Part shown: piece by piece, positions 1-64,000 of the stretch
Numbering within the stretch: position 1 is the stretch's first letter
Layout: the number at the start of each line of letters is the position of its first letter
Source of the DNA: Thermoflexibacter ruber
GTDB lineage: Bacteria; Bacteroidota; Bacteroidia; Cytophagales; Thermoflexibacteraceae
Reading direction: 5' to 3'
Length of the DNA stretch: 64,000 bases
NCBI RefSeq assembly: GCF_900113045.1
Contig: NZ_FONY01000003.1
Location: forward strand, 1 to 64,000
Program-made: the position numbers and the translations under genes
The notes under the pieces: model-generated
What the model saw: only the letters and a program-made list of their open reading frames with translations
What the model was told of the DNA's origin: nothing
Databases searched by the model: none

Positions 1-2
1 TA

Positions 3-314
3 AAAGAAGAATTTGCAGAAAGAAACTTGCACTTAATCACTAAGTTAAGAGCTAATATGAAGAAAAATCAAGTATTAACAGAACCACAAGCCTATTATTT
101 AAGGCATAGAGGATTGATAGAAACTGCTTTCGATGTACTTAAAAATCAACTAAATATAGAACATTCAAGGCACAGAAGCCCTAAAAATTTTCTTATTAAT
201 TTGCTGGCAGGCTTAATTGCTTATACATTTTTGGAAAAAACACCAAACATAAAAGCATATCCACAAAAATTAGAGGACAAACAAATTGTATTTATTCAAG
301 AAAATGTAAAATAA
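3..314 (+). CDS. Transposase, C-terminal part, IS982-like (cut by window edge)
   Basis: The open frame runs in from the window edge, so only about 103 C-terminal residues are visible. The segment LRHRGLIETAFDVLKNQL followed by EHSRHRSP and NLLAGLIAYTF matches the C-terminal part of DDE transposases of the IS982 type, with the final catalytic Glu probably in RGLIETAFD. The frame continues upstream of the first possible start (TTG at 27) through residues KEEFAERN, so 27 is not the true start. The right end of the element and its inverted repeat should lie just after 314, but I could not define them without the left end. Confidence 0.75.
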   Translation, partial: KEEFAERNLHLITKLRANMKKNQVLTEPQAYYLRHRGLIETAFDVLKNQLNIEHSRHRSPKNFLINLLAGLIAYTFLEKTPNIKAYPQKLEDKQIVFIQENVK

Positions 315-315
315 T

Positions 316-438
316 TCACGTTATATTAGTAGCTGTTACTTTTGTCCAAGTAAACACCTCTGTACGGCTTCCGCAAGCATAAAGAGCAAGTAAAATGACT
401 AAACTACCAATGATAAGTAGATTATACCTAAATTTCAT
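316..438 (-). CDS. Possible tiny lipoprotein, perhaps a remnant next to the IS
   Basis: From ATG at 438 the product is 40 residues: a basic start, a hydrophobic stretch and LYAC, which is close to a lipobox (Tyr at -2 is unusual). Only 19 residues would follow the cysteine. A longer version from 504 adds 22 basic residues and weakens the signal peptide. The stop lies 2 bp from the transposase stop, so the last residues may be encoded by IS terminal sequence and the gene may be truncated. It may also be chance. Confidence 0.25.
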   Translation of the reverse strand: MKFRYNLLIIGSLVILLALYACGSRTEVFTWTKVTATNIT

Positions 439-522
439 TTTTTTAACGCTATCAAAAAATTTGTAACCAACAAAATTATTTAACTTTCGGACAAGTTTTT
501 TCAAATTAACAATCTTTACGAT

Positions 523-1548
523 ATGCTCCGCAATATTTTATTTTTTAAAATACTTATTATCAATACCATAGCTATTCCATTTTTTTTTCTTTTTTCCTGC
601 GAGCAAAAGAAAAAAAGTAGAGAAAATGAAAAGCCTATTCCCGTTGTCCTACAACCCGCCCCAGATTTTAATGCAGATTCTGCCTATTATTTTGTAGAAA
701 AACAAGTCAGTTTCGGGGCGAGAGTACCTAATACCCTTGCTCATGAAAATTGTGCGAACTTTTTGATAAGCCAATTAGAAAGCTATCATTGGCAAGTTAC
801 CCCACAACGCTTTGAAGCAGTGGCGTTTGATGGCACGGTGCTAAAATCGACCAATATCATTGCAAGTTTAAAACCTGAACTCAAAAAACGCATTTTGTTA
901 GCGGCACATTGGGATTCTCGTCCTTTTGCCGACCAAGATAGCCAAAGAAAAAACGAACCTATTTTAGGGGCAAATGACGGAGGCAGCGGTGTAGGTGTGC
1001 TTTTAGAAATTGCCAGATTACTCCAAGCAGATACAGCCAAGCTCAATATCGGAATAGATATTATCTTTTTTGATAGCGAGGATTACGGACAGAAAGAGGA
1101 TACCAAATCTACTGATTATAAGCCTGATACATGGTGCTTAGGTTCTCAATATTGGGCAAAAAATAAGCATATTCCTTCCTATATGGCTTTTTATGGGGTT
1201 CTTTTAGATATGGTCGGAGCGAAAGGAGCAAAATTTTACCAAGAAGAAAACTCTATGAAGTTTGCCCCAAGCATAGTACAAAAAATGTGGTCTATTGGGC
1301 ATCAATTGGGCTACCAAGATTATTTTATTTTTGAGTCTTGTGGAAATATTACTGATGACCACTTGTACGTCAATCAGTTAGCTAAGATTCCTATGATAGA
1401 CGTTATCCAATATCACCCTAAAAACGGTTTTGGTGAGTTTTGGCACAAACATACAGACACTATGGACATCATAGATAAGAATACACTTAAAGCAGTAGGG
1501 CAAACGTTAGTACAACTACTTTATAATGAGAACGTTCCTACACAGTAA
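523..1548 (+). CDS. M28-family lipoprotein, glutaminyl-peptide cyclotransferase-like
   Basis: 341 residues. It is an exported zinc enzyme of the M28/glutaminyl cyclase family, expected to cyclise N-terminal Gln to pyroglutamate on exported proteins, or less likely to act as an aminopeptidase. The signal peptide ends in LFSC, so Cys26 is probably lipidated and the protein sits in an envelope membrane. The metal-site residues are visible: AHWDSRP (129-133), Asp152 in GANDGGSG, Glu186 in FFDSEDYG, Asp229 in LLDMVGAKG, and Trp307-His308 in EFWHKHTDT, which fits the Trp-His pair of glutaminyl cyclases. A single active-site Glu plus FWH favours cyclase over a two-zinc peptidase. The end faces the convergent carotenoid oxygenase with a 17 bp gap. 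Confidence 0.85.
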   Translation: MLRNILFFKILIINTIAIPFFFLFSCEQKKKSRENEKPIPVVLQPAPDFNADSAYYFVEKQVSFGARVPNTLAHENCANFLISQLESYHWQVTPQRFEAVAFDGTVLKSTNIIASLKPELKKRILLAAHWDSRPFADQDSQRKNEPILGANDGGSGVGVLLEIARLLQADTAKLNIGIDIIFFDSEDYGQKEDTKSTDYKPDTWCLGSQYWAKNKHIPSYMAFYGVLLDMVGAKGAKFYQEENSMKFAPSIVQKMWSIGHQLGYQDYFIFESCGNITDDHLYVNQLAKIPMIDVIQYHPKNGFGEFWHKHTDTMDIIDKNTLKAVGQTLVQLLYNENVPTQ

Positions 1549-1565
1549 AACCAAGATGCATCTAC

Positions 1566-3749
1566 TCAAAAATGAGGATACACAAACTCATTAAAAAATG
1601 CTTGCACTTCTTTCCTTTTCTTAGGTCTAATGATGCTCTTTATCAGTTCATTATAATCATCTCTGACAGGAATATTGTACTTCGTAGAGCTTTTGCCTAA
1701 GGTTGGAATCCAAGTACAGTGAAGCGTAAAAGTAAATGCCATCTCGGGGTGTTCCAACTTGCAAATAGGTTTGCTCAAATCTTTGGCATCAAAAATCCAT
1801 ATTTGGTTGAAGTATTTGGTATTAGGTTCTTCGCCTTCGCCTATGAGCATGGTGCAAAAAATATATCCGTGCAGTTCAGGCTCTACTCCCGTAGGTACTT
1901 CTCCCTTTTTAGGCATGAATTGGATACTCCTGAGATTGTAGTTGTTAGGGAAAACATACACTTGCTTTGCTTTCATGTTGCTGGTGTCTATGTGTAGCAA
2001 GGTGTAAGGTATCTGCTTCTTTGTGAGTTCTTTAAGTTCTGAAAGCGGAATAATTCTATTGGGATAATCTGCATACAGATTGTAGATGAATTGGGAAAGC
2101 ATATCGCGGTTTAGCCCATAGGTTTGCCAAAAAATATGCTTGATGTGGGAAGTTGGGACTGTAGGGGAAATAATGTTTCTAAAGGTGTGCAAACCTACTC
2201 CCCAAGAATTTGCCCCTATCTGACTTGGATTTTGTGTATTTCCTTTTTCGCAAAAAATCGCTTGTTTAGTAATTTCTGCTTTCTCAGCATCAATTTCAAA
2301 ACGCCCAATTCGCCCAATATCCATATCTCCCAAAGCAAAAATCCCCATGTAGTCTTTGTCAATCGCTTGACCGTCAAGAGCTGATACATCGTAAGGACGC
2401 AACCACTCTGCCAAGCAAGCTGCGCTGTTATGAGCAGTATGCAACACAATCGTATGATTAGGATTTTCGTATTCCGCTGTAAAATGCACGCACTCCAAAG
2501 GAATGGGCTTGATTAATTTCTTTGCTTTTACTTTGCTTACATTTGTCTGTAAATCAGCTCTTTTTACGATGTAAACATCTGTAAAAGGCTCCATTTCTCC
2601 TGAAATTAGCTTGCGAATAATGCGGTCAATCGTGTAATTATTTGGGAAAGGGTTGTTTACTAAAATATCTATGGAAAATTTGAAAGAGGAATCAATCAGA
2701 ACGATATAGTCCCTCGTCAGGCTAATCTGGTGAATACACTGCTTTATGGCAATGGCTTTCCCATTTTCATCAAGCACTTCCCACTTGTTTAGTTTGCCTT
2801 GCTGCCCGTTCCATTCCAAAATATAAACACTGTCGTAAGTTTTTGTATTTTCATTGATATAGTTTTCTACTTCACCTAAAATCCAATTCAGAATTTTTTT
2901 CCACCAAGTAGGTTTTCCCTTGATTTCCAAGCGAATATTTTTTAAGAAATGATTGATCTTTTGTAAAGATTCTTTTCTTTCCCCATTTTCTACTTTCTCC
3001 AACAATTCCTCTAATTTATCTTCGACCTTCTGCTCATCCTCGAGCATCATCTCAAAAATTTCCATAGATGAAAGCATAGTTTGCGTGGATTTAGTAAAAT
3101 TTACCGTATAAAAAATCTTTTTTACTGGGTCAAAGACAGGGTGAGCAGTACTCTGTACCAAGGGGAAAGGGAAATTGAGCAAGGGCGGCGTAGCGGGTAG
3201 CCACTCAGTATTTCGCCCAATTGGGGTTACTACTTCCAAAGAAACAGGGTCAATCTCATAGGGTCGCCCTACATCGTAGGTCGCCACCATTCTGCTATTT
3301 GTATCTCCCTCGAAGGCAAAAGGGACTAAGGCAGTATTGAGTTCGTTTCTTGCCCCCAAAGCCAAAGAGATACGAGAAATACCCATGTTTCTGAAAAAAA
3401 AATTCTTGTATTTATTTGGGTCTGCTTGAGGATTATCTTTCTTAGTAGCAAGGTCGGCGTAATAGCAAGGCGTTTTGAGCAAGCGAGTTTTGAGTTTGAC
3501 TTTTTTTGCCTCATCAAAATCGAAGCGAAAAACGTAAGCATCTCCATTCATAATAGGGCTAGCATATTCCCTATTGAAGCTTCCATCTTTATTTTTCTCA
3601 GGGAAAGGTAAACCATTTGAATTGACGCTTCCACAAGGCGAATTGACAAAAACATGACCATAAATGTCCTCAGGAATTGCACCCTCTACTACTTTCAACT
3701 CTACATCCAATTCCTTCCTACTTGCGTACATGACAGGGCGATTCATCAT
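1566..3749 (-). CDS. Carotenoid oxygenase (RPE65/CCD family)
   Basis: 727 residues from ATG 3749. The reading frame extends to a TTG at 3788, but the doublet ATG at 3749/3746 is the better start. The family cleaves carotenoid or stilbene double bonds at a non-haem Fe(II) held by four His. They are visible at about His203 (STAHPVFD), His340 (CIHQISL), His437 or 440 (VLHTAHNS) and His677 (FTLHCTWIP). The protein is longer than typical bacterial members (about 480-500). Much of the excess is a charged, probably helical insert at about 232-297 between the first and second iron ligands. Substrate is unknown. A -7 box (TATCTTTG, minus strand) lies at 3883-3876. No retinal or rhodopsin genes are visible; the P450 at 20.3 kb is distant. 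Confidence 0.85.
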   Translation of the reverse strand: MMNRPVMYASRKELDVELKVVEGAIPEDIYGHVFVNSPCGSVNSNGLPFPEKNKDGSFNREYASPIMNGDAYVFRFDFDEAKKVKLKTRLLKTPCYYADLATKKDNPQADPNKYKNFFFRNMGISRISLALGARNELNTALVPFAFEGDTNSRMVATYDVGRPYEIDPVSLEVVTPIGRNTEWLPATPPLLNFPFPLVQSTAHPVFDPVKKIFYTVNFTKSTQTMLSSMEIFEMMLEDEQKVEDKLEELLEKVENGERKESLQKINHFLKNIRLEIKGKPTWWKKILNWILGEVENYINENTKTYDSVYILEWNGQQGKLNKWEVLDENGKAIAIKQCIHQISLTRDYIVLIDSSFKFSIDILVNNPFPNNYTIDRIIRKLISGEMEPFTDVYIVKRADLQTNVSKVKAKKLIKPIPLECVHFTAEYENPNHTIVLHTAHNSAACLAEWLRPYDVSALDGQAIDKDYMGIFALGDMDIGRIGRFEIDAEKAEITKQAIFCEKGNTQNPSQIGANSWGVGLHTFRNIISPTVPTSHIKHIFWQTYGLNRDMLSQFIYNLYADYPNRIIPLSELKELTKKQIPYTLLHIDTSNMKAKQVYVFPNNYNLRSIQFMPKKGEVPTGVEPELHGYIFCTMLIGEGEEPNTKYFNQIWIFDAKDLSKPICKLEHPEMAFTFTLHCTWIPTLGKSSTKYNIPVRDDYNELIKSIIRPKKRKEVQAFFNEFVYPHF

Positions 3750-3875
3750 TGTCTTTAGTGTTTTGAGTTTAGTAGGCGAAAGTAACAAGAATTTTAGAGA
3801 AAGCTGAAAATATACCTAATAAAAGTTGTGATTCTCCTATTTTTTTATGCCTAACTTTGTGAAGTTTAGTTAGTT

Positions 3876-3883
3876 CAAAGATA
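3876..3883 (-). promoter_or_regulatory. Bacteroidota -7 box for the carotenoid oxygenase
   Basis: TATCTTTG on the minus strand matches the phylum consensus TAnnTTTG. It would start a transcript near 3870, about 120 nt before ATG 3749. No clear -33 TTTG is seen. Confidence 0.4.
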
Positions 3884-3928
3884 ACTATCCTCCGAAAATG
3901 TGCTATTAGGGTAAAAGATATGTGGAAT

Positions 3929-4282
3929 TATACTCAAAATAAAATGATTTTTCAATCCCTTTCTCTTGCTGAGAAAGGAACTTTGGTTCTCTGACACTTT
4001 TGGTGGAGTTAGCCAATGAACAATACTACATCTAACTTTAAGCCCGTAGGGCTGTCATCTTGGTAGAAAAGAATAAGCCCAACCCACCTACAGCATCGCC
4101 GTAGGCGTGAAATATGCCACCGTTACGCGGTTTTATTCATTATTTTCTACAAAAATAGCACACCTACGGTATTAGTCAAGGGCAGATGAAAGTCCATTGC
4201 TTACATAAGTTTTACACAGAAAGTGTCAGAGAACAGGGACGTTGGAGTAAAGAAAATTTTAAAAACACTTTGGATTGAGTAT
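3929..4282. mobile_element. MITE-like element, copy 1, with nested terminal inverted repeats
   Basis: Outer arms TATACTCAA (3929-3937) and TTGAGTATA (4274-4282) enclose inner perfect 15-bp arms GTTCTCTGACACTTT (3986-4000) and AAAGTGTCAGAGAAC (4220-4234). The core holds small palindromes such as AGCCC-gta-GGGCT and ends in ACACCTACGGT. A second copy in the same orientation lies at about 26108-26440, with high identity in both arms and core. There is no coding capacity. The element fills the space upstream of the lipoprotein at 4311 and could supply its promoter region. Confidence 0.7.
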
Positions 4283-4310
4283 AACAAATAATTTTAAAAA
4301 GTTAAAATCT

Positions 4311-4838
4311 ATGAGAAATCAGTATTTTTTCTTGCTTTGTTTGTTGCTTTTAGCTTGCCAAGAAAATAATAATCAACAATTACCGAACATTGTGCTTAGT
4401 CCTAATTCGTCTTACGTATCGCCAGAAGGAAACTTTGAAATATTTTTTCCTCATAAACCGCTCATTTCTTCTTTGGAAGGGCAGGTGCAGGGACAGAAAG
4501 TTATCAATTATGTTTTTGTATATGATAGTGGGAAAGAAAAATATGCAGTAAACTATGCCGACTACCCAGACAGTTTAAATATTGATTTAGAGGAAATTAA
4601 GCAGAAGGGTTTGCAAAGCATGGGAGAGGTCATCATGAAGGAAGAGAAGCAGGTAAGTTTAGGAAAATATCAAGGTTTGCAGTATCAAGCCCAAGTCAAA
4701 AATGGCATCGCCAAAGCAAGTGTGGCAGGGAAGATTTACTTGGCAGGACATCGCGTTTATCATATTTCTGTTTTTACTAACAAAGAATTGCCTGAAAACA
4801 CCCAAACCTTTTTAGATTCTTTTGTTATCACTAAGTAA
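4311..4838 (+). CDS. Hypothetical lipoprotein
   Basis: 175 residues from ATG 4311. An upstream TTG at 4275 lies inside the inverted-repeat arm and would spoil the signal peptide, so I reject it. The N-terminus MRNQYFFLLCLLLLACQ is a clear lipoprotein signal with lipobox LLAC, so Cys18 is probably lipidated. The mature part contains EGNFEIFFPHKP near the start, a mixed strand/helix region with YAVNYADYPDS, and FLDSFVITK at the end, resembling small exported proteins with one alpha-beta domain. I do not recognise a named family and give no function. hldE follows after 48 bp on the same strand and may be co-transcribed. Confidence 0.75.
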   Translation: MRNQYFFLLCLLLLACQENNNQQLPNIVLSPNSSYVSPEGNFEIFFPHKPLISSLEGQVQGQKVINYVFVYDSGKEKYAVNYADYPDSLNIDLEEIKQKGLQSMGEVIMKEEKQVSLGKYQGLQYQAQVKNGIAKASVAGKIYLAGHRVYHISVFTNKELPENTQTFLDSFVITK

Positions 4839-4886
4839 AATAGCTAAGTTTGCAGTTTGAAATTAGCACAGCTATTTTATTTACTG

Positions 4887-6323
4887 ATGAAGATAAATTT
4901 TAAGCACCCACACCCACAAATTTTAGTGGTAGGGGATTTGATGATAGACCATTACCTTTGGGGGAGTTGTAGCCGAATTTCGCCTGAAGCTCCTGTTCAA
5001 GTAATTGATATTCAAAGAGAAACTACTGTGCTTGGAGGTGCGGGAAATGTGGTAAACAATCTACTGACTTTTGGCGCAAAAGTTGAAGTGGGGGGGGTAG
5101 TAGGCAAGGACGAAGCAGGGCAGGAGTTAGTTCAAATGCTCCAAAATGCAGGAGCAGGCACTTCGCTTTTGCAAGTACAAGAAGGGAGAAAAACAAGCAA
5201 AAAAAGTAGAATCATTGCCGCTAACCAGCAAGTAGTTCGCTATGACAAGGAGTCCAAAGACAGTATCAGCAAGGAAAGCGAACAGAAACTGCTCTCAGGA
5301 ATAGAAAAAAACATTCACCAATACCAACTTATTATTCTTTCTGATTATAACAAAGGAGTGCTTACACCTACACTCACTCAGGCAATCATTAAGATAGCTA
5401 ATCTAAACAATATCAAAGTATTAATAGACCCAAAAGGCTCGGATTATAGCAAATATACGGGTGCTTTTCTCCTTACGCCAAATAAAAAGGAAGCAAGTAC
5501 AGCCACCAGCATTGAGATAAAAGACGAGCATACTTTGCAGGAGGCAGGATTTTTACTGAAAAAAAATTATCAACTTACCTATTCAGTCATTACTCTTTCA
5601 GAGGAAGGCATTGCATTTTTTGATGAGAAGGAAATGCACAAAATTCCTACCAAAGCAAAAGCCGTCTATGACGTTACAGGGGCAGGAGATACAGTATTGG
5701 CAAGTTTAGGCTTTGCTATAGCCAACGATTGGGACATGATTGAGGCTTGTAATTTTGCCAACTATGCCGCTGCCGTAGTGATTAGCAAGGTAGGAAGTGC
5801 TACGGCTACTCTGAGCGAAATAGAGGAGTACATTGCTTCGTATATTCCTGATTTTAACAGCGATACAGCTATTAAAACCAGAGAGGAAATAGCAGAAATT
5901 AGCAAAGACTTGCGAAAAAGAAATAAGAAAATTGTCTTTACTAATGGTTGCTTTGACGTGTTACACTTAGGTCATGTCAAATACTTAGAAAAAGCGAAAA
6001 GTTTTGGTGATGTCCTCATCGTTGGGGTAAATGCTGATGCCTCAGTGAAGCGATTGAAGGGAGAAGAAAGACCTATCAACCCCGAATACGACAGAGCATA
6101 TCTCTTGGCTTCGCTAAATGTGGTGGACTATGTGGTTGTTTTTGAGGAAGATACTCCTTATAATCTCATTGAAGCAATCAGCCCAGAAATCTTGGTCAAA
6201 GGCGGAGATTATGAAGGAAAGGAAGTCGTAGGGAGCAACTTGGTCAAAGAAGTCAAGTTAGTAACTTTTGTAGAAGGAAAAAGCACAACAAACATCATCA
6301 AGAAAATTAAAACCAAAGCATGA
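4887..6323 (+). CDS. hldE: Bifunctional heptose-7-phosphate kinase / heptose-1-phosphate adenylyltransferase
   Basis: 478 residues from ATG 4887, the usual HldE length. A TTG at 4857 would add ten hydrophobic residues and is less likely. The N-terminal half is a PfkB/ribokinase kinase: GGAGNVVNN at 50-58 and VTGAGDT with catalytic Asp268. The C-terminal half is a nucleotidyltransferase: [13 protein letters not shown] with the HxGH histidines 360 and 363, and late GKSTT. It phosphorylates D-glycero-D-manno-heptose 7-phosphate at C1 and then adenylylates it, on the route to ADP-heptose for LPS. Its TGA overlaps the gmhA ATG by 4 bp (ATGA), so the two steps flanking GmhB are translationally coupled. 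gmhB and hldD are not in this window. Confidence 0.95.
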
Positions 6324-6883
6324 AAACAATGATTTTGACTGAGTTACAGGCTCATAAAGCGGTAATTCAAAAAGTAATAGATACCCTCCAAGAGGATATT
6401 TTGAAAGCCTCAGAGATGCTCGTAGAAACGCTTAAACGAGGAAATAAAATTCTTCTTTTTGGCAATGGAGGGAGCGCAGGAGATGCCCAACACATTGCCG
6501 CAGAGCTAACAGGACGCTACAAAACAGAACGCAGAGGACTTCCTGCCATCGCACTTACTACTGACACCTCTGCACTGACAGCCATTGGGAATGACTATGG
6601 TTTTCAGAGAGTTTTTGATAGACAAGTAGAAGCGTTGGCGGTCAAAGGAGATTTGTTAGTAGGCATTTCTACGAGTGGGAATAGCCCTAACGTGATAAAT
6701 GCACTAAAACTTGGGAAAGAAATAGGGTGTATGACTTTGGGATTGAGCGGAAGAGGGGGAGGAAAAATGACAGAATTTTGCGACTTGAACCTTATTGTGC
6801 CTTCGGAAGATACGCCTCGTATCCAAGAAATGCACATTTTGATTGGGCATATTGTTTGCCAAGCGGTAGATGATGCTATTTAG
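6320..6883 (+). CDS. gmhA: Sedoheptulose-7-phosphate isomerase
   Basis: 187 residues with one SIS domain. [16 protein letters not shown] at 48-63 carries the phosphate loop and residues corresponding to the zinc/catalytic site (His58, Glu62). STSGNSPN at 118-125 is the second SIS signature, and [10 protein letters not shown] contains the late catalytic His172. It converts sedoheptulose 7-phosphate to D-glycero-D-manno-heptose 7-phosphate, the substrate of the kinase encoded just upstream. An alternative ATG three codons in (6329) is possible. A perfect palindromic terminator follows directly after the stop codon. Confidence 0.93.
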
Positions 6884-6914
6884 ACCTTATAAGGTTTTCA
6901 AAACCTTATAAGGT
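6884..6914. terminator. Bidirectional hairpin terminator between gmhA and the histone-like gene
   Basis: A perfect 15-bp inverted repeat, ACCTTATAAGGTTTT and its complement, is separated by one base. The TTTT on each arm gives a U-run for transcripts from both sides. The flanking genes converge here. Confidence 0.75.
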
Positions 6915-6924
6915 TACTAATTAG

Positions 6925-7119
6925 TTACTTTTTTGTAGCTTCTTGTTCATTTTTAATGTCCTGAACATTTTTGCGAATGTCTTGTGCTAAATTCTTCAAG
7001 TCCAACATGCCCTTACGGATACGAGTACCAGCAGCCTTATTTCCCTGTTCGTAGAACTTCTTGAAATCAGCCTCTAAAGACATTACTAAATCTTTGATTT
7101 CATTGAATCTGTTTGCCAT
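6925..7119 (-). CDS. Histone H1-like protein, Hc1 family
   Basis: 64 residues, basic, wholly helical by composition. FNEIKDLVMSLEADFKKFYE followed by QGNKAAGTRIRKGMLDLKNL is typical of the short Bacteroidota members of the chlamydial Hc1 family. Such proteins bind DNA without sequence preference and help to compact the nucleoid. The GNKAAGTRIRK segment is the most conserved part. The tail is not the long Lys/Ala repeat of chlamydial Hc1, so this is the short architectural form. It is a single gene converging on gmhA across a shared terminator. Confidence 0.85.
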   Translation of the reverse strand: MANRFNEIKDLVMSLEADFKKFYEQGNKAAGTRIRKGMLDLKNLAQDIRKNVQDIKNEQEATKK

Positions 7120-7420
7120 AATGATTAATACCTAATGTTTTAAAATTGATTAAATGTAAATTTCTTTAAGACGTAGATTAGTGTTGTTACCTAAATTCAT
7201 TGGCAATTAATAACAAATTCGCTAATAATCCAAAAAAAAACGCTTTATTAATGCTGTTTACTGCTTTTTTTCCATTTGGCAGGATACTTTGTAGTGAATT
7301 ATAACAAAATTTTACTGATACTGCTTCCCAATCAAAGAAACTCTCACTAATTTTGAGCAAAGCACAATTTATTGCTGAGTAAAGTTTTTACCGAGTTTAT
7401 AGATTCCAGACTGATATACT
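7120..7420. other. Intergenic region between divergent histone-like and mutase genes
   Basis: About 300 bp of AT-rich sequence between divergent starts. I see one -7 box for the mutase (TAATTTTG, 7348-7355) and no ORF, repeat or stable hairpin. Confidence 0.5.
7348..7355 (+). promoter_or_regulatory. -7 box upstream of methylmalonyl-CoA mutase
   Basis: TAATTTTG fits TAnnTTTG. It would give a leader of about 60 nt before ATG 7421. No good -33 element at the usual spacing. Confidence 0.4.
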
Positions 7421-9553
7421 ATGTTTTCTCATATAACCTTTTCCGAAATACGACAACGTATTCAAAACCAATCTTTTACAGAAATAGAACAAAAAGATGC
7501 TTGGACTACTGCCGAGAAAATCAAGGTCAAGCCCTTGCTAAACAAAAAAGATATTCAAGGCGCTGAACATTTAAAATTTACCGCAGGAGTGCCACCCTAC
7601 TTGCGGGGTCCTTACGCTACTATGTACGTCCAACGCCCTTGGACGATTCGCCAATATGCAGGTTTTTCTACGGCTGCGGAATCTAATGCCTTCTATCGCA
7701 GAAACTTAGCCTCAGGGCAGATGGGGCTTTCTGTGGCTTTTGACTTAGCAACCCATAGGGGTTACGACTCCGACCACCCCAGAGTAGTGGGAGATGTGGG
7801 CAAGGCAGGAGTAGCTATTGATTCTGTTTTAGATATGAAAATCCTTTTTGACCAGATTCCTCTGGACAAAATGTCAGTTTCTATGACTATGAATGGCGCA
7901 GTGATTCCTGTCATGGCTTTTTATATCGTCGCTGCGGAAGAACAGGGCGTAAAACCTGAACAGCTAAGCGGCACAATCCAAAATGACATTTTAAAAGAAT
8001 TCATGGTTCGCAATACCTATATCTATCCTCCCAAGCCAAGTATGCGAATTGTGGCAGATATTTTTGCTTATACTGCGGAAAAGATGCCTAAGTTTAACTC
8101 CATCAGTATCAGTGGCTACCACATGCACGAGGCGGGTGCTACCGCAGAAATAGAGTTGGCTTATACGCTGGCTGACGGTCTGGAATACTTGAAAACGGGG
8201 TTAGAGGCTGGATTGGATATTGATGATTTTGCCCCTCGCTTGTCTTTCTTTTGGGGGATTGGCATGAATCATTTTATGGAAATTGCCAAAATGCGTGCAG
8301 GTCGCTTGCTTTGGGCAAAAATAGTTAATCAATTTAACCCCAAAAATCCTAAGTCAATGGCTCTGCGAACACATTGCCAAACTTCGGGTTGGAGTTTGAC
8401 AGAGCAAGACCCCTTCAACAATGTAGCTCGTACTTGCATAGAAGCTATGGCAGCAGCTTTGGGAGGAACGCAGTCTTTGCACACCAATTCGCTTGATGAG
8501 GCGATTGCTCTTCCTACGGATTTTTCTGCCAGAATTGCCCGCAATACCCAACTTTTCCTTCAAAAGCAAACCCAAATCACCAAAGCCATAGACCCTTGGG
8601 GAGGCTCGTATTATGTGGAATATCTCACTGATAATCTGGTGAAAAAGGCTTGGAAGCTCATCAAAGAAGTGGAAGAATTGGGGGGTATGACGAAAGCAAT
8701 AGAAACAGGCTTGCCCAAAATGCGGATAGAGGAAGCGGCGGCAAGGAAGCAAGCAAGAATTGATGCTGGCAAAGATACGATTGTAGGCGTGAACAAATAC
8801 CAAACAGAAGAAGAAACGAAAATAGACCTCTTGGAAGTGGACAATACCGCAGTGCGAAATGCTCAAATTGCTCGTTTAGAACAGCTTAGGAGGGAAAGAA
8901 ATCAAGAAGAAGTAAAAAAAGCCTTGGACGAATTGACCAAATGTGCAGAAACAGGAGAAGGCAATCTGCTCGAGTTGGCAGTGAAAGCGGCAAGAATAAG
9001 AGCGAGTTTAGGAGAAATTTCTACTGCAATGGAAAAAGTTTTTGGCAGACATCAGGCAGTTATCAAATCTATCTCAGGTGTTTATATGAGTGAAGTAACT
9101 GAAAACGAAGAATTTAAAAAAGCAAAAGAACTTTCTGATAAGTTTGCAGAAATGGAGGGACGCAGACCGCGTATCCTCATCGCCAAAATGGGGCAGGACG
9201 GACACGACAGAGGGGCAAAAGTGATAGCAACGAGTTTTGCCGATTTAGGCTTTGATGTGGACATTGGTTCACTTTTCCAAACTCCCCAAGAAGTTGCCTA
9301 TCAAGCCGCAGAAAATGATGTACATATCATTGGGGCTTCCAGCCTTGCCGCAGGGCATAAAACTCTGATTCCCCAACTGATAGAAGAACTAAAAAAAATA
9401 GGCAGGGAAGACATCATGGTAATAGCTGGCGGAGTGATTCCCCCTAAAGACTATGATTTCCTTTATCAAGCAGGGGTAAGTGGTATTTTTGGACCTGGTA
9501 CAGTAATTCCTGTGGCAGCACAGGAAATTTTGAGAAAATTGATGCAAAATTAA
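7421..9553 (+). CDS. scpA: Methylmalonyl-CoA mutase, large catalytic subunit
   Basis: 710 residues, full length for the catalytic chain. The N-terminal TIM barrel includes [20 protein letters not shown] (60-80) and the substrate-contact region [13 protein letters not shown]. The C-terminal B12 domain has the base-off/His-on motif DGHDRG with cobalt-ligand His595, followed by [12 protein letters not shown]. The enzyme interconverts (R)-methylmalonyl-CoA and succinyl-CoA using adenosylcobalamin, in propionate and odd-chain or branched-chain catabolism. The small subunit, epimerase and the GTPase chaperone MeaB are not adjacent. Either they are elsewhere or the protein works as a homodimer like E. 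coli Sbm/ScpA. The stop overlaps the convergent downstream gene by 4 bp. Confidence 0.95.
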
Positions 9554-9915
9554 ATTTTTTCTTTTGGTGAAAGCCGAAGAATCTCAGGAAGTTCTATCTT
9601 CCTTATTTCTAAGGATTTAGATAGTTTTTCAAACAATAGTGCTTGACTTTCTTTGCTCAAAGAAGATAAGGGGATAAGCATAGACTTAAAAATATCTGCC
9701 TTTAATTCCAAAGCATTGCCAAAGTCGTGGTATTTGATTTTATCAATATCTTTGAATTTAAGAGTGCCGATGGAAGAGTTATTTACCAAAGTAATTTCTT
9801 CCTCAGTCAGAATAACTCTATGCGGCGAATAAAACTTTTGCAAGAAAATACGGGCTAACTCTACTAAAAAAATTAAAATCCATAGAATATGATTAAAAAA
9901 CTTAGGGTTAGGCAT
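9550..9915 (-). CDS. Small membrane-anchored protein of unknown function
   Basis: 121 residues from ATG 9915; the TTG at 9930 is less likely. One N-terminal membrane helix (about 10-28, [16 protein letters not shown]) is followed by a basic turn and about 85 soluble residues. [25 protein letters not shown] looks like the strand pattern of a PH-like domain of bacterial membrane proteins. I would not name a family. The start overlaps the stop of the upstream membrane-protein gene by 8 bp, so the two are an operon pair. The 3' end overlaps the mutase stop by 4 bp in tail-to-tail orientation. Confidence 0.65.
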
Positions 9916-10210
9916 TGGGCAAAAAAGCAATTACTGAGTACAAAATTCCAGTAATGACTATCCACCAACGTACTTCTACCTTGCTAAAAGTAATCTCTGT
10001 AGCATTCTTAGGAGCAGTAAATTCCTTAGCTTTTTTTGCTTTTAAGCCTGTCGTAACAAACATGGGGGGCAGTACGCCTATCATAAGTTCTTTCAAATAG
10101 GGAAAATCTATCGTTTCACCTATTCCTAAGATAGCCAATACTACCCAAGCAACCACTAAGCAAATCTCGATAAGAGTAAGGAATTTCATAAGCAATGAAA
10201 CAAAATACAT
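9908..10210 (-). CDS. Small membrane protein of unknown function
   Basis: 100 residues with two or three hydrophobic segments: LTLIEICLVVAWVVLAILGI near the N-terminus, LMIGVLPPMFVTTGL in the middle and WWIVITGILYSVIAFL at the end. A Lys-rich cytoplasmic loop lies between the last two. An internal ATG at 10189 is an equally good start. No named family recognised. It is translationally coupled to the downstream PH-like protein, suggesting that the two act together in the inner membrane. Confidence 0.6.
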   Translation of the reverse strand: MYFVSLLMKFLTLIEICLVVAWVVLAILGIGETIDFPYLKELMIGVLPPMFVTTGLKAKKAKEFTAPKNATEITFSKVEVRWWIVITGILYSVIAFLPNA

Positions 10211-10407
10211 AGTTTAACGGGAGTAACTTTTATTCAAAACAAATTTTAAATAAAGCCTTACCCCCGTTTATTTGTGGACAAATTTAGCGTAAATCATCAA
10301 TTTTTCATTATTGTAACTAAAATAGTTACCCCTATAAGGATAAAAAACTGACTTTGATGCCCGTTTTGTATAGAAAAACTTAACTGACTACGCCTATATG
10401 TTAGGGC

Positions 10408-11517
10408 TTACTCATTCTTTGCATTAAAGCCAAAGGAAAGTCCAACCTGCATTCCATCTTTTCTGGGGACAAAGTAGGCATTCAAAGGAATATTCATTCT
10501 TCCAGAGCGAAAAGTTTTACCACAAGCAATGACAAAGCCTGTGCGAAGCTGACGTTCTCCTCTACTGTCCAAACGCTTCTCTGTAACCTGTTCAGGATTA
10601 GTAAATTCATTTTTCAGTTTCCAAACTCCATCTTCAAAATAGCCCTCTGCCTGAGAAATTGCTTTGAAAGTGGGACCAAAAGCAAATTCCCAACCGTTTT
10701 TGTTGTTCCTAATGCCATGCAAAATGCTAAAACTTGGGATAAATAGGCTCTGGTCTATGCCTGTAACCATAGGGATAAACTCAAATAGCCCTTGAAACTT
10801 GCCCTCATTCAAATACTGTTTTTCAAACTGATAGCCGAACTGAAACATCGTAGGGAGTACGTCAAAACCGCCTGTGGCTGTTCCTTCTTGCAAACGAGTG
10901 GCAATTTCTCCTGAAAATAAGGTTATGCCCATTCTGGGTCCGTCAGAGCGCAAGCGTTTGACTTGATTAAAAGCAGGATTGTTCAAAAAGGTTTCTTGCG
11001 TGTTTTTCTTAGTGAGTTGTTGGACGATGAAGTCTTCATTTTTTTGCCCAAAAAGTTCCCTCACTGACAATCGCAACATCAATTGCACCTGTTCAGGCAA
11101 GTAAAGGTATTCCCTGACCAAAGATTTTTCCATGTTTGCTTTTTCCACATCAAACAGTCGCAAAGTTACCATGATACTATTTCCATATTTCTCCACGCTT
11201 CCCATGAGCATTTTTTCAGCTTTGATAGCTTTGCCAGCCTCTACTAAGCACTGTTTCCCATAACAGCCTTTTACTTCTATTCCACTCTGTTTGAGCAAGT
11301 AAAAAACATCATACTTGTCTATGACCTCCATAGTTTCCAACTTTTCCAATTCCAAGCGAAGCATATTGCCTGCCTGCTCGGGCGTTTCGTACAAGCCCTG
11401 TACGTCTGCATGCAAAACAGCAATGACAGTACGTTTTTGCGCTTGGGTAAAAGACCTGTTTGTAAAAACACAAACAAGGGCGACTAAGAATGTGAAAATT
11501 AAATTTTGTGTTTTCAT
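10408..11517 (-). CDS. Secreted protein with CsgG/TolB-like N-terminal domain and probable beta-rich C-terminus
   Basis: 369 residues with a Sec signal peptide (about 1-26, ending FTQAQ). Residues 30-135 have the pattern of periplasmic CsgG/TolB-N-like domains: TVIAVLHADVQGL, then LRLELEKLETMEVIDKYDV, a CYGKQCLVEAGKAIKAEKM turn with a likely disulphide, and GSVEKYGNSIMVTLRLFDVE. The second half has alternating hydrophobic strands (FQGLFEFIPMV, WEFAFGPTFKAI, MQVGLSFGF), suggesting an outer-membrane or surface beta-structure. The ending NAKNE is not a canonical barrel ending in an aromatic. Function unknown. It stands alone between two non-coding gaps. Confidence 0.6.
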   Translation of the reverse strand: MKTQNLIFTFLVALVCVFTNRSFTQAQKRTVIAVLHADVQGLYETPEQAGNMLRLELEKLETMEVIDKYDVFYLLKQSGIEVKGCYGKQCLVEAGKAIKAEKMLMGSVEKYGNSIMVTLRLFDVEKANMEKSLVREYLYLPEQVQLMLRLSVRELFGQKNEDFIVQQLTKKNTQETFLNNPAFNQVKRLRSDGPRMGITLFSGEIATRLQEGTATGGFDVLPTMFQFGYQFEKQYLNEGKFQGLFEFIPMVTGIDQSLFIPSFSILHGIRNNKNGWEFAFGPTFKAISQAEGYFEDGVWKLKNEFTNPEQVTEKRLDSRGERQLRTGFVIACGKTFRSGRMNIPLNAYFVPRKDGMQVGLSFGFNAKNE

Positions 11518-11823
11518 GTTATTTTTTGATTTTGGGTTTATTCATACTTTTTTGTTTTGCAAGTGAAACACATGCAAAGATGACCTTCAATATGGCACTT
11601 GTTATACTTGTTTTAATTAACATCACAAACTTAATACCTTGATTTTAAATTAGATAATTGCTTTTTACAGGCGATTAGGTAGGCTTTACGAAGAAGTGCA
11701 AATTCAAATAGCAAAAATACTCGGCTTGCATACTATTTGCGGAAAATATTTTTGTTATCTTTGCTTTTACGGAAAATCGCAAAAATATTTCCTACCTTTA
11801 CTAAAAATAGCTGAAGAATTCCC
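11518..11823. other. Intergenic region, AT-rich, with one promoter
   Basis: 306 bp between divergent genes. Apart from the promoter at 11736-11763 I see no ORF, repeat or hairpin. Confidence 0.5.
11736..11763 (+). promoter_or_regulatory. Promoter of the AAA-ATPase/nuclease gene
   Basis: TTTG at 11736-11739 and TATCTTTG at 11756-11763 are separated by 16 nt, slightly shorter than the usual spacing. Transcription would start near 11770, about 55 nt before ATG 11824. Confidence 0.5.
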
Positions 11824-13545
11824 ATGCCTAAAATTCGCTTTCCTTATGGCATAAGCAACATAGAGCAGTTGATAACACAAGGGTATTACTTTGTGGACAA
11901 GACAGCTTTTATAGAAAAATTGGAAGAGAGAAGTGAGAAATTTATCTCTTTCCTTCGCCCTCGCCGCATAGGAAAGAGTTTGTTTGTGTCTATTTTGGAG
12001 TATTACTACGGCAAGGAATACCAAGCCAAGTTTAACCAAATCTTTGGCAAGCTGTATATTGGCAAGAATCCTACTCCCCTGCAAGGCAAGTACGCAGTGC
12101 TAACAATGGATTTTAGTGGAATAGATACCCAAACCGAAGAGAGCAGTTATAGAGGTTTTTTGGTAAAAGTGCGTAGCTACTTGCATAGTTTTATGATTCG
12201 CTATGAACTTTTTGATGAAGCAATCAAAAATGAAATCCTCAGCCAAGCAAGTCCTGATGGAGTAATGACTATGTTTTTCAACTTTTATCTTGCTCATTTT
12301 CAAGAAACACCTATCTACCTTATCATAGATGAGTACGACCACTTTACCAACGAGATTCTGCTTCAAGATTTAAGTCAATTCAAAAAAGCAGTTACTCAAA
12401 ATGGGTATGTCCGCAAGTTTTATGAAACTATCAAAGAAGCAACTCGGAAAAATGTAGTGGATAGGGTTTTCATCACAGGTGTTGCCCCCATCACGCTGGA
12501 TTCGCTGACCAGTGGCTTCAATATCATTACCCATTTGACGCATCACATTCAGTTTCACGACATGATGGGCTTTACCACAGAGGAGGTAGGCACTATGCTG
12601 GATTTGATTTTGGAAGACAAAACTCGCAAAGAAAACATCATGCAAGACCTCAAAGAGTGGTACAACGGATACAAGTTTCGGGTGGAGGCAAAAACTACCC
12701 TGTATAACTCTGATATGGTTTTGTACTTTATGTTGGCATGGGCAGATGAGCAGGCTTACCCTAAACCTATGCTTGACCCCAACATCGCCCCTGACTACGG
12801 CAAAGTAAAACGAGTGTTTGAAATCCAAAATCCAAAAGGAAACTATGAAGTCTTGGAAAAAATTATCCGAGAAAATGAAATTAACAATACATTAATTTTT
12901 CAATTCTCTTTTGATAAGCCCTTTGATGAAACTGCCTTTGTTAGCTTGCTTTATTATTTAGGGTATCTAACACTGAAAGAAGATATAGGGGCTGGGTTTG
13001 CTACTTTCAAAATCCCCAATTACGTCATCAAAGAATTGTATTGGGAATATTTTGCTTATCTGATAACAGAGCAAAAGCAACTCCCTTTCAACACCACTAA
13101 GCTCATAGAAGCCATGTCGCCTATGGCATTGAAAGGGGATATTTCTCTGTTTATGAGCATTATCCAAGAGGTCTTACAAACGCTTTCCAATCGTGATTTT
13201 AGGCAGTTTGATGAAAAGTATATCAAAATGCTCATCATCGCTTTTGCCCTGCAAAGTCAAATTTACTACATCAGAAGTGAAGCAGAAAACAGGGTAGGCT
13301 ATACAGACATAGAGTTTATTACTCCCCCACAAAATCCCAATGTACTGCATGAATACATTTTTGAGGTCAAGTATTTGAGAAAAGAGCAAGCAAGTCTGTT
13401 GGCAAGCAAGCAAGAAGAAGCCAAAATGCAGATAAAGAAATATTTAGCTACTGATGATTTCTTGAAAAAGAGGCAAAAACTTCATGCCTATACTATCGTA
13501 GTGGTCAAAGATGAAATGTTTATAGATAAAGTAGAAAATGATTAA
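11824..13545 (+). CDS. AAA-ATPase-like / PD-(D/E)XK nuclease protein (DUF1703 type)
   Basis: 573 residues. The N-terminal AAA-ATPase-like domain opens with FPYGISNIEQLITQGYYFVD and carries a degenerate Walker A RPRRIGKS (45-52) and a Walker B IIDEYD (167-172). The middle has EVGTMLDLIL and LKEWYNGYKF, standard for the family. The C-terminal region (about 490-520) has GYTDIEF and then YIFEVKYLR, i.e. Asp about 494 plus an ExK pair: the core of a PD-(D/E)XK nuclease fold. Members occur in many paralogous copies in Bacteroidota and are suspected to be mobile or defence-related; no function is established. It has its own promoter; a HTH gene and a restriction-modification gene follow in the same direction. 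Confidence 0.85.
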   Translation: MPKIRFPYGISNIEQLITQGYYFVDKTAFIEKLEERSEKFISFLRPRRIGKSLFVSILEYYYGKEYQAKFNQIFGKLYIGKNPTPLQGKYAVLTMDFSGIDTQTEESSYRGFLVKVRSYLHSFMIRYELFDEAIKNEILSQASPDGVMTMFFNFYLAHFQETPIYLIIDEYDHFTNEILLQDLSQFKKAVTQNGYVRKFYETIKEATRKNVVDRVFITGVAPITLDSLTSGFNIITHLTHHIQFHDMMGFTTEEVGTMLDLILEDKTRKENIMQDLKEWYNGYKFRVEAKTTLYNSDMVLYFMLAWADEQAYPKPMLDPNIAPDYGKVKRVFEIQNPKGNYEVLEKIIRENEINNTLIFQFSFDKPFDETAFVSLLYYLGYLTLKEDIGAGFATFKIPNYVIKELYWEYFAYLITEQKQLPFNTTKLIEAMSPMALKGDISLFMSIIQEVLQTLSNRDFRQFDEKYIKMLIIAFALQSQIYYIRSEAENRVGYTDIEFITPPQNPNVLHEYIFEVKYLRKEQASLLASKQEEAKMQIKKYLATDDFLKKRQKLHAYTIVVVKDEMFIDKVEND

Positions 13546-13580
13546 ACCTCAAACCATTTCAAACAATATCAAATATTCTT

Positions 13581-14558
13581 ATGGAAGCACAAATTCAATT
13601 CTTGCAAAAAATCAGGAACTTATCGCAGGGGCAGTATTCTTTTGCTGATGAGTTGGCTGAGGTCTTAGGATTGAGTGCAGACAGCATTTATAGACGCATA
13701 CGTGGAGAAACCGCTCTTTCTGTGGACGAGTTACTCAAAATTTGTAGGCATTACAAGGTGTCGCCCGATATTTTGAATGAAACAGATTCGGGTTTTGTCA
13801 ATTTCCACTACAATCTCTTGCAAAATGCAGCAGATTTTGAAAACTACTTGACCTCCTTTTTGGCTTCCTTGCAAATGCTCAAAAAAGCAGGAAAGTCCGC
13901 ACAGATTATATATGCAGCAGACGATGTACCTATTTTTCACCATTTTAACTTTACAGAACACGCGGCTTTCAAGATGTTTTATTGGATGAAATCAGTCCTG
14001 AATATGGATATTTTTGCGGGCAAAAAATTTTCCTATTCCCTCATCAAGCCCGAACTCCTCCGATTAGGAAAGGAAATTTATGAAGCCTATTGCCAAGTGC
14101 CTTCCATAGAAATTTGGACAGAAGAATCGCTCAATAGTACCTTAAATCAAATTTTATACTATTGGGAATCAGGTCTTTTTGAAAATCCCAAAGAGATAGG
14201 AATCATCATAGAGCAAACTTACAAACTCATAGACTTGATTCAAAAGCAAGCCGAAGCAGGCTCAAAAACCTTAGATATTCGCAATAGGGATAATTTTTTA
14301 ATGTATCACACTGAAATTCAGATAGGAAACAACTGTGTGTTGGTAACAGCAGGTGAGCAGAAAATGGTCTATATTCGCCACCAAACTTTTAATACCTTGC
14401 GAAGTACTAACCCCAATTTTTGCAAAGAAACACAGCAATGGCTTCAAAACGAAATTCGCAAATCCTTGCCTATCAGTGGAGTAGCTGAAAAGCAACGCTA
14501 CCAATTTTTTCAAAAGATAAAACAAAAGATAGACAAATTAGCCAATAAGGTAGGGTAA
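13581..14558 (+). CDS. HTH DNA-binding protein, possible regulator
   Basis: 325 residues. Residues about 18-66 form a helix-turn-helix: FADELAEVLGLSADSIYRRI, then a wing-like turn and LSVDELLKICRHYKVSPDIL, similar in layout to Xre/BetR-type domains. The remaining 250 residues are mostly helical, aromatic-rich and unassigned; they may bind a ligand or partner. It lies 35 bp after the nuclease gene and 36 bp before the start of the type IIG enzyme. That placement resembles a controller gene, but true C proteins are only about 80 residues, so the link is an inference from position. Confidence 0.6.
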   Translation: MEAQIQFLQKIRNLSQGQYSFADELAEVLGLSADSIYRRIRGETALSVDELLKICRHYKVSPDILNETDSGFVNFHYNLLQNAADFENYLTSFLASLQMLKKAGKSAQIIYAADDVPIFHHFNFTEHAAFKMFYWMKSVLNMDIFAGKKFSYSLIKPELLRLGKEIYEAYCQVPSIEIWTEESLNSTLNQILYYWESGLFENPKEIGIIIEQTYKLIDLIQKQAEAGSKTLDIRNRDNFLMYHTEIQIGNNCVLVTAGEQKMVYIRHQTFNTLRSTNPNFCKETQQWLQNEIRKSLPISGVAEKQRYQFFQKIKQKIDKLANKVG

Positions 14559-14565
14559 GAAACTG

Positions 14566-14573
14566 TATATTTG
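14566..14573 (+). promoter_or_regulatory. -7 box that decides the start of the type IIG gene
   Basis: TATATTTG fits TAnnTTTG. Its last two bases overlap the TTG that opens the longer version of the frame at 14571, so a transcript from here could only use ATG 14595. Confidence 0.45.
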
Positions 14574-14594
14574 CATTTTATTTTTCCAACAAAA

Positions 14595-17500
14595 ATGAAA
14601 ATAGAACGACAACTACAAGGAATACTCAGCTCCATTTTATCTAAGCGCATAGAAGCAAGGGGATTGCAAGATAAAATTTTACTTCCTGTCCAAGAGGAAG
14701 GAAGGGCTGACGTCATGCTCGTTGCTGCCAAAAATAACAAAAACATTTTTTTCATAGAACTCAAAGACCCAACCACAGTAGAAGGAAAAACAATTTATAA
14801 TTTCCAACTCATTTATAGAGAGGCAAAAAGGGCAGAAAAATTAGAGGTAATCTATTTCGGCATCTGCAATTTTACTACGGCGGCTCTGCTACATAGGGAC
14901 AAGATTTTAGAAAATTCTGATTTTCAGGGCAATTTGTTTTCTGCCACAGAAATACTGAATCTCCAAAGGGATTTTTCAGCTTTTATCAATCAAAAATACT
15001 ACCTGCAAAAGATTGAGCAAATCGCTGATTTCTACTTAGATAAAGCCCTTGAAATTTTGCAAAACAAGAAAATTGTTGGCAAACCTCTTGATGCTACTTT
15101 CATTTTTGTTATCCAAGAACTCATCAATGCCTACACCGCAGACATTGCCTTGAAAGCCTTTGATAAGTATCAGAAAAACAGAGAGTTTAGACACAAAATA
15201 CAATTATACGCCCAAAAACAGCAGTGGAACACCCCCACGACTTATGAAGAAATAGAAAACATCACTACGATTTCCCTACTTGTACTGGTTTCCAAGTTGA
15301 TTTTCTACAAAACTTGCTATGACAATAAAGTCTGGACTGGGCTTTCCCCTCTCCAAATCTCTGAAAACATACAAGAGGCAGCAGATTTGAAAATAAAAAT
15401 TTGGAGCTTTTTCGAGGAGTTTAAAGAGGCTACAGGAGATTTTGAACTGCTCATTGGGGAGAAAGAGGACATTATTTTTGACTTGCCTTTTGTTTCAGAT
15501 AGCGTGCTTGAGGTAGTAAAAAAGATAATAGAGTCAGGTAAAATCTACGACTTCAGCAAGATAGAGTACGACATTATTGGGAGGATTTTTGAAGGATTGA
15601 TTCGTCCTGACGAAAGACATCAGTTAGGGCAATATTTTACGCCCTCTGACGTGATAGATGTGATGCTGGCTTTGGTGATGAAACATGGAAAGGAAAAGGT
15701 TTTTGACCCTTCCTGTGGCTCTGGGACATTTTTAGTAAGGGCTTATCAGCGAAAACGCCAACTTTCCAATCAATCTCATCGCTACTTATTAGAAGATATT
15801 TACGGGAATGACCTTGCCAATTATCCCGCTTACTTGGCAATGCTCAACTTGGCTATTCGCAATGTAAGTTCGCCTTCTTATCCCAAAATCATCAATCAAG
15901 ATTTTTTTAGCATTACTGACAAAACGAAAGTAGAAATCCATGATTTTGAGGGGAAAAAGCAGAAGAAAATATTACCCAAATTTGATATTATCATTGGCAA
16001 TCCTCCTTATACGAGGCAAGAAGACATTGGGATAATGCAAGGCACGGTCAAAAAAGAAACTATCCAACAGTTGGTAAAAGATTATTGGAACATGACTCCT
16101 TCGGCTCGCACTTCCATTTATGCTTACTTCTTTTACCATGCCGCTCTTTTCCTCAAAGAAAATGGCTATTTGGCTTTCATTGTGTCAAATTCTTGGTTAG
16201 ATACCGACTTTGGGGCAGATTTACAGCGATTTATGCTCAAAAACTTCCAGATTGTAGCTATTATGGACAGTGCGGTGGAACGCTTTTTCCCTGATGCTTC
16301 TGTAAATACTACTATGGTAGTTTTGAAAAAGGAAAGCAAGGAAGAGCAAAGAAATAACCATCTGGTGCAGTTTGTTTATTTTAAAAATAGCCTTGCCAAC
16401 TTATTAAAAAAATACCAGACCGCAGACAAGTTAGTAAGTCATTTAACTCAAAATGAAGGAAATAACTCAGATTTTTCTTGCCGTAAAGTACCGCAAAGCC
16501 AACTTGACCAAGACATGAAATGGGGAAAATACCTCAAAGCCCCACAAATTTACTTTGATATCTTGGAAAAAGGCAAAAATAAATTTGTTCCTTTAAACAA
16601 GTTGGCAGAAGTGAGGTTTGGGATAAAAACAGGTTGCAATGAGTTCTTTATTTTAGAAGATTTCGCTACTCAACTGACTGACAAAGACTTAGGTTTTGCT
16701 GTCAATAACACAGGCAGAAAATATATCCATTCCATAGCAGAAGCCACGCAAGAAGGTTTAGCTATAGTCAAAAATGGCTTTAATGAGCTTTGGCTGATAG
16801 AAAAAGAGTGCGTAGCGGCTTTTTTGACCAGCCCCAAAGACGTAAAAACTTACCACGTACAGCAAAAAGATTTGACATACATGGTTTTACGCATCAGTGA
16901 AGCCCCAGAAGTAGTAAAAGATTTGTTCCCCTATACTTGGAAATATATTTTGTACGGGGAGAAAATGCAAATCCACGAAAGACCTACTTGCAAATCGCGA
17001 AAGTACTGGTACAGCATAGGAAATAGGGAAATTCCTCCCATGTCCTTTAACTATATGCTTAATGATGCAGGACGTACTTTTTTGGGAAATGTGCTTGCCA
17101 TCAACAATTTTCATAATATCTATACTTTAAATAATACGAAAAGTATTTGGCTATATCTAAATTCTACTATTTCATGGCTAATCCAGCAAACAATGATAAG
17201 AAGTAATTTAGGAGATGGCTTAGGGAAAATAGAAACCTATGAATTAGCTAATTTCCCTGTCATTCAAGTAGATTTAGAAAACACAGACATCGATTTGGGG
17301 CAGACAAAAAGCTATAAAGAAGAATTAGGGACATTGAAAAGTTTGAAAACCGTCAATCCTCAACGCTTGAAATTGGACAATGCCATACTGACAGCGATTG
17401 GTTTTGTAGATAAAGCAGAAAGAGAAAAAACCTTATTAGCACTTTATCGAGTTACAGCAGAGATGATAGAAGCTCGCTTCCAAAAAGCACAAAGTATGGA

Positions 17501-17753
17501 TATAGTGAAAAAAGAAAGAGAAAAAGTAGAAATAGAGGCTTACGTAGCAGAGTTTAGGCAAATCCTTGATTTAGAGCCTACAAAGCCTCAAAACAATCTC
17601 AGTTTTGCTAAAAAACTACAAAAGTTAGCTCCCTCTATCACCTCCAATTTGAAACTACAAAAGAAAATCATTAGCACCTATTGGCAGGAGGAGTTTCAAG
17701 AGCCTTTTGACGAAAAGAAAATGATAAAAAAAGAGCAAGGAAGTATTTTTTAG
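14595..17753 (+). CDS. Type IIG restriction-modification enzyme (fused nuclease and N6-adenine methyltransferase)
   Basis: 1052 residues from ATG 14595; a TTG at 14571 is rejected because a promoter box overlaps it. The N-terminal nuclease has GRADVMLVAA and then FFIELKDP, giving Asp39 and Glu55-x-Lys57 of a PD-(D/E)XK site. A helical linker follows. The methyltransferase has RPDERHQLGQYFTP, motif I FDPSCGSGTF (about 369-378) and the catalytic NPPY (about 468-471). Beyond about 660, VRFGIKTGCNEFF opens the target-recognition region. This architecture (Eco57I/BREX-like single chain) modifies and cuts DNA without separate R, M or S genes. Recognition sequence unknown. The stop overlaps the convergent P-type ATPase by 4 bp. 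Confidence 0.87.
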   Translation: MKIERQLQGILSSILSKRIEARGLQDKILLPVQEEGRADVMLVAAKNNKNIFFIELKDPTTVEGKTIYNFQLIYREAKRAEKLEVIYFGICNFTTAALLHRDKILENSDFQGNLFSATEILNLQRDFSAFINQKYYLQKIEQIADFYLDKALEILQNKKIVGKPLDATFIFVIQELINAYTADIALKAFDKYQKNREFRHKIQLYAQKQQWNTPTTYEEIENITTISLLVLVSKLIFYKTCYDNKVWTGLSPLQISENIQEAADLKIKIWSFFEEFKEATGDFELLIGEKEDIIFDLPFVSDSVLEVVKKIIESGKIYDFSKIEYDIIGRIFEGLIRPDERHQLGQYFTPSDVIDVMLALVMKHGKEKVFDPSCGSGTFLVRAYQRKRQLSNQSHRYLLEDIYGNDLANYPAYLAMLNLAIRNVSSPSYPKIINQDFFSITDKTKVEIHDFEGKKQKKILPKFDIIIGNPPYTRQEDIGIMQGTVKKETIQQLVKDYWNMTPSARTSIYAYFFYHAALFLKENGYLAFIVSNSWLDTDFGADLQRFMLKNFQIVAIMDSAVERFFPDASVNTTMVVLKKESKEEQRNNHLVQFVYFKNSLANLLKKYQTADKLVSHLTQNEGNNSDFSCRKVPQSQLDQDMKWGKYLKAPQIYFDILEKGKNKFVPLNKLAEVRFGIKTGCNEFFILEDFATQLTDKDLGFAVNNTGRKYIHSIAEATQEGLAIVKNGFNELWLIEKECVAAFLTSPKDVKTYHVQQKDLTYMVLRISEAPEVVKDLFPYTWKYILYGEKMQIHERPTCKSRKYWYSIGNREIPPMSFNYMLNDAGRTFLGNVLAINNFHNIYTLNNTKSIWLYLNSTISWLIQQTMIRSNLGDGLGKIETYELANFPVIQVDLENTDIDLGQTKSYKEELGTLKSLKTVNPQRLKLDNAILTAIGFVDKAEREKTLLALYRVTAEMIEARFQKAQSMDIVKKEREKVEIEAYVAEFRQILDLEPTKPQNNLSFAKKLQKLAPSITSNLKLQKKIISTYWQEEFQEPFDEKKMIKKEQGSIF

Positions 17754-20251
17754 GAGTTCTTCCCTTTAACAATTCTCCTCGCCCACAAACTGACCGCCAG
17801 CGTAGCAAAACTCACTACGGTAATAGAACTCAAAGGCATCAAAATCGCTGAGATGACGGGCGTAAACAGCCCTTGCACAGCAAAACTTAGCCCTACTATG
17901 TTGTAAGCCAGCGAGATAGCAAAACTCCAATTCACAACTTGCTTGCCTGCTTTGGCAATTTGCAAAAATTGGGGAAGTTGGGTAAAAACACTTGCCTCTA
18001 AAATGCCGTCAGAAGCTGGCGAAAAAGAAGCTACGTCCTCGGCTAAGGCAATTCCTACATTGCTTTGCTTCAAAGCCCCTGCATCGTTCAGCCCATCGCC
18101 TATCATCATGACGTTTTTTCCTTTAACTTGCAAGTCTTTGATAAAGTTGAGCTTATCTTGGGGGGTTTGTTTGAAGGTCAAGTTCTTTTTATCAAAAATT
18201 TTGCTAAGGCGTTCTTTTTCTTGTTCATTGTCGCCTGAAAGCACCAAAAGTTCGTACTTATTTTCTAAGGAATTGAGCATTTTTTCTAAGCCTTTGCGGT
18301 ACTCATTGCTAATCAGGAATTTACCTTTGTAATCTCCATTGATTGCCAAATGCACGACAGCAGAAGCCTCTGTACTTTTATCTTCTTTTTCATCTTTTAC
18401 ATAGGCAGAAATAAAACTGTAAGAGCCTAATAATAAGTGATTTCCTTCTATCTCCCCCTCTATTCCCTTGCCAATATATTCTCTAAAATTAGCAATAGCA
18501 AACGTTTGATTTTTTTCCGGTAGGTTCATTTTTGCCAATGCCTTGCTCAAAGGGTGAGTAGAGTTCTTGGCTACATGCTGCACCATAGCTAACTCTTTGT
18601 CTGTAAGTAATTTACCTTCATATTTTACTTGGGTTTTGTGCGTATCGGTAATTGTTCCAGTCTTGTCAAAAACAATGGTGTCTATGTTCGCCAAACTTTC
18701 TACGGCATCGGTACTTTTAAGGTACAATTTGTACTTTCCTAAGATTCTCAAGGTATTTCCCAAAGCAAAAGGAGCGGACAAAGCCAAAGCACAAGGGCAA
18801 GCGACAATCAGCACAGAGGTAAAAACTTTGAGGGCAGTCGAGGTATCTCCCTGCCAAAGCCAGTAAGCTGTAGCCGTAATAGCTACTAATAATAGATTGA
18901 TAGTGAATCTTTTGCTAAATTGGTCGGTGATTCTTGTAATTTTAGAATTATTTTGTTTTTTAAAAATATCGTTGTTCCAAAGTTGTGTAAGATAGCTTTG
19001 CGAAAAAGGCTTCATCACCTCTAACTCTATCGTTCCCCCGATTTGCCTACCCCCCGCATAAATCATTTCTCCACTCACTTTTTCCACAGGCACTGCCTCT
19101 CCCGTTACAAAACTATAATCTATCAAAGCCTTTCCCGAAGCATCATTAATTTGTAACAAAATAGAATCCGAAGGAATAAGCTCCTGATTATGAATCACTA
19201 TTCTATCGCCTACTTTGAGTTCTTTGACGGGTACATATTTTTCTGAATCTTGATTTTTGACCAACACAGAAACAGGGAAATAAGACAAATGGTCGCGCTC
19301 AAAAGAAAGCGATTGATAGGTTTTTTGCTGAAAAAGTCGTCCTAAGAGCAAAAAGAAAATTAAGCCAGCCAAAGAATCAAAATAACCCGCACCTGTACCC
19401 GTAAAAACTTCGTATGTGCTTACAAACAAAAGCACTATCATTCCCAAAGCAATCGGCACTTCTATATTGAGATGCTTTTGGCGGAATGCAGTCAGGGCAG
19501 ATTGCAAATAATACATCCCACTGTAAAAAGCCACAGGGAGAGCCAGTATAAAATTTAGATAACCAAATAGTTTGCGAAAATTAGTTTCTATATAATCTGA
19601 AAAAGATAGGTACTCAGGCAGACTCAAGAGCATGATATTGCCAAAGCAGAAAAATGCTACGCCTAACTTATAGTACATTTGTCGGTAGGCTTTTTTATCT
19701 TGTTGGATTTCTTTTTGCTTGTTGCTTTCTTTTTTCTCTAAGCTATCCAGACGTATCAAGGGTGTATAGCCAATAGAAGTCAGCAAATCAGCCACTTGCC
19801 TTAGACTAATGCCTTCATGTTTGAAAGTAACACTGACCTCCTTACGCAAGAAGTTCACCCTTGAGTTTAAAATATTTTCATCTAATTTATGTAAGTTTTC
19901 TAATAGCCAGATACAAGCGCTGCAATGAATGGCAGGTATATAGAAAGTCATCTTACTAATACCCCCATCGGAAAAATCCAATAATTTGAAAGCAATAGCT
20001 TGGTCATCTAAAAAGGCAAATTGGGTGGAGGTAGGCAAGTCTTTGAGGCTTCGCCCTGCAGTTTTATCGGCTAAATTGTAGTAACTGCAAAGATTGTTTT
20101 CCTCTAAAATCTCATAAACGGTCTTACATCCTTGACAGCAGAATTGTTTTTCTTCTATTTTCAGGGCTTCGTTGGGTTCACATTCTTCTCCGCAGTGATA
20201 GCAAGCCAAATGTTGCTCTATGAGCGGCACATCAGTGATAATTTCGGGCAT
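17750..20251 (-). CDS. ccoI: Copper-type P1B ATPase, CcoI/FixI-like
   Basis: 833 residues from ATG 20251; the frame extends to a TTG at 20284, which is less likely. The N-terminus has the cysteine cluster typical of CcoI-like pumps (CYHCGEEC and FCCQGC), then an HMA-like domain with HCSACIW. Membrane helices follow, with the ion motif ACPCALALS, the phosphorylation site DKTGT and the hinge GDGLNDAGAL. Such pumps export Cu(I) to the periplasm, classically for assembly of cbb3 cytochrome oxidase. In Bacteroidota they usually sit with ccoS/ccoN; none is adjacent here, so a general copper-export role remains possible and the symbol is by family only. Confidence 0.88.
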   Translation of the reverse strand: MPEIITDVPLIEQHLACYHCGEECEPNEALKIEEKQFCCQGCKTVYEILEENNLCSYYNLADKTAGRSLKDLPTSTQFAFLDDQAIAFKLLDFSDGGISKMTFYIPAIHCSACIWLLENLHKLDENILNSRVNFLRKEVSVTFKHEGISLRQVADLLTSIGYTPLIRLDSLEKKESNKQKEIQQDKKAYRQMYYKLGVAFFCFGNIMLLSLPEYLSFSDYIETNFRKLFGYLNFILALPVAFYSGMYYLQSALTAFRQKHLNIEVPIALGMIVLLFVSTYEVFTGTGAGYFDSLAGLIFFLLLGRLFQQKTYQSLSFERDHLSYFPVSVLVKNQDSEKYVPVKELKVGDRIVIHNQELIPSDSILLQINDASGKALIDYSFVTGEAVPVEKVSGEMIYAGGRQIGGTIELEVMKPFSQSYLTQLWNNDIFKKQNNSKITRITDQFSKRFTINLLLVAITATAYWLWQGDTSTALKVFTSVLIVACPCALALSAPFALGNTLRILGKYKLYLKSTDAVESLANIDTIVFDKTGTITDTHKTQVKYEGKLLTDKELAMVQHVAKNSTHPLSKALAKMNLPEKNQTFAIANFREYIGKGIEGEIEGNHLLLGSYSFISAYVKDEKEDKSTEASAVVHLAINGDYKGKFLISNEYRKGLEKMLNSLENKYELLVLSGDNEQEKERLSKIFDKKNLTFKQTPQDKLNFIKDLQVKGKNVMMIGDGLNDAGALKQSNVGIALAEDVASFSPASDGILEASVFTQLPQFLQIAKAGKQVVNWSFAISLAYNIVGLSFAVQGLFTPVISAILMPLSSITVVSFATLAVSLWARRIVKGKNS

Positions 20252-20350
20252 AATGACAAAATGATAAGTTGTAATTTTTCTCAAAATTGGGGGAAAGAGG
20301 AAAGAAAAAAAATGACTTAAATCATTTTGCCTGTGAAGAATGAAATTTTT

Positions 20351-21697
20351 TTATTTGACCTGTACCCAAATACCATGTTTGGGTTTGAGAGTAATCATAG
20401 CCTCTTCTGTTATTACTTGTTTATCAACTAATTCAAAATCAAATTTCTGAAGAATCATGGTTAAAGCAAGCGTCATCTCCAGCATTGCAAAGTTATTGCC
20501 TATACAAAATCTGGGACCTCCACCAAAAGGAAAATGTGCAAACTTATGTCTTGTTTTTACTAATTCACTCTCAAAGCGTTCAGGATAAAAGCTTTGAGGA
20601 TTTTCCCAAAGGTCAGGGTGTCTATGAATGACCCAAGTAGGCATGATAGTTTGTGTTCGTTTAGGAATAAAGTATCCGTCTATCTCGTCGTCTTCTTTGG
20701 CTTGCCTACCTACTATCCAAGCGGGCGGATAAAGCCTAAGGGTTTCTTGAATGACTTGGTTAGTATAAGTAAGTTTTTGAATATCTGTAAATTGAGGGCT
20801 ATTGCATTGAAGTACGCCTTGGATTTCTTTTTTTAATTTTTCTTTTTTTTCAGGATTGGTTGCAAGCAAGAAAATAGCCCAAGCGAGAGCATTGGAGGAG
20901 GTTTCTGAACCTGCGGCAAAAAGTGTAATCACTTCATCTCTTAGTTGCAAATTGTCCATACTTTCTCCTGTTTCCTCATCTTTTGCCTCCAAAAGTAACT
21001 GTAATAAATCATTGTAGCGGTCAGTCTGTGTTTTTCGCCTGTTTTCTATTAGGTAATAGATGATTTTATCAAACGCTCTTTGATTTTTTCTAAAAAACAG
21101 ATTATTAGGCGTAGGAAACCACCCCACAAACCTACTAAATGGGGATTTTATCATGTTAGAGATAGATAGATTTAGATTGTTGATGCAATCTATCACCTTG
21201 TCTTTAAAGCCAGAAATATCAGAACTAAAAAGTGCCTTAGCAGCAATATCAGAGGTAAGTCGCATCATCTCATCTGCTATATCAAAAGCTTTTCCTTGAG
21301 CTTTGTAAGTTTCCATTCTTAGCAACGACTCCTCAATAGAATCAGTCATGATTTGTGCCAAAGCAGTCAGCCGCTCTCTATGAAAAGCGGGTTGGGCTAT
21401 CCTTCTTTGTCTTAGCCAAAAATCTCCTTCACTTGTTACTAAGCCGTTTCCTAAGGCTCGTTTCAGAAAGCCATACGCAAAACTTTTCGTGTAATTTTTT
21501 GCATTATCTATTAGCAAGTGCTTGACATATTCAGGTTTACAAAAGACAAACATTCTTAAAAATGGGGAGAGGTTAGACTCATACACATCTCCATATTTTT
21601 GCCGATTTTTTTCAAAGAAAGCAAGCGGATTGCGAGCAAAAACCAGCATATTTCTGGTAATTAGGTTCTCAACAGGGACTTGGGGAATGGGTTTCAT
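20351..21697 (-). CDS. Cytochrome P450
   Basis: 448 residues, complete. The I-helix oxygen-binding motif AAGSETSS, the K-helix ETLR, and the haem loop FPFGGGPRFCIG with axial Cys398 are all present. The overall pattern resembles the bacterial P450s related to CYP102/CYP4-type fatty-acid or CYP175-type carotenoid hydroxylases, but the substrate cannot be read from sequence. No membrane anchor, so it is soluble and needs separate ferredoxin or flavodoxin partners; none is next to it. It is monocistronic, with 66 bp to the P-type ATPase downstream. Confidence 0.93.
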   Translation of the reverse strand: MKPIPQVPVENLITRNMLVFARNPLAFFEKNRQKYGDVYESNLSPFLRMFVFCKPEYVKHLLIDNAKNYTKSFAYGFLKRALGNGLVTSEGDFWLRQRRIAQPAFHRERLTALAQIMTDSIEESLLRMETYKAQGKAFDIADEMMRLTSDIAAKALFSSDISGFKDKVIDCINNLNLSISNMIKSPFSRFVGWFPTPNNLFFRKNQRAFDKIIYYLIENRRKTQTDRYNDLLQLLLEAKDEETGESMDNLQLRDEVITLFAAGSETSSNALAWAIFLLATNPEKKEKLKKEIQGVLQCNSPQFTDIQKLTYTNQVIQETLRLYPPAWIVGRQAKEDDEIDGYFIPKRTQTIMPTWVIHRHPDLWENPQSFYPERFESELVKTRHKFAHFPFGGGPRFCIGNNFAMLEMTLALTMILQKFDFELVDKQVITEEAMITLKPKHGIWVQVK

Positions 21698-21765
21698 AGT
21701 ATAGTAGCACTTTGATTTACGAAGATATAAAAACGCTACAGAAGATATAGTAAGTAATTCAATAA

Positions 21766-22012
21766 AAAATCAATAGAGTTTTTACTTACTTATAATCAGC
21801 AGGTTAATTGAATAACTTTTTTGCATAATAACTTTAGAACACAGATTTTACAGATGATACGGATTTTCACTGATAAATTACCCCAAAATCTGTGTTTTAT
21901 CAGTAAAATCAGTATTATCTGTGTTCCATAAATAGTTAATAACAATTTAGATAAATTAATCATCTAAGTCTTAAAAAGTAATCTATTGAAAATCAAATAG
22001 TAAAAAGTCTAT
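21766..22012. repeat. Dispersed repeat, copy A (inverted relative to copy B at 43.6 kb)
   Basis: About 245 bp that reappears, reverse-complemented, at about 43636-43882. Shared landmarks include TTACTTACTTATAATCAG, TTTTTTGCATAATAACTTT, TTTATCAGTAAAATCAGTA and AGTAATCTATTG. The core has opposing near-copies of a (GATTTTAC/GTAAAATC)-type sequence and can fold. No coding capacity. It fills most of the gap between the P450 and imelysin genes. Confidence 0.7.
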
Positions 22013-22044
22013 TGTAAGAAAACAAAAGTTTACCTTTACAAAAA

Positions 22045-22075
22045 TTTGCTAACATTAAAAAAACATTTACTTTTG
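22045..22075 (+). promoter_or_regulatory. Promoter of the imelysin gene
   Basis: TTTG (22045-22048), 19 nt, then TACTTTTG (22068-22075): an exact match to the Bacteroidota -33/-7 arrangement. Start near 22082, about 37 nt ahead of ATG 22119. Confidence 0.65.
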
Positions 22076-22118
22076 CATCTATTTAGAATTAGTCTAAACA
22101 AACTTGATAACTAAAATA

Positions 22119-23258
22119 ATGCAGAAAATAAAATACATCTTCTTTCTTCTTTTTATACTTTTTGCTTGTAGTGATAACGCTAAGCAAATCAACAACTTAA
22201 AAGCAGAAGTGGTACGTGATTATGCCCAAATAGCTTACCTGAATTATCAAGATGCTTACCAACATACTTTAGCATTGAAAATAGCAATTGATTCTTTCGT
22301 CTTTTCTCCTTCTGACGATTTGTTCCAAAAAACCAAACAAGCATGGTTAGCAGCAAGAAAAGTATATTCGCAAACAGAGGTATTTCGCTTCTATGGCAGT
22401 CCCATAGACCACCCACAGCATAACTTAGAACCACAAATCAATGCTTGGCCACTTGACGAAAGCTATATAGATTATGTCGAAGATAATCTTAGTAGCGGCA
22501 TCATTAATGACCTCAGTATCAACTTAGACAAAGCTACCCTAAGAGCCAAGAATGAACAAGACGGAGTCGAGGAGAATGTAAGTATTGGTTATCATGCGAT
22601 TGAGTTTTTACTCTGGGGGCAGGATTTGTATGAGGAGAGTGCAGGAAAAAGAAGTTTTACTGACTATACTACAGCAAAAAATGCAGACCGCAGAAAAAAA
22701 TATTTACAACTTTGTGCAGAATTGTTAGTAGAAGATTTGGCAAAAGTCATTAAACAATGGAATCCTGATGAAAAAGACAACTATAGGAGTGAATTTGTCA
22801 AAGATGTAGATACTTCATTAGCCAAAATATTGACAGGTTGGGGTAGCCTAAGTCGAGCCGAGTTAGGTGGGGAACGCATGAGAGTAGCCTTAGTTAATCA
22901 CGACCAAGAAGACGAACATTCTTGCTTTAGTGATAATACCCACAATGACGTTATTGCCAATATTCAAGGTATGGTAAATATTTACGAAGGAAGGTATAGC
23001 AATTTTCAAGGCAAAGGATTAGCTGATTTGCTGACCGTCTTAGACAAAAATTTGGCGGAGAAGATGAGAGAAAACTTAGCTCATTCGCTCCAGTGCGCCA
23101 GAACTATACAGCCTCCTTTTGATATGGAAATAAGTGCTAAAAATCCTCAGGGAAATGAACGTATTTTAAAAACTATTCAAGCCTTAGATGAGCAGACCCA
23201 AACTATAGAAGAAATAGCTAAACTCCTTGGGCTAAGCATCAATACTAAAGGGACATAG
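22119..23258 (+). CDS. Imelysin-family (M75/IrpA-like) lipoprotein
   Basis: 379 residues from ATG 22119; the TTG at 22104 adds five residues and is less likely given the promoter. The signal peptide ends in LFAC, lipid on Cys17. The imelysin signature GYHAIEFLLWGQD (157-169) provides the conserved GxHxxE, and the second half repeats the four-helix fold (SRAELGGERMRVAL). Family members are periplasmic or surface proteins linked to iron uptake; proteolysis is doubtful. The usual Bacteroidota neighbours (a second imelysin-like lipoprotein, di-haem peroxidase, TonB receptor) are absent. I did not identify a Fur box. Confidence 0.85.
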   Translation: MQKIKYIFFLLFILFACSDNAKQINNLKAEVVRDYAQIAYLNYQDAYQHTLALKIAIDSFVFSPSDDLFQKTKQAWLAARKVYSQTEVFRFYGSPIDHPQHNLEPQINAWPLDESYIDYVEDNLSSGIINDLSINLDKATLRAKNEQDGVEENVSIGYHAIEFLLWGQDLYEESAGKRSFTDYTTAKNADRRKKYLQLCAELLVEDLAKVIKQWNPDEKDNYRSEFVKDVDTSLAKILTGWGSLSRAELGGERMRVALVNHDQEDEHSCFSDNTHNDVIANIQGMVNIYEGRYSNFQGKGLADLLTVLDKNLAEKMRENLAHSLQCARTIQPPFDMEISAKNPQGNERILKTIQALDEQTQTIEEIAKLLGLSINTKGT

Positions 23259-23284
23259 CACTTAGTCAGGAGGTCAAAATTGGG

Positions 23285-23947
23285 CTAAAAAACATAGCAC
23301 TTAGTACAAAATTCATCAAAATACATATTGAATTCGTCTTCCTTGGCATCGGGCAAAGTAATATCGTGTACCGTAGAAATACCTCTCTTGTAACGCACTA
23401 AGTTAGACAAGGGAGAGTAAAATAACTGCATACCTCCTATGCCTGCTAACTTAGTAAGATGCTTGTACTCTATGCTTTGGTCTTGTTTATTGATAACACC
23501 ATACACTTCCAAAGGAGTTGTTTTATCTTTAAGTATTTCAGGTAGCGTTTCCAAAAAAGTAGTCGTAGCGTTGATGTCAAGTACACTTGCTACTACAGGC
23601 ACTATTAGTACATCTGAGCGCAAAATACTGTGGTAAATTTCTGTATCTGTAATGCGTCCGGGAGGCAAGTCCATGAAAATCAAGTCGTATTTGCTTTTAG
23701 CAATGGTAAGTACTTTCTCAAAATTCTCATCGGGCTTGGGCTGATTCCAATTAAAAGCAAATACATCGTAAGAGTTTTTGTTATTTTCTTGCACATAAAT
23801 TTGCTTTACAGAACGCTGTGGGTCAGAATCAATTACTAAGAGTTTCTTGTGAGTACGGTTATGTACTGCCGCTGCCGTTAGCATCAGCAGTGTAGTTTTT
23901 CCTGAGCCACCTTTGAGCGTTACAAAAGAAATCACTTTGGTTGCCAT
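23285..23947 (-). CDS. Orphan ParA/MinD-like ATPase
   Basis: 220 residues. The deviant Walker A KGGSGKTT (12-19) with signature Lys12, the A' segment VIDSDPQ (Asp40, Asp42) and Walker B LIFMDLPP (Asp93) are all intact. Such ATPases position DNA or protein cargo on the nucleoid. No parB or parS-like gene is next to it, so chromosomal parA is unlikely; small stand-alone members often locate other complexes. Two Cys near the C-terminus (CTKC) are unusual. A perfect palindrome about 40 nt upstream of the start may be an autoregulatory operator. Confidence 0.85.
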   Translation of the reverse strand: MATKVISFVTLKGGSGKTTLLMLTAAAVHNRTHKKLLVIDSDPQRSVKQIYVQENNKNSYDVFAFNWNQPKPDENFEKVLTIAKSKYDLIFMDLPPGRITDTEIYHSILRSDVLIVPVVASVLDINATTTFLETLPEILKDKTTPLEVYGVINKQDQSIEYKHLTKLAGIGGMQLFYSPLSNLVRYKRGISTVHDITLPDAKEDEFNMYFDEFCTKCYVF

Positions 23948-23984
23948 GTTGCTATGTAGTTGGTAATAGTTGGATACTATGTGC

Positions 23985-24001
23985 CAAAGCTGGTAGCTTT
24001 G
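23985..24001. promoter_or_regulatory. Palindrome upstream of the ParA-like gene
   Basis: CAAAGCT-ggt-AGCTTTG, a perfect 7-bp inverted repeat 38-54 bp before the start codon. It is suited to binding a dimer, for instance the ATPase's own repressor. No protein evidence. Confidence 0.35.
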
Positions 24002-24215
24002 TCAGTATAAAATTGTATGTATTGGATATTACTGCCTATAAAATAACTTACTAAACTTAGTCAATACAGAGGATTAAGATTCACTACAAAACGGTCATCT
24101 CCAAGAGATTATAAAGAACGACTATTTTTATTGAATTACCTTCTTTACAAATATATAAATATTTTTAATCAATAATAACATACATTCTCTAATTTTCAAA
24201 CACTATTACATGAAT

Positions 24216-25175
24216 CTATGCTTTAATTTGTGCTAATTTGTAAAGAGCCACCTCCTTATCTTTGTCTAACTGCACTTTCATTTCTTCTATGCTATTGAAC
24301 TTCATCTCTTGACGAAGTAAAGCAACTAACTCAACAGATAAGTTTTCCCCATAAATCATTTTATCAAAATCAAAAATATTGACTTCTATGGTTCTTTGTA
24401 AGTCCTCCCCTAGCGTTGTACGAGAGCCTATATATAACATTCCCTTGTAAATCAACTCATTATAAATCACTTTCACTGCATAAATACCATCTGCTGGAAT
24501 TAATTTGTGCTTCTCTGGAATAGCCATATTAGCAGTAGGGTAGTCAATAGTCCTTCCGATTTGATTCCCTTTGACTACCTGCCCTGAGAGCATGTACAAA
24601 TGTCCTAAATATTCATTTGCCATTTCTATTTTACCTTGAATAAGAGCATTACGAATCTTTGTACTACTAATTGCCACATTATCAATATCTTGTCGTGGTA
24701 TTTCTTCTATTTCAAAAGGATACAAGTGCTGATTTGCCCGTAAATACTCAAAACTTCCTTCCCTATTTTTGCCAAATCTATGGTCATAGCCTATGACTAA
24801 CTTTTTAGTATTGAGCTTATTAATCAGTATATTTTGAATAAAGTCTTTTGAGCTTGTCTGGGAAAATTCTTTGTCAAAAGGAATAACAAGCAAATGCTCT
24901 ACACCGTATTTTTCCATCAAGTTTATTTTTTCATCTAAGGTGGAAAGTAGAAATAAATTTGCTTGATCAGGAAACAGCACCAAACGCGGATGAGGGTGAT
25001 AAGTAATCACGACAGACTCAGCGTGCTTATGTTCTTTTTCTCTTAAAAGAGTTACTATTTCTCGAATGCGTTGGAGGATTTTTTGATGCCCGATATGCAC
25101 TCCGTCGAAAGTACCGCTTGTTACTACTGTGTGAGGAAGTTTACTTATATTTTCAAGTCCGTAATGTACTTGCAT
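24216..25175 (-). CDS. ribF: Bifunctional riboflavin kinase / FAD synthetase
   Basis: 319 residues, standard length. The N-terminal nucleotidyltransferase has SGTFDGVHIGH (20-30; HxGH histidines 27 and 30) and SSTKIR (170-175), which adenylylates FMN. The C-terminal flavokinase has GRTIDYPTANM with PTAN at 213-216 (Mg-ATP binding) and DGIYAVKV. It makes FMN and then FAD from riboflavin, cofactors for several flavoproteins in this window. Monocistronic here, with a -7 box TAATTTTG about 60 nt upstream. Confidence 0.95.
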   Translation of the reverse strand: MQVHYGLENISKLPHTVVTSGTFDGVHIGHQKILQRIREIVTLLREKEHKHAESVVITYHPHPRLVLFPDQANLFLLSTLDEKINLMEKYGVEHLLVIPFDKEFSQTSSKDFIQNILINKLNTKKLVIGYDHRFGKNREGSFEYLRANQHLYPFEIEEIPRQDIDNVAISSTKIRNALIQGKIEMANEYLGHLYMLSGQVVKGNQIGRTIDYPTANMAIPEKHKLIPADGIYAVKVIYNELIYKGMLYIGSRTTLGEDLQRTIEVNIFDFDKMIYGENLSVELVALLRQEMKFNSIEEMKVQLDKDKEVALYKLAQIKA

Positions 25176-25232
25176 TATATTTCAAATAGTTAATTTACAG
25201 TTAGATGAGTATCTCAATATTAGGTTATTCTA

Positions 25233-25240
25233 CAAAATTA
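25233..25240 (-). promoter_or_regulatory. -7 box of ribF
   Basis: TAATTTTG on the minus strand, about 60 nt before the ribF ATG. The -33 element is weak. Confidence 0.45.
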
Positions 25241-25309
25241 GAATAAGGAAGTGAAAAAGCTATTTATCAAGTAGATTAAATATTTGATTGGTTTTGAGCA
25301 TCAGGCTAA

Positions 25310-25343
25310 TAAAATAAAAAAGGTTTTAGCAAAGCCAAAACCC
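25310..25343 (-). terminator. Intrinsic terminator of unit B
   Basis: On the minus strand GGTTTTGGC-ttt-GCTAAAACC forms the stem, followed by TTTTTTATTTTATT. Confidence 0.7.
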
Positions 25344-25520
25344 TTAGTCGACTATCTAGTAAATATGAAAATGAAAAATCTTTATCTTTATTTGGAAAAA
25401 CTCTATTAACTCTTTTTAATCAAACTACACCTATATAACGTAAATGCTTGACAGAAGGTTTTAAATATTAGATGTTTTTTGTTAAAATTTAACATATTTT
25501 CAAAAAAAAGCATACTTTAT
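25310..25520 (-). ncRNA. Putative small RNA unit B
   Basis: Minus-strand unit of about 210 nt: -7 box TAAATTTG (25533-25526) with TTTC 19 nt upstream, no convincing ORF, a conserved 3' segment (TTTTCATTTTCATATTTAC), then an intrinsic terminator at 25343-25310. The conserved segment and the following CTAAGGG are shared with unit A next door. A 29-codon ORF exists inside but is not shared with unit A. Confidence 0.45.
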
Positions 25521-25525
25521 TGATG

Positions 25526-25556
25526 CAAATTTAATAAATATAACTCTATTTTGAAA
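25526..25556 (-). promoter_or_regulatory. Promoter of small RNA unit B
   Basis: TAAATTTG with TTTC 19 nt upstream on the minus strand. The -33 element has one mismatch. Confidence 0.4.
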
Positions 25557-25573
25557 ATATTTTAATGAAATTC

Positions 25574-25608
25574 TTTTTAAAAAGGGCTTTATCACAAATA
25601 AAGCCCTT
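25574..25608 (-). terminator. Intrinsic terminator of unit A
   Basis: AAGGGCTTTA and TAAAGCCCTT pair perfectly around a 7-nt loop, followed by TTTTT on the minus strand. Confidence 0.8.
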
Positions 25609-25770
25609 AGTCTAACATAGTAAATATGAAAATGAAAAGTCTCTATGGCTTCATCAATGAATCTTAGTCATCAATGTACTTTCATTATCAGCTTTTAATC
25701 ATCAACCTTTATTAATAAGTTCAGTCTATGCATTCAAACGACTCTTAGCTTTACCTACCTTACTAATTTA
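25574..25770 (-). ncRNA. Putative small RNA unit A
   Basis: Minus-strand unit of about 195 nt. It has a textbook promoter (TTTG, 19 nt, TAATTTTG; 25806-25776) and an intrinsic terminator. Inside there are only ORFs of 12 codons or fewer. The segment TTTTCATTTTCATATTTAC before the terminator is identical to that of unit B, while the rest of the two units differs. The segment is complementary to GTAAATATGAAAATG, the kind of sequence found around start codons. Confidence 0.5.
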
Positions 25771-25775
25771 TGCTA

Positions 25776-25806
25776 CAAAATTAGGGATAATTTATAAAGC
25801 CACAAA
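25776..25806 (-). promoter_or_regulatory. Promoter of small RNA unit A
   Basis: TTTG (25806-25803), 19 nt, TAATTTTG (25783-25776) on the minus strand: an exact consensus match with the same spacing as the imelysin promoter. Confidence 0.6.
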
Positions 25807-26036
25807 ACTGCTTATTTGCTTATTCAAATATAAGCCCAATATTTTATAATTATTTAACATTACAAAATTTGCATAAACAAATATACAAAACTAAGTATTG
25901 CAATATTTTTAATATGAAAATTGGCTTTAAATATAATTAGGGAGGCATAATAGCGTTCAAACATGCCTAAATAGCGTAGGTTCATTAACTTTGTCTTTGC
26001 TGAAAAGTAATTTTTATATAAAGTAGTTTTGATCGC

Positions 26037-26440
26037 AAAGTGTCAGAGATTTAACAATAAATTAATACCTGTTCCTTGAGCAGAAAGATACATGCGTAAA
26101 TATTTATATTCGAAATAAAATGATTTTTCAATCCATTTCTCTTGCTGAGAAAGGGACTTTGGTTCTCTGACACTTTTTCCAATGAACAATACTACATCTA
26201 ACTTTAAGCCCGTAGGGCTGTCATCTTGGTAGAAAAGAGCAAGCCCAACCCACCTACAGCAAGGTCGTAGGCGTGAAATATGCCACCGCTACGCGGTTTT
26301 ATTCATTATTTTCTACAAAAATAGTACACCTATGGTGTTAGTCTAAAAGTCCAATGCTTACCTAAGTTTTACACGGAAAGTGTCAGAGAACAGGGACTTT
26401 GGAGTAAAGAAAATTTCAAAACCACTTTTGATGGAGTATA
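26037..26440. mobile_element. MITE-like element, copy 2, with an extra half-repeat
   Basis: The full copy is about 26108-26440, with inner arms GTTCTCTGACACTTT (26162-26176) and its perfect complement at 26377-26391, and the same palindrome-rich core as the copy at 3929-4282. A solitary arm AAAGTGTCAGAGA lies just before it at 26037-26049, as if a further copy had been partly lost. A -7-like box TAACTTTG (25986-25993, plus strand) just upstream leads to no gene. Confidence 0.65.
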
Positions 26441-26487
26441 TTTTATAATAGTTACAATTTATGAACAGTAAAAAGAATAATAAGCCA

Positions 26488-27141
26488 TTATTCTACCAGT
26501 TTCTCTTCCATAGCAATTTTTACTAGCTCGGCAGTATTACGCACTTGCAGTCGCTTTATAATGTTAGCTCGGTGATTATCTACTGTTCTTACGCTAAGGT
26601 CTAATTTTTCAGCAATTTCTTTGCTATTTAAACCTTCAATAAGAAGTGCTATAATCTCTTTTTCTCTGTCAGAAAGAATTGTTTTTTTCTTATCGTTTTG
26701 GTGCTGCACTTGCTTATTTAGGTTCATATACGCATTGACAATCAAATTGGCAACTGCATTACTAAAAAAGCGTTCGCCTCTATTTACCTCGCGGATTGCC
26801 CTTAACATTTCTTCTTGGGTAGAATCTTTGAGCATATATCCGTAAGCCCCTGCATCTAAGGATTGTAAAATGTATTCTTCGCTGTTATGCATAGATAAAA
26901 TCAGTGATTTTACCTGTGGAAATTGTTTTTTTGCTTCTCCAACCATTTCTATCCCATTCATTTCGGGCATACTAATATCTACTAAGGCAAGGTCAGGTTG
27001 CAGCATTTTTATTTTTTCCAATCCTTCTTTTCCATTGCTTGCTTCGCCTATGACTTCTATATCTTCTACGTCTTCTAAAAGCAGACGGATTCCTTTTCGT
27101 ACTAAATGATGGTCATCTATAAGTAAAACTTTGATTTTCAT
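26488..27141 (-). CDS. NarL/LuxR-family response regulator
   Basis: 217 residues. The receiver domain has acidic pocket Asp9-Asp10, phosphoacceptor Asp55 (LVDISMP) and late Lys in MLKDST. The C-terminal GerE helix-turn-helix is LSDREKEIIALLIEGLNSKE followed by LDLSVRTVDNHRANIIKRL. It lies 8 bp after the sensor kinase gene, so the two are one operon. The pair diverges from the nitrate operon, and the sensor carries a NarX-like input domain. I infer that this regulator controls nitrate assimilation; no binding site was proven. Confidence 0.92.
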   Translation of the reverse strand: MKIKVLLIDDHHLVRKGIRLLLEDVEDIEVIGEASNGKEGLEKIKMLQPDLALVDISMPEMNGIEMVGEAKKQFPQVKSLILSMHNSEEYILQSLDAGAYGYMLKDSTQEEMLRAIREVNRGERFFSNAVANLIVNAYMNLNKQVQHQNDKKKTILSDREKEIIALLIEGLNSKEIAEKLDLSVRTVDNHRANIIKRLQVRNTAELVKIAMEEKLVE

Positions 27142-27149
27142 TAATATAT

Positions 27150-28619
27150 TTAATTTTTAATTTTCAGCATTACTTTCGTTCCTCTATCCATTACCGATAC
27201 TATCTGCAACTGAGCATTAATCAAACTTGCCCTTTGCTTCATATTTTGTAGTCCATAAGTGGCGTTACTTTTTCCTTTTGTTATTTCTGACTTATATTCT
27301 CCGAGTTGAAACCCAATACCATTATCCACCAGTAAAAATACTAAGTATTTTTGATTTTGTACAACTTTTAGTTTAATTTCTGTAGCTTTTGAGTGCTTGA
27401 CAGCGTTGGTAAGAGCTTCTTGAGCGATACGAAAAATATTGATTTCCGTATTTTTATCTAATATTTGCATAGGCAAATCTATCTCAGAAGTGATTTTTGC
27501 AGAAGTAATTTTTGCATAACGCTCAACTAAATCTTTTAGCGCAGAGGCAAGCCCAAAATCACTCAATACCGTAGGCATAAGGTCATGTGAAATATTACGA
27601 ACCTCTTGAATTGTTTTGAAAATCATGGATTTGAGTTCTAAAAATACTACTTTTTCTTTTGCAGATAGACTTTCTAAATTTTTTATCTTCTCAGCAAGTA
27701 GTTTCATTACCGTTAGTGTTTGTCCAATACCATCATGCAGTTCTCGGCTAATCCTTTTTCGCTCCTCTTCCTGCCCTTGTAAGAGTGCTATGGTTGTAAT
27801 TTTATGTTCATTGAGTTCTTGTTGATAGCGTTTTTGAGTTGCTTGTAATAATTCTTCTTTGGTAGCTTCCAAAAGTTGGTTACTGTGCTTTAGCTGATTA
27901 TTAATCATGGAAAGTTCTTGATTTATCAAGGTTTTTTTCTTTTCAGATTCTAAGAGTTGGAGAATAGTTTTTCTTAGGGTATTGACTGCGGGACGAAAAA
28001 CAAAAAAGCCTTCTAATAATAAGATTATCAGCGTAAAAGTAATTAGTAAGAATTCTATTTGTTGTAGTGTCTTGACCTTTTCACGAGCATTCTTGTCGTA
28101 TTGGAAGACAATTCTATCCATTTTGTGCAAAAACAAAAATTCATTTGCTAAAACAGTTCGGATAGCCTCTTTCATTGTTGTATCATCTGCTTTATGATTT
28201 TCTAACATTGTAATTATCTTTTTTACATTGTTCTTTACTAAGTAAAAATGCGGGTCTATATCAGCAAAGAGCTGGTAAATCTCTGGAGTATTAGGAACAA
28301 TAATGCTCGAATTTTTAATTTTTCCACTTTTCAAGCCCTCATGATAGCTTTCCCAATTGTTAAGAACGGTCTTTAAATTCATTAAGTAAAAAGTAGTATC
28401 TATGGGAATAGTAGTTTGATTAAGTAAAACTACATTTTTAGTAATTAATTGACTTTGAAAACGTTGCCTACCCGCATAGTTCACTACCCACGAATCGTTA
28501 AGGTGATTTTTAAGGGTAAACTGTACCAAAATCTGTCCCAAAATACTTAATAACGCAACGCCCAAGAGGGCAAGCACATACAAACGCGTAAAACGACGCG
28601 CTATTGTAAGAGGCTGCAT
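27150..28619 (-). CDS. NarX-like sensor histidine kinase (PilJ-type input, HisKA_3)
   Basis: 489 residues. Transmembrane helix 1 at about 13-34, an extracytoplasmic domain of about 155 residues, and helix 2 at about 189-208. Directly after helix 1, VNYAGRQRFQSQLI (46-59) matches the P-box-like motif of NarX/NarQ and PilJ-type nitrate-sensing domains (N-x-[SA]-G-R-Q-R-M). A coiled coil (225-280) leads to HisKA_3 with EEERKRISRELHDGIGQ, phospho-His295, and an HATPase with DNGIGFQLGEY and GLQNMKQRA. No HAMP is obvious. The neighbouring operon for nitrate uptake and reduction makes nitrate or nitrite the likely signal. Confidence 0.88.
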   Translation of the reverse strand: MQPLTIARRFTRLYVLALLGVALLSILGQILVQFTLKNHLNDSWVVNYAGRQRFQSQLITKNVVLLNQTTIPIDTTFYLMNLKTVLNNWESYHEGLKSGKIKNSSIIVPNTPEIYQLFADIDPHFYLVKNNVKKIITMLENHKADDTTMKEAIRTVLANEFLFLHKMDRIVFQYDKNAREKVKTLQQIEFLLITFTLIILLLEGFFVFRPAVNTLRKTILQLLESEKKKTLINQELSMINNQLKHSNQLLEATKEELLQATQKRYQQELNEHKITTIALLQGQEEERKRISRELHDGIGQTLTVMKLLAEKIKNLESLSAKEKVVFLELKSMIFKTIQEVRNISHDLMPTVLSDFGLASALKDLVERYAKITSAKITSEIDLPMQILDKNTEINIFRIAQEALTNAVKHSKATEIKLKVVQNQKYLVFLLVDNGIGFQLGEYKSEITKGKSNATYGLQNMKQRASLINAQLQIVSVMDRGTKVMLKIKN

Positions 28620-28971
28620 AAGTTTAATTGATTGTAATTAAAAGATTATTAGTAAGTTAATCTTGCGTTGTTTGGTAAGCCACTAAAAATAAGTAAATGT
28701 ATTTTTAATTAAGTAGTCTTGCATACATCATAACTACTTAAAATGTCCGCTTTATAGCTAATAAGAAGCATTAAACATAGAAATATCTTTTTAGAAACAC
28801 AGTATTGCCTCTTATCTATTTTATTTATATTTTTATAAAATTAATATTTTTTTATAAAAAATGCAATAAAAAACAGATAATTATAAAAATTAGCAAAAAT
28901 TATAAGCAAAAATTAAAAAAAATATAATTAAAAATTTGGATTGTAATTTTTTGTTATTAACTTTGGGTATA
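28620..28971. other. AT-rich intergenic stretch upstream of the sensor kinase
   Basis: Very AT-rich, with runs of A and T and no ORF. It should contain the kinase promoter, which I could not pinpoint. Confidence 0.4.
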
Positions 28972-29176
28972 AATACTAAGTATTAACGCTTAATGAATAT
29001 ATTATCACTTTTTGTAAGAGTCGCTTCATGTATGAAAATGAAATTAGAGAGAAGTCTAATTTACTGAATTATACCTCTTTAAACAAACAAACAAACAAAA
29101 TAAGAATATAAAAAGTATAAAAAATTTGACTAAGCTAACTTAAACAAATTTTTCATTAAGCGTTGTATTTAGTATT
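28972..29176. repeat. 205-bp segment bounded by 25-bp imperfect inverted repeats
   Basis: The arms are 28972-28997 and 29152-29176. AACGCTTAATGAA and TTCATTAAGCGTT match exactly and the outer part nearly so. The left arm begins with the palindrome AATACT-a-AGTATT. The interior includes TATGAAAATGAAA, the complement of the conserved block of the two small RNA units. It could be a small inserted element or paired regulator sites for the divergent operons. Confidence 0.5.
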
Positions 29177-29580
29177 AAATAGTAGCATACGTCTTGGAGT
29201 ATATGCAGAAGTGGTCAGTAAAGTCTATGCTGCGTTTTAAGTCAAACCAAATTATCAATTTTTTAGACCAGAAAAGCAAGTTTTATTTTGCATATAAGTA
29301 AGTGGGCAAGAATCACCGCACCTTACCCAACTCTTATCCAAAAAAGGGAGTCAAAATATCGATAATCAAAAAGTCTTTCCCTTGTTGGGTAAAAATTAGG
29401 AGAGAGGGTAAAAGAGCTTTAGAATTGTTTACTTACTTAATTATAGTAGAGTAGTACTGAGCCTTTCGTTCTTCACCAAACCAAATCAATTTAGTGCGAA
29501 TGTAGCCTCTGATAGATATATCAATGCTTTGCGATACATTCGTCAAAAATTACAAATCATTCTTCTTTGCTAATACTGGG
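29177..29580. other. Non-coding upstream region of the nitrate operon
   Basis: About 400 bp without a convincing ORF. An inverted repeat TTACCCAAC (29323-29331) / GTTGGGTAA (29384-29392) is the only clear structure. I could not place a consensus promoter. Confidence 0.4.
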
Positions 29581-29720
29581 CTAAGGTGATTTTTCATCTT
29601 AGGATTAAAAATACTTGTGTGGGTCTGTGCCAAAGAAAATGGCAGTTTTCATTTGGTTAAAGATTTTTCTCACAGAAACACATAAAGAATCCCCGCAAGA
29701 ATGGCAGTTCTTACAGGGAT
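29581..29720 (+). promoter_or_regulatory. Structured leader with three hairpins, two sharing the hexaloop TGGCAG
   Basis: Hairpin 1 (29581-29602): CTAAGGTGA / TCATCTTAG, 9 bp with one G-U. Hairpin 2 (29630-29656): CCAAAGAAAA / TTTTCATTTGG around loop TGGCAG, with one bulge. Hairpin 3 (29689-29720): ATCCC / GGGAT plus AAGAA / TTCTT around the same loop TGGCAG. The porin start lies 42 nt after hairpin 3. Two identical hexaloops in tandem resemble, in layout only, ANTAR-regulated leaders of nitrate and ethanolamine operons. The loop bases do not fit the known A1/G4 consensus. Confidence 0.5.
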
Positions 29721-29762
29721 GAGATGTTTTAAATCATTGCTAACTTAAAACTAAACAAAATT

Positions 29763-31352
29763 ATGAGTAAATTCTTATTTTATCAAGAAATCTACTTGAT
29801 TATTTTACTTACGGGAATTACTTGTTTTGGTTGCACTTCTGAAACAAAAGCACAGTTTTCTCTCATTGGACAAGTTCGCACACGCTCCGAACTCCGCAAT
29901 GGCTTTGGTACGCTTAATCTGAATGATGCAAAAGCAGCCTTCTTTACCTCGCAACGCACTCGCTTGACCTTTGGCTACAAATGGGAAAGACTTAATTTTC
30001 AAACCTCGATACAAGACGTAAGAATATGGGGACAAGATGCTTCCTCTATTAGCAATAGTGATGGCAGCAAATTTATGCTACATGAGGCTTGGGCAGAAGT
30101 AGTGCTTGCTAATATGGCAGATACTACCTTTAAATTTAGACTTATAGAAAATCTCTCTCTAAAAATTGGCAGGCAAGAATTACTCTATGATGACTCTCGT
30201 CTTTTGGGCAACTTAGATTGGTTACAGCAGGCACGCCGACATGATGCAGTCGTCTTAAAAGCCTTACACAAAGGCTGGCAAGTAGATATTGGAGGTGCAT
30301 TCAACCAGAATACCGATGCGTTTGGTTACACGGGTACGGGCTACGCGCCCGCCAATGTCCCTCAATTTTTAGCTGGCACGCAAGGGGGGGTGGTCGAGAT
30401 ACCTGTAGGTTTTGTTCCTACCAATGGCAAGGGCGGTACACCAAGGTTCAATAATCCACCAAGCACCAACGGCATGAATCAGCAATACAAATCCATGCAG
30501 TTTGTTTATCTAAGTCGCAAATTTGGGCAAACTAAGTTTGCAGGGCTATTTTTTAAAGACGACTTTGGAGTATATCAACTTGACTCCGTCGGTAATGCTA
30601 CTACAGGATATGTCTATGGTCGCAATTACCGCAAAGGGGAAGGGGTAAATAGTCGGTACACTTATGGATTTTTACTTACAAAAACAATGGGTAATGCCTC
30701 GTTGGGTTTTAAAACGGTGCTGACCGTAGGGTTGTATTTTCAAAGTGGCAAAAATAGAGATGGTAGGGACTTGAGAGCGCAGCACTATACTGCGGCACTG
30801 ACTTTCCAAAAAGGCAATTTTAGCTTCGGACCTGGCTGGGACTATCTCTCTGGCAACCATACGATAGGCGGTGGAAACAGGACAAATTTTACCGATGCCA
30901 GTGCTACCGATAATCGCTTTGACCCACTTTACGGTACACCTCACAAGTTTTGGGGCTACATGGACTACTTCTATGTAGGTACAGGCGCGCCTATGCAAGG
31001 ACTAAACAATGGTTATTTCAAAGCCAAGTATGCAACCAATACACTTTCCATTGGTTTAGATTATCATTATTTTGCAACTATCGCAACCCAAACGACGCTT
31101 ATTTCTGATGCTCAGCCCAACACACAATTGGACAAATATCTGGGGAGTGAAATAGACCTTATTATAAATTATTCCCTGAACAAGTTTACCAATTTGGAAT
31201 TTGGATTTAGTGTTATGAAGGCGACAAATAGCTTGGAATACAATAAGTTAGGCTCTTTTGATAAAGCAAACCAAACTCCTACTTGGGCTTATTTGATGGT
31301 CAATCTTCGCCCTGACTTTTTCTTTGTAAAACCTGTGGCGATAAAGCAATAA
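29763..31352 (+). CDS. Outer-membrane porin, alginate-export-like family
   Basis: 529 residues with a signal peptide of about 30 residues ending near TKA-QF. The start of the mature protein (GQVRTRSELRNGFG) and GRQELLYDDSRLLGNLDWLQ followed by QARRHDAVV are hallmark segments of the alginate-export family of beta-barrels; the rest alternates as membrane strands. As first gene of the nitrate cluster it probably lets nitrate or nitrite cross the outer membrane, rather than alginate. This is an inference from context. It is followed after 77 bp by the periplasmic nitrate-binding protein. Confidence 0.8.
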   Translation: MSKFLFYQEIYLIILLTGITCFGCTSETKAQFSLIGQVRTRSELRNGFGTLNLNDAKAAFFTSQRTRLTFGYKWERLNFQTSIQDVRIWGQDASSISNSDGSKFMLHEAWAEVVLANMADTTFKFRLIENLSLKIGRQELLYDDSRLLGNLDWLQQARRHDAVVLKALHKGWQVDIGGAFNQNTDAFGYTGTGYAPANVPQFLAGTQGGVVEIPVGFVPTNGKGGTPRFNNPPSTNGMNQQYKSMQFVYLSRKFGQTKFAGLFFKDDFGVYQLDSVGNATTGYVYGRNYRKGEGVNSRYTYGFLLTKTMGNASLGFKTVLTVGLYFQSGKNRDGRDLRAQHYTAALTFQKGNFSFGPGWDYLSGNHTIGGGNRTNFTDASATDNRFDPLYGTPHKFWGYMDYFYVGTGAPMQGLNNGYFKAKYATNTLSIGLDYHYFATIATQTTLISDAQPNTQLDKYLGSEIDLIINYSLNKFTNLEFGFSVMKATNSLEYNKLGSFDKANQTPTWAYLMVNLRPDFFFVKPVAIKQ

Positions 31353-31429
31353 TCCAATCAAGTAAGGCAATCTGAAAGTAAGTTAGTTCACCTCAATTCA
31401 TTAGAAACTCATTTTAAAATACAAAAACT

Positions 31430-32632
31430 ATGAAAAAATATCTCTTATTCTTCGTTTATTTATTTTTGTGTTTCACTTTTTCATCTTACACATCGCATAA
31501 AACATTGAAAACCATTAAGTTAGGTTTTATCCCACTCACTGATTGCGCACCTTTAGTGGTAGCTAAAGAAATGAACCTCTTTCAAAAGCATGGTGTAACA
31601 GTAGAATTGAGCAAAGAAGCTTCTTGGGCAAATATCCGCGATAAAATACTCAGTGGCGAACTTGATGGAGCGCATTGTCTTTTTAGCATGCCTTTTTCTG
31701 TCTATACAGGTATAGGAGGTAAAGCAGGAACGGAAATGAAAATTGCAATGGTACTTAGCAACAACGGTCAAGGTATTACTCTTTCAAAAGATTTCTGCGG
31801 TTTGGTAGGTTTCAAAGAATACAACAAAGTAGCAAGCGCAGTAAAAAATATCCAAACTCGTAAAGAAGTTACTTTTGCGATGACTTTTCCGGGAGGTACA
31901 CATGATATTTGGTTGCGTAATTGGTTGGCAGCCTGCGGAATCAATCAAAAATCTGTGGGTATTATTACGATTCCTCCGCCTCAAATGGTTGCTAATATGA
32001 GAGTAGATAACATGGAAGGCTACTGCGTAGGTGAGCCTTGGAACGGCGTTGCCGCTATCCAAAATGTGGGTTTTACACACATTGCAAGCCAAGATATTTG
32101 GAAACATCACCCCGAGAAGGCTTTGGTTGTCAATTCAGAATTTGCAAAAAACAATCGCGAAGACCTCAAAAAAGTAATGAAAGCAATTTTAGAGGCTTGT
32201 CAGTGGCTGGACAATATGTCAAATCGTAAGAAAGCAGCCAACTGGCTGACCAAACCTTATTATGTAAATGCTAACCTGTCAGTTATTGAGACGCGTTTGT
32301 TGGGTTCTAACGACTTGGGGTGTGAACTGGGCGTACAGAAGTACAAAGATGACTACATGACTTTTTATAACAACGGCTTTGTCAATGCTCCGCGCAAATC
32401 TCATGCAATTTGGTTTCTGTCCCAATATGTCCGCTTTGGAATGATGAAGGATATCCCTGATTACAAGGCAATTGCAGATAAATTAATCTTAAATGATCTT
32501 TACGAAGAAGTAGCCCAAAGCATGGATATTCCACTGCCCAAAGACGATATGAAGCCCTTTAAAACTAACTTGGAAACCATAACTTTTGACCCCAATAATC
32601 CAAGTCAATACTTGCAATTAGCAAAGAAATGA
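31430..32632 (+). CDS. nrtA: Nitrate ABC transporter, substrate-binding protein
   Basis: 400 residues of the NrtA/CmpA family. A Sec signal peptide (about 1-22) lacks a lipobox Cys, so the protein is probably free in the periplasm, unlike cyanobacterial NrtA. Landmarks are KLGFIPLTDCAPLVVAKEMN, EASWANIRDKILSGELDGAH, FPGGTHDIWLRNWLAACGI, and MEGYCVGEPWN for the ligand pocket. It binds nitrate (possibly nitrite or bicarbonate in relatives) and delivers it to NrtB. The genes around it settle nitrate over bicarbonate. Confidence 0.92.
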   Translation: MKKYLLFFVYLFLCFTFSSYTSHKTLKTIKLGFIPLTDCAPLVVAKEMNLFQKHGVTVELSKEASWANIRDKILSGELDGAHCLFSMPFSVYTGIGGKAGTEMKIAMVLSNNGQGITLSKDFCGLVGFKEYNKVASAVKNIQTRKEVTFAMTFPGGTHDIWLRNWLAACGINQKSVGIITIPPPQMVANMRVDNMEGYCVGEPWNGVAAIQNVGFTHIASQDIWKHHPEKALVVNSEFAKNNREDLKKVMKAILEACQWLDNMSNRKKAANWLTKPYYVNANLSVIETRLLGSNDLGCELGVQKYKDDYMTFYNNGFVNAPRKSHAIWFLSQYVRFGMMKDIPDYKAIADKLILNDLYEEVAQSMDIPLPKDDMKPFKTNLETITFDPNNPSQYLQLAKK

Positions 32633-32757
32633 ATATGCGGACTATGAGGTACTATAAGTAATTCAGCAAGTTAAAATATGCTTTTACTTAGTGCCGCAAG
32701 CAAGACAGCTCAGTAAACTAAAAAATATAACCATTGGACTATTTAAACTACTAAAAA

Positions 32758-33546
32758 ATGATGAAGCAAATTTTTCAAATCAAAAATACTTTCTCGTTGC
32801 TCTATTTTCTGATGAGCGCACTATTGCTTGTAGGCATTTGGAAGGTAATTTCTATACTTACTGAGGGAGAAATTCCTTCCCCTGCGGCTACATGGCTTAT
32901 TTTCCAAGAAATGTTAAGCGACCCTTTTTATGATTATGGTCCCAACGACAAAGGCATAGGATTACAATTGTGGAACTCCGTCAAGCGCGTTTTCATTGGC
33001 TTTTCCTTAGGCAGTCTAATCGCCATCCCATTAGGAATGTTGATGGGCAGTAATAAGCTGGCAATGAGGCTATTTAACCCATTAGTACAAGTATTCAGAC
33101 CTGTATCTCCTTTGGCATGGTTTCCTTTGGGATTGCTTGCTTTCAAAAATGCAGAAGGTGCAACTATCTTCATTATTACGATTACTTCTCTATGGAGTAC
33201 GCTAATCAACACTGCTTTTGGTGTGTCTTCTATTCCACAAGAATACAAAAACGTAAGCACAGCTTTCGGATTTTCTAAGTGGAAATACATAGTAAAAATC
33301 ATGATTCCCTATGCTCTACCTCACATCATTACAGGTTTGAGGCTTTCTATTGGGGTAGCATGGATGGTCATTGTGGCAGGCGAAATGCTTTCTGGGGGTA
33401 TAGGTATTGGCTTTTTTGTATGGGATAGCTGGAACGCCTTGAGCTTAGAAAAAATCTTGATTGCCATTCTTATTATTGGCATAGTAGGACTTCTTTTAGA
33501 TAAATTCTTTAACCTTATTCAAAAACTAACAGTATATGAAAACTAA
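32758..33546 (+). CDS. nrtB: Nitrate ABC transporter, permease
   Basis: 262 residues, about six membrane helices. The conserved cytoplasmic loop that docks on the ATPase is EYKNVSTAFGFSKWKYIVKI, of the EAA type. VFRPVSPLAWFPLGLLAF and GVAWMVIVAGEMLSGGIGIG are typical of NrtB/SsuC/TauC permeases. It is followed, with an 11-bp overlap, by the ATPase gene, so the two are translationally coupled. Confidence 0.92.
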   Translation: MMKQIFQIKNTFSLLYFLMSALLLVGIWKVISILTEGEIPSPAATWLIFQEMLSDPFYDYGPNDKGIGLQLWNSVKRVFIGFSLGSLIAIPLGMLMGSNKLAMRLFNPLVQVFRPVSPLAWFPLGLLAFKNAEGATIFIITITSLWSTLINTAFGVSSIPQEYKNVSTAFGFSKWKYIVKIMIPYALPHIITGLRLSIGVAWMVIVAGEMLSGGIGIGFFVWDSWNALSLEKILIAILIIGIVGLLLDKFFNLIQKLTVYEN

Positions 33547-34423
33547 TCATTTGGAACAGTCTAACATAGCTACCTCAGAAAGCATATTGGTAGATTCGGA
33601 GAATAACTATCACAAAATCAATACACAAGGTACAAGCATTGACATACAAGATGTAAGTGTATCTTTCAGAACATCTAAAGGTATATCTACAGTTATCAAA
33701 AAAATCAATTTACAAATAGCTAAGGGCGAAATCGTAGCAATAATTGGGCACTCTGGGTGCGGAAAATCTACTCTCATGAACACAATTAGTGGTATGGTCA
33801 CTCCTACACAGGGCAGAGTCATAGTAAACAACAAAATTGTAGTAGGACCTAGCCCTGACAGAGGCATTGTATTCCAAAACTATTCCTTATTACCTTGGCT
33901 ATCAGTATATCAGAATATTTATGAAGCGGTAGATGCCGTAATGAAAGACAAAAGGAAAAAGGAAAAAAAAGCAATAGTAGAAGAAAACTTGGAAGCTGTT
34001 GGTCTAATTCCGCATCGCAGTAAACTTCCCAAAGAACTTTCGGGCGGAATGAAACAGCGAGTTGCGATTGCGCGGGCATTTGCTATTAATCCAAGCATTT
34101 TGTTGTTGGACGAGCCTTTCGGGGCATTAGATGCACTGACCAAAAGCAGCATGCACGTAGAACTGCTTAAACTTTGGAACTTAGATAACCGCAACAAAAC
34201 TATTGTTATGGTTACACATGACATAGAGGAAGCTATCTTCTTAGCAGACAGGATAGTAGTAATGAATGACGGTCCTTCTGCCACTATCAAAGAAATAGTA
34301 GATATTCCCCTCCAACGTCCAAGAAATAAAAAGGACATAGTTCACGAGCCTCTTTACGCAGAAATCCATGACAGGTTGTTAAGTTTACTCATCAAAAAGT
34401 TTTCTATTAAAGATATGGAATAA
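33536..34423 (+). CDS. nrtD: Nitrate ABC transporter, ATP-binding protein
   Basis: 295 residues. Walker A GHSGCGKST (71-79), the signature LSGGMKQ (168-174), Walker B ILLLDEP (188-194) and the switch His in VTHDIEEA are intact. An extra N-terminal stretch of about 35 residues precedes the ABC fold. There is no NrtC-type fused binding domain, so a homodimer of this subunit should drive NrtB. The start overlaps nrtB by 11 bp. Confidence 0.92.
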   Translation: MKTNHLEQSNIATSESILVDSENNYHKINTQGTSIDIQDVSVSFRTSKGISTVIKKINLQIAKGEIVAIIGHSGCGKSTLMNTISGMVTPTQGRVIVNNKIVVGPSPDRGIVFQNYSLLPWLSVYQNIYEAVDAVMKDKRKKEKKAIVEENLEAVGLIPHRSKLPKELSGGMKQRVAIARAFAINPSILLLDEPFGALDALTKSSMHVELLKLWNLDNRNKTIVMVTHDIEEAIFLADRIVVMNDGPSATIKEIVDIPLQRPRNKKDIVHEPLYAEIHDRLLSLLIKKFSIKDME

Positions 34424-34565
34424 ATTGGTGAGGGGGCAGATACAAGTTAGGCATGACTGCATGATGGTTTTTCATAGTAATGTAAGAGCTTATGGTTTAT
34501 ACTTTAAAAACTACTTAATCAACTAATAATTAAGCATTAATAACTAACAACAAATTTGATGGCTC

Positions 34566-37500
34566 ATGAATCAATCTTTTAAAACAACCTGCTGCTATTG
34601 TGGGGTCGGCTGTGGGATTGTTGTAAATAAGGATAAGCATGGCAAACTGACGATAGAGGGCGATAAGAATCACCCAGTTAATCGAGGAATGTTGTGTTCT
34701 AAGGGTATGAATCTGCACTATACTGTAATGGATACCTCTGACCGTTTGCTTTTTCCAGAAATGCGTTTAAATAAAAACCTGCCCCGACAAAGAGTCAGTT
34801 GGGACGATGCCCTTGACCGAGCTGCTGCCGTCTTTAAGACTTTAATCCAAAAATATGGAGCTAATGCAGTAGGTTTTTACGTGTCAGGGCAGTGCCTCAC
34901 TGAAGAGTATTACGTGATTAATAAGTTGATGAAGGGCTTCATAGGCTCTAATAACATAGATACAAACTCTCGTTTGTGTATGAGTTCGGCAGTAGTAGCC
35001 TATAAGATGGCACTTGGAGAAGATTTAGTTCCCACAAGCTATGATGATTTAGAATTAGCAGACTGCTTTTTTATTGCAGGGGCAAATCCTGCATGGTGCC
35101 ATCCGATTTTATGGAGGCGTATAGAAACACACAAAGCAAAGAATCCTCATGTAAAAATTATTGTTGCTGACCCAAGAAAAACACAGACTTGTGCTTTGGC
35201 AGACTTGTATCTACCCCTGAACCCTGGCACAGACATCGTTTTGAACCATGCAATAGGGAGATTGCTTATAGAACAGGGTAACATAGACTTAGGCTTTATC
35301 AAAAATCATACTGAAGGATTTGAGGCATACAAAAATACAGTCATGCAACGCACAGTAGAAGAGGCTGCCAAAATTTGCGGAATAGAAGAAGCAGACTTGC
35401 GCTTAGCAGCAAGCTACATTGGGGAATCGAGAGGTTTTATGACGCTTTGGGCAATGGGGCTGAATCAAAGTGTAATAGGTGTAAATAAGAACTTGAGTCT
35501 GATTAACTTAAACCTAATTACAGGGCATATTGGCAAAGCTGGTTCGGGACCTTTTTCGCTCACGGGGCAGCCTAATGCAATGGGAGGCAGGGAGGTAGGT
35601 GGCTTAGCCAACCTTCTCCCTGCTCACCGCAACCTCAATGACCCCAAGCATCGAGAAGAGATACAGAAATTTTGGAAGGGAACAGAAATTTCGGAAAAAC
35701 CAGGACTAACAGCTACAGAAATGTTTGATGCCCTGCGCAGCGGCGACCTTAAAGCTATTTGGATAGTCTGTACTAATCCTTTGGTAAGTCTGCCTGATGC
35801 ACGCTTAGCAGAAGAAGCACTCAAAAAAGCAAAATTTGTAATAGTCCAGGAGATTTCCAGTAAAGCAGAAACCTTGCAATATGCTGATATTGTCCTTCCT
35901 GCAGCAACTTGGTTAGAAAAAGAAGGAACAATGACCAACTCAGAAAGACGCATCACTTACCTCGCCAAGGCGATAGAACCCGTAGGCGAAGCTCTACCTG
36001 ACGCTGAAATTATATGTCGCTTTGCTCAAAAGATGGGCTTTCATGGTTTTGATTACCAAAACACAGAGGAGATTTATAACGAACACGTCTTGCTTACTAA
36101 GGGAACAAATATTGATATAAGTGGAGTAGATTATAATTTGTTGAAAAATAAGTCTATTCAATATCCATATACTTTAGAAAATCGGCAAACGAAGACCAAT
36201 CCAGAAGGGACAAAACGACTGTTCACAGACAAAATTTTTCATACCTCGACTAAAAAGGCGATAATCCATGCAGTTCCAGATGTAAATGAATCAGAACTTC
36301 CTACGCCTACTTTTCCTCTGATTCTGACGACAGGGCGTATCCGCGACCAGTGGCATACTCGCAGCAAAACCAGTAAAGTCAGCAAACTAAACCAGCACAT
36401 CAGCGAATCTTTTTTGGAGATGCATCCTGACGATGCAGTAGATAGATACTTGAAAATGAATGACTTGGTAGATGTCTTTAACCTAAGAGGGAGGCTTAGG
36501 GTAAAAGTAAAAATTACTACAGACATTAAAAAAGGGGTGGTCTTCTTGCCCATGCACTATGGAAAAATTTTAGCAAGCGAGCTTCATAGGACTAATAACC
36601 TCACTCATAACCTGATAGACCCCCAATCCAAAGAGCCAGATTTGAAATTTTGTGCAGTACAGGTAAAAAAATATCACAAACCAAAGCAAAAAATCATCGT
36701 GATAGGAGCTGGGGCTGGTGCTTACGGATTTGTAAAGTCCTATAGAGCCTTGAATCAAATTGACGATATTGAAGTATTTAGCAAAGAAAATTTCCCCTTT
36801 TATAATCGAGTAATGTTGCCTGACTACATCAGTGGAAGACAGGCATGGGAGCAGTTGGTCAAAATGAGAAGCTGTGAAGAAAAACAAGCTAAGGTCATAT
36901 TACATAAGGGCTTAGGGATTAAAAAAATAGATAGAGCAAATAAAAAAGTCTTAGATGAATGTGGAATTTGGCATGAGTACGATATTTTGATTCTGGCAAC
37001 AGGAAGCAGAGCAACAATGCTCAAAAATGTTCCTTTTATGCAAGGTATTTTCACCATGCGAACTCGCTACGATGCCGACAATTTTAAAAATTACTTGCCA
37101 CAGAAAGCACAAGTAGTCATTATTGGAGGCGGACTTTTGGGCGTTGAGCTTGCCGCTTCGCTTTGTGAAATGGGTGCAACAGTTACAATTATTCAACGTA
37201 TCTCGCGTCTGATGGACAGGCAGTTAGACCTTATAGGAAGCCAGCTTTTGCACGAAGAGCTGACTGAAAAAGGTATTGATATTTTTTATAACGATGAGGT
37301 ACAGACTTTCTTGGGCAAAGAACATATTGAGGGTATATTGCTCAAAAGTGGTCGCAAAATAGACTGTCAAGCAATAGTCATTGCTATCGGAACTACGCCT
37401 AATGTAGAGTTGGCAAAGGAAATTTCGCTTAATGTCAAACGTGGAGTAGTAGTAAACGAATACTTACAAACTTCTGATAATAACATATTTGCAATTGGGG

Positions 37501-38084
37501 AAATTGCAGAATTTAAAGGAATGTTGTATGGGATTACGGCAGCGGCTGAGCAGCAAGCAGAAATCGTAGCCCGCTACCTCAGTGGAGAGATTGCAAGCTA
37601 CTACAAAGGCTCTTTATTGATGAATATTCTCAAAGTGCATGGCTCGTATATCTGTTCTTTAGGTGTGGTAGAAGTACCAGAAAGTATTGATTATGAAGAA
37701 GTTGTATTTATAGATAAAGCAAAGCGATACTATAAAAAATGTATCATTCACCAAGACCGACTCATTGGAGCTATACTGATAGGAGATAACACGGAATTTG
37801 CAGAATTTAAAGAGCTAATACAAAACAAAATAGAACTTTCTGAAAAGCGTCTTGCCCTTCTGCGTTCAGGCAAAAAAGCAGAACCTATCTTAGGAAAACT
37901 GATTTGCTCATGTGGCGGAGTAGGTGAAGGGAATATACAAAACAAAATAAATGAAGGTTTTACAGAGTTAAAATCACTTTGCCAAGCATCAGGCGCAGGC
38001 TTAGGGTGTGGTTCGTGCAAGCCTGAAGTGCAAGCAGTGTTAGAGAAATATCAAAAGTACTCAAAAGAATTAGAAAAAGTGTAG
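34566..38084 (+). CDS. nasA: Single-chain assimilatory nitrate reductase: molybdopterin, FAD/NAD and [2Fe-2S] modules
   Basis: 1172 residues, against about 700-900 for ordinary NasA/NarB. The N-terminus binds a [4Fe-4S] cluster (C9, C12, C16, C44 in TCCYCGVGCG and GMLCSKG). The bis-MGD molybdoenzyme body runs to about 690 (GANPAWCHPILWRR, TGQPNAMGGREVGG, and the dinucleotide-binding TTGRIRDQWHTRS). From 709 an NirB/NasB-like flavoprotein follows, with GAGAG 714-718 for FAD and GGGLLG 854-859 for NAD. A BFD-type [2Fe-2S] domain ends the chain (C1114, C1116, C1148, C1151). It can thus take electrons from NAD(P)H and reduce nitrate to nitrite without a separate NasB/NasC subunit. Confidence 0.92.
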   Translation: MNQSFKTTCCYCGVGCGIVVNKDKHGKLTIEGDKNHPVNRGMLCSKGMNLHYTVMDTSDRLLFPEMRLNKNLPRQRVSWDDALDRAAAVFKTLIQKYGANAVGFYVSGQCLTEEYYVINKLMKGFIGSNNIDTNSRLCMSSAVVAYKMALGEDLVPTSYDDLELADCFFIAGANPAWCHPILWRRIETHKAKNPHVKIIVADPRKTQTCALADLYLPLNPGTDIVLNHAIGRLLIEQGNIDLGFIKNHTEGFEAYKNTVMQRTVEEAAKICGIEEADLRLAASYIGESRGFMTLWAMGLNQSVIGVNKNLSLINLNLITGHIGKAGSGPFSLTGQPNAMGGREVGGLANLLPAHRNLNDPKHREEIQKFWKGTEISEKPGLTATEMFDALRSGDLKAIWIVCTNPLVSLPDARLAEEALKKAKFVIVQEISSKAETLQYADIVLPAATWLEKEGTMTNSERRITYLAKAIEPVGEALPDAEIICRFAQKMGFHGFDYQNTEEIYNEHVLLTKGTNIDISGVDYNLLKNKSIQYPYTLENRQTKTNPEGTKRLFTDKIFHTSTKKAIIHAVPDVNESELPTPTFPLILTTGRIRDQWHTRSKTSKVSKLNQHISESFLEMHPDDAVDRYLKMNDLVDVFNLRGRLRVKVKITTDIKKGVVFLPMHYGKILASELHRTNNLTHNLIDPQSKEPDLKFCAVQVKKYHKPKQKIIVIGAGAGAYGFVKSYRALNQIDDIEVFSKENFPFYNRVMLPDYISGRQAWEQLVKMRSCEEKQAKVILHKGLGIKKIDRANKKVLDECGIWHEYDILILATGSRATMLKNVPFMQGIFTMRTRYDADNFKNYLPQKAQVVIIGGGLLGVELAASLCEMGATVTIIQRISRLMDRQLDLIGSQLLHEELTEKGIDIFYNDEVQTFLGKEHIEGILLKSGRKIDCQAIVIAIGTTPNVELAKEISLNVKRGVVVNEYLQTSDNNIFAIGEIAEFKGMLYGITAAAEQQAEIVARYLSGEIASYYKGSLLMNILKVHGSYICSLGVVEVPESIDYEEVVFIDKAKRYYKKCIIHQDRLIGAILIGDNTEFAEFKELIQNKIELSEKRLALLRSGKKAEPILGKLICSCGGVGEGNIQNKINEGFTELKSLCQASGAGLGCGSCKPEVQAVLEKYQKYSKELEKV

Positions 38085-38277
38085 AAAAATTTTGAGTCGC
38101 TTGATGCTATTAGAGGATAGTTTCCAGCCAGTATAGCATCATGAAATCTTAACATACCTAATCAATAAGCAATATTATAGATAAAAGACTTTAAGTAATT
38201 ACTTAAACTGACTATTGAATGAGTATTTGAAATTTTTATAATTAATTTGTAATGAATCATTTAAAAATCTTAGCCTT

Positions 38278-38733
38278 ATGAATCGTCCCATATTTTTCAA
38301 ATTCGAAACCGACTTTATAGATACCTTACGTTGTATCCCTATGCAGGTGAGATTCAAATTAGATACATGTGGTATCAAGCTCAAGCTCGCAGAATGGGCA
38401 AAGTTTTCTAAAAAAGAAAAAGCAAACTTAGCCGCAATGCCTTGTAAAAGTCTTGAAAGCATACAAGTTTATAGAAATTACCTGCAAGAATTAGTTTTCC
38501 GATATACTAATGAGCAAGCGACAGATTTACCCATAGACCCAGCTCCTGTTTGGGCAAACTTGCAAGCTATTCCGCCAGATTTAGTAAAAAAACTATCAGA
38601 AGTAAATACCTTTATCTCACTAACTCAATGGCAAAAACTGACTGATTTACAGCGATTTGCTTTAGTGAAACTTTGTCATTCTTCTCATGAGAGCAAAAAT
38701 TTTCCTCATGCCTTAAAAGAATTTGGTTTGTAG
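38278..38733 (+). CDS. Nitrate reductase associated protein
   Basis: 151 residues. FFKFETDFIDTLRCIPMQVR followed by FKLDTCGIKLKLAEWAKF and the later MPCKSLESIQVYRNYLQELV are the signature of the small family found next to assimilatory nitrate reductase genes, especially in cyanobacteria. Function unknown; perhaps maturation or stability of the reductase. The location between the nitrate reductase and the rubredoxin protein agrees with this. Confidence 0.88.
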   Translation: MNRPIFFKFETDFIDTLRCIPMQVRFKLDTCGIKLKLAEWAKFSKKEKANLAAMPCKSLESIQVYRNYLQELVFRYTNEQATDLPIDPAPVWANLQAIPPDLVKKLSEVNTFISLTQWQKLTDLQRFALVKLCHSSHESKNFPHALKEFGL

Positions 38734-38785
38734 AGTTTCTATTCAGGCTTTTGTAATGTGCAAGAATTAAAGTCGAAATACAAAT

Positions 38786-40294
38786 ATGAAAAAGTTTACT
38801 ACTATCAAAATTAATTTTACGGGAGGAATTATCGCTCTTAGTAAGCTACAAGACATTTTAACTTCTTCTCAGAAAGTAGGTATTAGAAATATACGTTTTG
38901 GCTTACGTCAGCAATTGATACTTGATATACCTCAAAAATTACAGAATATTTTTGAAAAAGAACTCAAAAGTAAGGAAATCTTATACGAAACAGACCTTGA
39001 TTCTTTTCCTAATATTGTAAGTTCCTACCCAGCCGAAGAAGTATTCATAGAGGACAACTGGAACAGTGAGGGCGTATATAGAGATATTTTTGACCTATTT
39101 GACTACCGACCTAAGCTAAAAATTAATATCTCAGACCATTCCCAGAACTTTACCCCTTTTTTCACGGGCAATATTAATTGGATAGCATCTGAGGATACTC
39201 ACCTTTGGTTTTTGGTAGTGCGTTTTCCGAAGACAAACGTAGTTTTTGAATGGAAAGAACTGATTTACAGTTTAGACATTCCAAAAGTCTCGAGAACGAT
39301 AGAGGAAATAATTATTTCTTCTGGGGTAGATTTTTATGGCAACGATAGAGCCAATGGCGAGTTACTTTTTTTTAAGGTAAAACAAAAAATAGCCTATATC
39401 AGCAAGCCTATTGAGAAAAAAATGGAATTACCTCCCTTTAATCTGCCTTATTATGAGGGATTTAACCGACAAGGAAACAAAACTTGGTTAGGTATTTATC
39501 GCAGAGATGAGCTATTCTCAGTGGAGTTTCTATTGGAAATTTGTACTCTTTGCCTACAAACTAAAATAGGGCATATTTGTATTACTCCTTGGAAATCTCT
39601 GATTGTCAAGGGAATTGAAGAAAAGGATAGGAAACTTTGGAGTAGAATTATGGACAAATATGAGATGAACATAAGACATGCCGCCAATGAGCTTAACTGG
39701 CAAATAGAAGACCACAGCAACGAGGGAAATCAGCTTAAACAGTACTTAATCAAGTATCTGAACAAATATGATATGCGAACCTTTGGTTTATGTTTTGGGA
39801 TTCAATTGCGTCCTAAATCAGAGCTTTTTGGCTCAGTAATTATTAGGAAAAAATACATTAAATTATTAGGAATTAAACTTTTGCCCTTATATGATATTTT
39901 GCATACAGAAAATTTCAATCCTAATCAAAGACAATTATATACTTTTAAGAAGAATGTATCTCGACTACAATTAGGCAAACAACTGTGTGAAATTTGTCAT
40001 TTCTTCTATGCTTGGAAAAGCGTACAAGAAGAAAGACAAAAGCCCAATCAAATAACCTACAAAGATGATAGCAACGCATACGAGCCTAATAGTCCTTTTA
40101 ATGTGGTATATCAATGCGCTGACTGCCTAAGTGTTTACGATGAAACAGTCGGCGAACCTGACAGAGGGATAGAACAAGGTACTCCTTTTGACTTACTTCC
40201 CGCTGATTATTGCTGTCCGCTTTGTGAGGCTAAAAAGGAACAGTATGTAAGAGTAAACATGGTAGAAAATAAAATAGTAAGGACAAGTATGTGA
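38786..40294 (+). CDS. Siroheme-less nitrite/sulfite-reductase-like protein with C-terminal rubredoxin
   Basis: 502 residues. Two half-repeats look like the ferredoxin-like halves of nitrite/sulfite reductases: TGGIIALSKLQDILTSSQ with IRNIRFGLRQQLILDIP near the N-terminus, and IGHICITPWKSLIVKGI in the second half. Where NirA/CysI carry CxxxxxC and CxxxC for siroheme and [4Fe-4S], this chain has none (KLKINISDHSQ where SGCxxxC is expected). The C-terminus is a full rubredoxin: C444-x2-C447, 29 residues, C477-x2-C480, including a GTPFDLLPADYCCP segment. I infer an electron carrier or docking protein for the nitrate or nitrite reductase beside it. It is not a catalytic nitrite reductase. Confidence 0.75.
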   Translation: MKKFTTIKINFTGGIIALSKLQDILTSSQKVGIRNIRFGLRQQLILDIPQKLQNIFEKELKSKEILYETDLDSFPNIVSSYPAEEVFIEDNWNSEGVYRDIFDLFDYRPKLKINISDHSQNFTPFFTGNINWIASEDTHLWFLVVRFPKTNVVFEWKELIYSLDIPKVSRTIEEIIISSGVDFYGNDRANGELLFFKVKQKIAYISKPIEKKMELPPFNLPYYEGFNRQGNKTWLGIYRRDELFSVEFLLEICTLCLQTKIGHICITPWKSLIVKGIEEKDRKLWSRIMDKYEMNIRHAANELNWQIEDHSNEGNQLKQYLIKYLNKYDMRTFGLCFGIQLRPKSELFGSVIIRKKYIKLLGIKLLPLYDILHTENFNPNQRQLYTFKKNVSRLQLGKQLCEICHFFYAWKSVQEERQKPNQITYKDDSNAYEPNSPFNVVYQCADCLSVYDETVGEPDRGIEQGTPFDLLPADYCCPLCEAKKEQYVRVNMVENKIVRTSM

Positions 40295-40650
40295 GTATTT
40301 GTACTTGGGACTTTTCAAAAAACATCTATAAGCACACTCACCCCTGACAGGTTTCGCAAACTAATTTTGTTTGGGGATAAAATAGCTAAGACATCTAATC
40401 TATATAATGAATAAATAGTACATGGTAGATGCTCTCTTTATCGATACATGATATTTTTACTTAAATGCTCAAAAAAATACTTAAAAAAAATACTTAAAAA
40501 TTTTATTTTAATAAAAATTGTTCGTATTTTTGATATAAATTAAATTTTAAGCACTATTTATTAACAAGTTGATAATTTTTTAGCAAACCAAATCCGACTA
40601 AACTGATTTATTTTAATTTTTTACTCGTTACATTGTTTTTACCTAAACTA
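40295..40650. other. Upstream region of nirB
   Basis: 356 bp, AT-rich. Two -7-like boxes, TAATTTTG (40362-40369) and TATTTTTG (40525-40532), could start nirB transcription separately from the upstream nitrate genes. I see no ORF or stable hairpin. Confidence 0.4.
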
Positions 40651-43143
40651 ATGAAAATCATAGTTGTCGGAAATGGAATGGTTGGCTACAAATTTTGTGA
40701 AAAGCTAACCTCCCAGTCAATCAAATGCCAAATTACCGTTTTTGCAGAGGAAACACGCCCTGCTTATGACCGCGTACACTTAAGCGACCTTGTGAATGGC
40801 AAATCTCCTGAGGAACTTAGCATGAGTAGTGTAGAGTGGTACAGAGAAAGGGGGATTACCTTGCATCTTGCAGACCCAGTTCTTCACATAGACCGCTGTG
40901 ACCAAAAAGTAACTTCTTTTTCAGGCATAGAGGCGTATTATGATTATTTAGTTCTTGCTACAGGCTCTGCACCTTTTGTTCCTTCAATCCAAGGTGTTGA
41001 GAAAGATGGCGTATTCGTTTATAGGACTATTGAGGACATAGAGCAACTCACCAGTTATGCTAAAAAAGCACAAATAGGAGCAGTTATTGGTGGGGGACTT
41101 TTGGGTTTAGAGGCAGCTAAGGCACTTTTGGACTTAGGCTTAGAAGAAATACACGTTATTGAATCCGCTCCAAGGCTGATGCCTCGCCAGATAGATGACA
41201 GAGGCTCGCAAATGCTCAAATCGAAACTTGAATCCATGAGGATACGAGTTCACACTAACAAAGTTACTAACCGAATTATAGGTAATGAATGTATTAGTGG
41301 AGTACAATTTGCTGACGGCAGTGAGCTGTTCCTACAAATGTTAATTATTTCTGCGGGAATCAAACCCAGAGATGAGTTGGCTGTTAAGGCTGGTTTAAGT
41401 GTAGGCGCGAAAGGTGGCATTATAGTCAATGAAAAAATGCAAACTTCTGACAAGAATATATTTGCCATCGGAGAATGCGCACTTTATGAAGGAATGATTT
41501 ATGGTTTGGTAGCACCAGGTTATGAAATGGCAGAAGTGGCTGTTGCTCAGCTCACCCAAGCAAACAAGCGATTCTCTTATTATGACATGAGTACTAAGCT
41601 AAAGTTAGTGGGGGTAGATGTAGCAAGTTTTGGTAATCCATTTGCTTGTGAGCCTGAATGTAAAACACTTATCCTGGAGGATAAAAACAAAGGCATTTAC
41701 AAGCGCATCAATATCAGTGCAGACGGCAAATACCTGATTGGAGGGATATTAGTAGGAGAAGCCAAAGACTACAATATGCTCTTACAAATCACTAAAAACA
41801 AAATATTACTTCCACCAAATCCTGAAGATTTGATATTGGGAACAGGCGGTGAAGGTAAAGAAAACTCAGCAACCAAAATAACAGATTTGCCTGAGGAGGC
41901 AATAGTGTGCTCTTGTGAATCAGTAAATAAAGGTAGTATTTGCAATGCTATCATAGCGCAAAATATAGAAAGCATAGAACAAGTAAAAAAATGTACCAAA
42001 GCAGGCACCGGTTGCGGTGGTTGCACGCCACTACTCCAAGAACTTCTCACTGCTACTATGAAAACACAGGGAAAATACGTAAGAAATGTACTCTGCGAAC
42101 ATTTCCAATACTCGAGGCAAGAGATTCTTGACCTCATCAAGCTAAAAGGCTTCAGAACCTACGATGAGGTATTGGACACAATAGGCAAAGGCGACGGCTG
42201 TGAAATTTGTAAACCTGCAATTGCTTCTATTTTGGCGAGTTTATGGAATGAAATGATTTTAAAGCAAGATACTATCCAAGACACTAATGACAGGTTCTTA
42301 GCAAATATTCAAAAAGGAGGTACTTATTCCGTAGTGCCTCGTATCCCAGGAGGTGAAATCTCTCCTGACAAACTCATAGTTATTGGGCAGATTGCTAAAA
42401 AATACGGCTTATATACAAAAATCACGGGCGGGCAGCGCATAGACCTATTTGGAGCGCACCTCTCCGACCTCCCACTTATCTGGGAAGAGCTTATCGCCGC
42501 AGGTTTTGAGAGTGGACATGCCTACGGAAAGGCAATGCGTACTGTTAAAAGTTGTATAGGCTCGACATGGTGCCGCTTTGGCGTACAAGATAGTGTTAGC
42601 TTTGCCATAAGAATCGAGGAACGCTACAAAGGAATCCGCGCTCCTCATAAACTAAAATCTGCGGTATCAGGCTGTATTAGAGAATGTGCTGAGGCACAGA
42701 GCAAAGATTTTGGTATTATCGCTACTGAAAAAGGTTGGAATTTGTATGTATGTGGGAACGGAGGTACAAAACCACAGCACGCCCTTCTCTTAGCAAGTGA
42801 CTTAGACGAGGAAACCTGTATTCGTTACATAGACCGCTTTCTCATGTTTTACATCAAAACAGCAGACCCTCTCACACGTACAGCCACTTGGCTCAACAAA
42901 ATGGAAGGAGGCATTAATTACCTTCGCAATGTAGTGGTCAATGATAGTTTGGGCATGGCAGCACAGTGGGAGGCAGAAATGCAACAACTCGTCAATACCT
43001 TTAAGTGTGAGTGGAAAGAGGCTATTAATGACCCTCAAATCCGCAAGCGATTCTGTCATTTTGTAAATGCTCCTATGGAAAAAGACCCTACTGTAGAGTT
43101 TGTCCCTTTACGCAACCAAGTAAAAGCAAAAGATTGGAAATAG
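40651..43143 (+). CDS. nirB: Nitrite reductase (NAD(P)H), large subunit
   Basis: 830 residues from ATG 40651, the normal NirB length; the TTG at 40633 is less likely. FAD loop GNGMVG (7-12), then a second dinucleotide fold with GGGLLGLE. A BFD-like [2Fe-2S] domain has C420, C422, C455, C458, and a second BFD-like stretch with GDGCEICKPAI follows. The siroheme/[4Fe-4S] centre is C635-x5-C641 (CIGSTWCRFG) and C675-x3-C679 (SGCIRECAEA). It reduces nitrite to ammonium with six electrons from NAD(P)H in the cytoplasm. The small subunit nirD follows after 93 bp. Confidence 0.96.
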   Translation: MKIIVVGNGMVGYKFCEKLTSQSIKCQITVFAEETRPAYDRVHLSDLVNGKSPEELSMSSVEWYRERGITLHLADPVLHIDRCDQKVTSFSGIEAYYDYLVLATGSAPFVPSIQGVEKDGVFVYRTIEDIEQLTSYAKKAQIGAVIGGGLLGLEAAKALLDLGLEEIHVIESAPRLMPRQIDDRGSQMLKSKLESMRIRVHTNKVTNRIIGNECISGVQFADGSELFLQMLIISAGIKPRDELAVKAGLSVGAKGGIIVNEKMQTSDKNIFAIGECALYEGMIYGLVAPGYEMAEVAVAQLTQANKRFSYYDMSTKLKLVGVDVASFGNPFACEPECKTLILEDKNKGIYKRINISADGKYLIGGILVGEAKDYNMLLQITKNKILLPPNPEDLILGTGGEGKENSATKITDLPEEAIVCSCESVNKGSICNAIIAQNIESIEQVKKCTKAGTGCGGCTPLLQELLTATMKTQGKYVRNVLCEHFQYSRQEILDLIKLKGFRTYDEVLDTIGKGDGCEICKPAIASILASLWNEMILKQDTIQDTNDRFLANIQKGGTYSVVPRIPGGEISPDKLIVIGQIAKKYGLYTKITGGQRIDLFGAHLSDLPLIWEELIAAGFESGHAYGKAMRTVKSCIGSTWCRFGVQDSVSFAIRIEERYKGIRAPHKLKSAVSGCIRECAEAQSKDFGIIATEKGWNLYVCGNGGTKPQHALLLASDLDEETCIRYIDRFLMFYIKTADPLTRTATWLNKMEGGINYLRNVVVNDSLGMAAQWEAEMQQLVNTFKCEWKEAINDPQIRKRFCHFVNAPMEKDPTVEFVPLRNQVKAKDWK

Positions 43144-43236
43144 GTAAATTAAGTATGCTCAGTGAGATAAATCTTACCCAATAACAACAAGTAATTAATA
43201 ATGAGTAACTAACATAGAAAATTTAATAATAAAAAA

Positions 43237-43566
43237 ATGAATTGGTTTTTAGCTTGTACCGAGCAGGACGTTCCAGATAATGGAGGAGCTTGCATCAAAT
43301 ACAAAAATGAACAGATTGCTGTATTTAACTTCAAGCGCAGAGGTGAATGGTATGCTACCCAAAACCTCTGCCCACACCGCCAACAGATGGTTCTCTCACG
43401 AGGCATTATAGGCACACAAGAAGGCGAACCTAAAGTTGCTTGTCCTTTCCACAAAAAGAACTATTCTTTGCAGAGCGGCAAGTGCCTCAACGGAAGTGAG
43501 CAAAGCCTCAAAATCTATCCTATCAAAGTTGAAAATGGTATGGTATATATTGGGGTAGAAGAGTAA
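43237..43566 (+). CDS. nirD: Nitrite reductase (NAD(P)H), small subunit, Rieske fold
   Basis: 109 residues. The two Rieske loops are present: CPHRQQMVL (Cys-x-His) and CPFHKKNYSL (Cys-x2-His), so unlike some NirD proteins this one should still bind a [2Fe-2S] cluster. It partners NirB encoded just upstream. Confidence 0.92.
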   Translation: MNWFLACTEQDVPDNGGACIKYKNEQIAVFNFKRRGEWYATQNLCPHRQQMVLSRGIIGTQEGEPKVACPFHKKNYSLQSGKCLNGSEQSLKIYPIKVENGMVYIGVEE

Positions 43567-43635
43567 AGCAGTATAGCCTGAATTGGGCTGGTACAGATTG
43601 AGATAGGCAATTCTATCTCCAAGCAAACTATCAGA

Positions 43636-43882
43636 ATTTTTACCATTTGATTTGCAATAGATTACTTTTTTAGGCTTAGATGATTAATTTATCTAAATTG
43701 TTACTGACTATCTATGGAACACCGATAATACTGATTTTACTGATAAAACACCGATTTGGAGGTAATTTATCAGTGAAAATCCATGCAATCTGTAAAATCT
43801 GTCTTGTAAAGTTATTATGCAAAAAAAGTTACTCAACTAACTTACTGATTATAAGTAAGTAAAGCTCTATAGAATAAATTTT
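43636..43882. repeat. Dispersed repeat, copy B (inverted relative to 21.8 kb)
   Basis: Reverse-complement near-copy of the segment at 21766-22012. It fills the gap between nirD and the methyltransferase gene. A 60-codon frame at 43680-43862 lies wholly inside it and is not a gene. Confidence 0.7.
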
Positions 43883-43896
43883 CAGTCAAAGCTAAT

Positions 43897-44676
43897 ATGA
43901 AAAAAAAAATCAAACTTAGTTTAGTAGGTGCGGGACCGGGAGACCCCGACCTCATCACCCTTAAAGCAATTAAAGTATTACAGAAAGCAGATGTAATCCT
44001 TTATGATGCTTTAGTAAATGAAGCACTTTTAGACTACGCCCCTCAAGCAGTCAAAATGTTTGTAGGTAAGCGTTTAGGCTGTCATGCTTGCACCCAAGAA
44101 CAGATAAACCAACTCATTATCGAATCTGCCTTTAAGTATGGTCATGTTGTCAGGTTAAAAGGCGGCGACCCTTTCATATTTGGGCGAGCCAAAGAAGAAA
44201 TAGACTATGCTACTGCTTTTAATATCCCTGTCGAGGTAGTCCAAGGGGTATCCAGCCCGCTTGCTGTGCCCGCTTCTCAAATGATACCCCTAACATGCCG
44301 AGGCATTAGTGAAAGTTTTTGGGTAATTACAGGCACAAAGCACACAGGAGAACTCTCCACTGACCTGCTACTTGCAGCACAATCCTCTGCTACTGTAGTT
44401 ATCTTAATGGCAATGAGCAAACTAAGTCAAATCATGGATATCTTTAATAACTATGGCAAAGCCAATACCCCCGTTGCTATTATCCAAAATGGTACGACAA
44501 AAGAAGAAAAATATGTCTTAGGATATGTACATGACATTGTTCAAAAATCTCGACAAGCAGGCATGAGTAATCCAGCTGTTATTGTGGTCGGCGAAGTCGT
44601 AAGCCTTCACCCTGATTTGATGAGCAGCCTATATTTAGTAGAAAATAATCGATACCATGGGCATAAAGCCCCGTAG
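43897..44676 (+). CDS. cobA: Uroporphyrinogen-III C-methyltransferase
   Basis: 259 residues. SLVGAGPGDPDLITLKA (9-25), YDALVN, RLKGGDPFIFGRA and the central GVSSPLAVPAS define SUMT (CobA/CysG-A). It uses SAM to methylate uroporphyrinogen III twice to precorrin-2, the precursor of siroheme needed by NirB. Oxidase/chelatase functions (CysG-B) are not fused and not in the window. Its position at the end of the cluster explains its role. The stop lies in one arm of the terminator hairpin. Confidence 0.95.
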   Translation: MKKKIKLSLVGAGPGDPDLITLKAIKVLQKADVILYDALVNEALLDYAPQAVKMFVGKRLGCHACTQEQINQLIIESAFKYGHVVRLKGGDPFIFGRAKEEIDYATAFNIPVEVVQGVSSPLAVPASQMIPLTCRGISESFWVITGTKHTGELSTDLLLAAQSSATVVILMAMSKLSQIMDIFNNYGKANTPVAIIQNGTTKEEKYVLGYVHDIVQKSRQAGMSNPAVIVVGEVVSLHPDLMSSLYLVENNRYHGHKAP

Positions 44677-44708
44677 GAAGAACGAATGTATATTTCTGCC
44701 TACGGAGC
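44668..44708. terminator. Hairpin between convergent cobA and glyA
   Basis: CCGTAGG (44671-44677) and CCTACGG (44699-44705), extended by AGAA / TTTCT, form a stable stem. The arm includes the cobA stop codon. CCTACGG resembles the core of the REP-like elements elsewhere in the window. No long U-run, so a bidirectional hairpin rather than a classic terminator. Confidence 0.5.
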
Positions 44709-44739
44709 CATACAATTATTTATGCTGCTTACTTTTTTA

Positions 44740-46038
44740 CTATGCCATTGCAACTTCCTCTACTTGTGCAAACAACGGAAAATGACTCATCCACTCATTT
44801 ACTTCGTTTTTCACTTGGGCAATGATAGCTTCGTTGGTATGGTTAGTAAGTACTTTGTCTATCAGCTCTGCTACTCTTGCCATGTCTTGTTCTTTCATAC
44901 CTCTGGTAGTAATGGCAGGTACGCCTATCCTGATACCCGAAGTTACCATAGGGGATTTGTCATCAAAAGGTACCATGTTTTTATTTACTGTAATATCTGC
45001 TTTGATAAGTGCGTTCTCCGCCTCTTTTCCTGTGATACCTTTATTCCTCAGGTCTATGAGCATGAGGTGGTTATCCGTTCCTCCTGAAATAATTTGATAG
45101 CCTCTTTCCAGAAACATATCTGCCAAGAGGTCTGCATTTTTCTTTACCTGCAAGATGTAGTGCATATACTCATCAGAGAGGGCTTCTCGGTAAGCCACTG
45201 CTTTTGCAGCAATGATATGCTCCAAAGGACCTCCTTGAGTACCAGGAAACACGCCAGAGTCCAATAATTCAGACATCATGCGAAGTTTCCCCTTAGGATT
45301 AGTTTTGCCAAAAGGATTTTCAAAGTCTTCACCTATCATAATCATACCACCTCTGGGACCTCTTAGGGTTTTGTGGGTAGTAGTCGTAACGATATGGCAA
45401 TGCTTCATAGGGTCGTTGAGTAAACCTCTGGCTATCAAGCCTGATGGGTGGGAAATATCTGCTAAAAGCAAAGCTCCTACTTTGTCAGCGATTTGTCTAA
45501 GGGCTACATAGTCCCAATCTCTGGAATAAGCAGACGCTCCACAGATGATTAACTTAGGGAGTTCTTTCTTGGCTGTAGCTTCTACTTTGTTATAATCAAT
45601 TACGCCTGTTTCTTTTTCTACTCCATAAAAGGAGGCTTTGTATAGTTTTCCTGAGAAATTTACAGGCGAACCATGCGTCAAATGCCCTCCATGAGATAGG
45701 TCAAAACCGAGAATTTTATCCCCTGCTTCTAAAACGGCAAGCATTACTGCGGCATTTGCCTGCGCTCCAGAATGCGGTTGTACGTTTACCCATTCTGCAC
45801 GGAAAAGCTCTTTGGCACGCTCTATGGCTAAACTTTCTATTTCATCTACTACCTCACAGCCCCCATAATAGCGTTTATGAGGCAATCCTTCTGCATATTT
45901 ATTAGTCAATACTGTTCCCATTGCTTGTAGCACATAGGGAGAAACAAAGTTTTCTGAGGCTATCAGTTCTAAACCTCTTGTTTGTCTTTCTTGCTCTTTA
46001 TCAATTAGTTCAAAGATTCTTTCGTCAGGTCGTATCAT
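44740..46038 (-). CDS. glyA: Serine hydroxymethyltransferase
   Basis: 432 residues from ATG 46038 ([19 protein letters not shown]). The frame stays open to 46179, overlapping the upstream gene, and has an ATG at 46065, but a -7 box at 46077-46070 places the transcript start near 46065, which favours 46038. [24 protein letters not shown] and the PLP lysine in [14 protein letters not shown] (Lys223) are intact. It converts serine plus tetrahydrofolate to glycine and 5,10-methylene-THF. Third gene of the gpmI-ppx-glyA run, but with its own promoter. Confidence 0.95.
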
Positions 46039-46069
46039 AAAATTGGACAGAGTTGAATAGTTCATAAAA

Positions 46070-46077
46070 CAAAGATA
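46070..46077 (-). promoter_or_regulatory. -7 box of glyA
   Basis: TATCTTTG on the minus strand, about 32 nt upstream of the preferred ATG at 46038. It decides between the three possible glyA starts. Confidence 0.5.
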
Positions 46078-46117
46078 GATAAGTTCATTAGAAAAGCCTA
46101 ACTTCTTTCTTTTTTTA

Positions 46118-47047
46118 TTAGATTTTCTTGTTTGCCCATTCCCACAAAACTCCTTCTTTAAGTGAGGCGGCGGAAACACGCATTTGCTTGATAGCTAATC
46201 TATTGACTATAAAATCAATAAGGCAGGAAGCCACTACTATCATCTCAGCTCTTTCTGCCGTCATGCCTTCTATTTTTAACCTTTCTTCTAAGTTTTTACT
46301 AATAAGTTGCTGATGAATTTGCTTGTATGCACTGATAGGCATGTTAAACTCTTTTTTCTCTTTCAAGCTGTTATAAATATGATTTTCAGCGCAATAAATA
46401 TCTACTATGGTATCAAAAGAACCCGCAGAGCCTATCAATGCTTGGGGTAAAAATTGCTCATTTGCTTCAAACAAAGGGGACAATATTTTTTCCAAATAAG
46501 CATTGAGTTGTTCTATTTCTCTTTGGCTAATAGGGTCGTTTTGGTGAAAATCATACAATAATCGCTGCGCTCCTATCTCAAAACTTTGCTTCCAATAGAT
46601 TTCTTCAGCATCGCATATAATAAACTCCACACTTCCCCCCCCTATGTCCATAATGAGAGAAATTTCTGTAATGACCAAATAAGATTTTACCCCATAATAA
46701 ATTAGTTCTGCCTCCCTTTCTCCCTCTATAACTTGGATTTGAATACCCGTTTTTGATTTGACCAAGTTTATTAACTCCTTCCCATTCAAGGCATTGCGTA
46801 CAGCACTTGTAGCAATCGCCTGAATCTCCTCGCACCCAAAAGTATCTATGATTTTTTTGAAATTTTGCAAATATTGTAAAGCACGCTCCATAGCGTCGGG
46901 AGCAATTATCCGACTGTGAATCCCTCCCTTGCCAATAAAGGCAAAAACTTTTGACTTGTGTAAAATCTCAATTTTATCTTGTTGCTTTTCAGCAATTAGT
47001 AAGTGAAAGTTATTTGTCCCAATATCTATAATAGCGATTCTACTCAT
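46118..47047 (-). CDS. ppx: Exopolyphosphatase / guanosine pentaphosphatase family protein
   Basis: 309 residues: the two-domain core of Ppx/GppA (ASKHA fold) without the C-terminal HD domain. [17 protein letters not shown] at the N-terminus is the phosphate-1 motif, [11 protein letters not shown] follows, the catalytic Glu lies in [15 protein letters not shown], and [11 protein letters not shown] is the phosphate-2 motif. It removes terminal phosphate from polyphosphate or pppGpp. It follows gpmI after 15 bp, so they are co-transcribed. Confidence 0.9.
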
Positions 47048-47062
47048 TGTATCTACCTAAGA

Positions 47063-48589
47063 TTAATCCGCTATCAAGGACTCCCCTGTCATCTCTGCGG
47101 GCTGCTTGATACCCATAAGTTTGAGGATAGTAGGAGCAATATCTGCTAATTTTCCGTCTTTTAGCTTGCCTTTGAAGTCTTTATCTACCAAAATGCAAGG
47201 TACTAAGTTCAAGCTATGGGCTGTATTGGGCGAGCCATCGGGGTTAATCATGTAGTCGGCGTTGCCATGGTCGGCAATTACAATACTTGCATAGTCATTG
47301 GCTAAGGCAGTATCAAGAACTTCTCCCATGCACCTATCCACCGTTTCGCAGGCTTTGACCACGGCAGAAAACACGCCTGTATGCCCTACCATGTCAGGAT
47401 TGGCAAAGTTCAAACAAATAAAATCTGCACTTTTCTGCTTGATTTCAGGGATAATAGCATTTTTGATGTCCTCTGCACTCATTTCTGGTTGTAAATCATA
47501 GGTCGCTACCTTAGGTGAAGGGCACATAATTCTTTTTTCTCCTTCAAAAACTTCTTCTCTACCTCCAGAGAAAAAGAAAGTTACGTGTGGATATTTTTCT
47601 GTTTCTGCAATTCGAATTTGTGTTTTTCCCTCTTTTGCCAAGACCTCCCCCAAAGACATCGCTAAATTATCTTCCTCAAAAAGAATATTCACGCCTTTAA
47701 AACTCTCATCGTAACGCGTCATAGTGAGGTAGTTCAGGTTGAGTTTGTGCATGTTCTGCTCGTGGAAATCTTGCTGCGTAAGAGCCATAGTAATTTCCCT
47801 ACCTCTATCCGTCCTGAAATTGAAGCAAAGCACTACATCACCGTCTTTAATAATAGCAAGTGGTTGATTATTAGCATCTGTGCAAATAATTGGCTTGATG
47901 AACTCATCGGTGATTTCCTTAGCATAAGAGGCTTTGATGCCTTCCTCTGCGGTAGAAAAATGATCGCCAATGCCATTGACCATTGCATCGTAGGCTAATT
48001 TTACCCTTTCCCAACGCTTATCTCTGTCCATAGCATAATAACGTCCTGTAACAGAAGCAATTTTTCCTGCACTATTTTGCAAGTGATTCTCTAATTCTTG
48101 GATAAAGCCCAAACCTGACTGTGGGTCAGTATCTCGCCCATCGGTAAAGGCATGAATGAAAACATCGCTTAGTCCTTCATTTTTAGCAATGTTACAAAGG
48201 GCTTTGAGGTGGTTGATATGTGAGTGAACCCCGCCATCAGACACTAAACCTATCAAATGCACGGATTTTTTATTTTCTTTGGCGTATTTGAAAGCCTCTA
48301 ATAAGGTTGGGTTTTTATCTAAAATTTTGGCATCTATGGCTTTATTAATTTTGACAAACATCTGATTGACTACTCTGCCTGCCCCCAAGTTCATGTGTCC
48401 TACTTCTGAGTTGCCCATTTGCCCATCGGGTAGCCCTACTGCCAACCCACAGGCTTCCAATTTACTATGGGCATATTTTTCATTCAAACTGTCCATGACA
48501 GGTGTATTTGCTTGTGCAATGGCAGAAATTTTGGGGTCTAAACCTAAGCCCCAACCGTCTAATATCATCAGAAGAACTCGTTTGTTCAT
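47063..48589 (-). CDS. gpmI: 2,3-bisphosphoglycerate-independent phosphoglycerate mutase
   Basis: 508 residues, standard. ILDGWG (Asp11) and GNSEVGHMNLGAG (phosphoserine Ser61) form the two-manganese site with the late DHGNADYM. HAFTDGRDTDP and TDRGREI contact substrate. It interconverts 3- and 2-phosphoglycerate in glycolysis and gluconeogenesis. First gene of the minus-strand run gpmI-ppx(-glyA), with a good promoter upstream. Confidence 0.96.
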   Translation of the reverse strand: MNKRVLLMILDGWGLGLDPKISAIAQANTPVMDSLNEKYAHSKLEACGLAVGLPDGQMGNSEVGHMNLGAGRVVNQMFVKINKAIDAKILDKNPTLLEAFKYAKENKKSVHLIGLVSDGGVHSHINHLKALCNIAKNEGLSDVFIHAFTDGRDTDPQSGLGFIQELENHLQNSAGKIASVTGRYYAMDRDKRWERVKLAYDAMVNGIGDHFSTAEEGIKASYAKEITDEFIKPIICTDANNQPLAIIKDGDVVLCFNFRTDRGREITMALTQQDFHEQNMHKLNLNYLTMTRYDESFKGVNILFEEDNLAMSLGEVLAKEGKTQIRIAETEKYPHVTFFFSGGREEVFEGEKRIMCPSPKVATYDLQPEMSAEDIKNAIIPEIKQKSADFICLNFANPDMVGHTGVFSAVVKACETVDRCMGEVLDTALANDYASIVIADHGNADYMINPDGSPNTAHSLNLVPCILVDKDFKGKLKDGKLADIAPTILKLMGIKQPAEMTGESLIAD

Positions 48590-48626
48590 GTTAGTAAGTA
48601 AGTGTAATGGATAAATGATTGATGCT

Positions 48627-48658
48627 CAAAATTACTGACTTATTGTGGACTTTTCAAA
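48627..48658 (-). promoter_or_regulatory. Promoter of gpmI
   Basis: TTTG (48658-48655), 20 nt, TAATTTTG (48634-48627) on the minus strand. Start near 48620, about 30 nt before the ATG. Confidence 0.55.
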
Positions 48659-48779
48659 AAACCACTCTTAAAATAAAATTTAAAGTCATCATTTTGGGTT
48701 GCCTTCAAACAAAAAGTAGTTTTTCAGGTTTAGGTATGTAAAACTAAATTTTTTATCTAACCGACATTTTTATCTGATT

Positions 48780-49214
48780 ATGGAAAATAAATTATCTAAT
48801 GACTTTCAACTTATTGAAAGATTCAGTCATGCAGAAGTTTATATATGGCAAGAAAAGAAGGCTTTACTCATCGTAGCTAATGCTAATTATATTCCAATAG
48901 AAGAATTTAAAGAATTATTTACTCAAACAGGCGAAATCATTCAAAAGTATCATATAACAAAAGTGATTTTTGACAAAAGAAAATTAACGGTATTCCACCA
49001 ACCTTCTATGGAGTGGTATTTTGTTATTTGGAAAGAGGAGATGTTTTTAAAATATGGCGTAAAAACGCACCGCAAAATTCTGCCTGATGATAGTGTTTTT
49101 GTGCAAAGCGTAAAGTTAGGTAGAATGAAAATAGAAAGAGAGTATCCTAACGGAAAATACAAAGAATTGGACATTCAGTATGCAGATTCCATTGAGGAAG
49201 CAGTAGAAAAATGA
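48780..49214 (+). CDS. Conserved-looking hypothetical protein, STAS/SpoIIAA-like size
   Basis: 144 residues, soluble, alternating strands and helices. Segments such as ALLIVANANYIPIEEFKELF, TKVIFDKRKLTVFHQPSMEW and the end DIQYADSIEEAVEK suggest one compact alpha-beta domain like those in Bacteroidota STAS-related proteins, but I cannot name the family. A coiled-coil protein gene follows after 3 bp, so the two are an operon pair and may form a complex. Confidence 0.65.
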   Translation: MENKLSNDFQLIERFSHAEVYIWQEKKALLIVANANYIPIEEFKELFTQTGEIIQKYHITKVIFDKRKLTVFHQPSMEWYFVIWKEEMFLKYGVKTHRKILPDDSVFVQSVKLGRMKIEREYPNGKYKELDIQYADSIEEAVEK

Positions 49215-49217
49215 TGT

Positions 49218-49535
49218 ATGAACGAAAAGCAAAATGAAACCCAACACTGCCTTCATGAGGAAGTGGTTTATTTGAAAGAGCAGTTAGCGGCACAGAAATG
49301 CATGCTTAGCGATGCACTCGCTTATTCTAATGAATTGCAAAAAGAAGTTGCTCACCTAAAAGAGCAACTTTCTTTGCATCAGTCAAAACTCATAGATACG
49401 GAGAGTTACTCCAAAAAGTTAGAAGAAAAACTTAGTCAGTTGGCTTACTTGATAAAAACACTGAATAGTCAAGTGGCAGAAATTGGAAATACTTTACAAA
49501 ATCTCGATGATTGTATAGACAAAGCAGAAGACTGA
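49218..49535 (+). CDS. Small coiled-coil protein
   Basis: 105 residues, almost entirely heptad-like: LHEEVVYLKEQLAAQK, ELQKEVAHLKEQLSLHQSKL and LEEKLSQLAYLIKTLNSQV. Two internal segments (VVYLKEQLAAQKCMLSDALAYS and VAHLKEQLSLHQSKLIDTESYS) are diverged copies of a 36-residue unit. No membrane helix. It lies 3 bp behind the preceding gene and 5 bp before the photolyase ATG, so probably one transcript. Function unknown. Confidence 0.65.
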   Translation: MNEKQNETQHCLHEEVVYLKEQLAAQKCMLSDALAYSNELQKEVAHLKEQLSLHQSKLIDTESYSKKLEEKLSQLAYLIKTLNSQVAEIGNTLQNLDDCIDKAED

Positions 49536-49540
49536 GGTCA

Positions 49541-51019
49541 ATGGAAACTATCAACGTCTTATGGTTTAAAAGAGATTTAAGGCTTTATGACCACGCTCCC
49601 CTGCGTCAAGCATTGGAAAGCCTCTATGCTACTCTATTGATTTTCTTTTTTGAACCCTCTGTCATACAGTTAGCTGAACATTCTGAAAGGCATTGGATTT
49701 TTGCCAAAGAGTCGCTGCAAGACCTGCAAAATCGCCTTAGACCTTACCAAGCACACATTTATATATTTGAAAATGAGGTAATTCCGGTTTTTAAGCGAAT
49801 TTTAGAAAAGTATAAAATTCATGCTGTTTTTTCGCACCAAGAAATTGGACAGAAAGTTACTTTTGACCGGGATAAACAATTTAAAAAATTTTGTCAAGCT
49901 GCTCAAATACAATGGATTGAAAGTAAAAAAGACGGGGTACTGCGCGGGCTAAAAAACAGAGAAGGCTGGAACGAGCAGTGGGTCGCTACCATGCAAACCC
50001 CTACGGAAAAAGTAAATTTAACAAAGCTAAAAGCAGTTCATTTAGAACCTTCATTTTTTGAAAACTATGGCTTGCTTAATATTGAGAATCAAAAGTTTAC
50101 TCATGATTTGCAGAAAGGTGGAGAAACTTTGGCATGGCGATATTTAAAAAGTTTTACCCAAGAGCGAATCGTAAACTATGCCAAACATCTTTCCAAACCC
50201 GCAGAAAGCAGAAAGTCTTGTAGCCGCATTTCCCCTTACTTGGCTTGGGGCAATTTGTCTATCAGGCAGGTATATCAAGTCATGCAAGCAGAGAAGGAAA
50301 AATTCCCTTTTCTCCAGCACGCTTTCACAAGTTTTGAATCTCGTTTGCATTGGCACTGTCATTATATCCAACGCTTTGAGATGGAGTGTAGCATGGAGTT
50401 CAAAAATCTTCACCCTGCCTTTGATGCAGTACGCCAAGAGGTCAATCCTGAGTACGTACATGCTTGGCAGACAGGCAGAACGGGTATTCCTCTCGTAGAT
50501 GCTTGTATGCGTTGCGTCAATGCCACAGGCTACTTGAACTTTAGAATGAGGGCTATGCTGGTTTCTTTCCTTACACACCACCTTTTCCAGCCTTGGCAGG
50601 CAGGAGTAGCCCACTTAGCAAGGCAATTTCTTGACTATGAGGTAGGGATTCATTTCTGCCAATTCCAAATGCAAGCAAGCACCATGGGAACAGCCTCCCA
50701 GAAAATCCGCATATACAATCCCACTAAGCAAGCCGAAGACCACGACCCTGAAGCCAAATTCATTAAAACTTGGCTTCCTGAACTGCAAAACTTGCCTACG
50801 TATCTGGCTTACGAACCTTGGAAAATTACGCACTTGGAAGAACATTTATACAAATTCAAGTTGGGCATAGACTATCCGTACCCTTTGGTAGATATAGAGG
50901 AAAGTGCCAGAAAAGCAAGAGATACTCTCTTTGAGATTAGCAAGACCGACTTTGCCAAACGAGAAACTTTGCGAATTACCCAAAAACACTCGATGCCTGC
51001 TTATATTGCTTTTGGGTAA
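49541..51019 (+). CDS. Cryptochrome/photolyase family FAD protein
   Basis: 492 residues from ATG 49541, 5 bp after the coiled-coil gene; an in-frame start at 49511 would overlap it. The N-terminal Rossmann domain begins INVLWFKRDLRLYDHAPLRQ. The C-terminal FAD domain has SRKSCSRISPYLAWGNLSIR, SRLHWHCHYIQRFE, and TGIPLVDACMRCVNATGYLN followed by RMRAMLVSF. The loop FLDYEVGIHFCQFQMQAS differs from the FLDYDxxxNNGGWQW of class I enzymes; a corresponding GIH-[YF]-xQ-[FI]-QMQA form occurs in a separate bacterial photolyase-like clade. Whether it repairs CPD, (6-4) or acts as a light sensor is open. Confidence 0.85.
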   Translation: METINVLWFKRDLRLYDHAPLRQALESLYATLLIFFFEPSVIQLAEHSERHWIFAKESLQDLQNRLRPYQAHIYIFENEVIPVFKRILEKYKIHAVFSHQEIGQKVTFDRDKQFKKFCQAAQIQWIESKKDGVLRGLKNREGWNEQWVATMQTPTEKVNLTKLKAVHLEPSFFENYGLLNIENQKFTHDLQKGGETLAWRYLKSFTQERIVNYAKHLSKPAESRKSCSRISPYLAWGNLSIRQVYQVMQAEKEKFPFLQHAFTSFESRLHWHCHYIQRFEMECSMEFKNLHPAFDAVRQEVNPEYVHAWQTGRTGIPLVDACMRCVNATGYLNFRMRAMLVSFLTHHLFQPWQAGVAHLARQFLDYEVGIHFCQFQMQASTMGTASQKIRIYNPTKQAEDHDPEAKFIKTWLPELQNLPTYLAYEPWKITHLEEHLYKFKLGIDYPYPLVDIEESARKARDTLFEISKTDFAKRETLRITQKHSMPAYIAFG

Positions 51020-51130
51020 GTAGAAGGGCTATTACCGCTAAACGAAAACTTTATTATTTTATCCTTTCTTGCTTATCAAAACAAATTCTCTTAACTTTCC
51101 CTTCTCAAAAAAGCATCAAATTAAGTTAAT

Positions 51131-52933
51131 ATGCCTAAACAATATTTAAACTTACGCAATCTATATTTCTTGTTGCACGAAGTCCACCAAGCAAGTTCTC
51201 TTTGTAAATATGCTTACTACCAAGACCATAACAAAGAAACTTTTAATATGGTGCTTGATGCCGCCAAATCCTTAGCAGATAAGCACTTGCATCCTTATCT
51301 GACTGAGATGGACAGAAAAGCCCCACGATACGAGCATGGACAAATCTTCGTACACCCCCAAGTAAAAAACTTGATGAAACTCTACGGAGAAGGAGGCTGG
51401 ATTTCTGCTACTGCTACTTATGAGGAAGGAGGGCAACAACTACCCTTGATAGTTTCTAACTTAGTGGGTTTTATCTTTGGTGCGGCAAATTATTCGGCTT
51501 CTGTTTTTCCTTTTCTCTCCACAGGGGCTTCTAACCTCATTCGCAATTTTGGGAAGGAAGAATTGAAAAAAACTTTCATTCCTAAAATGTACACTGGGGA
51601 ATGGCAAGGTACTATGGCTCTTACCGAACCGCAGGCGGGAAGTTCGCTTTCCGATGTGCAAACTACGGCATACCCTACTGCAACAGGGCATTTCCTCATC
51701 AAAGGGCAAAAGATTTTCATTTCCGCAGGCGACCACGACGCCGTAGAAAATGTCGTGCATTTGCTTTTGGCAAGAATACAGGGAGCGCCCGCAGGCACGA
51801 AGGGAATTTCTCTTTTTGTCGTGCCTAAAAAAAGATTAGAAAACGGACAATTGGTGAGTAATGACGTAATTACAGCAGGCATGTATCATAAAATGGGTTA
51901 TAAAGGTGCGCCCATTGCTCACTTGATTTTTGGAGAAAAGGAGGACTGTCATGGCTATTTAGTGGGAGAACCCCACAAGGGTTTGAGCTATATGTTCCAA
52001 ATGATGAACGAGGCACGCTTGGCGGTGGGAATGTCGGCAGTATCTATTGCCTCTGCCGCTTATTATGCCTCTTTGGAATACGCACAAGAAAGACCACAAG
52101 GCAGACCACTCTCCGCTAAAAATCTTGCCGAGCCTCAAATTCCTATTATAGAGCATTTTGACGTAAGGCGAATGTTGCTTTTCCAAAAATCAGTAGTAGA
52201 AGGTTCACTTTCCCTGTTGATGCAGTGCAGTTTGTACGCAGATTTAGCTAAAGTAAGCGAAGGCGAAACAAAAGCAGAATACGAACTCTTGTTAGACTTG
52301 CTCACTCCCGTAGCTAAAAGCTATCCTTCGGAAATGGCGATTTTGACCACAAGTGCTGCTATTCAATGCTTGGGAGGTTATGGTTTTTTGGAAGATTTCA
52401 CTCCTGAGCAATTTTTTAGGGATACGCGCATCCACCCTATTCACGAAGGGACTACAGGCATACAAGGGTTAGATTTGTTAGGACGGAAAGCCATGATGCA
52501 AGACGGCAAGGCGGTAGTGCTATTCATGACCGAAATACGAAAAACCCTACTTGCTGTACCTGCGGTAAGTCGCTTACGACCCAGAAAACATGAATTAGCA
52601 GAAGCAAGCCAATACTTGCAAGGCATTACTATGCACTTAGCAGACTTAGCAAAAGAAGGGCAAATAGAAAAGTGTTTAGCCGATGCTACCTTATATTTAG
52701 AATATTTTGGTATCATAGCCATAGCTTGGCAGTGGCTTGTTCAGGGTATAGCCGCAGAAAAAGCCTTAGACAATGATAATTTAAGCGAAGAGGAATACAA
52801 TTTTTATCAAGGAAAAATCCTTACTTTGCATTATTTTTATGAATATGAATTGCCTAAAATAAAGATACTTCATAGACGTTTAGAAAGTAGTAATTACCTG
52901 ACCGTTACTATGAAATCAACCTATTTGGTTTAG
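51131..52933 (+). CDS. Acyl-CoA dehydrogenase, long (about 600-residue) type
   Basis: 600 residues, larger than the usual 380-residue form because of a C-terminal extension shared by FadE5/DmdC-type enzymes. GTMALTEPQAGSSLSDVQT is the FAD/substrate loop, GYKGAPIAHLIFGEK follows, and the catalytic base is Glu439 in IHPIHEGTTGIQGLDLLGRK. It oxidises an acyl-CoA to the trans-2-enoyl-CoA and passes electrons to ETF. Chain-length preference is not evident, and the DMSP-related DmdC role cannot be read from sequence. A sensor kinase gene starts 6 bp later on the same strand. Confidence 0.93.
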   Translation: MPKQYLNLRNLYFLLHEVHQASSLCKYAYYQDHNKETFNMVLDAAKSLADKHLHPYLTEMDRKAPRYEHGQIFVHPQVKNLMKLYGEGGWISATATYEEGGQQLPLIVSNLVGFIFGAANYSASVFPFLSTGASNLIRNFGKEELKKTFIPKMYTGEWQGTMALTEPQAGSSLSDVQTTAYPTATGHFLIKGQKIFISAGDHDAVENVVHLLLARIQGAPAGTKGISLFVVPKKRLENGQLVSNDVITAGMYHKMGYKGAPIAHLIFGEKEDCHGYLVGEPHKGLSYMFQMMNEARLAVGMSAVSIASAAYYASLEYAQERPQGRPLSAKNLAEPQIPIIEHFDVRRMLLFQKSVVEGSLSLLMQCSLYADLAKVSEGETKAEYELLLDLLTPVAKSYPSEMAILTTSAAIQCLGGYGFLEDFTPEQFFRDTRIHPIHEGTTGIQGLDLLGRKAMMQDGKAVVLFMTEIRKTLLAVPAVSRLRPRKHELAEASQYLQGITMHLADLAKEGQIEKCLADATLYLEYFGIIAIAWQWLVQGIAAEKALDNDNLSEEEYNFYQGKILTLHYFYEYELPKIKILHRRLESSNYLTVTMKSTYLV

Positions 52934-52939
52934 AAATAT

Positions 52940-54916
52940 ATGCAAAAATATTTTTTGTTGGTCTTTTGTATGATTTTTCTTAGCTGCGCTTTGTTTGCTC
53001 AACCCAATGAGCGTATAGATATCCTTGAAAACCTACTAAAAAATGCAAAAGAAGATAGCAACAAAGTATTGATTATGTATCAGTTGGCTTGGAATTACCT
53101 CTCCTCTAAGCCTGAGAAAATGAAAGAATATACACTCAAAGGCATTGCCCTTGCTCACCAAATTAGGTTCTATCACGGCGAGGTACTTTTGTTGAACCGC
53201 TTAGGAGATTATTATTCTCATGCAGGCAATTATCCCAAAGCCATAGAATATTCTACCCAATCTTTGAAATTAGCCGAAGCGACCAAGGACTCCATAGGTA
53301 TTGCCGATGCCCATGTCCTTTTAGGTATCATTCATCAAGAAGGACTGAAAAACAAAGAGTTAGCTATGCGACATCACATAGAAGCATTGAAAATTTACGA
53401 AAAGCAAAAGAATAAGAATGGTGTAGCGGCAGCACTGAACCTCCTTGCTCGCTTCTATTCCTCTACTAAGCGGGACTTACCGCTTGCCTTGCAATACACG
53501 GAAAAATCCATAACAATTGCTCGAGGTACTCATAATGAAGACTTTTTAGCGTGGTGCTTGACTACAAGAGGCTCAGTATATAACGATGCAGCTAATTTTG
53601 ACTCAGCTTTATTTTATTTTCAAAAAGCCACGCAAGCCTATCAAAGAGCCAAAGATAAAACCAATGTAGCAATCAATGGATTACTTATTGGGAATGTGTA
53701 CCTGAAACAGGGTAAATTTTCACAAGCATTACAAAGCTATTGGCAGCAACTTTATCCTATCAAAGAACTGAAAGCCAATGCCATGCTCAGAGATGCTTAC
53801 AAGGGATTAGCCGAAGTCTATGCCGCCCAGAAGCGTTACGATAGTGCCTACCTCTATCATTTTTGGTACACCCAACTCAAAGATTCTATTTCTAATGAGG
53901 AAACAGCCCAAAAAGTAGCGATTGTGCAATCCCGATACGAAGAAGAAAAGAAAGAAGCCAAAATAGCTCTTTTAGAGAAAGAAAAGGAAATAGCCAAAGA
54001 TGAAAAGCAACATTACATCGTAGGTTTTGCGGGGTTTGCTTTGTTGGTATTATTTGTTTTATTCTTTATTGTTAGAAACAACCAGCAAAAACAAAAAGTA
54101 AATCGCCTACTGCAAGAAAAAAACGAAGAGATAGCTACCCAAAACGAAGAGCTTTTGCAAGCCAAAGAGGAAATTACTGTGCAAAGAGATATGTTAGAAG
54201 AACAAAATAAACAACTCAAAGAAGTCAATGATACTAAAAATAAACTTTTTTCTATTGTTTCTCACGACCTCAGAAGTCCTATCAACCGCTTAAAAGGCAT
54301 ACTTAGCTTAGTGGTACATGATGCAATTTCGGAGGCTGAGCTTAAAATGTATTTTGCGAACCTTTATGGAAATATCAATAGCCTTCACGACACCTTAGAT
54401 AACCTGCTCCAATGGGCTTATTCTCAAATGGAAGGTATCAAAAGTACCCCACAAAAAGTAGATATACACCAACTTATTGAAAATCACATTATTTTATTTT
54501 CAGAAATTGCTAAAGCAAAGCAAATTGCAATCTCTCAACAAGTACCTTCAGATTTGTATGCTTTTGCTGATGAACACCAAGTGAGGCTTATTTTGAGAAA
54601 TTTAATTCATAACGCTATCAAATTTACTCCTCTACAAGGGCAAATTACCATTTTTACCAAACAAATAGAGGAGTTCGTAGAAATTGCCGTAAAGGATACA
54701 GGCGTAGGAATGTCTAAAGAGCAATTAGCCAACTTATTCCAAACCAAACTATATCAATCCACACAAGGGACACAAGGAGAAAAAGGCACAGGTTTAGGGC
54801 TAATCCTTTGCAAAGAAATGGTAGAAAAAAATGGTGGCAGCATTTGGGTAGAAAGTACAGAAGGTAAAGGAAGTATTTTTTATTTCACCTTACCTATTGA
54901 CCGTGCAAACCATTAG
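52940..54916 (+). CDS. TPR sensor histidine kinase
   Basis: 658 residues. The signal peptide (about 1-21, ending ALFAQ) is followed by about seven TPR-like repeats (40-320), exported; for example GDYYSHAGNYPKAIEYSTQS. One membrane helix at about 357-378, a coiled coil (380-435), HisKA with FSIVSHDLRSPINR (phospho-His442), then HATPase with NLIHNAIKFTP (N box), DTGVGMS and GEKGTGLGL. No receiver domain. A typical Bacteroidota envelope sensor; the signal is unknown, and no response regulator gene is adjacent. Possibly co-transcribed with the acyl-CoA dehydrogenase gene. Confidence 0.9.
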   Translation: MQKYFLLVFCMIFLSCALFAQPNERIDILENLLKNAKEDSNKVLIMYQLAWNYLSSKPEKMKEYTLKGIALAHQIRFYHGEVLLLNRLGDYYSHAGNYPKAIEYSTQSLKLAEATKDSIGIADAHVLLGIIHQEGLKNKELAMRHHIEALKIYEKQKNKNGVAAALNLLARFYSSTKRDLPLALQYTEKSITIARGTHNEDFLAWCLTTRGSVYNDAANFDSALFYFQKATQAYQRAKDKTNVAINGLLIGNVYLKQGKFSQALQSYWQQLYPIKELKANAMLRDAYKGLAEVYAAQKRYDSAYLYHFWYTQLKDSISNEETAQKVAIVQSRYEEEKKEAKIALLEKEKEIAKDEKQHYIVGFAGFALLVLFVLFFIVRNNQQKQKVNRLLQEKNEEIATQNEELLQAKEEITVQRDMLEEQNKQLKEVNDTKNKLFSIVSHDLRSPINRLKGILSLVVHDAISEAELKMYFANLYGNINSLHDTLDNLLQWAYSQMEGIKSTPQKVDIHQLIENHIILFSEIAKAKQIAISQQVPSDLYAFADEHQVRLILRNLIHNAIKFTPLQGQITIFTKQIEEFVEIAVKDTGVGMSKEQLANLFQTKLYQSTQGTQGEKGTGLGLILCKEMVEKNGGSIWVESTEGKGSIFYFTLPIDRANH

Positions 54917-54922
54917 TACTTA

Positions 54923-56386
54923 TTAGATACCAGAATCAAAAACAATCTTTTGGGACATGGGTATAAAACCTTTTGCCTTGCGTAATCGCTCTGCCTCTTG
55001 GAGTTCTGTTTTCAGCTTGTCGAATCGATAGACTATTTCCCCATTATCTTTGACATCAATTTCCCCTTGTAAGTCAATAATCAAATCGTTCATGACTTGC
55101 TCTATTTGTTTTTGCGACAGTTTTTCCTCCCCTGCTGACTTAGCATTGACAGCCTGTTCCAAAGCTGACAAAGGGAGTTCTTTGTCTGAATCATGGAAAA
55201 TTACTTTCATTAGTCGCTTGCGTATATTGTTCAGATGGCGTTTTTTACGCTTAGGAAGGATAAAAATAGTGCGTAAAATAGGTACACTAAAAAATATAGT
55301 AGAAAATGTCAAAGGAATCCAACCGAAAACTACTTCTATCCACTTAGGAAGTTCAGAGTAGTCATTTGCCATACCCAAAACTACACCAGAAAGCACCAAA
55401 TTAAATAAGTTCATCGCAATAATTCCTGCATTTCTCCCTGCTGTGTTGCCGGTAATCTCATATTCAGGCTCGTACTCGTCCCAAAACCACTCTACTTTGC
55501 TTTCCACTTGCTTATTTGCTGCACTGCGTATCAAATCCTCAAAGTCTGCGTACAGCACTCCTTGTTCGCTCACTTCTGCTTTCCCGTTGAAATGTACCAT
55601 AGAGTCGGTCATGAACTTGTCTGCTTCTTCACTTGGGTAGCCTGTCAAGCCCTTAATTTCAGCAGGGACAATGATACCATTTTGCTTACGTGCATAAGTG
55701 GCTAATTCTTTGAGATTATCCGCCAAAGTATTTTCTACTCTTGAAGGTCCGAATACAAAATCATAGACCGATACTACAAAACTTTTAGAAGGTAACTCCC
55801 TGTTTTTCTTGGACAACTTACTCCACGTAGAACTTTTAGGGGCGTAATGCTTGTACTTGTAACCTCTGCTATCCGTTTCGTAGTAAGTAGTACTTCCCGT
55901 GAGTGCGTCCCAAATAAAAATCATTCGGAACATTTCTATCAGTGCATGGAACAAACCTCCAACTGCATCTCCAACATCAAAATCACTATCGCTATCTCCA
56001 AATACTGCCGCAAGAATAATAGCAATAAGCACGACAAGGAAAACAACAAAATAAAAGACCAAAGTTACTGCAATCCAAAGCTTGAAAAATACTTGAAAAG
56101 CCTTCCATAAAAAATCTTTTATCTCTGACCAGTACTCAGCAATAGTTTTTTTACCTCTGCGAAGTAGCGTACTTCCAAAGTCGTATATCAAATCCCCTGC
56201 CTCTGTAACTTTTAAAGTACAGTCATATTTAGACATGAGTTTTTCCAAAGTTTGCTTTGCATCATCAGTACTTAAACCTGTGAGGGTAGAAACATCTCCC
56301 AAAGTCAATGTACGAAGAGAAGAGGATAGCCTGTCTTCTAAAAGTTTTTCAGCTTGTTGAAGTGTAACAACTTGATTGGATAGCAT
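54923..56386 (-). CDS. Membrane protein with three winged-helix-like repeats
   Basis: 487-488 residues (two adjacent ATGs, 56389 and 56386). Three diverged repeats at about 27-72, 238-283 and 404-457 each comprise a helix pair followed by a hairpin ending in a G-x-[LI]-x-Y-x-F-like signature (AGDLIYDF, QGVLYADF, NGEIVYRF), as in winged-helix units. Between them lie one long hydrophobic region (about 98-130) and another at 322-378, with a Lys/Arg-rich stop (PKRKKRHLNN). I do not recognise the family. The repeats could bind DNA or protein at the membrane. A -7 box (TATCTTTG) lies about 30 nt upstream. It converges with the kinase gene over 6 bp. Confidence 0.7.
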   Translation of the reverse strand: MLSNQVVTLQQAEKLLEDRLSSSLRTLTLGDVSTLTGLSTDDAKQTLEKLMSKYDCTLKVTEAGDLIYDFGSTLLRRGKKTIAEYWSEIKDFLWKAFQVFFKLWIAVTLVFYFVVFLVVLIAIILAAVFGDSDSDFDVGDAVGGLFHALIEMFRMIFIWDALTGSTTYYETDSRGYKYKHYAPKSSTWSKLSKKNRELPSKSFVVSVYDFVFGPSRVENTLADNLKELATYARKQNGIIVPAEIKGLTGYPSEEADKFMTDSMVHFNGKAEVSEQGVLYADFEDLIRSAANKQVESKVEWFWDEYEPEYEITGNTAGRNAGIIAMNLFNLVLSGVVLGMANDYSELPKWIEVVFGWIPLTFSTIFFSVPILRTIFILPKRKKRHLNNIRKRLMKVIFHDSDKELPLSALEQAVNAKSAGEEKLSQKQIEQVMNDLIIDLQGEIDVKDNGEIVYRFDKLKTELQEAERLRKAKGFIPMSQKIVFDSGI

Positions 56387-56414
56387 CATTTATGAACAGC
56401 AAATTTTTAATAAA

Positions 56415-56422
56415 CAAAGATA
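56415..56422 (-). promoter_or_regulatory. -7 box of the three-repeat membrane protein
   Basis: TATCTTTG on the minus strand about 26 nt upstream of the ATG pair. The -33 element is weak. Confidence 0.45.
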
Positions 56423-56595
56423 AAAATTTATACGTACAATCTACCTCTAAGATTCATTTCTTGCCAAGAATAAGTTTTGCTCAAAAGAATTTCTTTTTTT
56501 CATAGTTTTAGCTTAGATTCATCTTTTGAGAAATGAAAAAATAACTAATCTTTTTTTACCTCAGTCAATATTCAATATTATCGCCAAATTTTAGT

Positions 56596-56805
56596 TTACT
56601 CGATATTGATGGTGCGTAGTTTAACAAAATTAAGCAAGATTTCATCATTGCTACCAGTGGACAAGCTGCCGAAACGACCTATGGCACGGGTGGTCACGGG
56701 GACAGAGAAACGAAAAATGGTAGTGATGATGTCAGATAACTTTGCTATGTTTGCAACAGAAACTTCTGGTGCTAAGACTAAGAGGATTTCTAATAAATTT
56801 GGCAT
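56596..56805 (-). CDS. Small protein, 69 residues, with strong codon bias
   Basis: The frame begins MPNLLEILLVLAPEVSVANI and continues with IITTIFRFSVPVTTRAIGRF and STGSNDEILLNFVKLRTI. No signal peptide; a hydrophobic helix at the start and a basic middle. Codon choice differs from its neighbours: CGT for Arg, GGT for Gly, many ATC, ACC and GTC, as in highly expressed genes. The opposite strand also has an open frame (56606-56839) but with seven Met in 77 residues and poor composition, so the minus strand is preferred. Family and function are unknown. It lies 117 bp downstream of the AhpD-like gene on the same strand. Confidence 0.55.
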   Translation of the reverse strand: MPNLLEILLVLAPEVSVANIAKLSDIITTIFRFSVPVTTRAIGRFGSLSTGSNDEILLNFVKLRTINIE

Positions 56806-56922
56806 TTTTTTTAGGTTAATTGTAAGAAAATTCCTCTAAATAAATGCCATTTTTTTAATTCAGTAAATTATACTCTTGGCGGTCATATTGATAATATATT
56901 TTGGTTTTTTTATTTGTCAATC

Positions 56923-57267
56923 TTATTGGTCAAACTCTTCCAGATACTCTACTGCTCTTCTCAAATGAGGAATGACAATACTCCCCCCAATCAACAAAGC
57001 AATGGAGAAAACCTCAAAAAATTCTTCTTTGCTTAGTCCTTCTTCTTTGCACTTGCCGATGTGGTACTTGATGCAATCATCACATCGCAACACCATAGAG
57101 CAAGCAAGTCCAATCATCTCTTTGGTCTTTATACTCAAACTTCCTGCGGTATAGGCATGAGTGTCCAGATTGAAAAAACGCTTGATTACCAAATTATCAG
57201 ACTCAAAGATGCGTTCGTTCATGCGACTTCTATACTCGTTAAATTCTGTAATTTTATCTGTCGTCAT
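56923..57267 (-). CDS. Carboxymuconolactone decarboxylase-family protein (AhpD-like)
   Basis: 114 residues, one all-helical CMD domain. LSIKTKEMIGLACSMVLRCD is followed by DCIKYHIGKCKEEG, giving the redox CxxC (RCDDC) with the following His, as in AhpD-type alkylhydroperoxidase proteins. GGSIVIPHLRRAVEYL ends the domain. Probably a small thiol-dependent peroxide-handling or decarboxylase-fold enzyme; the exact reaction is not evident. A -7 box (TATTTTTG) lies 41 nt upstream. Confidence 0.85.
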   Translation of the reverse strand: MTTDKITEFNEYRSRMNERIFESDNLVIKRFFNLDTHAYTAGSLSIKTKEMIGLACSMVLRCDDCIKYHIGKCKEEGLSKEEFFEVFSIALLIGGSIVIPHLRRAVEYLEEFDQ

Positions 57268-57307
57268 TTTGTTAATTTAGGATTAAATGGCTTAAATAGT
57301 GATTGGG

Positions 57308-57315
57308 CAAAAATA
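57308..57315 (-). promoter_or_regulatory. -7 box of the AhpD-like gene
   Basis: TATTTTTG on the minus strand, about 41 nt before ATG 57267. Confidence 0.4.
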
Positions 57316-57456
57316 AGATTTTATATCATGGAATATGATGTGGCTATAAAATATTTTCCAACATAGGTGAGATACTATGCAAGCAGCTTATAAAACTATT
57401 TTGACAAAGACCTATATGGTATGAGAGTAGATGATGAATTGTATTGCTCACTTTTT

Positions 57457-58269
57457 TTATATGAAAGAAGTATATAACGTTCTTATACTTAGCAAGATAA
57501 TAACTATACCTACTAAAACCATAAAAACTTTACGGTTGATTTTGGTGCAGAGATAGGCGGCGAAGGGTGCGGCAATGACTCCTCCTATCAAGAGCCCAAT
57601 AACTGCTTGCCAATCAGTGATTTTCAAAAAAATCAAAAAAGTACCTGCCCCAGCCAAAGAAATGAAAAATTCTGCCAAATTTACTGTTCCTACCGTATAG
57701 CGTGCATCTCTACCATTTTTTAGCAAGGTAGAAACCACTACGGGTCCCCAACCTCCGCCACCTATCGCATCTAAAAAGCCTCCCACAAAAGCTAAAGGGT
57801 AGAGGCGTTTGGTTTTTGTCCTTTTCTTATTTTTTTGTAAGGCTTTTCTAATCACAATTCCTCCCATAATTGCCAAATAAACAGCTACATAAGGTTTCAT
57901 TACTTTCCCATCAAAATTGCTTAAAATATAAGCACCTGTAATTACTCCCAAGCAACCAGGAATGATTAGCCCTTGCAGTAGCTTTTTATTCACATTTTTA
58001 AATTTCAAATGCGATAGACCTGAAACCCCTGCAATAAAGGTTTCTGCGATATGTACGCTTGCACTTGCATTGGCAGGCGGCAAGCCCAAACTGACCAAAA
58101 AGCTATTGGAACTGATGCCATACGCCATGCCCAAAGAACCATCTATCATCTGAGCGGTAAAACCTGCCAAAATAAAAAAGAGTAAACTTGTATCTGCTAC
58201 ACTAATGCCTGCTGAAAACCAAGCACCTATCGCTGAAAATATGTCGAGCAAGTACAAATAAGAAATCAT
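57457..58269 (-). CDS. TauE/SafE-type permease, probable sulfite/sulfate-related transporter
   Basis: 270 residues with seven or eight membrane helices. The duplicated family motif is visible: GFTAQMIDGSLGMAYGISSN in the first half and FVGGFLDAIGGGGWGPVVVS in the second, with ASASVHIAETFIAGVSG and TVGTVNLAEFFISLAG as matching pairs. Relatives export sulfite or organosulfonates. It is the last gene of the minus-strand sulfate-assimilation run, so sulfite efflux or sulfate import is a reasonable inference, although 224 bp and a hairpin separate it from cysN. Confidence 0.87.
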   Translation of the reverse strand: MISYLYLLDIFSAIGAWFSAGISVADTSLLFFILAGFTAQMIDGSLGMAYGISSNSFLVSLGLPPANASASVHIAETFIAGVSGLSHLKFKNVNKKLLQGLIIPGCLGVITGAYILSNFDGKVMKPYVAVYLAIMGGIVIRKALQKNKKRTKTKRLYPLAFVGGFLDAIGGGGWGPVVVSTLLKNGRDARYTVGTVNLAEFFISLAGAGTFLIFLKITDWQAVIGLLIGGVIAAPFAAYLCTKINRKVFMVLVGIVIILLSIRTLYTSFI

Positions 58270-58359
58270 CGTTAGTTTAGTAAAATTAAAATTTTCATTT
58301 AGCGATGTGTGTGATAACTCTCGTTACGAAGTGCACACATTATTTTATTAATTAGCCCC

Positions 58360-58385
58360 CTTTTCATGTGTTTTCACATGAAAAG
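58360..58385. other. Perfect hairpin between cysN and the TauE gene
   Basis: CTTTTCATGTG-tttt-CACATGAAAAG, an 11-bp perfect stem. There is no U-run on the minus side, so it may attenuate, stabilise mRNA or serve as an operator. Confidence 0.45.
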
Positions 58386-58493
58386 CAAAAGTATAAAACA
58401 TAGCCTGCACCAATTATCTGTATGTGAGTTAATTAAAGGATTTTCATATTTACTAAGATATTGATAAGTGCGATAAAGATACAGGCTAAGACT

Positions 58494-59822
58494 TTATTCT
58501 AAGAAACCGACCGCTACCGTAGCATTTGTTTGTGAATCAATTAAGATGAACGCACCGTTTGCCTTATTCTCCGCGTATAAGTCATAAAAAATAGGTTGTG
58601 CGGTGCGAATATGGACTTTCACTATGTCATTGAGTTTGATTTCATTGATTTTTACAGGTTCGTCAAACTCATTAATTGATGTTAACCGTGTCCCCACAGA
58701 CAAAACTGCTTGCCCAAAATTTTCAATATCCACTTTATAGCTGATTTCCTGAATTTTCGCTTTTACTTCGCTTGAGGCGTGTTTTAAAATGAAGGTCGTC
58801 CCTAAGCGATAAGGGTTTTCACTCAACCAGCAAACTTTTGCTCGTAAGTCTTTGTTAATTAGTGGAATTGCATTACTTTTCACTATCATGCTTCCTCTGC
58901 TGATGTCGATTTCGTCGGCTAAGGAAATAGCTATAGAATCGTGAGCAAATGCTTGATTTAAAGTATCCTCGAAAAGACGAATTTCTGTAATTGTACTTTC
59001 AAGTTGGTTAGGAAGCACCATAACTCTGTCCCCTACCTGAAATGTACCACTGATGACTTTGCCTGCATAGCTTCTATAATCAGGAAATTCTTTATCATCT
59101 CTGCGAATGACGTACTGCACAGGGAAGCGAGCAGGTAAACTATTCCAATCTTTGTCGGTATCAACTTCCTCTAAAATTTCTAACAAGGGTTTGCCAATAT
59201 ACCAAGGCATTTTCTCAGATAAGTTAGCGATATTATCTCCATGCAAGGCACTGACAGGAATGAAGGTGATATTAGCCGCCCCACCCTTGCCCTCAGTATG
59301 CACTGCGCCCCCAGAGGAGAGGGAATTTGCAAGTTTTTGGAAATCAGAGGCTATTTTATAAAAAACCTCTTCTGAATAGTCCACCAAGTCCATCTTGTTT
59401 ACGCAAACAATGATGTGGGGGACTCTAAGTAAAGTGTTGATAAAGAAGTGCCTGTACGTCTGCTCCACTACTCCTTTTCTTGCATCTATCAGGATAATAG
59501 AAAGTTCTGAATTAGAAGCTCCCGTAATCATGTTGCGAGTGTACTCTATGTGTCCTGGAGTGTCTGCTAAAATAAATTTTCTCTTATTGGTATGGAAATA
59601 AATATGGGCAACATCTATCGTTATGCCTTGCTCTCTCTCTGCCACTAAGCCATCGGTCAGCAGGGACAAGTCCGTGAAATCCAAACCTTTGCGTCTGCTT
59701 GCTCTTTCTACTGCCTCCAATCTGTCTTTAGTAAGGGACTCAGTATCATACAGTAAGCGACCTATTAAGGTGCTTTTTCCGTCATCTACGCTTCCTGCGG
59801 TTGCTAATTTTAGTACGTTCAT
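58494..59822 (-). CDS. cysN: Sulfate adenylyltransferase, GTPase subunit
   Basis: 442 residues, an EF-Tu-like GTPase without a fused APS kinase. GSVDDGKSTL (P loop), DTPGHIEYTRNM (G3) and VNKMDLVDY (G4) are intact. LTDGLVAEREQGITIDVAHI is the switch region. Coupled GTP hydrolysis drives ATP sulfurylase (CysD), making APS from sulfate. The lack of a CysC domain fits a reductase that takes APS directly. It follows cysD after 91 bp. Confidence 0.95.
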   Translation of the reverse strand: MNVLKLATAGSVDDGKSTLIGRLLYDTESLTKDRLEAVERASRRKGLDFTDLSLLTDGLVAEREQGITIDVAHIYFHTNKRKFILADTPGHIEYTRNMITGASNSELSIILIDARKGVVEQTYRHFFINTLLRVPHIIVCVNKMDLVDYSEEVFYKIASDFQKLANSLSSGGAVHTEGKGGAANITFIPVSALHGDNIANLSEKMPWYIGKPLLEILEEVDTDKDWNSLPARFPVQYVIRRDDKEFPDYRSYAGKVISGTFQVGDRVMVLPNQLESTITEIRLFEDTLNQAFAHDSIAISLADEIDISRGSMIVKSNAIPLINKDLRAKVCWLSENPYRLGTTFILKHASSEVKAKIQEISYKVDIENFGQAVLSVGTRLTSINEFDEPVKINEIKLNDIVKVHIRTAQPIFYDLYAENKANGAFILIDSQTNATVAVGFLE

Positions 59823-59830
59823 CTTTTTTA

Positions 59831-59895
59831 AATCTGGAATTAGGAATCTGGAATTAGAAATGAATTAAAAAATTGTATTTTTCTCATTCCAGATT
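59831..59895. repeat. Two direct arms and one complementary arm between cysD and cysN
   Basis: AATCTGGAATTAG occurs twice (59831-59843, 59845-59857) and ATTCCAGATT once (59886-59895). In the cysD-cysN mRNA the single arm can pair with either copy, giving two alternative hairpins. Confidence 0.5.
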
Positions 59896-59913
59896 TATTC
59901 ATTTTTCATTAAA

Positions 59914-60804
59914 TTAAAAATACCCCTGCTTTTTGCGTTCTTCCATAGCAGATTCCGAACGCTTGTCATCGACTCTTGCACCTCTTTCTGAGATAGTTGC
60001 TTCGCTAATTTCTTCTATGACGGTATCTATGTCATCAGCAAAAGAAGGCACAGCCGCTGTGCAAGTCATGTCGCCTACGGTGCGAAATCTTACGGTAGCT
60101 TCAAATATTTTCTCATCGGCTTCTATATTCATAAAAGTAGAAAATGGAAGTATAAGTCCATCTCTTTCAAATACTTGGCGTTTATGTGCAAAGTAAATAG
60201 AAGGAATCCCAATTTGCTCTTGACGGATATAGTTCCATACATCTAACTCTGTCCAATTGCTGATAGGAAATACTCTTACATTTTCTCCAAATTGTATTTT
60301 TCCGTTATAGAGGTCAAACAATTCTGGTCTTTGGCGTTTTGCGTCCCACTGCCCAAACTCATCACGCACAGAAAAAATGCGTTCTTTTGCCCTTGCTTTT
60401 TCCTCATCTCGCCTTGCGCCGCCTAAGCAAGCATCAAAGCCTAACTCCTCTATTGCCTCTAATAAAACTGTGGTTTGCAAGTAATTGCGGCTTGCATACT
60501 TGCCCTTTTCCTCTACTACTTTCCCTTGGTCTATGGCATCTTGCACATAGCGCACTACCAAGTCTAAGCCCAAGTCTTTTACCAACTTATCTCTGAACTC
60601 AATGGTTTCTGGGAAATTATGTCCTGTATCTATATGCAAAAGTGGAAAAGGAATTTTTGCGGGAAAAAATGCCTTTTGCGCCAAACGAACCAAAGTAATG
60701 GAATCTTTCCCTCCCGAAAATAGCAAGGCTGGTTTCTTGAACTGACCCGCTACTTCCCTGATAATGTGGATAGATTCGCTTTCTAAATATTTTAAATAAG
60801 ACAT
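59914..60804 (-). CDS. cysD: Sulfate adenylyltransferase, catalytic subunit
   Basis: 296 residues of the PP-loop pyrophosphatase family. SGGKDS (30-35) binds ATP, and PLLHIDTGHNFPETIEFRD, GGARRDEEKARAKERIFSVR and WNYIRQEQIGIPSIYFAH are standard CysD segments. Together with CysN it makes APS from sulfate and ATP. It follows cysH after a 385-bp spacer filled by a REP-like repeat. Confidence 0.96.
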   Translation of the reverse strand: MSYLKYLESESIHIIREVAGQFKKPALLFSGGKDSITLVRLAQKAFFPAKIPFPLLHIDTGHNFPETIEFRDKLVKDLGLDLVVRYVQDAIDQGKVVEEKGKYASRNYLQTTVLLEAIEELGFDACLGGARRDEEKARAKERIFSVRDEFGQWDAKRQRPELFDLYNGKIQFGENVRVFPISNWTELDVWNYIRQEQIGIPSIYFAHKRQVFERDGLILPFSTFMNIEADEKIFEATVRFRTVGDMTCTAAVPSFADDIDTVIEEISEATISERGARVDDKRSESAMEERKKQGYF

Positions 60805-60894
60805 TGTTGGACTGTTATATAATTAAATAGTTTTGAATACAATTTTTTATTATAATCACAAGCAAGTGTTTTAAAGTAATTTTTCTATATATTT

Positions 60895-61160
60895 TTAATC
60901 CAATAGGATTGCAATATTGGTAGAAATTCTTTACTCCTATAGAAATCTAAACTCCATAGGAGTTTAATTATCAAGGTTTTATTCAACTCCTAACGGAGTA
61001 GGTCGTACCTGAGAATTTATATATTTTATCAATATATAGCACCTATGGTGTATTTTTAAAAACCTCTATTTTCGTTGAATTACTTGATTATTAAAATTTT
61101 ATCCTACAAAGCTGTCGTCCCTTTGGGACTAAATACGCTTTATTCTGTATTTATAATTAA
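60895..61160. repeat. Palindrome-rich REP-like element between cysH and cysD
   Basis: Small palindromes in series: AAACTCC-ata-GGAGTTT (60949-60965), ACTCC-taac-GGAGT (60986-60999) and GTCCC-ttt-GGGAC (61117-61129). The order of landmarks (TTGGTAGAAA early, GTTTTATTCA in the middle, ATAGCACCTATGGTG late) is the same as in the cores of the two MITE-like elements at 4.0 and 26.2 kb, so it is a diverged member without the terminal arms. No ORF. Confidence 0.55.
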
Positions 61161-61189
61161 TTCATAATTAATAATTTATAACTCATCAC

Positions 61190-61906
61190 TCATTTTGCGT
61201 GTAAGCCACATTCCTTTTGCGAGCTTTCCCACCACCATCGACCAGCTCTGATGTCTTCATGAGGCTCAATGGCTCTTGTGCAGGGGGCGCAACCAATGCT
61301 TATAAATCCCTGGTCGTGTAGTGGGTTATAAGGCACTTTATTTTCTTTCAAATAGCTTATCGTTTTCTCTAATGACCAATTTATCAATGGGTTGTATTTA
61401 ATCAATTTAAAATTATTATCCCATTCTATAGCTTTCATTTCAAAGCGATTAGCAGACTGCTCGGCTCTTAGCCCTGTTATCCAAACTTCCACATCTTTCA
61501 AGGCTCTTTTCAAAGGATTGACTTTGCGGATAGCACAACACGCCTTACGGTTTTCCACAGAATCGTAAAAACTATTCAAGCCTTTGGTATTTACAAATTC
61601 CTCTACCTCAGCACTGTCTGGGAAATATATTTTTATCTTTTTCTTATATTTGGCTATAGTCAAGTCCAAGAGGTCGTAAGTCTGGTTAAAAAGTCTGCCT
61701 GTATCTAAGGTAAAAACCTGAATATCAATATTATTTTTGAAAATAATATCTGTGATTACTTGGTCTTCTTGTCCGAGTGAAGTAGAAAAAGCCACTTTCC
61801 CTTTGAAGTTTTCCGCCAGAAAAGTGAGGCTTCCTACTATGGTTTTATTTGTTAGTTGAGTTTGTAAGTCAGTTATTAGTTGTAAGTTATGAGTTAGGAG
61901 TTCCAT
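61190..61906 (-). CDS. cysH: Adenylyl-sulfate reductase (APS/PAPS reductase family)
   Basis: 238 residues. The PP-loop-like FSTSLGQEDQVITDI (40-54) and VFTLDTGRLF, then KACCAIRKVNPL (C123, C124) and GCAPCTRAI (C206, C209) give the four cysteines of a [4Fe-4S] cluster, which marks the APS-reducing type. The catalytic Cys233 is in KECGLH at the end. It reduces APS to sulfite with thioredoxin. With no CysC/APS kinase in cysN this is consistent. First enzyme gene of the sulfate run, preceded by a 44-codon leader ORF with a run of Cys codons. Confidence 0.94.
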   Translation of the reverse strand: MELLTHNLQLITDLQTQLTNKTIVGSLTFLAENFKGKVAFSTSLGQEDQVITDIIFKNNIDIQVFTLDTGRLFNQTYDLLDLTIAKYKKKIKIYFPDSAEVEEFVNTKGLNSFYDSVENRKACCAIRKVNPLKRALKDVEVWITGLRAEQSANRFEMKAIEWDNNFKLIKYNPLINWSLEKTISYLKENKVPYNPLHDQGFISIGCAPCTRAIEPHEDIRAGRWWWESSQKECGLHAK

Positions 61907-62076
61907 TTATCTTCTGCCTTATTTTTAGTTAGTTTAGTTTAAAGTTTGTGATTTGGTTTGAAATAGTTTGTTTGTTAGTTTATCTACTGATTGCGGTTAT
62001 TAGCAATGAGCAATCATCGTAAAATATTGATTTTAAAATACTTAAATAATAGATTATTATATGCGTGTGCGTTTAG

Positions 62077-62117
62077 AGCCTATATTGGAGGCTTTGGCTA
62101 TGGTCAAGGAATGCCAA
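62077..62117 (-). promoter_or_regulatory. Two small hairpins just after the cysteine leader ORF
   Basis: On the minus strand TTGGC...GCCAA (62117-62113 / 62098-62094) and then AGCCT...AGGCT (62093-62089 / 62081-62077). The AGGCT arm can also pair with an AGCC inside the first stem, so the two may be mutually exclusive. They begin about 9 nt after the leader stop codon. No U-run follows. Farther down, TGATTGC / GCAATCA forms another 7-bp stem. Confidence 0.4.
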
Positions 62118-62125
62118 GAATGAGA

Positions 62126-62260
62126 TTAACAGCAACAACAACAACAAATGTTGTAAAAAGCTATTGGTGCGATGTAAGCAGTGGTTCTAACAAGAAAATG
62201 ATAGGATTTTGAAGAATCCGAACTTAGAAGTGAACTAAGATTTTGAAACAGTGTTTTCAT
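62126..62260 (-). CDS. Putative cysteine leader peptide of the sulfate-assimilation operon
   Basis: 44 residues from ATG 62260: MKTLFQNLSSLLSSDSSKSY at the start, and YNI followed by six Cys and stop at the end. The last codons (62146-62126) are TGT four times, TGC, TGT and then TAA. Six consecutive codons for the pathway's end product directly before a stop, 220 nt upstream of cysH on the same strand, fit a ribosome-stalling attenuation leader that senses charged tRNA-Cys. Small hairpins follow the stop. Such Cys-codon leaders are known upstream of sulfur genes in Actinobacteria; I do not know a described case in this phylum. A plus-strand frame (61991-62212) covering the same bases is regarded as a shadow. 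I could not find a consensus promoter. Confidence 0.65.
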   Translation of the reverse strand: MKTLFQNLSSLLSSDSSKSYHFLVRTTAYIAPIAFYNICCCCCC

Positions 62261-62476
62261 TTTTAATGAGTTTATATTATCCAAAAATTGGACAGGATTT
62301 GGCACCGTTCTATTTGAGTAGATGAATCAGAGGTTGCCAGAAGGTCTTAGAGCCTGTTCTCTCGCTTCGTTCTTTATAAACCATTCAGTAATTGAATAGA
62401 TGATGCAAAGATAAATACAAGTTTTGAAATTTTGCAAGAAAAAATTAAAAAAATTTCAAAATCTATGCTTTTGATT

Positions 62477-63841
62477 TTATTTTTTCAAAAATTTGATTTC
62501 TACGCGGTTATTATTCATCTCATCATTATTATCTTGTAGAGGTCTGAGGTTTCCATATCCTACAGAAGATAACTGATAGCCTTTTGCCCCTTTGCTCATT
62601 AAATATTGCTTGATTGATTCTGCACGTCTTTGGGTAAGTGTCTTGCTTGCGTTGGCATGAATAGTGTTATCGGTATGCACCCCAATTTCTATTTGTAATT
62701 TAGGATTATTTTTTAATATCGTTCCCAGCTCATCTAATTCTTCTAAGTTGATTTTATCTAATTCGTTGCTATTATTGCCAAATTTGACGGTTTGGAGTAG
62801 ATAGGGCTGCCCTACGAGCAAATTGGCGTATTTTTCAGGAAGTAAGAGAGTTTGAGTTGTATTGGTTGTTTTCTCCATAACTTCTTTTTCTTTGGTAGGC
62901 TCGGAATTTTTCTTTTTTCCAAAAGTATAATTGAGCATAATTTCATGAGTGCCGTTGGAGGCTATGCCTATATTCTGATTAGCAATTTCATAGGCATAGC
63001 TTGCTCTAATGTTTTCACTTACTTTGAACCCCATGCTCAAAGCATATCCATAGCTATTGCGATAACCTACTGACAACCATGCTTTTTCCTTCCATTCTGT
63101 AAGCAGGCTTATGTCTATCTGTCCAGGGAAAGTATTAGCAAAACGATAGAGCAAAATAGGCTCAAAAGTGAAATCGCCTTTTTTAGGTTTGATTTTATAA
63201 GAGGCACTCAAAATGCTATGATTCCCATAACGCAAGAAAGCATTGTTTAGGTCAAATTTTTTGCTTGCGCCGCGTGCAAAAAGATGGTGTACAGCCAAGC
63301 CTAATTGCAAGTTGTTGTATGTGTATAAGACGCTAAAATTTCCATCAGGTTGGAACTGGTCGTCGTTGCTGTATAACTTAGGGTCTATGAGGTCTTCGAG
63401 CATCACTCTGTCCCAATTAATGCTACTATACATTACTCCTAAGGATAATCCAAAAGAAAGTTTTTGCTTAGCACTGAGGTTGACAAGGTAAGCATAGCTT
63501 GCCAAAGCACTTGTTTGGGCAATGAGGTTGAGGTTTTCTCTTTTGAGGGTTGCTCCTAAGCCCATTTTTTGGGCGGGTAAGGTATGCTGGTAGGTCAAGA
63601 GGAATGTTTCTGGTGCCCCTTGCAATCCTGCCCATTGGTTGCGATAGATGAGATGTAATTGATTTGCCTCTTGCACCGCAATTTGTGAAGGATTGAATAG
63701 GAAACGATTGAGATAATAATGCGTCATCAAAGGTGCTTGCTGGGCATAAGTTTGTTTAGGAGGGATAAATAACCCTACGCAGATAGAGAGAGCAGAATAA
63801 AACAGAAGAATATTCAAAAAATGGTATTGACGTGTTTTCAT
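62477..63841 (-). CDS. PorP/SprF-type outer-membrane protein fused to an OmpA domain
   Basis: 454 residues. Signal peptide about 1-34 (ending TYAQQ). The mature start APLMTHYYLNRFLFNPSQIA and the following IYRNQWAGLQGAPETFLLTY are the hallmark of PorP/SprF, which anchors type IX secretion or gliding adhesins at the cell surface. The barrel runs to about residue 310. A Ser/Thr/Lys/Glu linker leads to an OmpA-like peptidoglycan-binding domain (about 345-454): IEIGVHTDNT, TLTQRRAESIKQYL, VGYGNLRP and NNNRVEIKF. Fusing both anchors outer-membrane machinery to the wall. Partner genes would lie beyond the window. Confidence 0.85.
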   Translation of the reverse strand: MKTRQYHFLNILLFYSALSICVGLFIPPKQTYAQQAPLMTHYYLNRFLFNPSQIAVQEANQLHLIYRNQWAGLQGAPETFLLTYQHTLPAQKMGLGATLKRENLNLIAQTSALASYAYLVNLSAKQKLSFGLSLGVMYSSINWDRVMLEDLIDPKLYSNDDQFQPDGNFSVLYTYNNLQLGLAVHHLFARGASKKFDLNNAFLRYGNHSILSASYKIKPKKGDFTFEPILLYRFANTFPGQIDISLLTEWKEKAWLSVGYRNSYGYALSMGFKVSENIRASYAYEIANQNIGIASNGTHEIMLNYTFGKKKNSEPTKEKEVMEKTTNTTQTLLLPEKYANLLVGQPYLLQTVKFGNNSNELDKINLEELDELGTILKNNPKLQIEIGVHTDNTIHANASKTLTQRRAESIKQYLMSKGAKGYQLSSVGYGNLRPLQDNNDEMNNNRVEIKFLKK

Positions 63842-64000
63842 ATTTTTTCAAGAAAAGTATAGGTATGCTAATTGAACAATAAACCTATCTCAAATTTGAA
63901 TAGTCTGGGTTATATTTGAACGATAATAAGTAATATTTAAACGAAAATACTGAAATCTTATTATAACACCGCAATTTCTTTGCCTTTTTTACATTCTTAT

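Follow-up and report, generated by a model that had tools for sequence, protein, structure and literature searches.

The sulfate-assimilation genes of Thermoflexibacter ruber are preceded by a short open reading frame (ORF) that closes on six cysteine codons, which raises the question of what this frame senses and whether it does so alone. Within the 64,000 nucleotides analysed here (the window; contig NZ_FONY01000003.1, positions 1 to 64,000), the region carries the following features, given from 5' to 3' on the minus strand:

62406..62413, minus strand: Bacteroidota -7 promoter box TATCTTTG (TAnnTTTG), the sole such box in 62600-61880
62269..62382, minus strand: SAM-I riboswitch aptamer (RF00162), 114 nt, full length, 70.1 bits
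62126..62260, minus strand: leader ORF of 44 codons plus TAA, start ATG 62260
62129..62146, minus strand: six Cys codons (TGT TGT TGT TGT TGC TGT), abutting the stop
62094..62117, minus strand: hairpin 1, TTGGC/GCCAA (fold; two-sided changes relative to the related locus L053)
62077..62093, minus strand: hairpin 2, AGCCT/AGGCT, no U-run 3' of it (fold; counterpart in L053)
61907..62125, minus strand: untranslated interval from leader stop to cysH, 219 nt, no internal promoter box
61190..61906, minus strand: cysH, (phospho)adenylylsulfate reductase (APS/PAPS reductase; Pfam PF01507, NCBIfam NF002537, TIGR02055)
59914..60804, minus strand: cysD, sulfate adenylyltransferase subunit (TIGR02039, 421 bits)
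58494..59822, minus strand: cysN, sulfate adenylyltransferase subunit (TIGR02034, 484 bits)
57457..58269, minus strand: TauE/SafE-family permease (PF01925, 137 bits)

The leader and its aptamer at the cysH locus

The 44-aa leader peptide, MKTLFQNLSSLLSSDSSKSYHFLVRTTAYIAPIAFYNICCCCCC, is read from ATG 62260 on the minus strand and ends at the TAA at 62128-62126. The initial annotation had described a 44-codon minus-strand frame with Cys6 and TAA followed by cysH, cysD and cysN; its coordinates are exact, and the NCBIfam matches agree with the three gene assignments, the distance from leader stop to cysH being 219 nt. Judging from gene order and strand, the TauE/SafE-family permease probably belongs to the same operon. 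An in-frame GTG at 62305, which would extend the peptide to 59 aa, was rejected as start codon because it falls inside the aptamer and does not correspond to the conserved start. On the 5' side of the leader, the same strand carries a gene (window positions 62477-63841) for a type IX secretion protein of the PorP/SprF family whose C-terminal domain is OmpA-like; the promoter box of the leader is situated in the gap between this gene and the leader.

The initial annotation had read the locus as a Cys-codon attenuator. Conservation strongly supports this reading, which nevertheless covers only part of the device: directly joined to the leader is a SAM-I riboswitch at 62382-62269 that had been overlooked. 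This aptamer, the only Rfam match in the window, covers model positions 1-108 and scores well above the RF00162 gathering cut-off of 44.4 bits; it is a predicted SAM sensor. Its P1 strands occupy 62382-62375 and 62276-62269, so that the 3' end of P1 lies 8 nt from the leader ATG and the helix covers approximately positions -9 to -16 relative to it. Each of the eight P1 positions is paired in no fewer than 21 of 26 loci with a Cys leader, among which the two outer pairs vary between A-T, G-C, G-T and T-A. From the position of the box TATCTTTG at 62413-62406, transcription is expected to start about 20 nt 5' of the aptamer; the cysH leader is not leaderless, since the aptamer and these approximately 20 nt separate the promoter box from the ATG.

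Recurrence in the genome and across Bacteroidia

The T. ruber genome, a 5.5-Mb draft in which genome-wide counts were made by pattern search, contains five SAM riboswitches, and four of them are followed, 8-12 nt 3' of the aptamer, by a leader ORF of 35-44 codons with a run of five to seven cysteines:

Cys5 leader ahead of metY, SAM riboswitch 5' of it
Cys6 leader ahead of cysH, SAM riboswitch 5' of it (the window locus)
Cys6 leader ahead of a TonB-dependent receptor, SAM riboswitch 5' of it
Cys7 leader ahead of sulfite reductase, SAM riboswitch 5' of it

The N-termini of the four peptides are mutually unrelated. (TGY)5-TRA sites occur exactly four times in the genome, and these are the four SAM-riboswitch leaders; the reversed (TGY)5-stop pattern, used as control, has no match in the whole genome. 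By our own arithmetic (five targets, each about 250 nt long, against 11 Mb of strand), the chance of four such coincidences is about 1e-16. The genome-wide count and the reversed-pattern control rule out a chance origin of the Cys run, which the initial annotation had already deemed very unlikely for Cys6 at a stop. The remaining SAM riboswitch, the weakest of the five (L005, G000:C50:71313-71444; 49 bits), lacks a Cys leader and lies ahead of an apparent GNAT-type acetyltransferase gene.

Across Bacteroidia, at least 121 such leaders were collected, mostly ahead of sulfur genes, with a median length of 42 codons and, in about half of them, a cysteine immediately at the stop. In the aptamer survey, where a Cys leader was defined as at least three Cys among the final 12 codons, the order sample had one at 24 of 38 aptamers whose P1 ends in TATAA and at 2 of 26 other aptamers, mostly of the metH type; in the remaining class, 2 of 5 TATAA-type and 0 of 32 other aptamers had one, and beyond Bacteroidia none of 47 did. 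The start codon keeps a nearly fixed place, 15-19 nt past the beginning of TATAA at 93 of 109 loci, and the median distance from leader stop to main gene is 137 nt. Leaders of the cysH type were found in the window genome, in two genomes of the same family (L053, L037) and in four of Pontibacter (L140, L141, L159, L177).

Named genomes were scanned for part of the aptamer core followed by an ATG and four Cys codons, with no reading frame required, and at least 119 stretches matched. A second aptamer core motif is present in 93 of the matches listed, and in all 93 the Cys run is in frame with an ATG 3' of the aptamer. These listed matches come from Hymenobacter, Pontibacter, Rufibacter, Fulvivirga, Chryseolinea, Mucilaginibacter and Solitalea as well as from Microscillaceae, Saprospiraceae, Flavobacteriales and further groups. 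Scan matches from outside Bacteroidota (Colwellia, Pseudomonas, Cupriavidus and others) are not among these 93; they have neither aptamer core nor in-frame Cys ORF and therefore serve as a negative control. The recurrence of aptamer and Cys leader in about 100 related genomes among the matches listed points to an RNA switch that is widespread and apparently not yet described.

A TAnnTTTG box occurs within 100 nt 5' of the aptamer at 101 of 121 loci (2-15 for permuted words) and only four times in the leader-to-gene intervals of all loci. Aptamer, leader and genes are therefore probably part of one transcript, and an internal promoter bypassing the leader, which we also considered, was rejected on the same counts, the window interval containing no such box at all.

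Two further loci stand apart. In L273 (G015:C1:544308, minus strand), a 33-aa ORF with a terminal Cys6 run is located 193 nt ahead of a TonB-dependent receptor, and Rfam detects no SAM aptamer; leader and riboswitch thus appear to be separable modules. In the genome of a relative, seven (TGY)5-stop sites (L282, L301; G026:C5:11211-14270) are spaced by multiples of 234 nt, which suggests an unrelated tandem repeat array.

A proposed two-input mechanism and its alternatives

The aptamer, the layout and its conservation, the codon bias of the leaders, the single upstream promoter box and the functions of the downstream genes can all be read from sequence, while a SAM-dependent block on leader initiation, the stalling of ribosomes and the kind of OFF step are inferred. 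It is likely, in our judgement, that the leader of the cysH locus is a composite cis-acting element responding to two sulfur inputs, in which a SAM-I riboswitch stands directly 5' of a cysteine-sensing leader ORF. The P1 helix lies within the initiation region of this ORF. At high SAM, P1 would be stabilised and initiation at ATG 62260 blocked, and the untranslated leader RNA would default to OFF through premature termination, most likely Rho-dependent at the cysH locus. At low SAM, ribosomes would translate the leader: with plentiful Cys-tRNA they would complete translation and be released, exposing the RNA past the stop and turning the operon down, whereas with scarce Cys-tRNA they would stall within Cys6, shielding or refolding the downstream RNA and permitting transcription into cysHDN. 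The operon would thus be ON just when both SAM and cysteine are low. In the versions ahead of met genes, which have Met codons mixed in, stalling would also occur at these codons when the charged tRNA is short. For the first step there is a precedent in Prevotella bryantii, also of the Bacteroidetes, where RNA structure close to the start codon lowers translation and structure at -21 does not, and where Shine-Dalgarno pairing is not functional (PMC3155529). Given this effect and the proximity of P1 to the start, a SAM-stabilised P1 should shut off translation of the leader.

The initial annotation had reported partly exclusive hairpins past the stop and no terminator with a U-run. Both hairpins are present, but clear exclusivity is not visible at the window locus, where the post-stop stretch is no more stable than its shuffles (z +0.55) and no pairing partner for the Cys codons can be seen (z +0.9). 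Over all loci, the post-stop RNA is more structured than shuffles (z -1.35 +/- 0.15, n = 82). Its pairing with the Cys-codon segment scores z -0.72 +/- 0.13, better than that with a control segment (-0.10 +/- 0.12). In Mucilaginibacter, GCAGUACACGU has as alternative partners, read from the alignment, the Cys codons or a downstream ACGUGU, a predicted set of pairings that is the classical attenuator arrangement. RNAalifold gave no strong consensus for whole clades, whose alignments are too divergent and for three groups of which the column-shuffle control is uninformative; two-sided changes were found at only a few local pairs of the clade alignments. An intrinsic U-run terminator between leader and cysH was indeed not found in the window, where 1 of 12 gene ends has an intrinsic terminator. 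The first 60 nt past the leader stop are rich in C (0.30-0.33) and poor in G (0.13) and constitute a candidate Rho loading stretch. Rho-dependent termination there is our preferred candidate for the OFF step at the cysH locus.

The same codon-sensing leader and riboswitch-controlled initiation could instead act on mRNA stability or on ribosome access to the main gene, with no premature termination involved. The missing intrinsic terminator in the window would fit such an output, as would the modest excess of terminator-like structures over shuffles (24% of loci compared to 13%). However, the final 40 nt ahead of the main start are A/U-rich and G-poor, which makes sequestration of that start unlikely, and the distance between leader stop and main gene (219 nt here, median 137 nt) speaks against simple translational coupling. 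We regard this variant as unlikely.

That the leader, in the preferred two-input reading, counts codons is indicated by its composition and by the genes behind it. The 121 leaders precede metY (O-acetylhomoserine sulfhydrylase) in 78 cases, metX in 11, cysH in eight and sulfite reductase in four, the remainder standing ahead of other genes, of which several relate to redox or sulfur functions. Among 102 non-redundant leaders, the N-terminal part contains 1.0% Cys and 1.0% Met, while the eight codons 5' of the Cys run contain 14.7% Met and 9.2% Cys. Met codons per leader tail number 3.45 ahead of metX, 1.55 ahead of metY and 0.75 each ahead of cysH and sulfite reductase; the codon mix thus tracks the downstream pathway, as one would predict for a sensor of charged tRNA. 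The N-terminal peptide appears not to be conserved and free to change, as its substitutions per codon position (49/29/48, with poorly aligning pairs below about 80% identity excluded) are those of an unconstrained peptide. Sensing via codons is, on this sequence evidence, well supported. In several leaders (L225, L082, L065, L097) Met rivals or outnumbers Cys, for instance MRMRMPMSCFSYMCA in L225; these Met-rich leaders, mostly ahead of metX, are possibly a mainly methionine-sensing version. SAM aptamers with Cys leaders also precede genes for a 4Fe-4S ferredoxin, an ATP-grasp ligase, OsmC-like proteins, a pyridine-nucleotide disulfide oxidoreductase and TonB-dependent receptors (L059, L115, L163; L117, L145, L167; L118, L160; L064; L002, L047). 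These targets may belong, so far unrecognised, to the sulfur regulon, with the TonB receptors as candidate importers of sulfur compounds.

Cysteine and methionine are both soft-metal ligands, and a nascent peptide rich in them might bind copper or zinc and stall for chemical reasons, irrespective of codon supply. A Cys-dependent copper uORF with Rho-dependent termination exists in Bordetella: CruR/DUF2946, a conserved protein family, senses copper by CXXC and arrests on RAPP, and its translation determines whether Rho terminates transcription ahead of the next gene (PMC9426467). It shares with the window leader the presence of cysteines in a uORF, but MKTLFQNLSSLLSSDSSKSYHFLVRTTAYIAPIAFYNICCCCCC has neither a CXXC nor a C-terminal RAPP motif and matches no family in NCBIfam. 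One leader of the T. ruber genome does stand ahead of a TonB-dependent receptor; the targets are, however, mainly genes of Cys and Met synthesis, the upstream aptamer is of the SAM type, Cys-run length and Met positions differ among leaders with no fixed CXXC or RAPP motif, and the Met content follows the pathway. We consider metal sensing very improbable. Least probable is that the riboswitch regulates alone, the ORF being no more than a side effect of the sequence 3' of the aptamer: SAM-I riboswitches are a well-known feature ahead of sulfur genes, and aptamers of the metH type in this phylum lack such an ORF, but the Cys run is in frame in every one of the 93 aptamer-bearing frame-blind matches listed, the ORF start keeps its near-fixed distance while the N-terminal sequence varies freely, and the (TGY)5-stop run is absent from the rest of the genome.

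With somewhat less assurance than for the cysH locus itself, we think it probable that these loci form a Bacteroidia-wide SAM-I subtype that uses a ribosome-stalling leader ORF as expression platform and works as a two-input AND gate with a pathway-tuned codon mix. The metabolite aptamer would decide whether the Cys/Met-codon counter is read at all.

Relation to known leaders and significance

In sequence and structure, the aptamer is a full-model SAM-I riboswitch (S box, RF00162), and like other members it lies ahead of sulfur amino-acid genes. It differs from the usual SAM-I riboswitch in its A/U-rich P1 ending in TATAA and in its presumed output, which would be initiation at a leader ORF, not a terminator and not the start of the gene itself. 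We know of no described riboswitch class that regularly acts through a leader ORF sensing amino acids. Sherlock 2018 (cited in PMC8632094) reportedly described tandem riboswitches as logic gates that combine two signals in one RNA leader; both inputs are metabolite aptamers in that case, whereas one input here would be tRNA charging read by the ribosome. Classical trp-type attenuators likewise have runs of regulatory codons in a leader ORF, and alternative pairings around the codons are predicted in some clades of our set as well, but the window locus has no U-run terminator and a metabolite aptamer would control initiation of its leader.

Polycysteine leader ORFs ahead of cys genes are known in Actinobacteria, mycobacteria included (PMC1262725; Canestrari, 2020, cited in PMC13236596), in line with the initial annotation. 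They resemble the window leader in being short ORFs with a Cys run at the stop, cys genes next to them and no obvious terminator. They differ from it in being leaderless, in having no upstream aptamer and in belonging to another phylum; an admixture of Met codons, present in the Bacteroidia leaders, is not reported in the portions of these sources available. The uORFC-8-2 ahead of cysS in Rhodobacterales is a further uORF with tandem Cys codons for which ribosome-mediated attenuation was proposed (PMC8632094). It has two Cys codons at positions 14-15, an intrinsic terminator and no riboswitch, in contrast to the Cys6 run ahead of cysH and the missing U-run terminator described here. For Flavobacterium psychrophilum, leader peptides ahead of amino-acid operons are mentioned in general terms (PMC9723704). 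Our search, largely confined to the open-access literature, found no report of Cys leaders in Bacteroidota, in agreement with the initial annotation, and none that links a Cys leader with a riboswitch. Both modules are already known; new, apparently, is their fusion into a two-input device.

If the proposed mechanism is true, this would be the first cysteine/methionine attenuator described in Bacteroidota, within the literature searched, and a natural case of a riboswitch connected in series with an amino-acid sensor based on the ribosome, present in about 100 genomes among the matches listed. With two inputs on one transcript, signal integration by RNA would become directly testable. Annotation of the aptamer alone, as in Rfam, would overlook half of the device in these bacteria. 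The phylum Bacteroidota is largely devoid of Shine-Dalgarno initiation, and the device would offer a route to the study of attenuation under such conditions.
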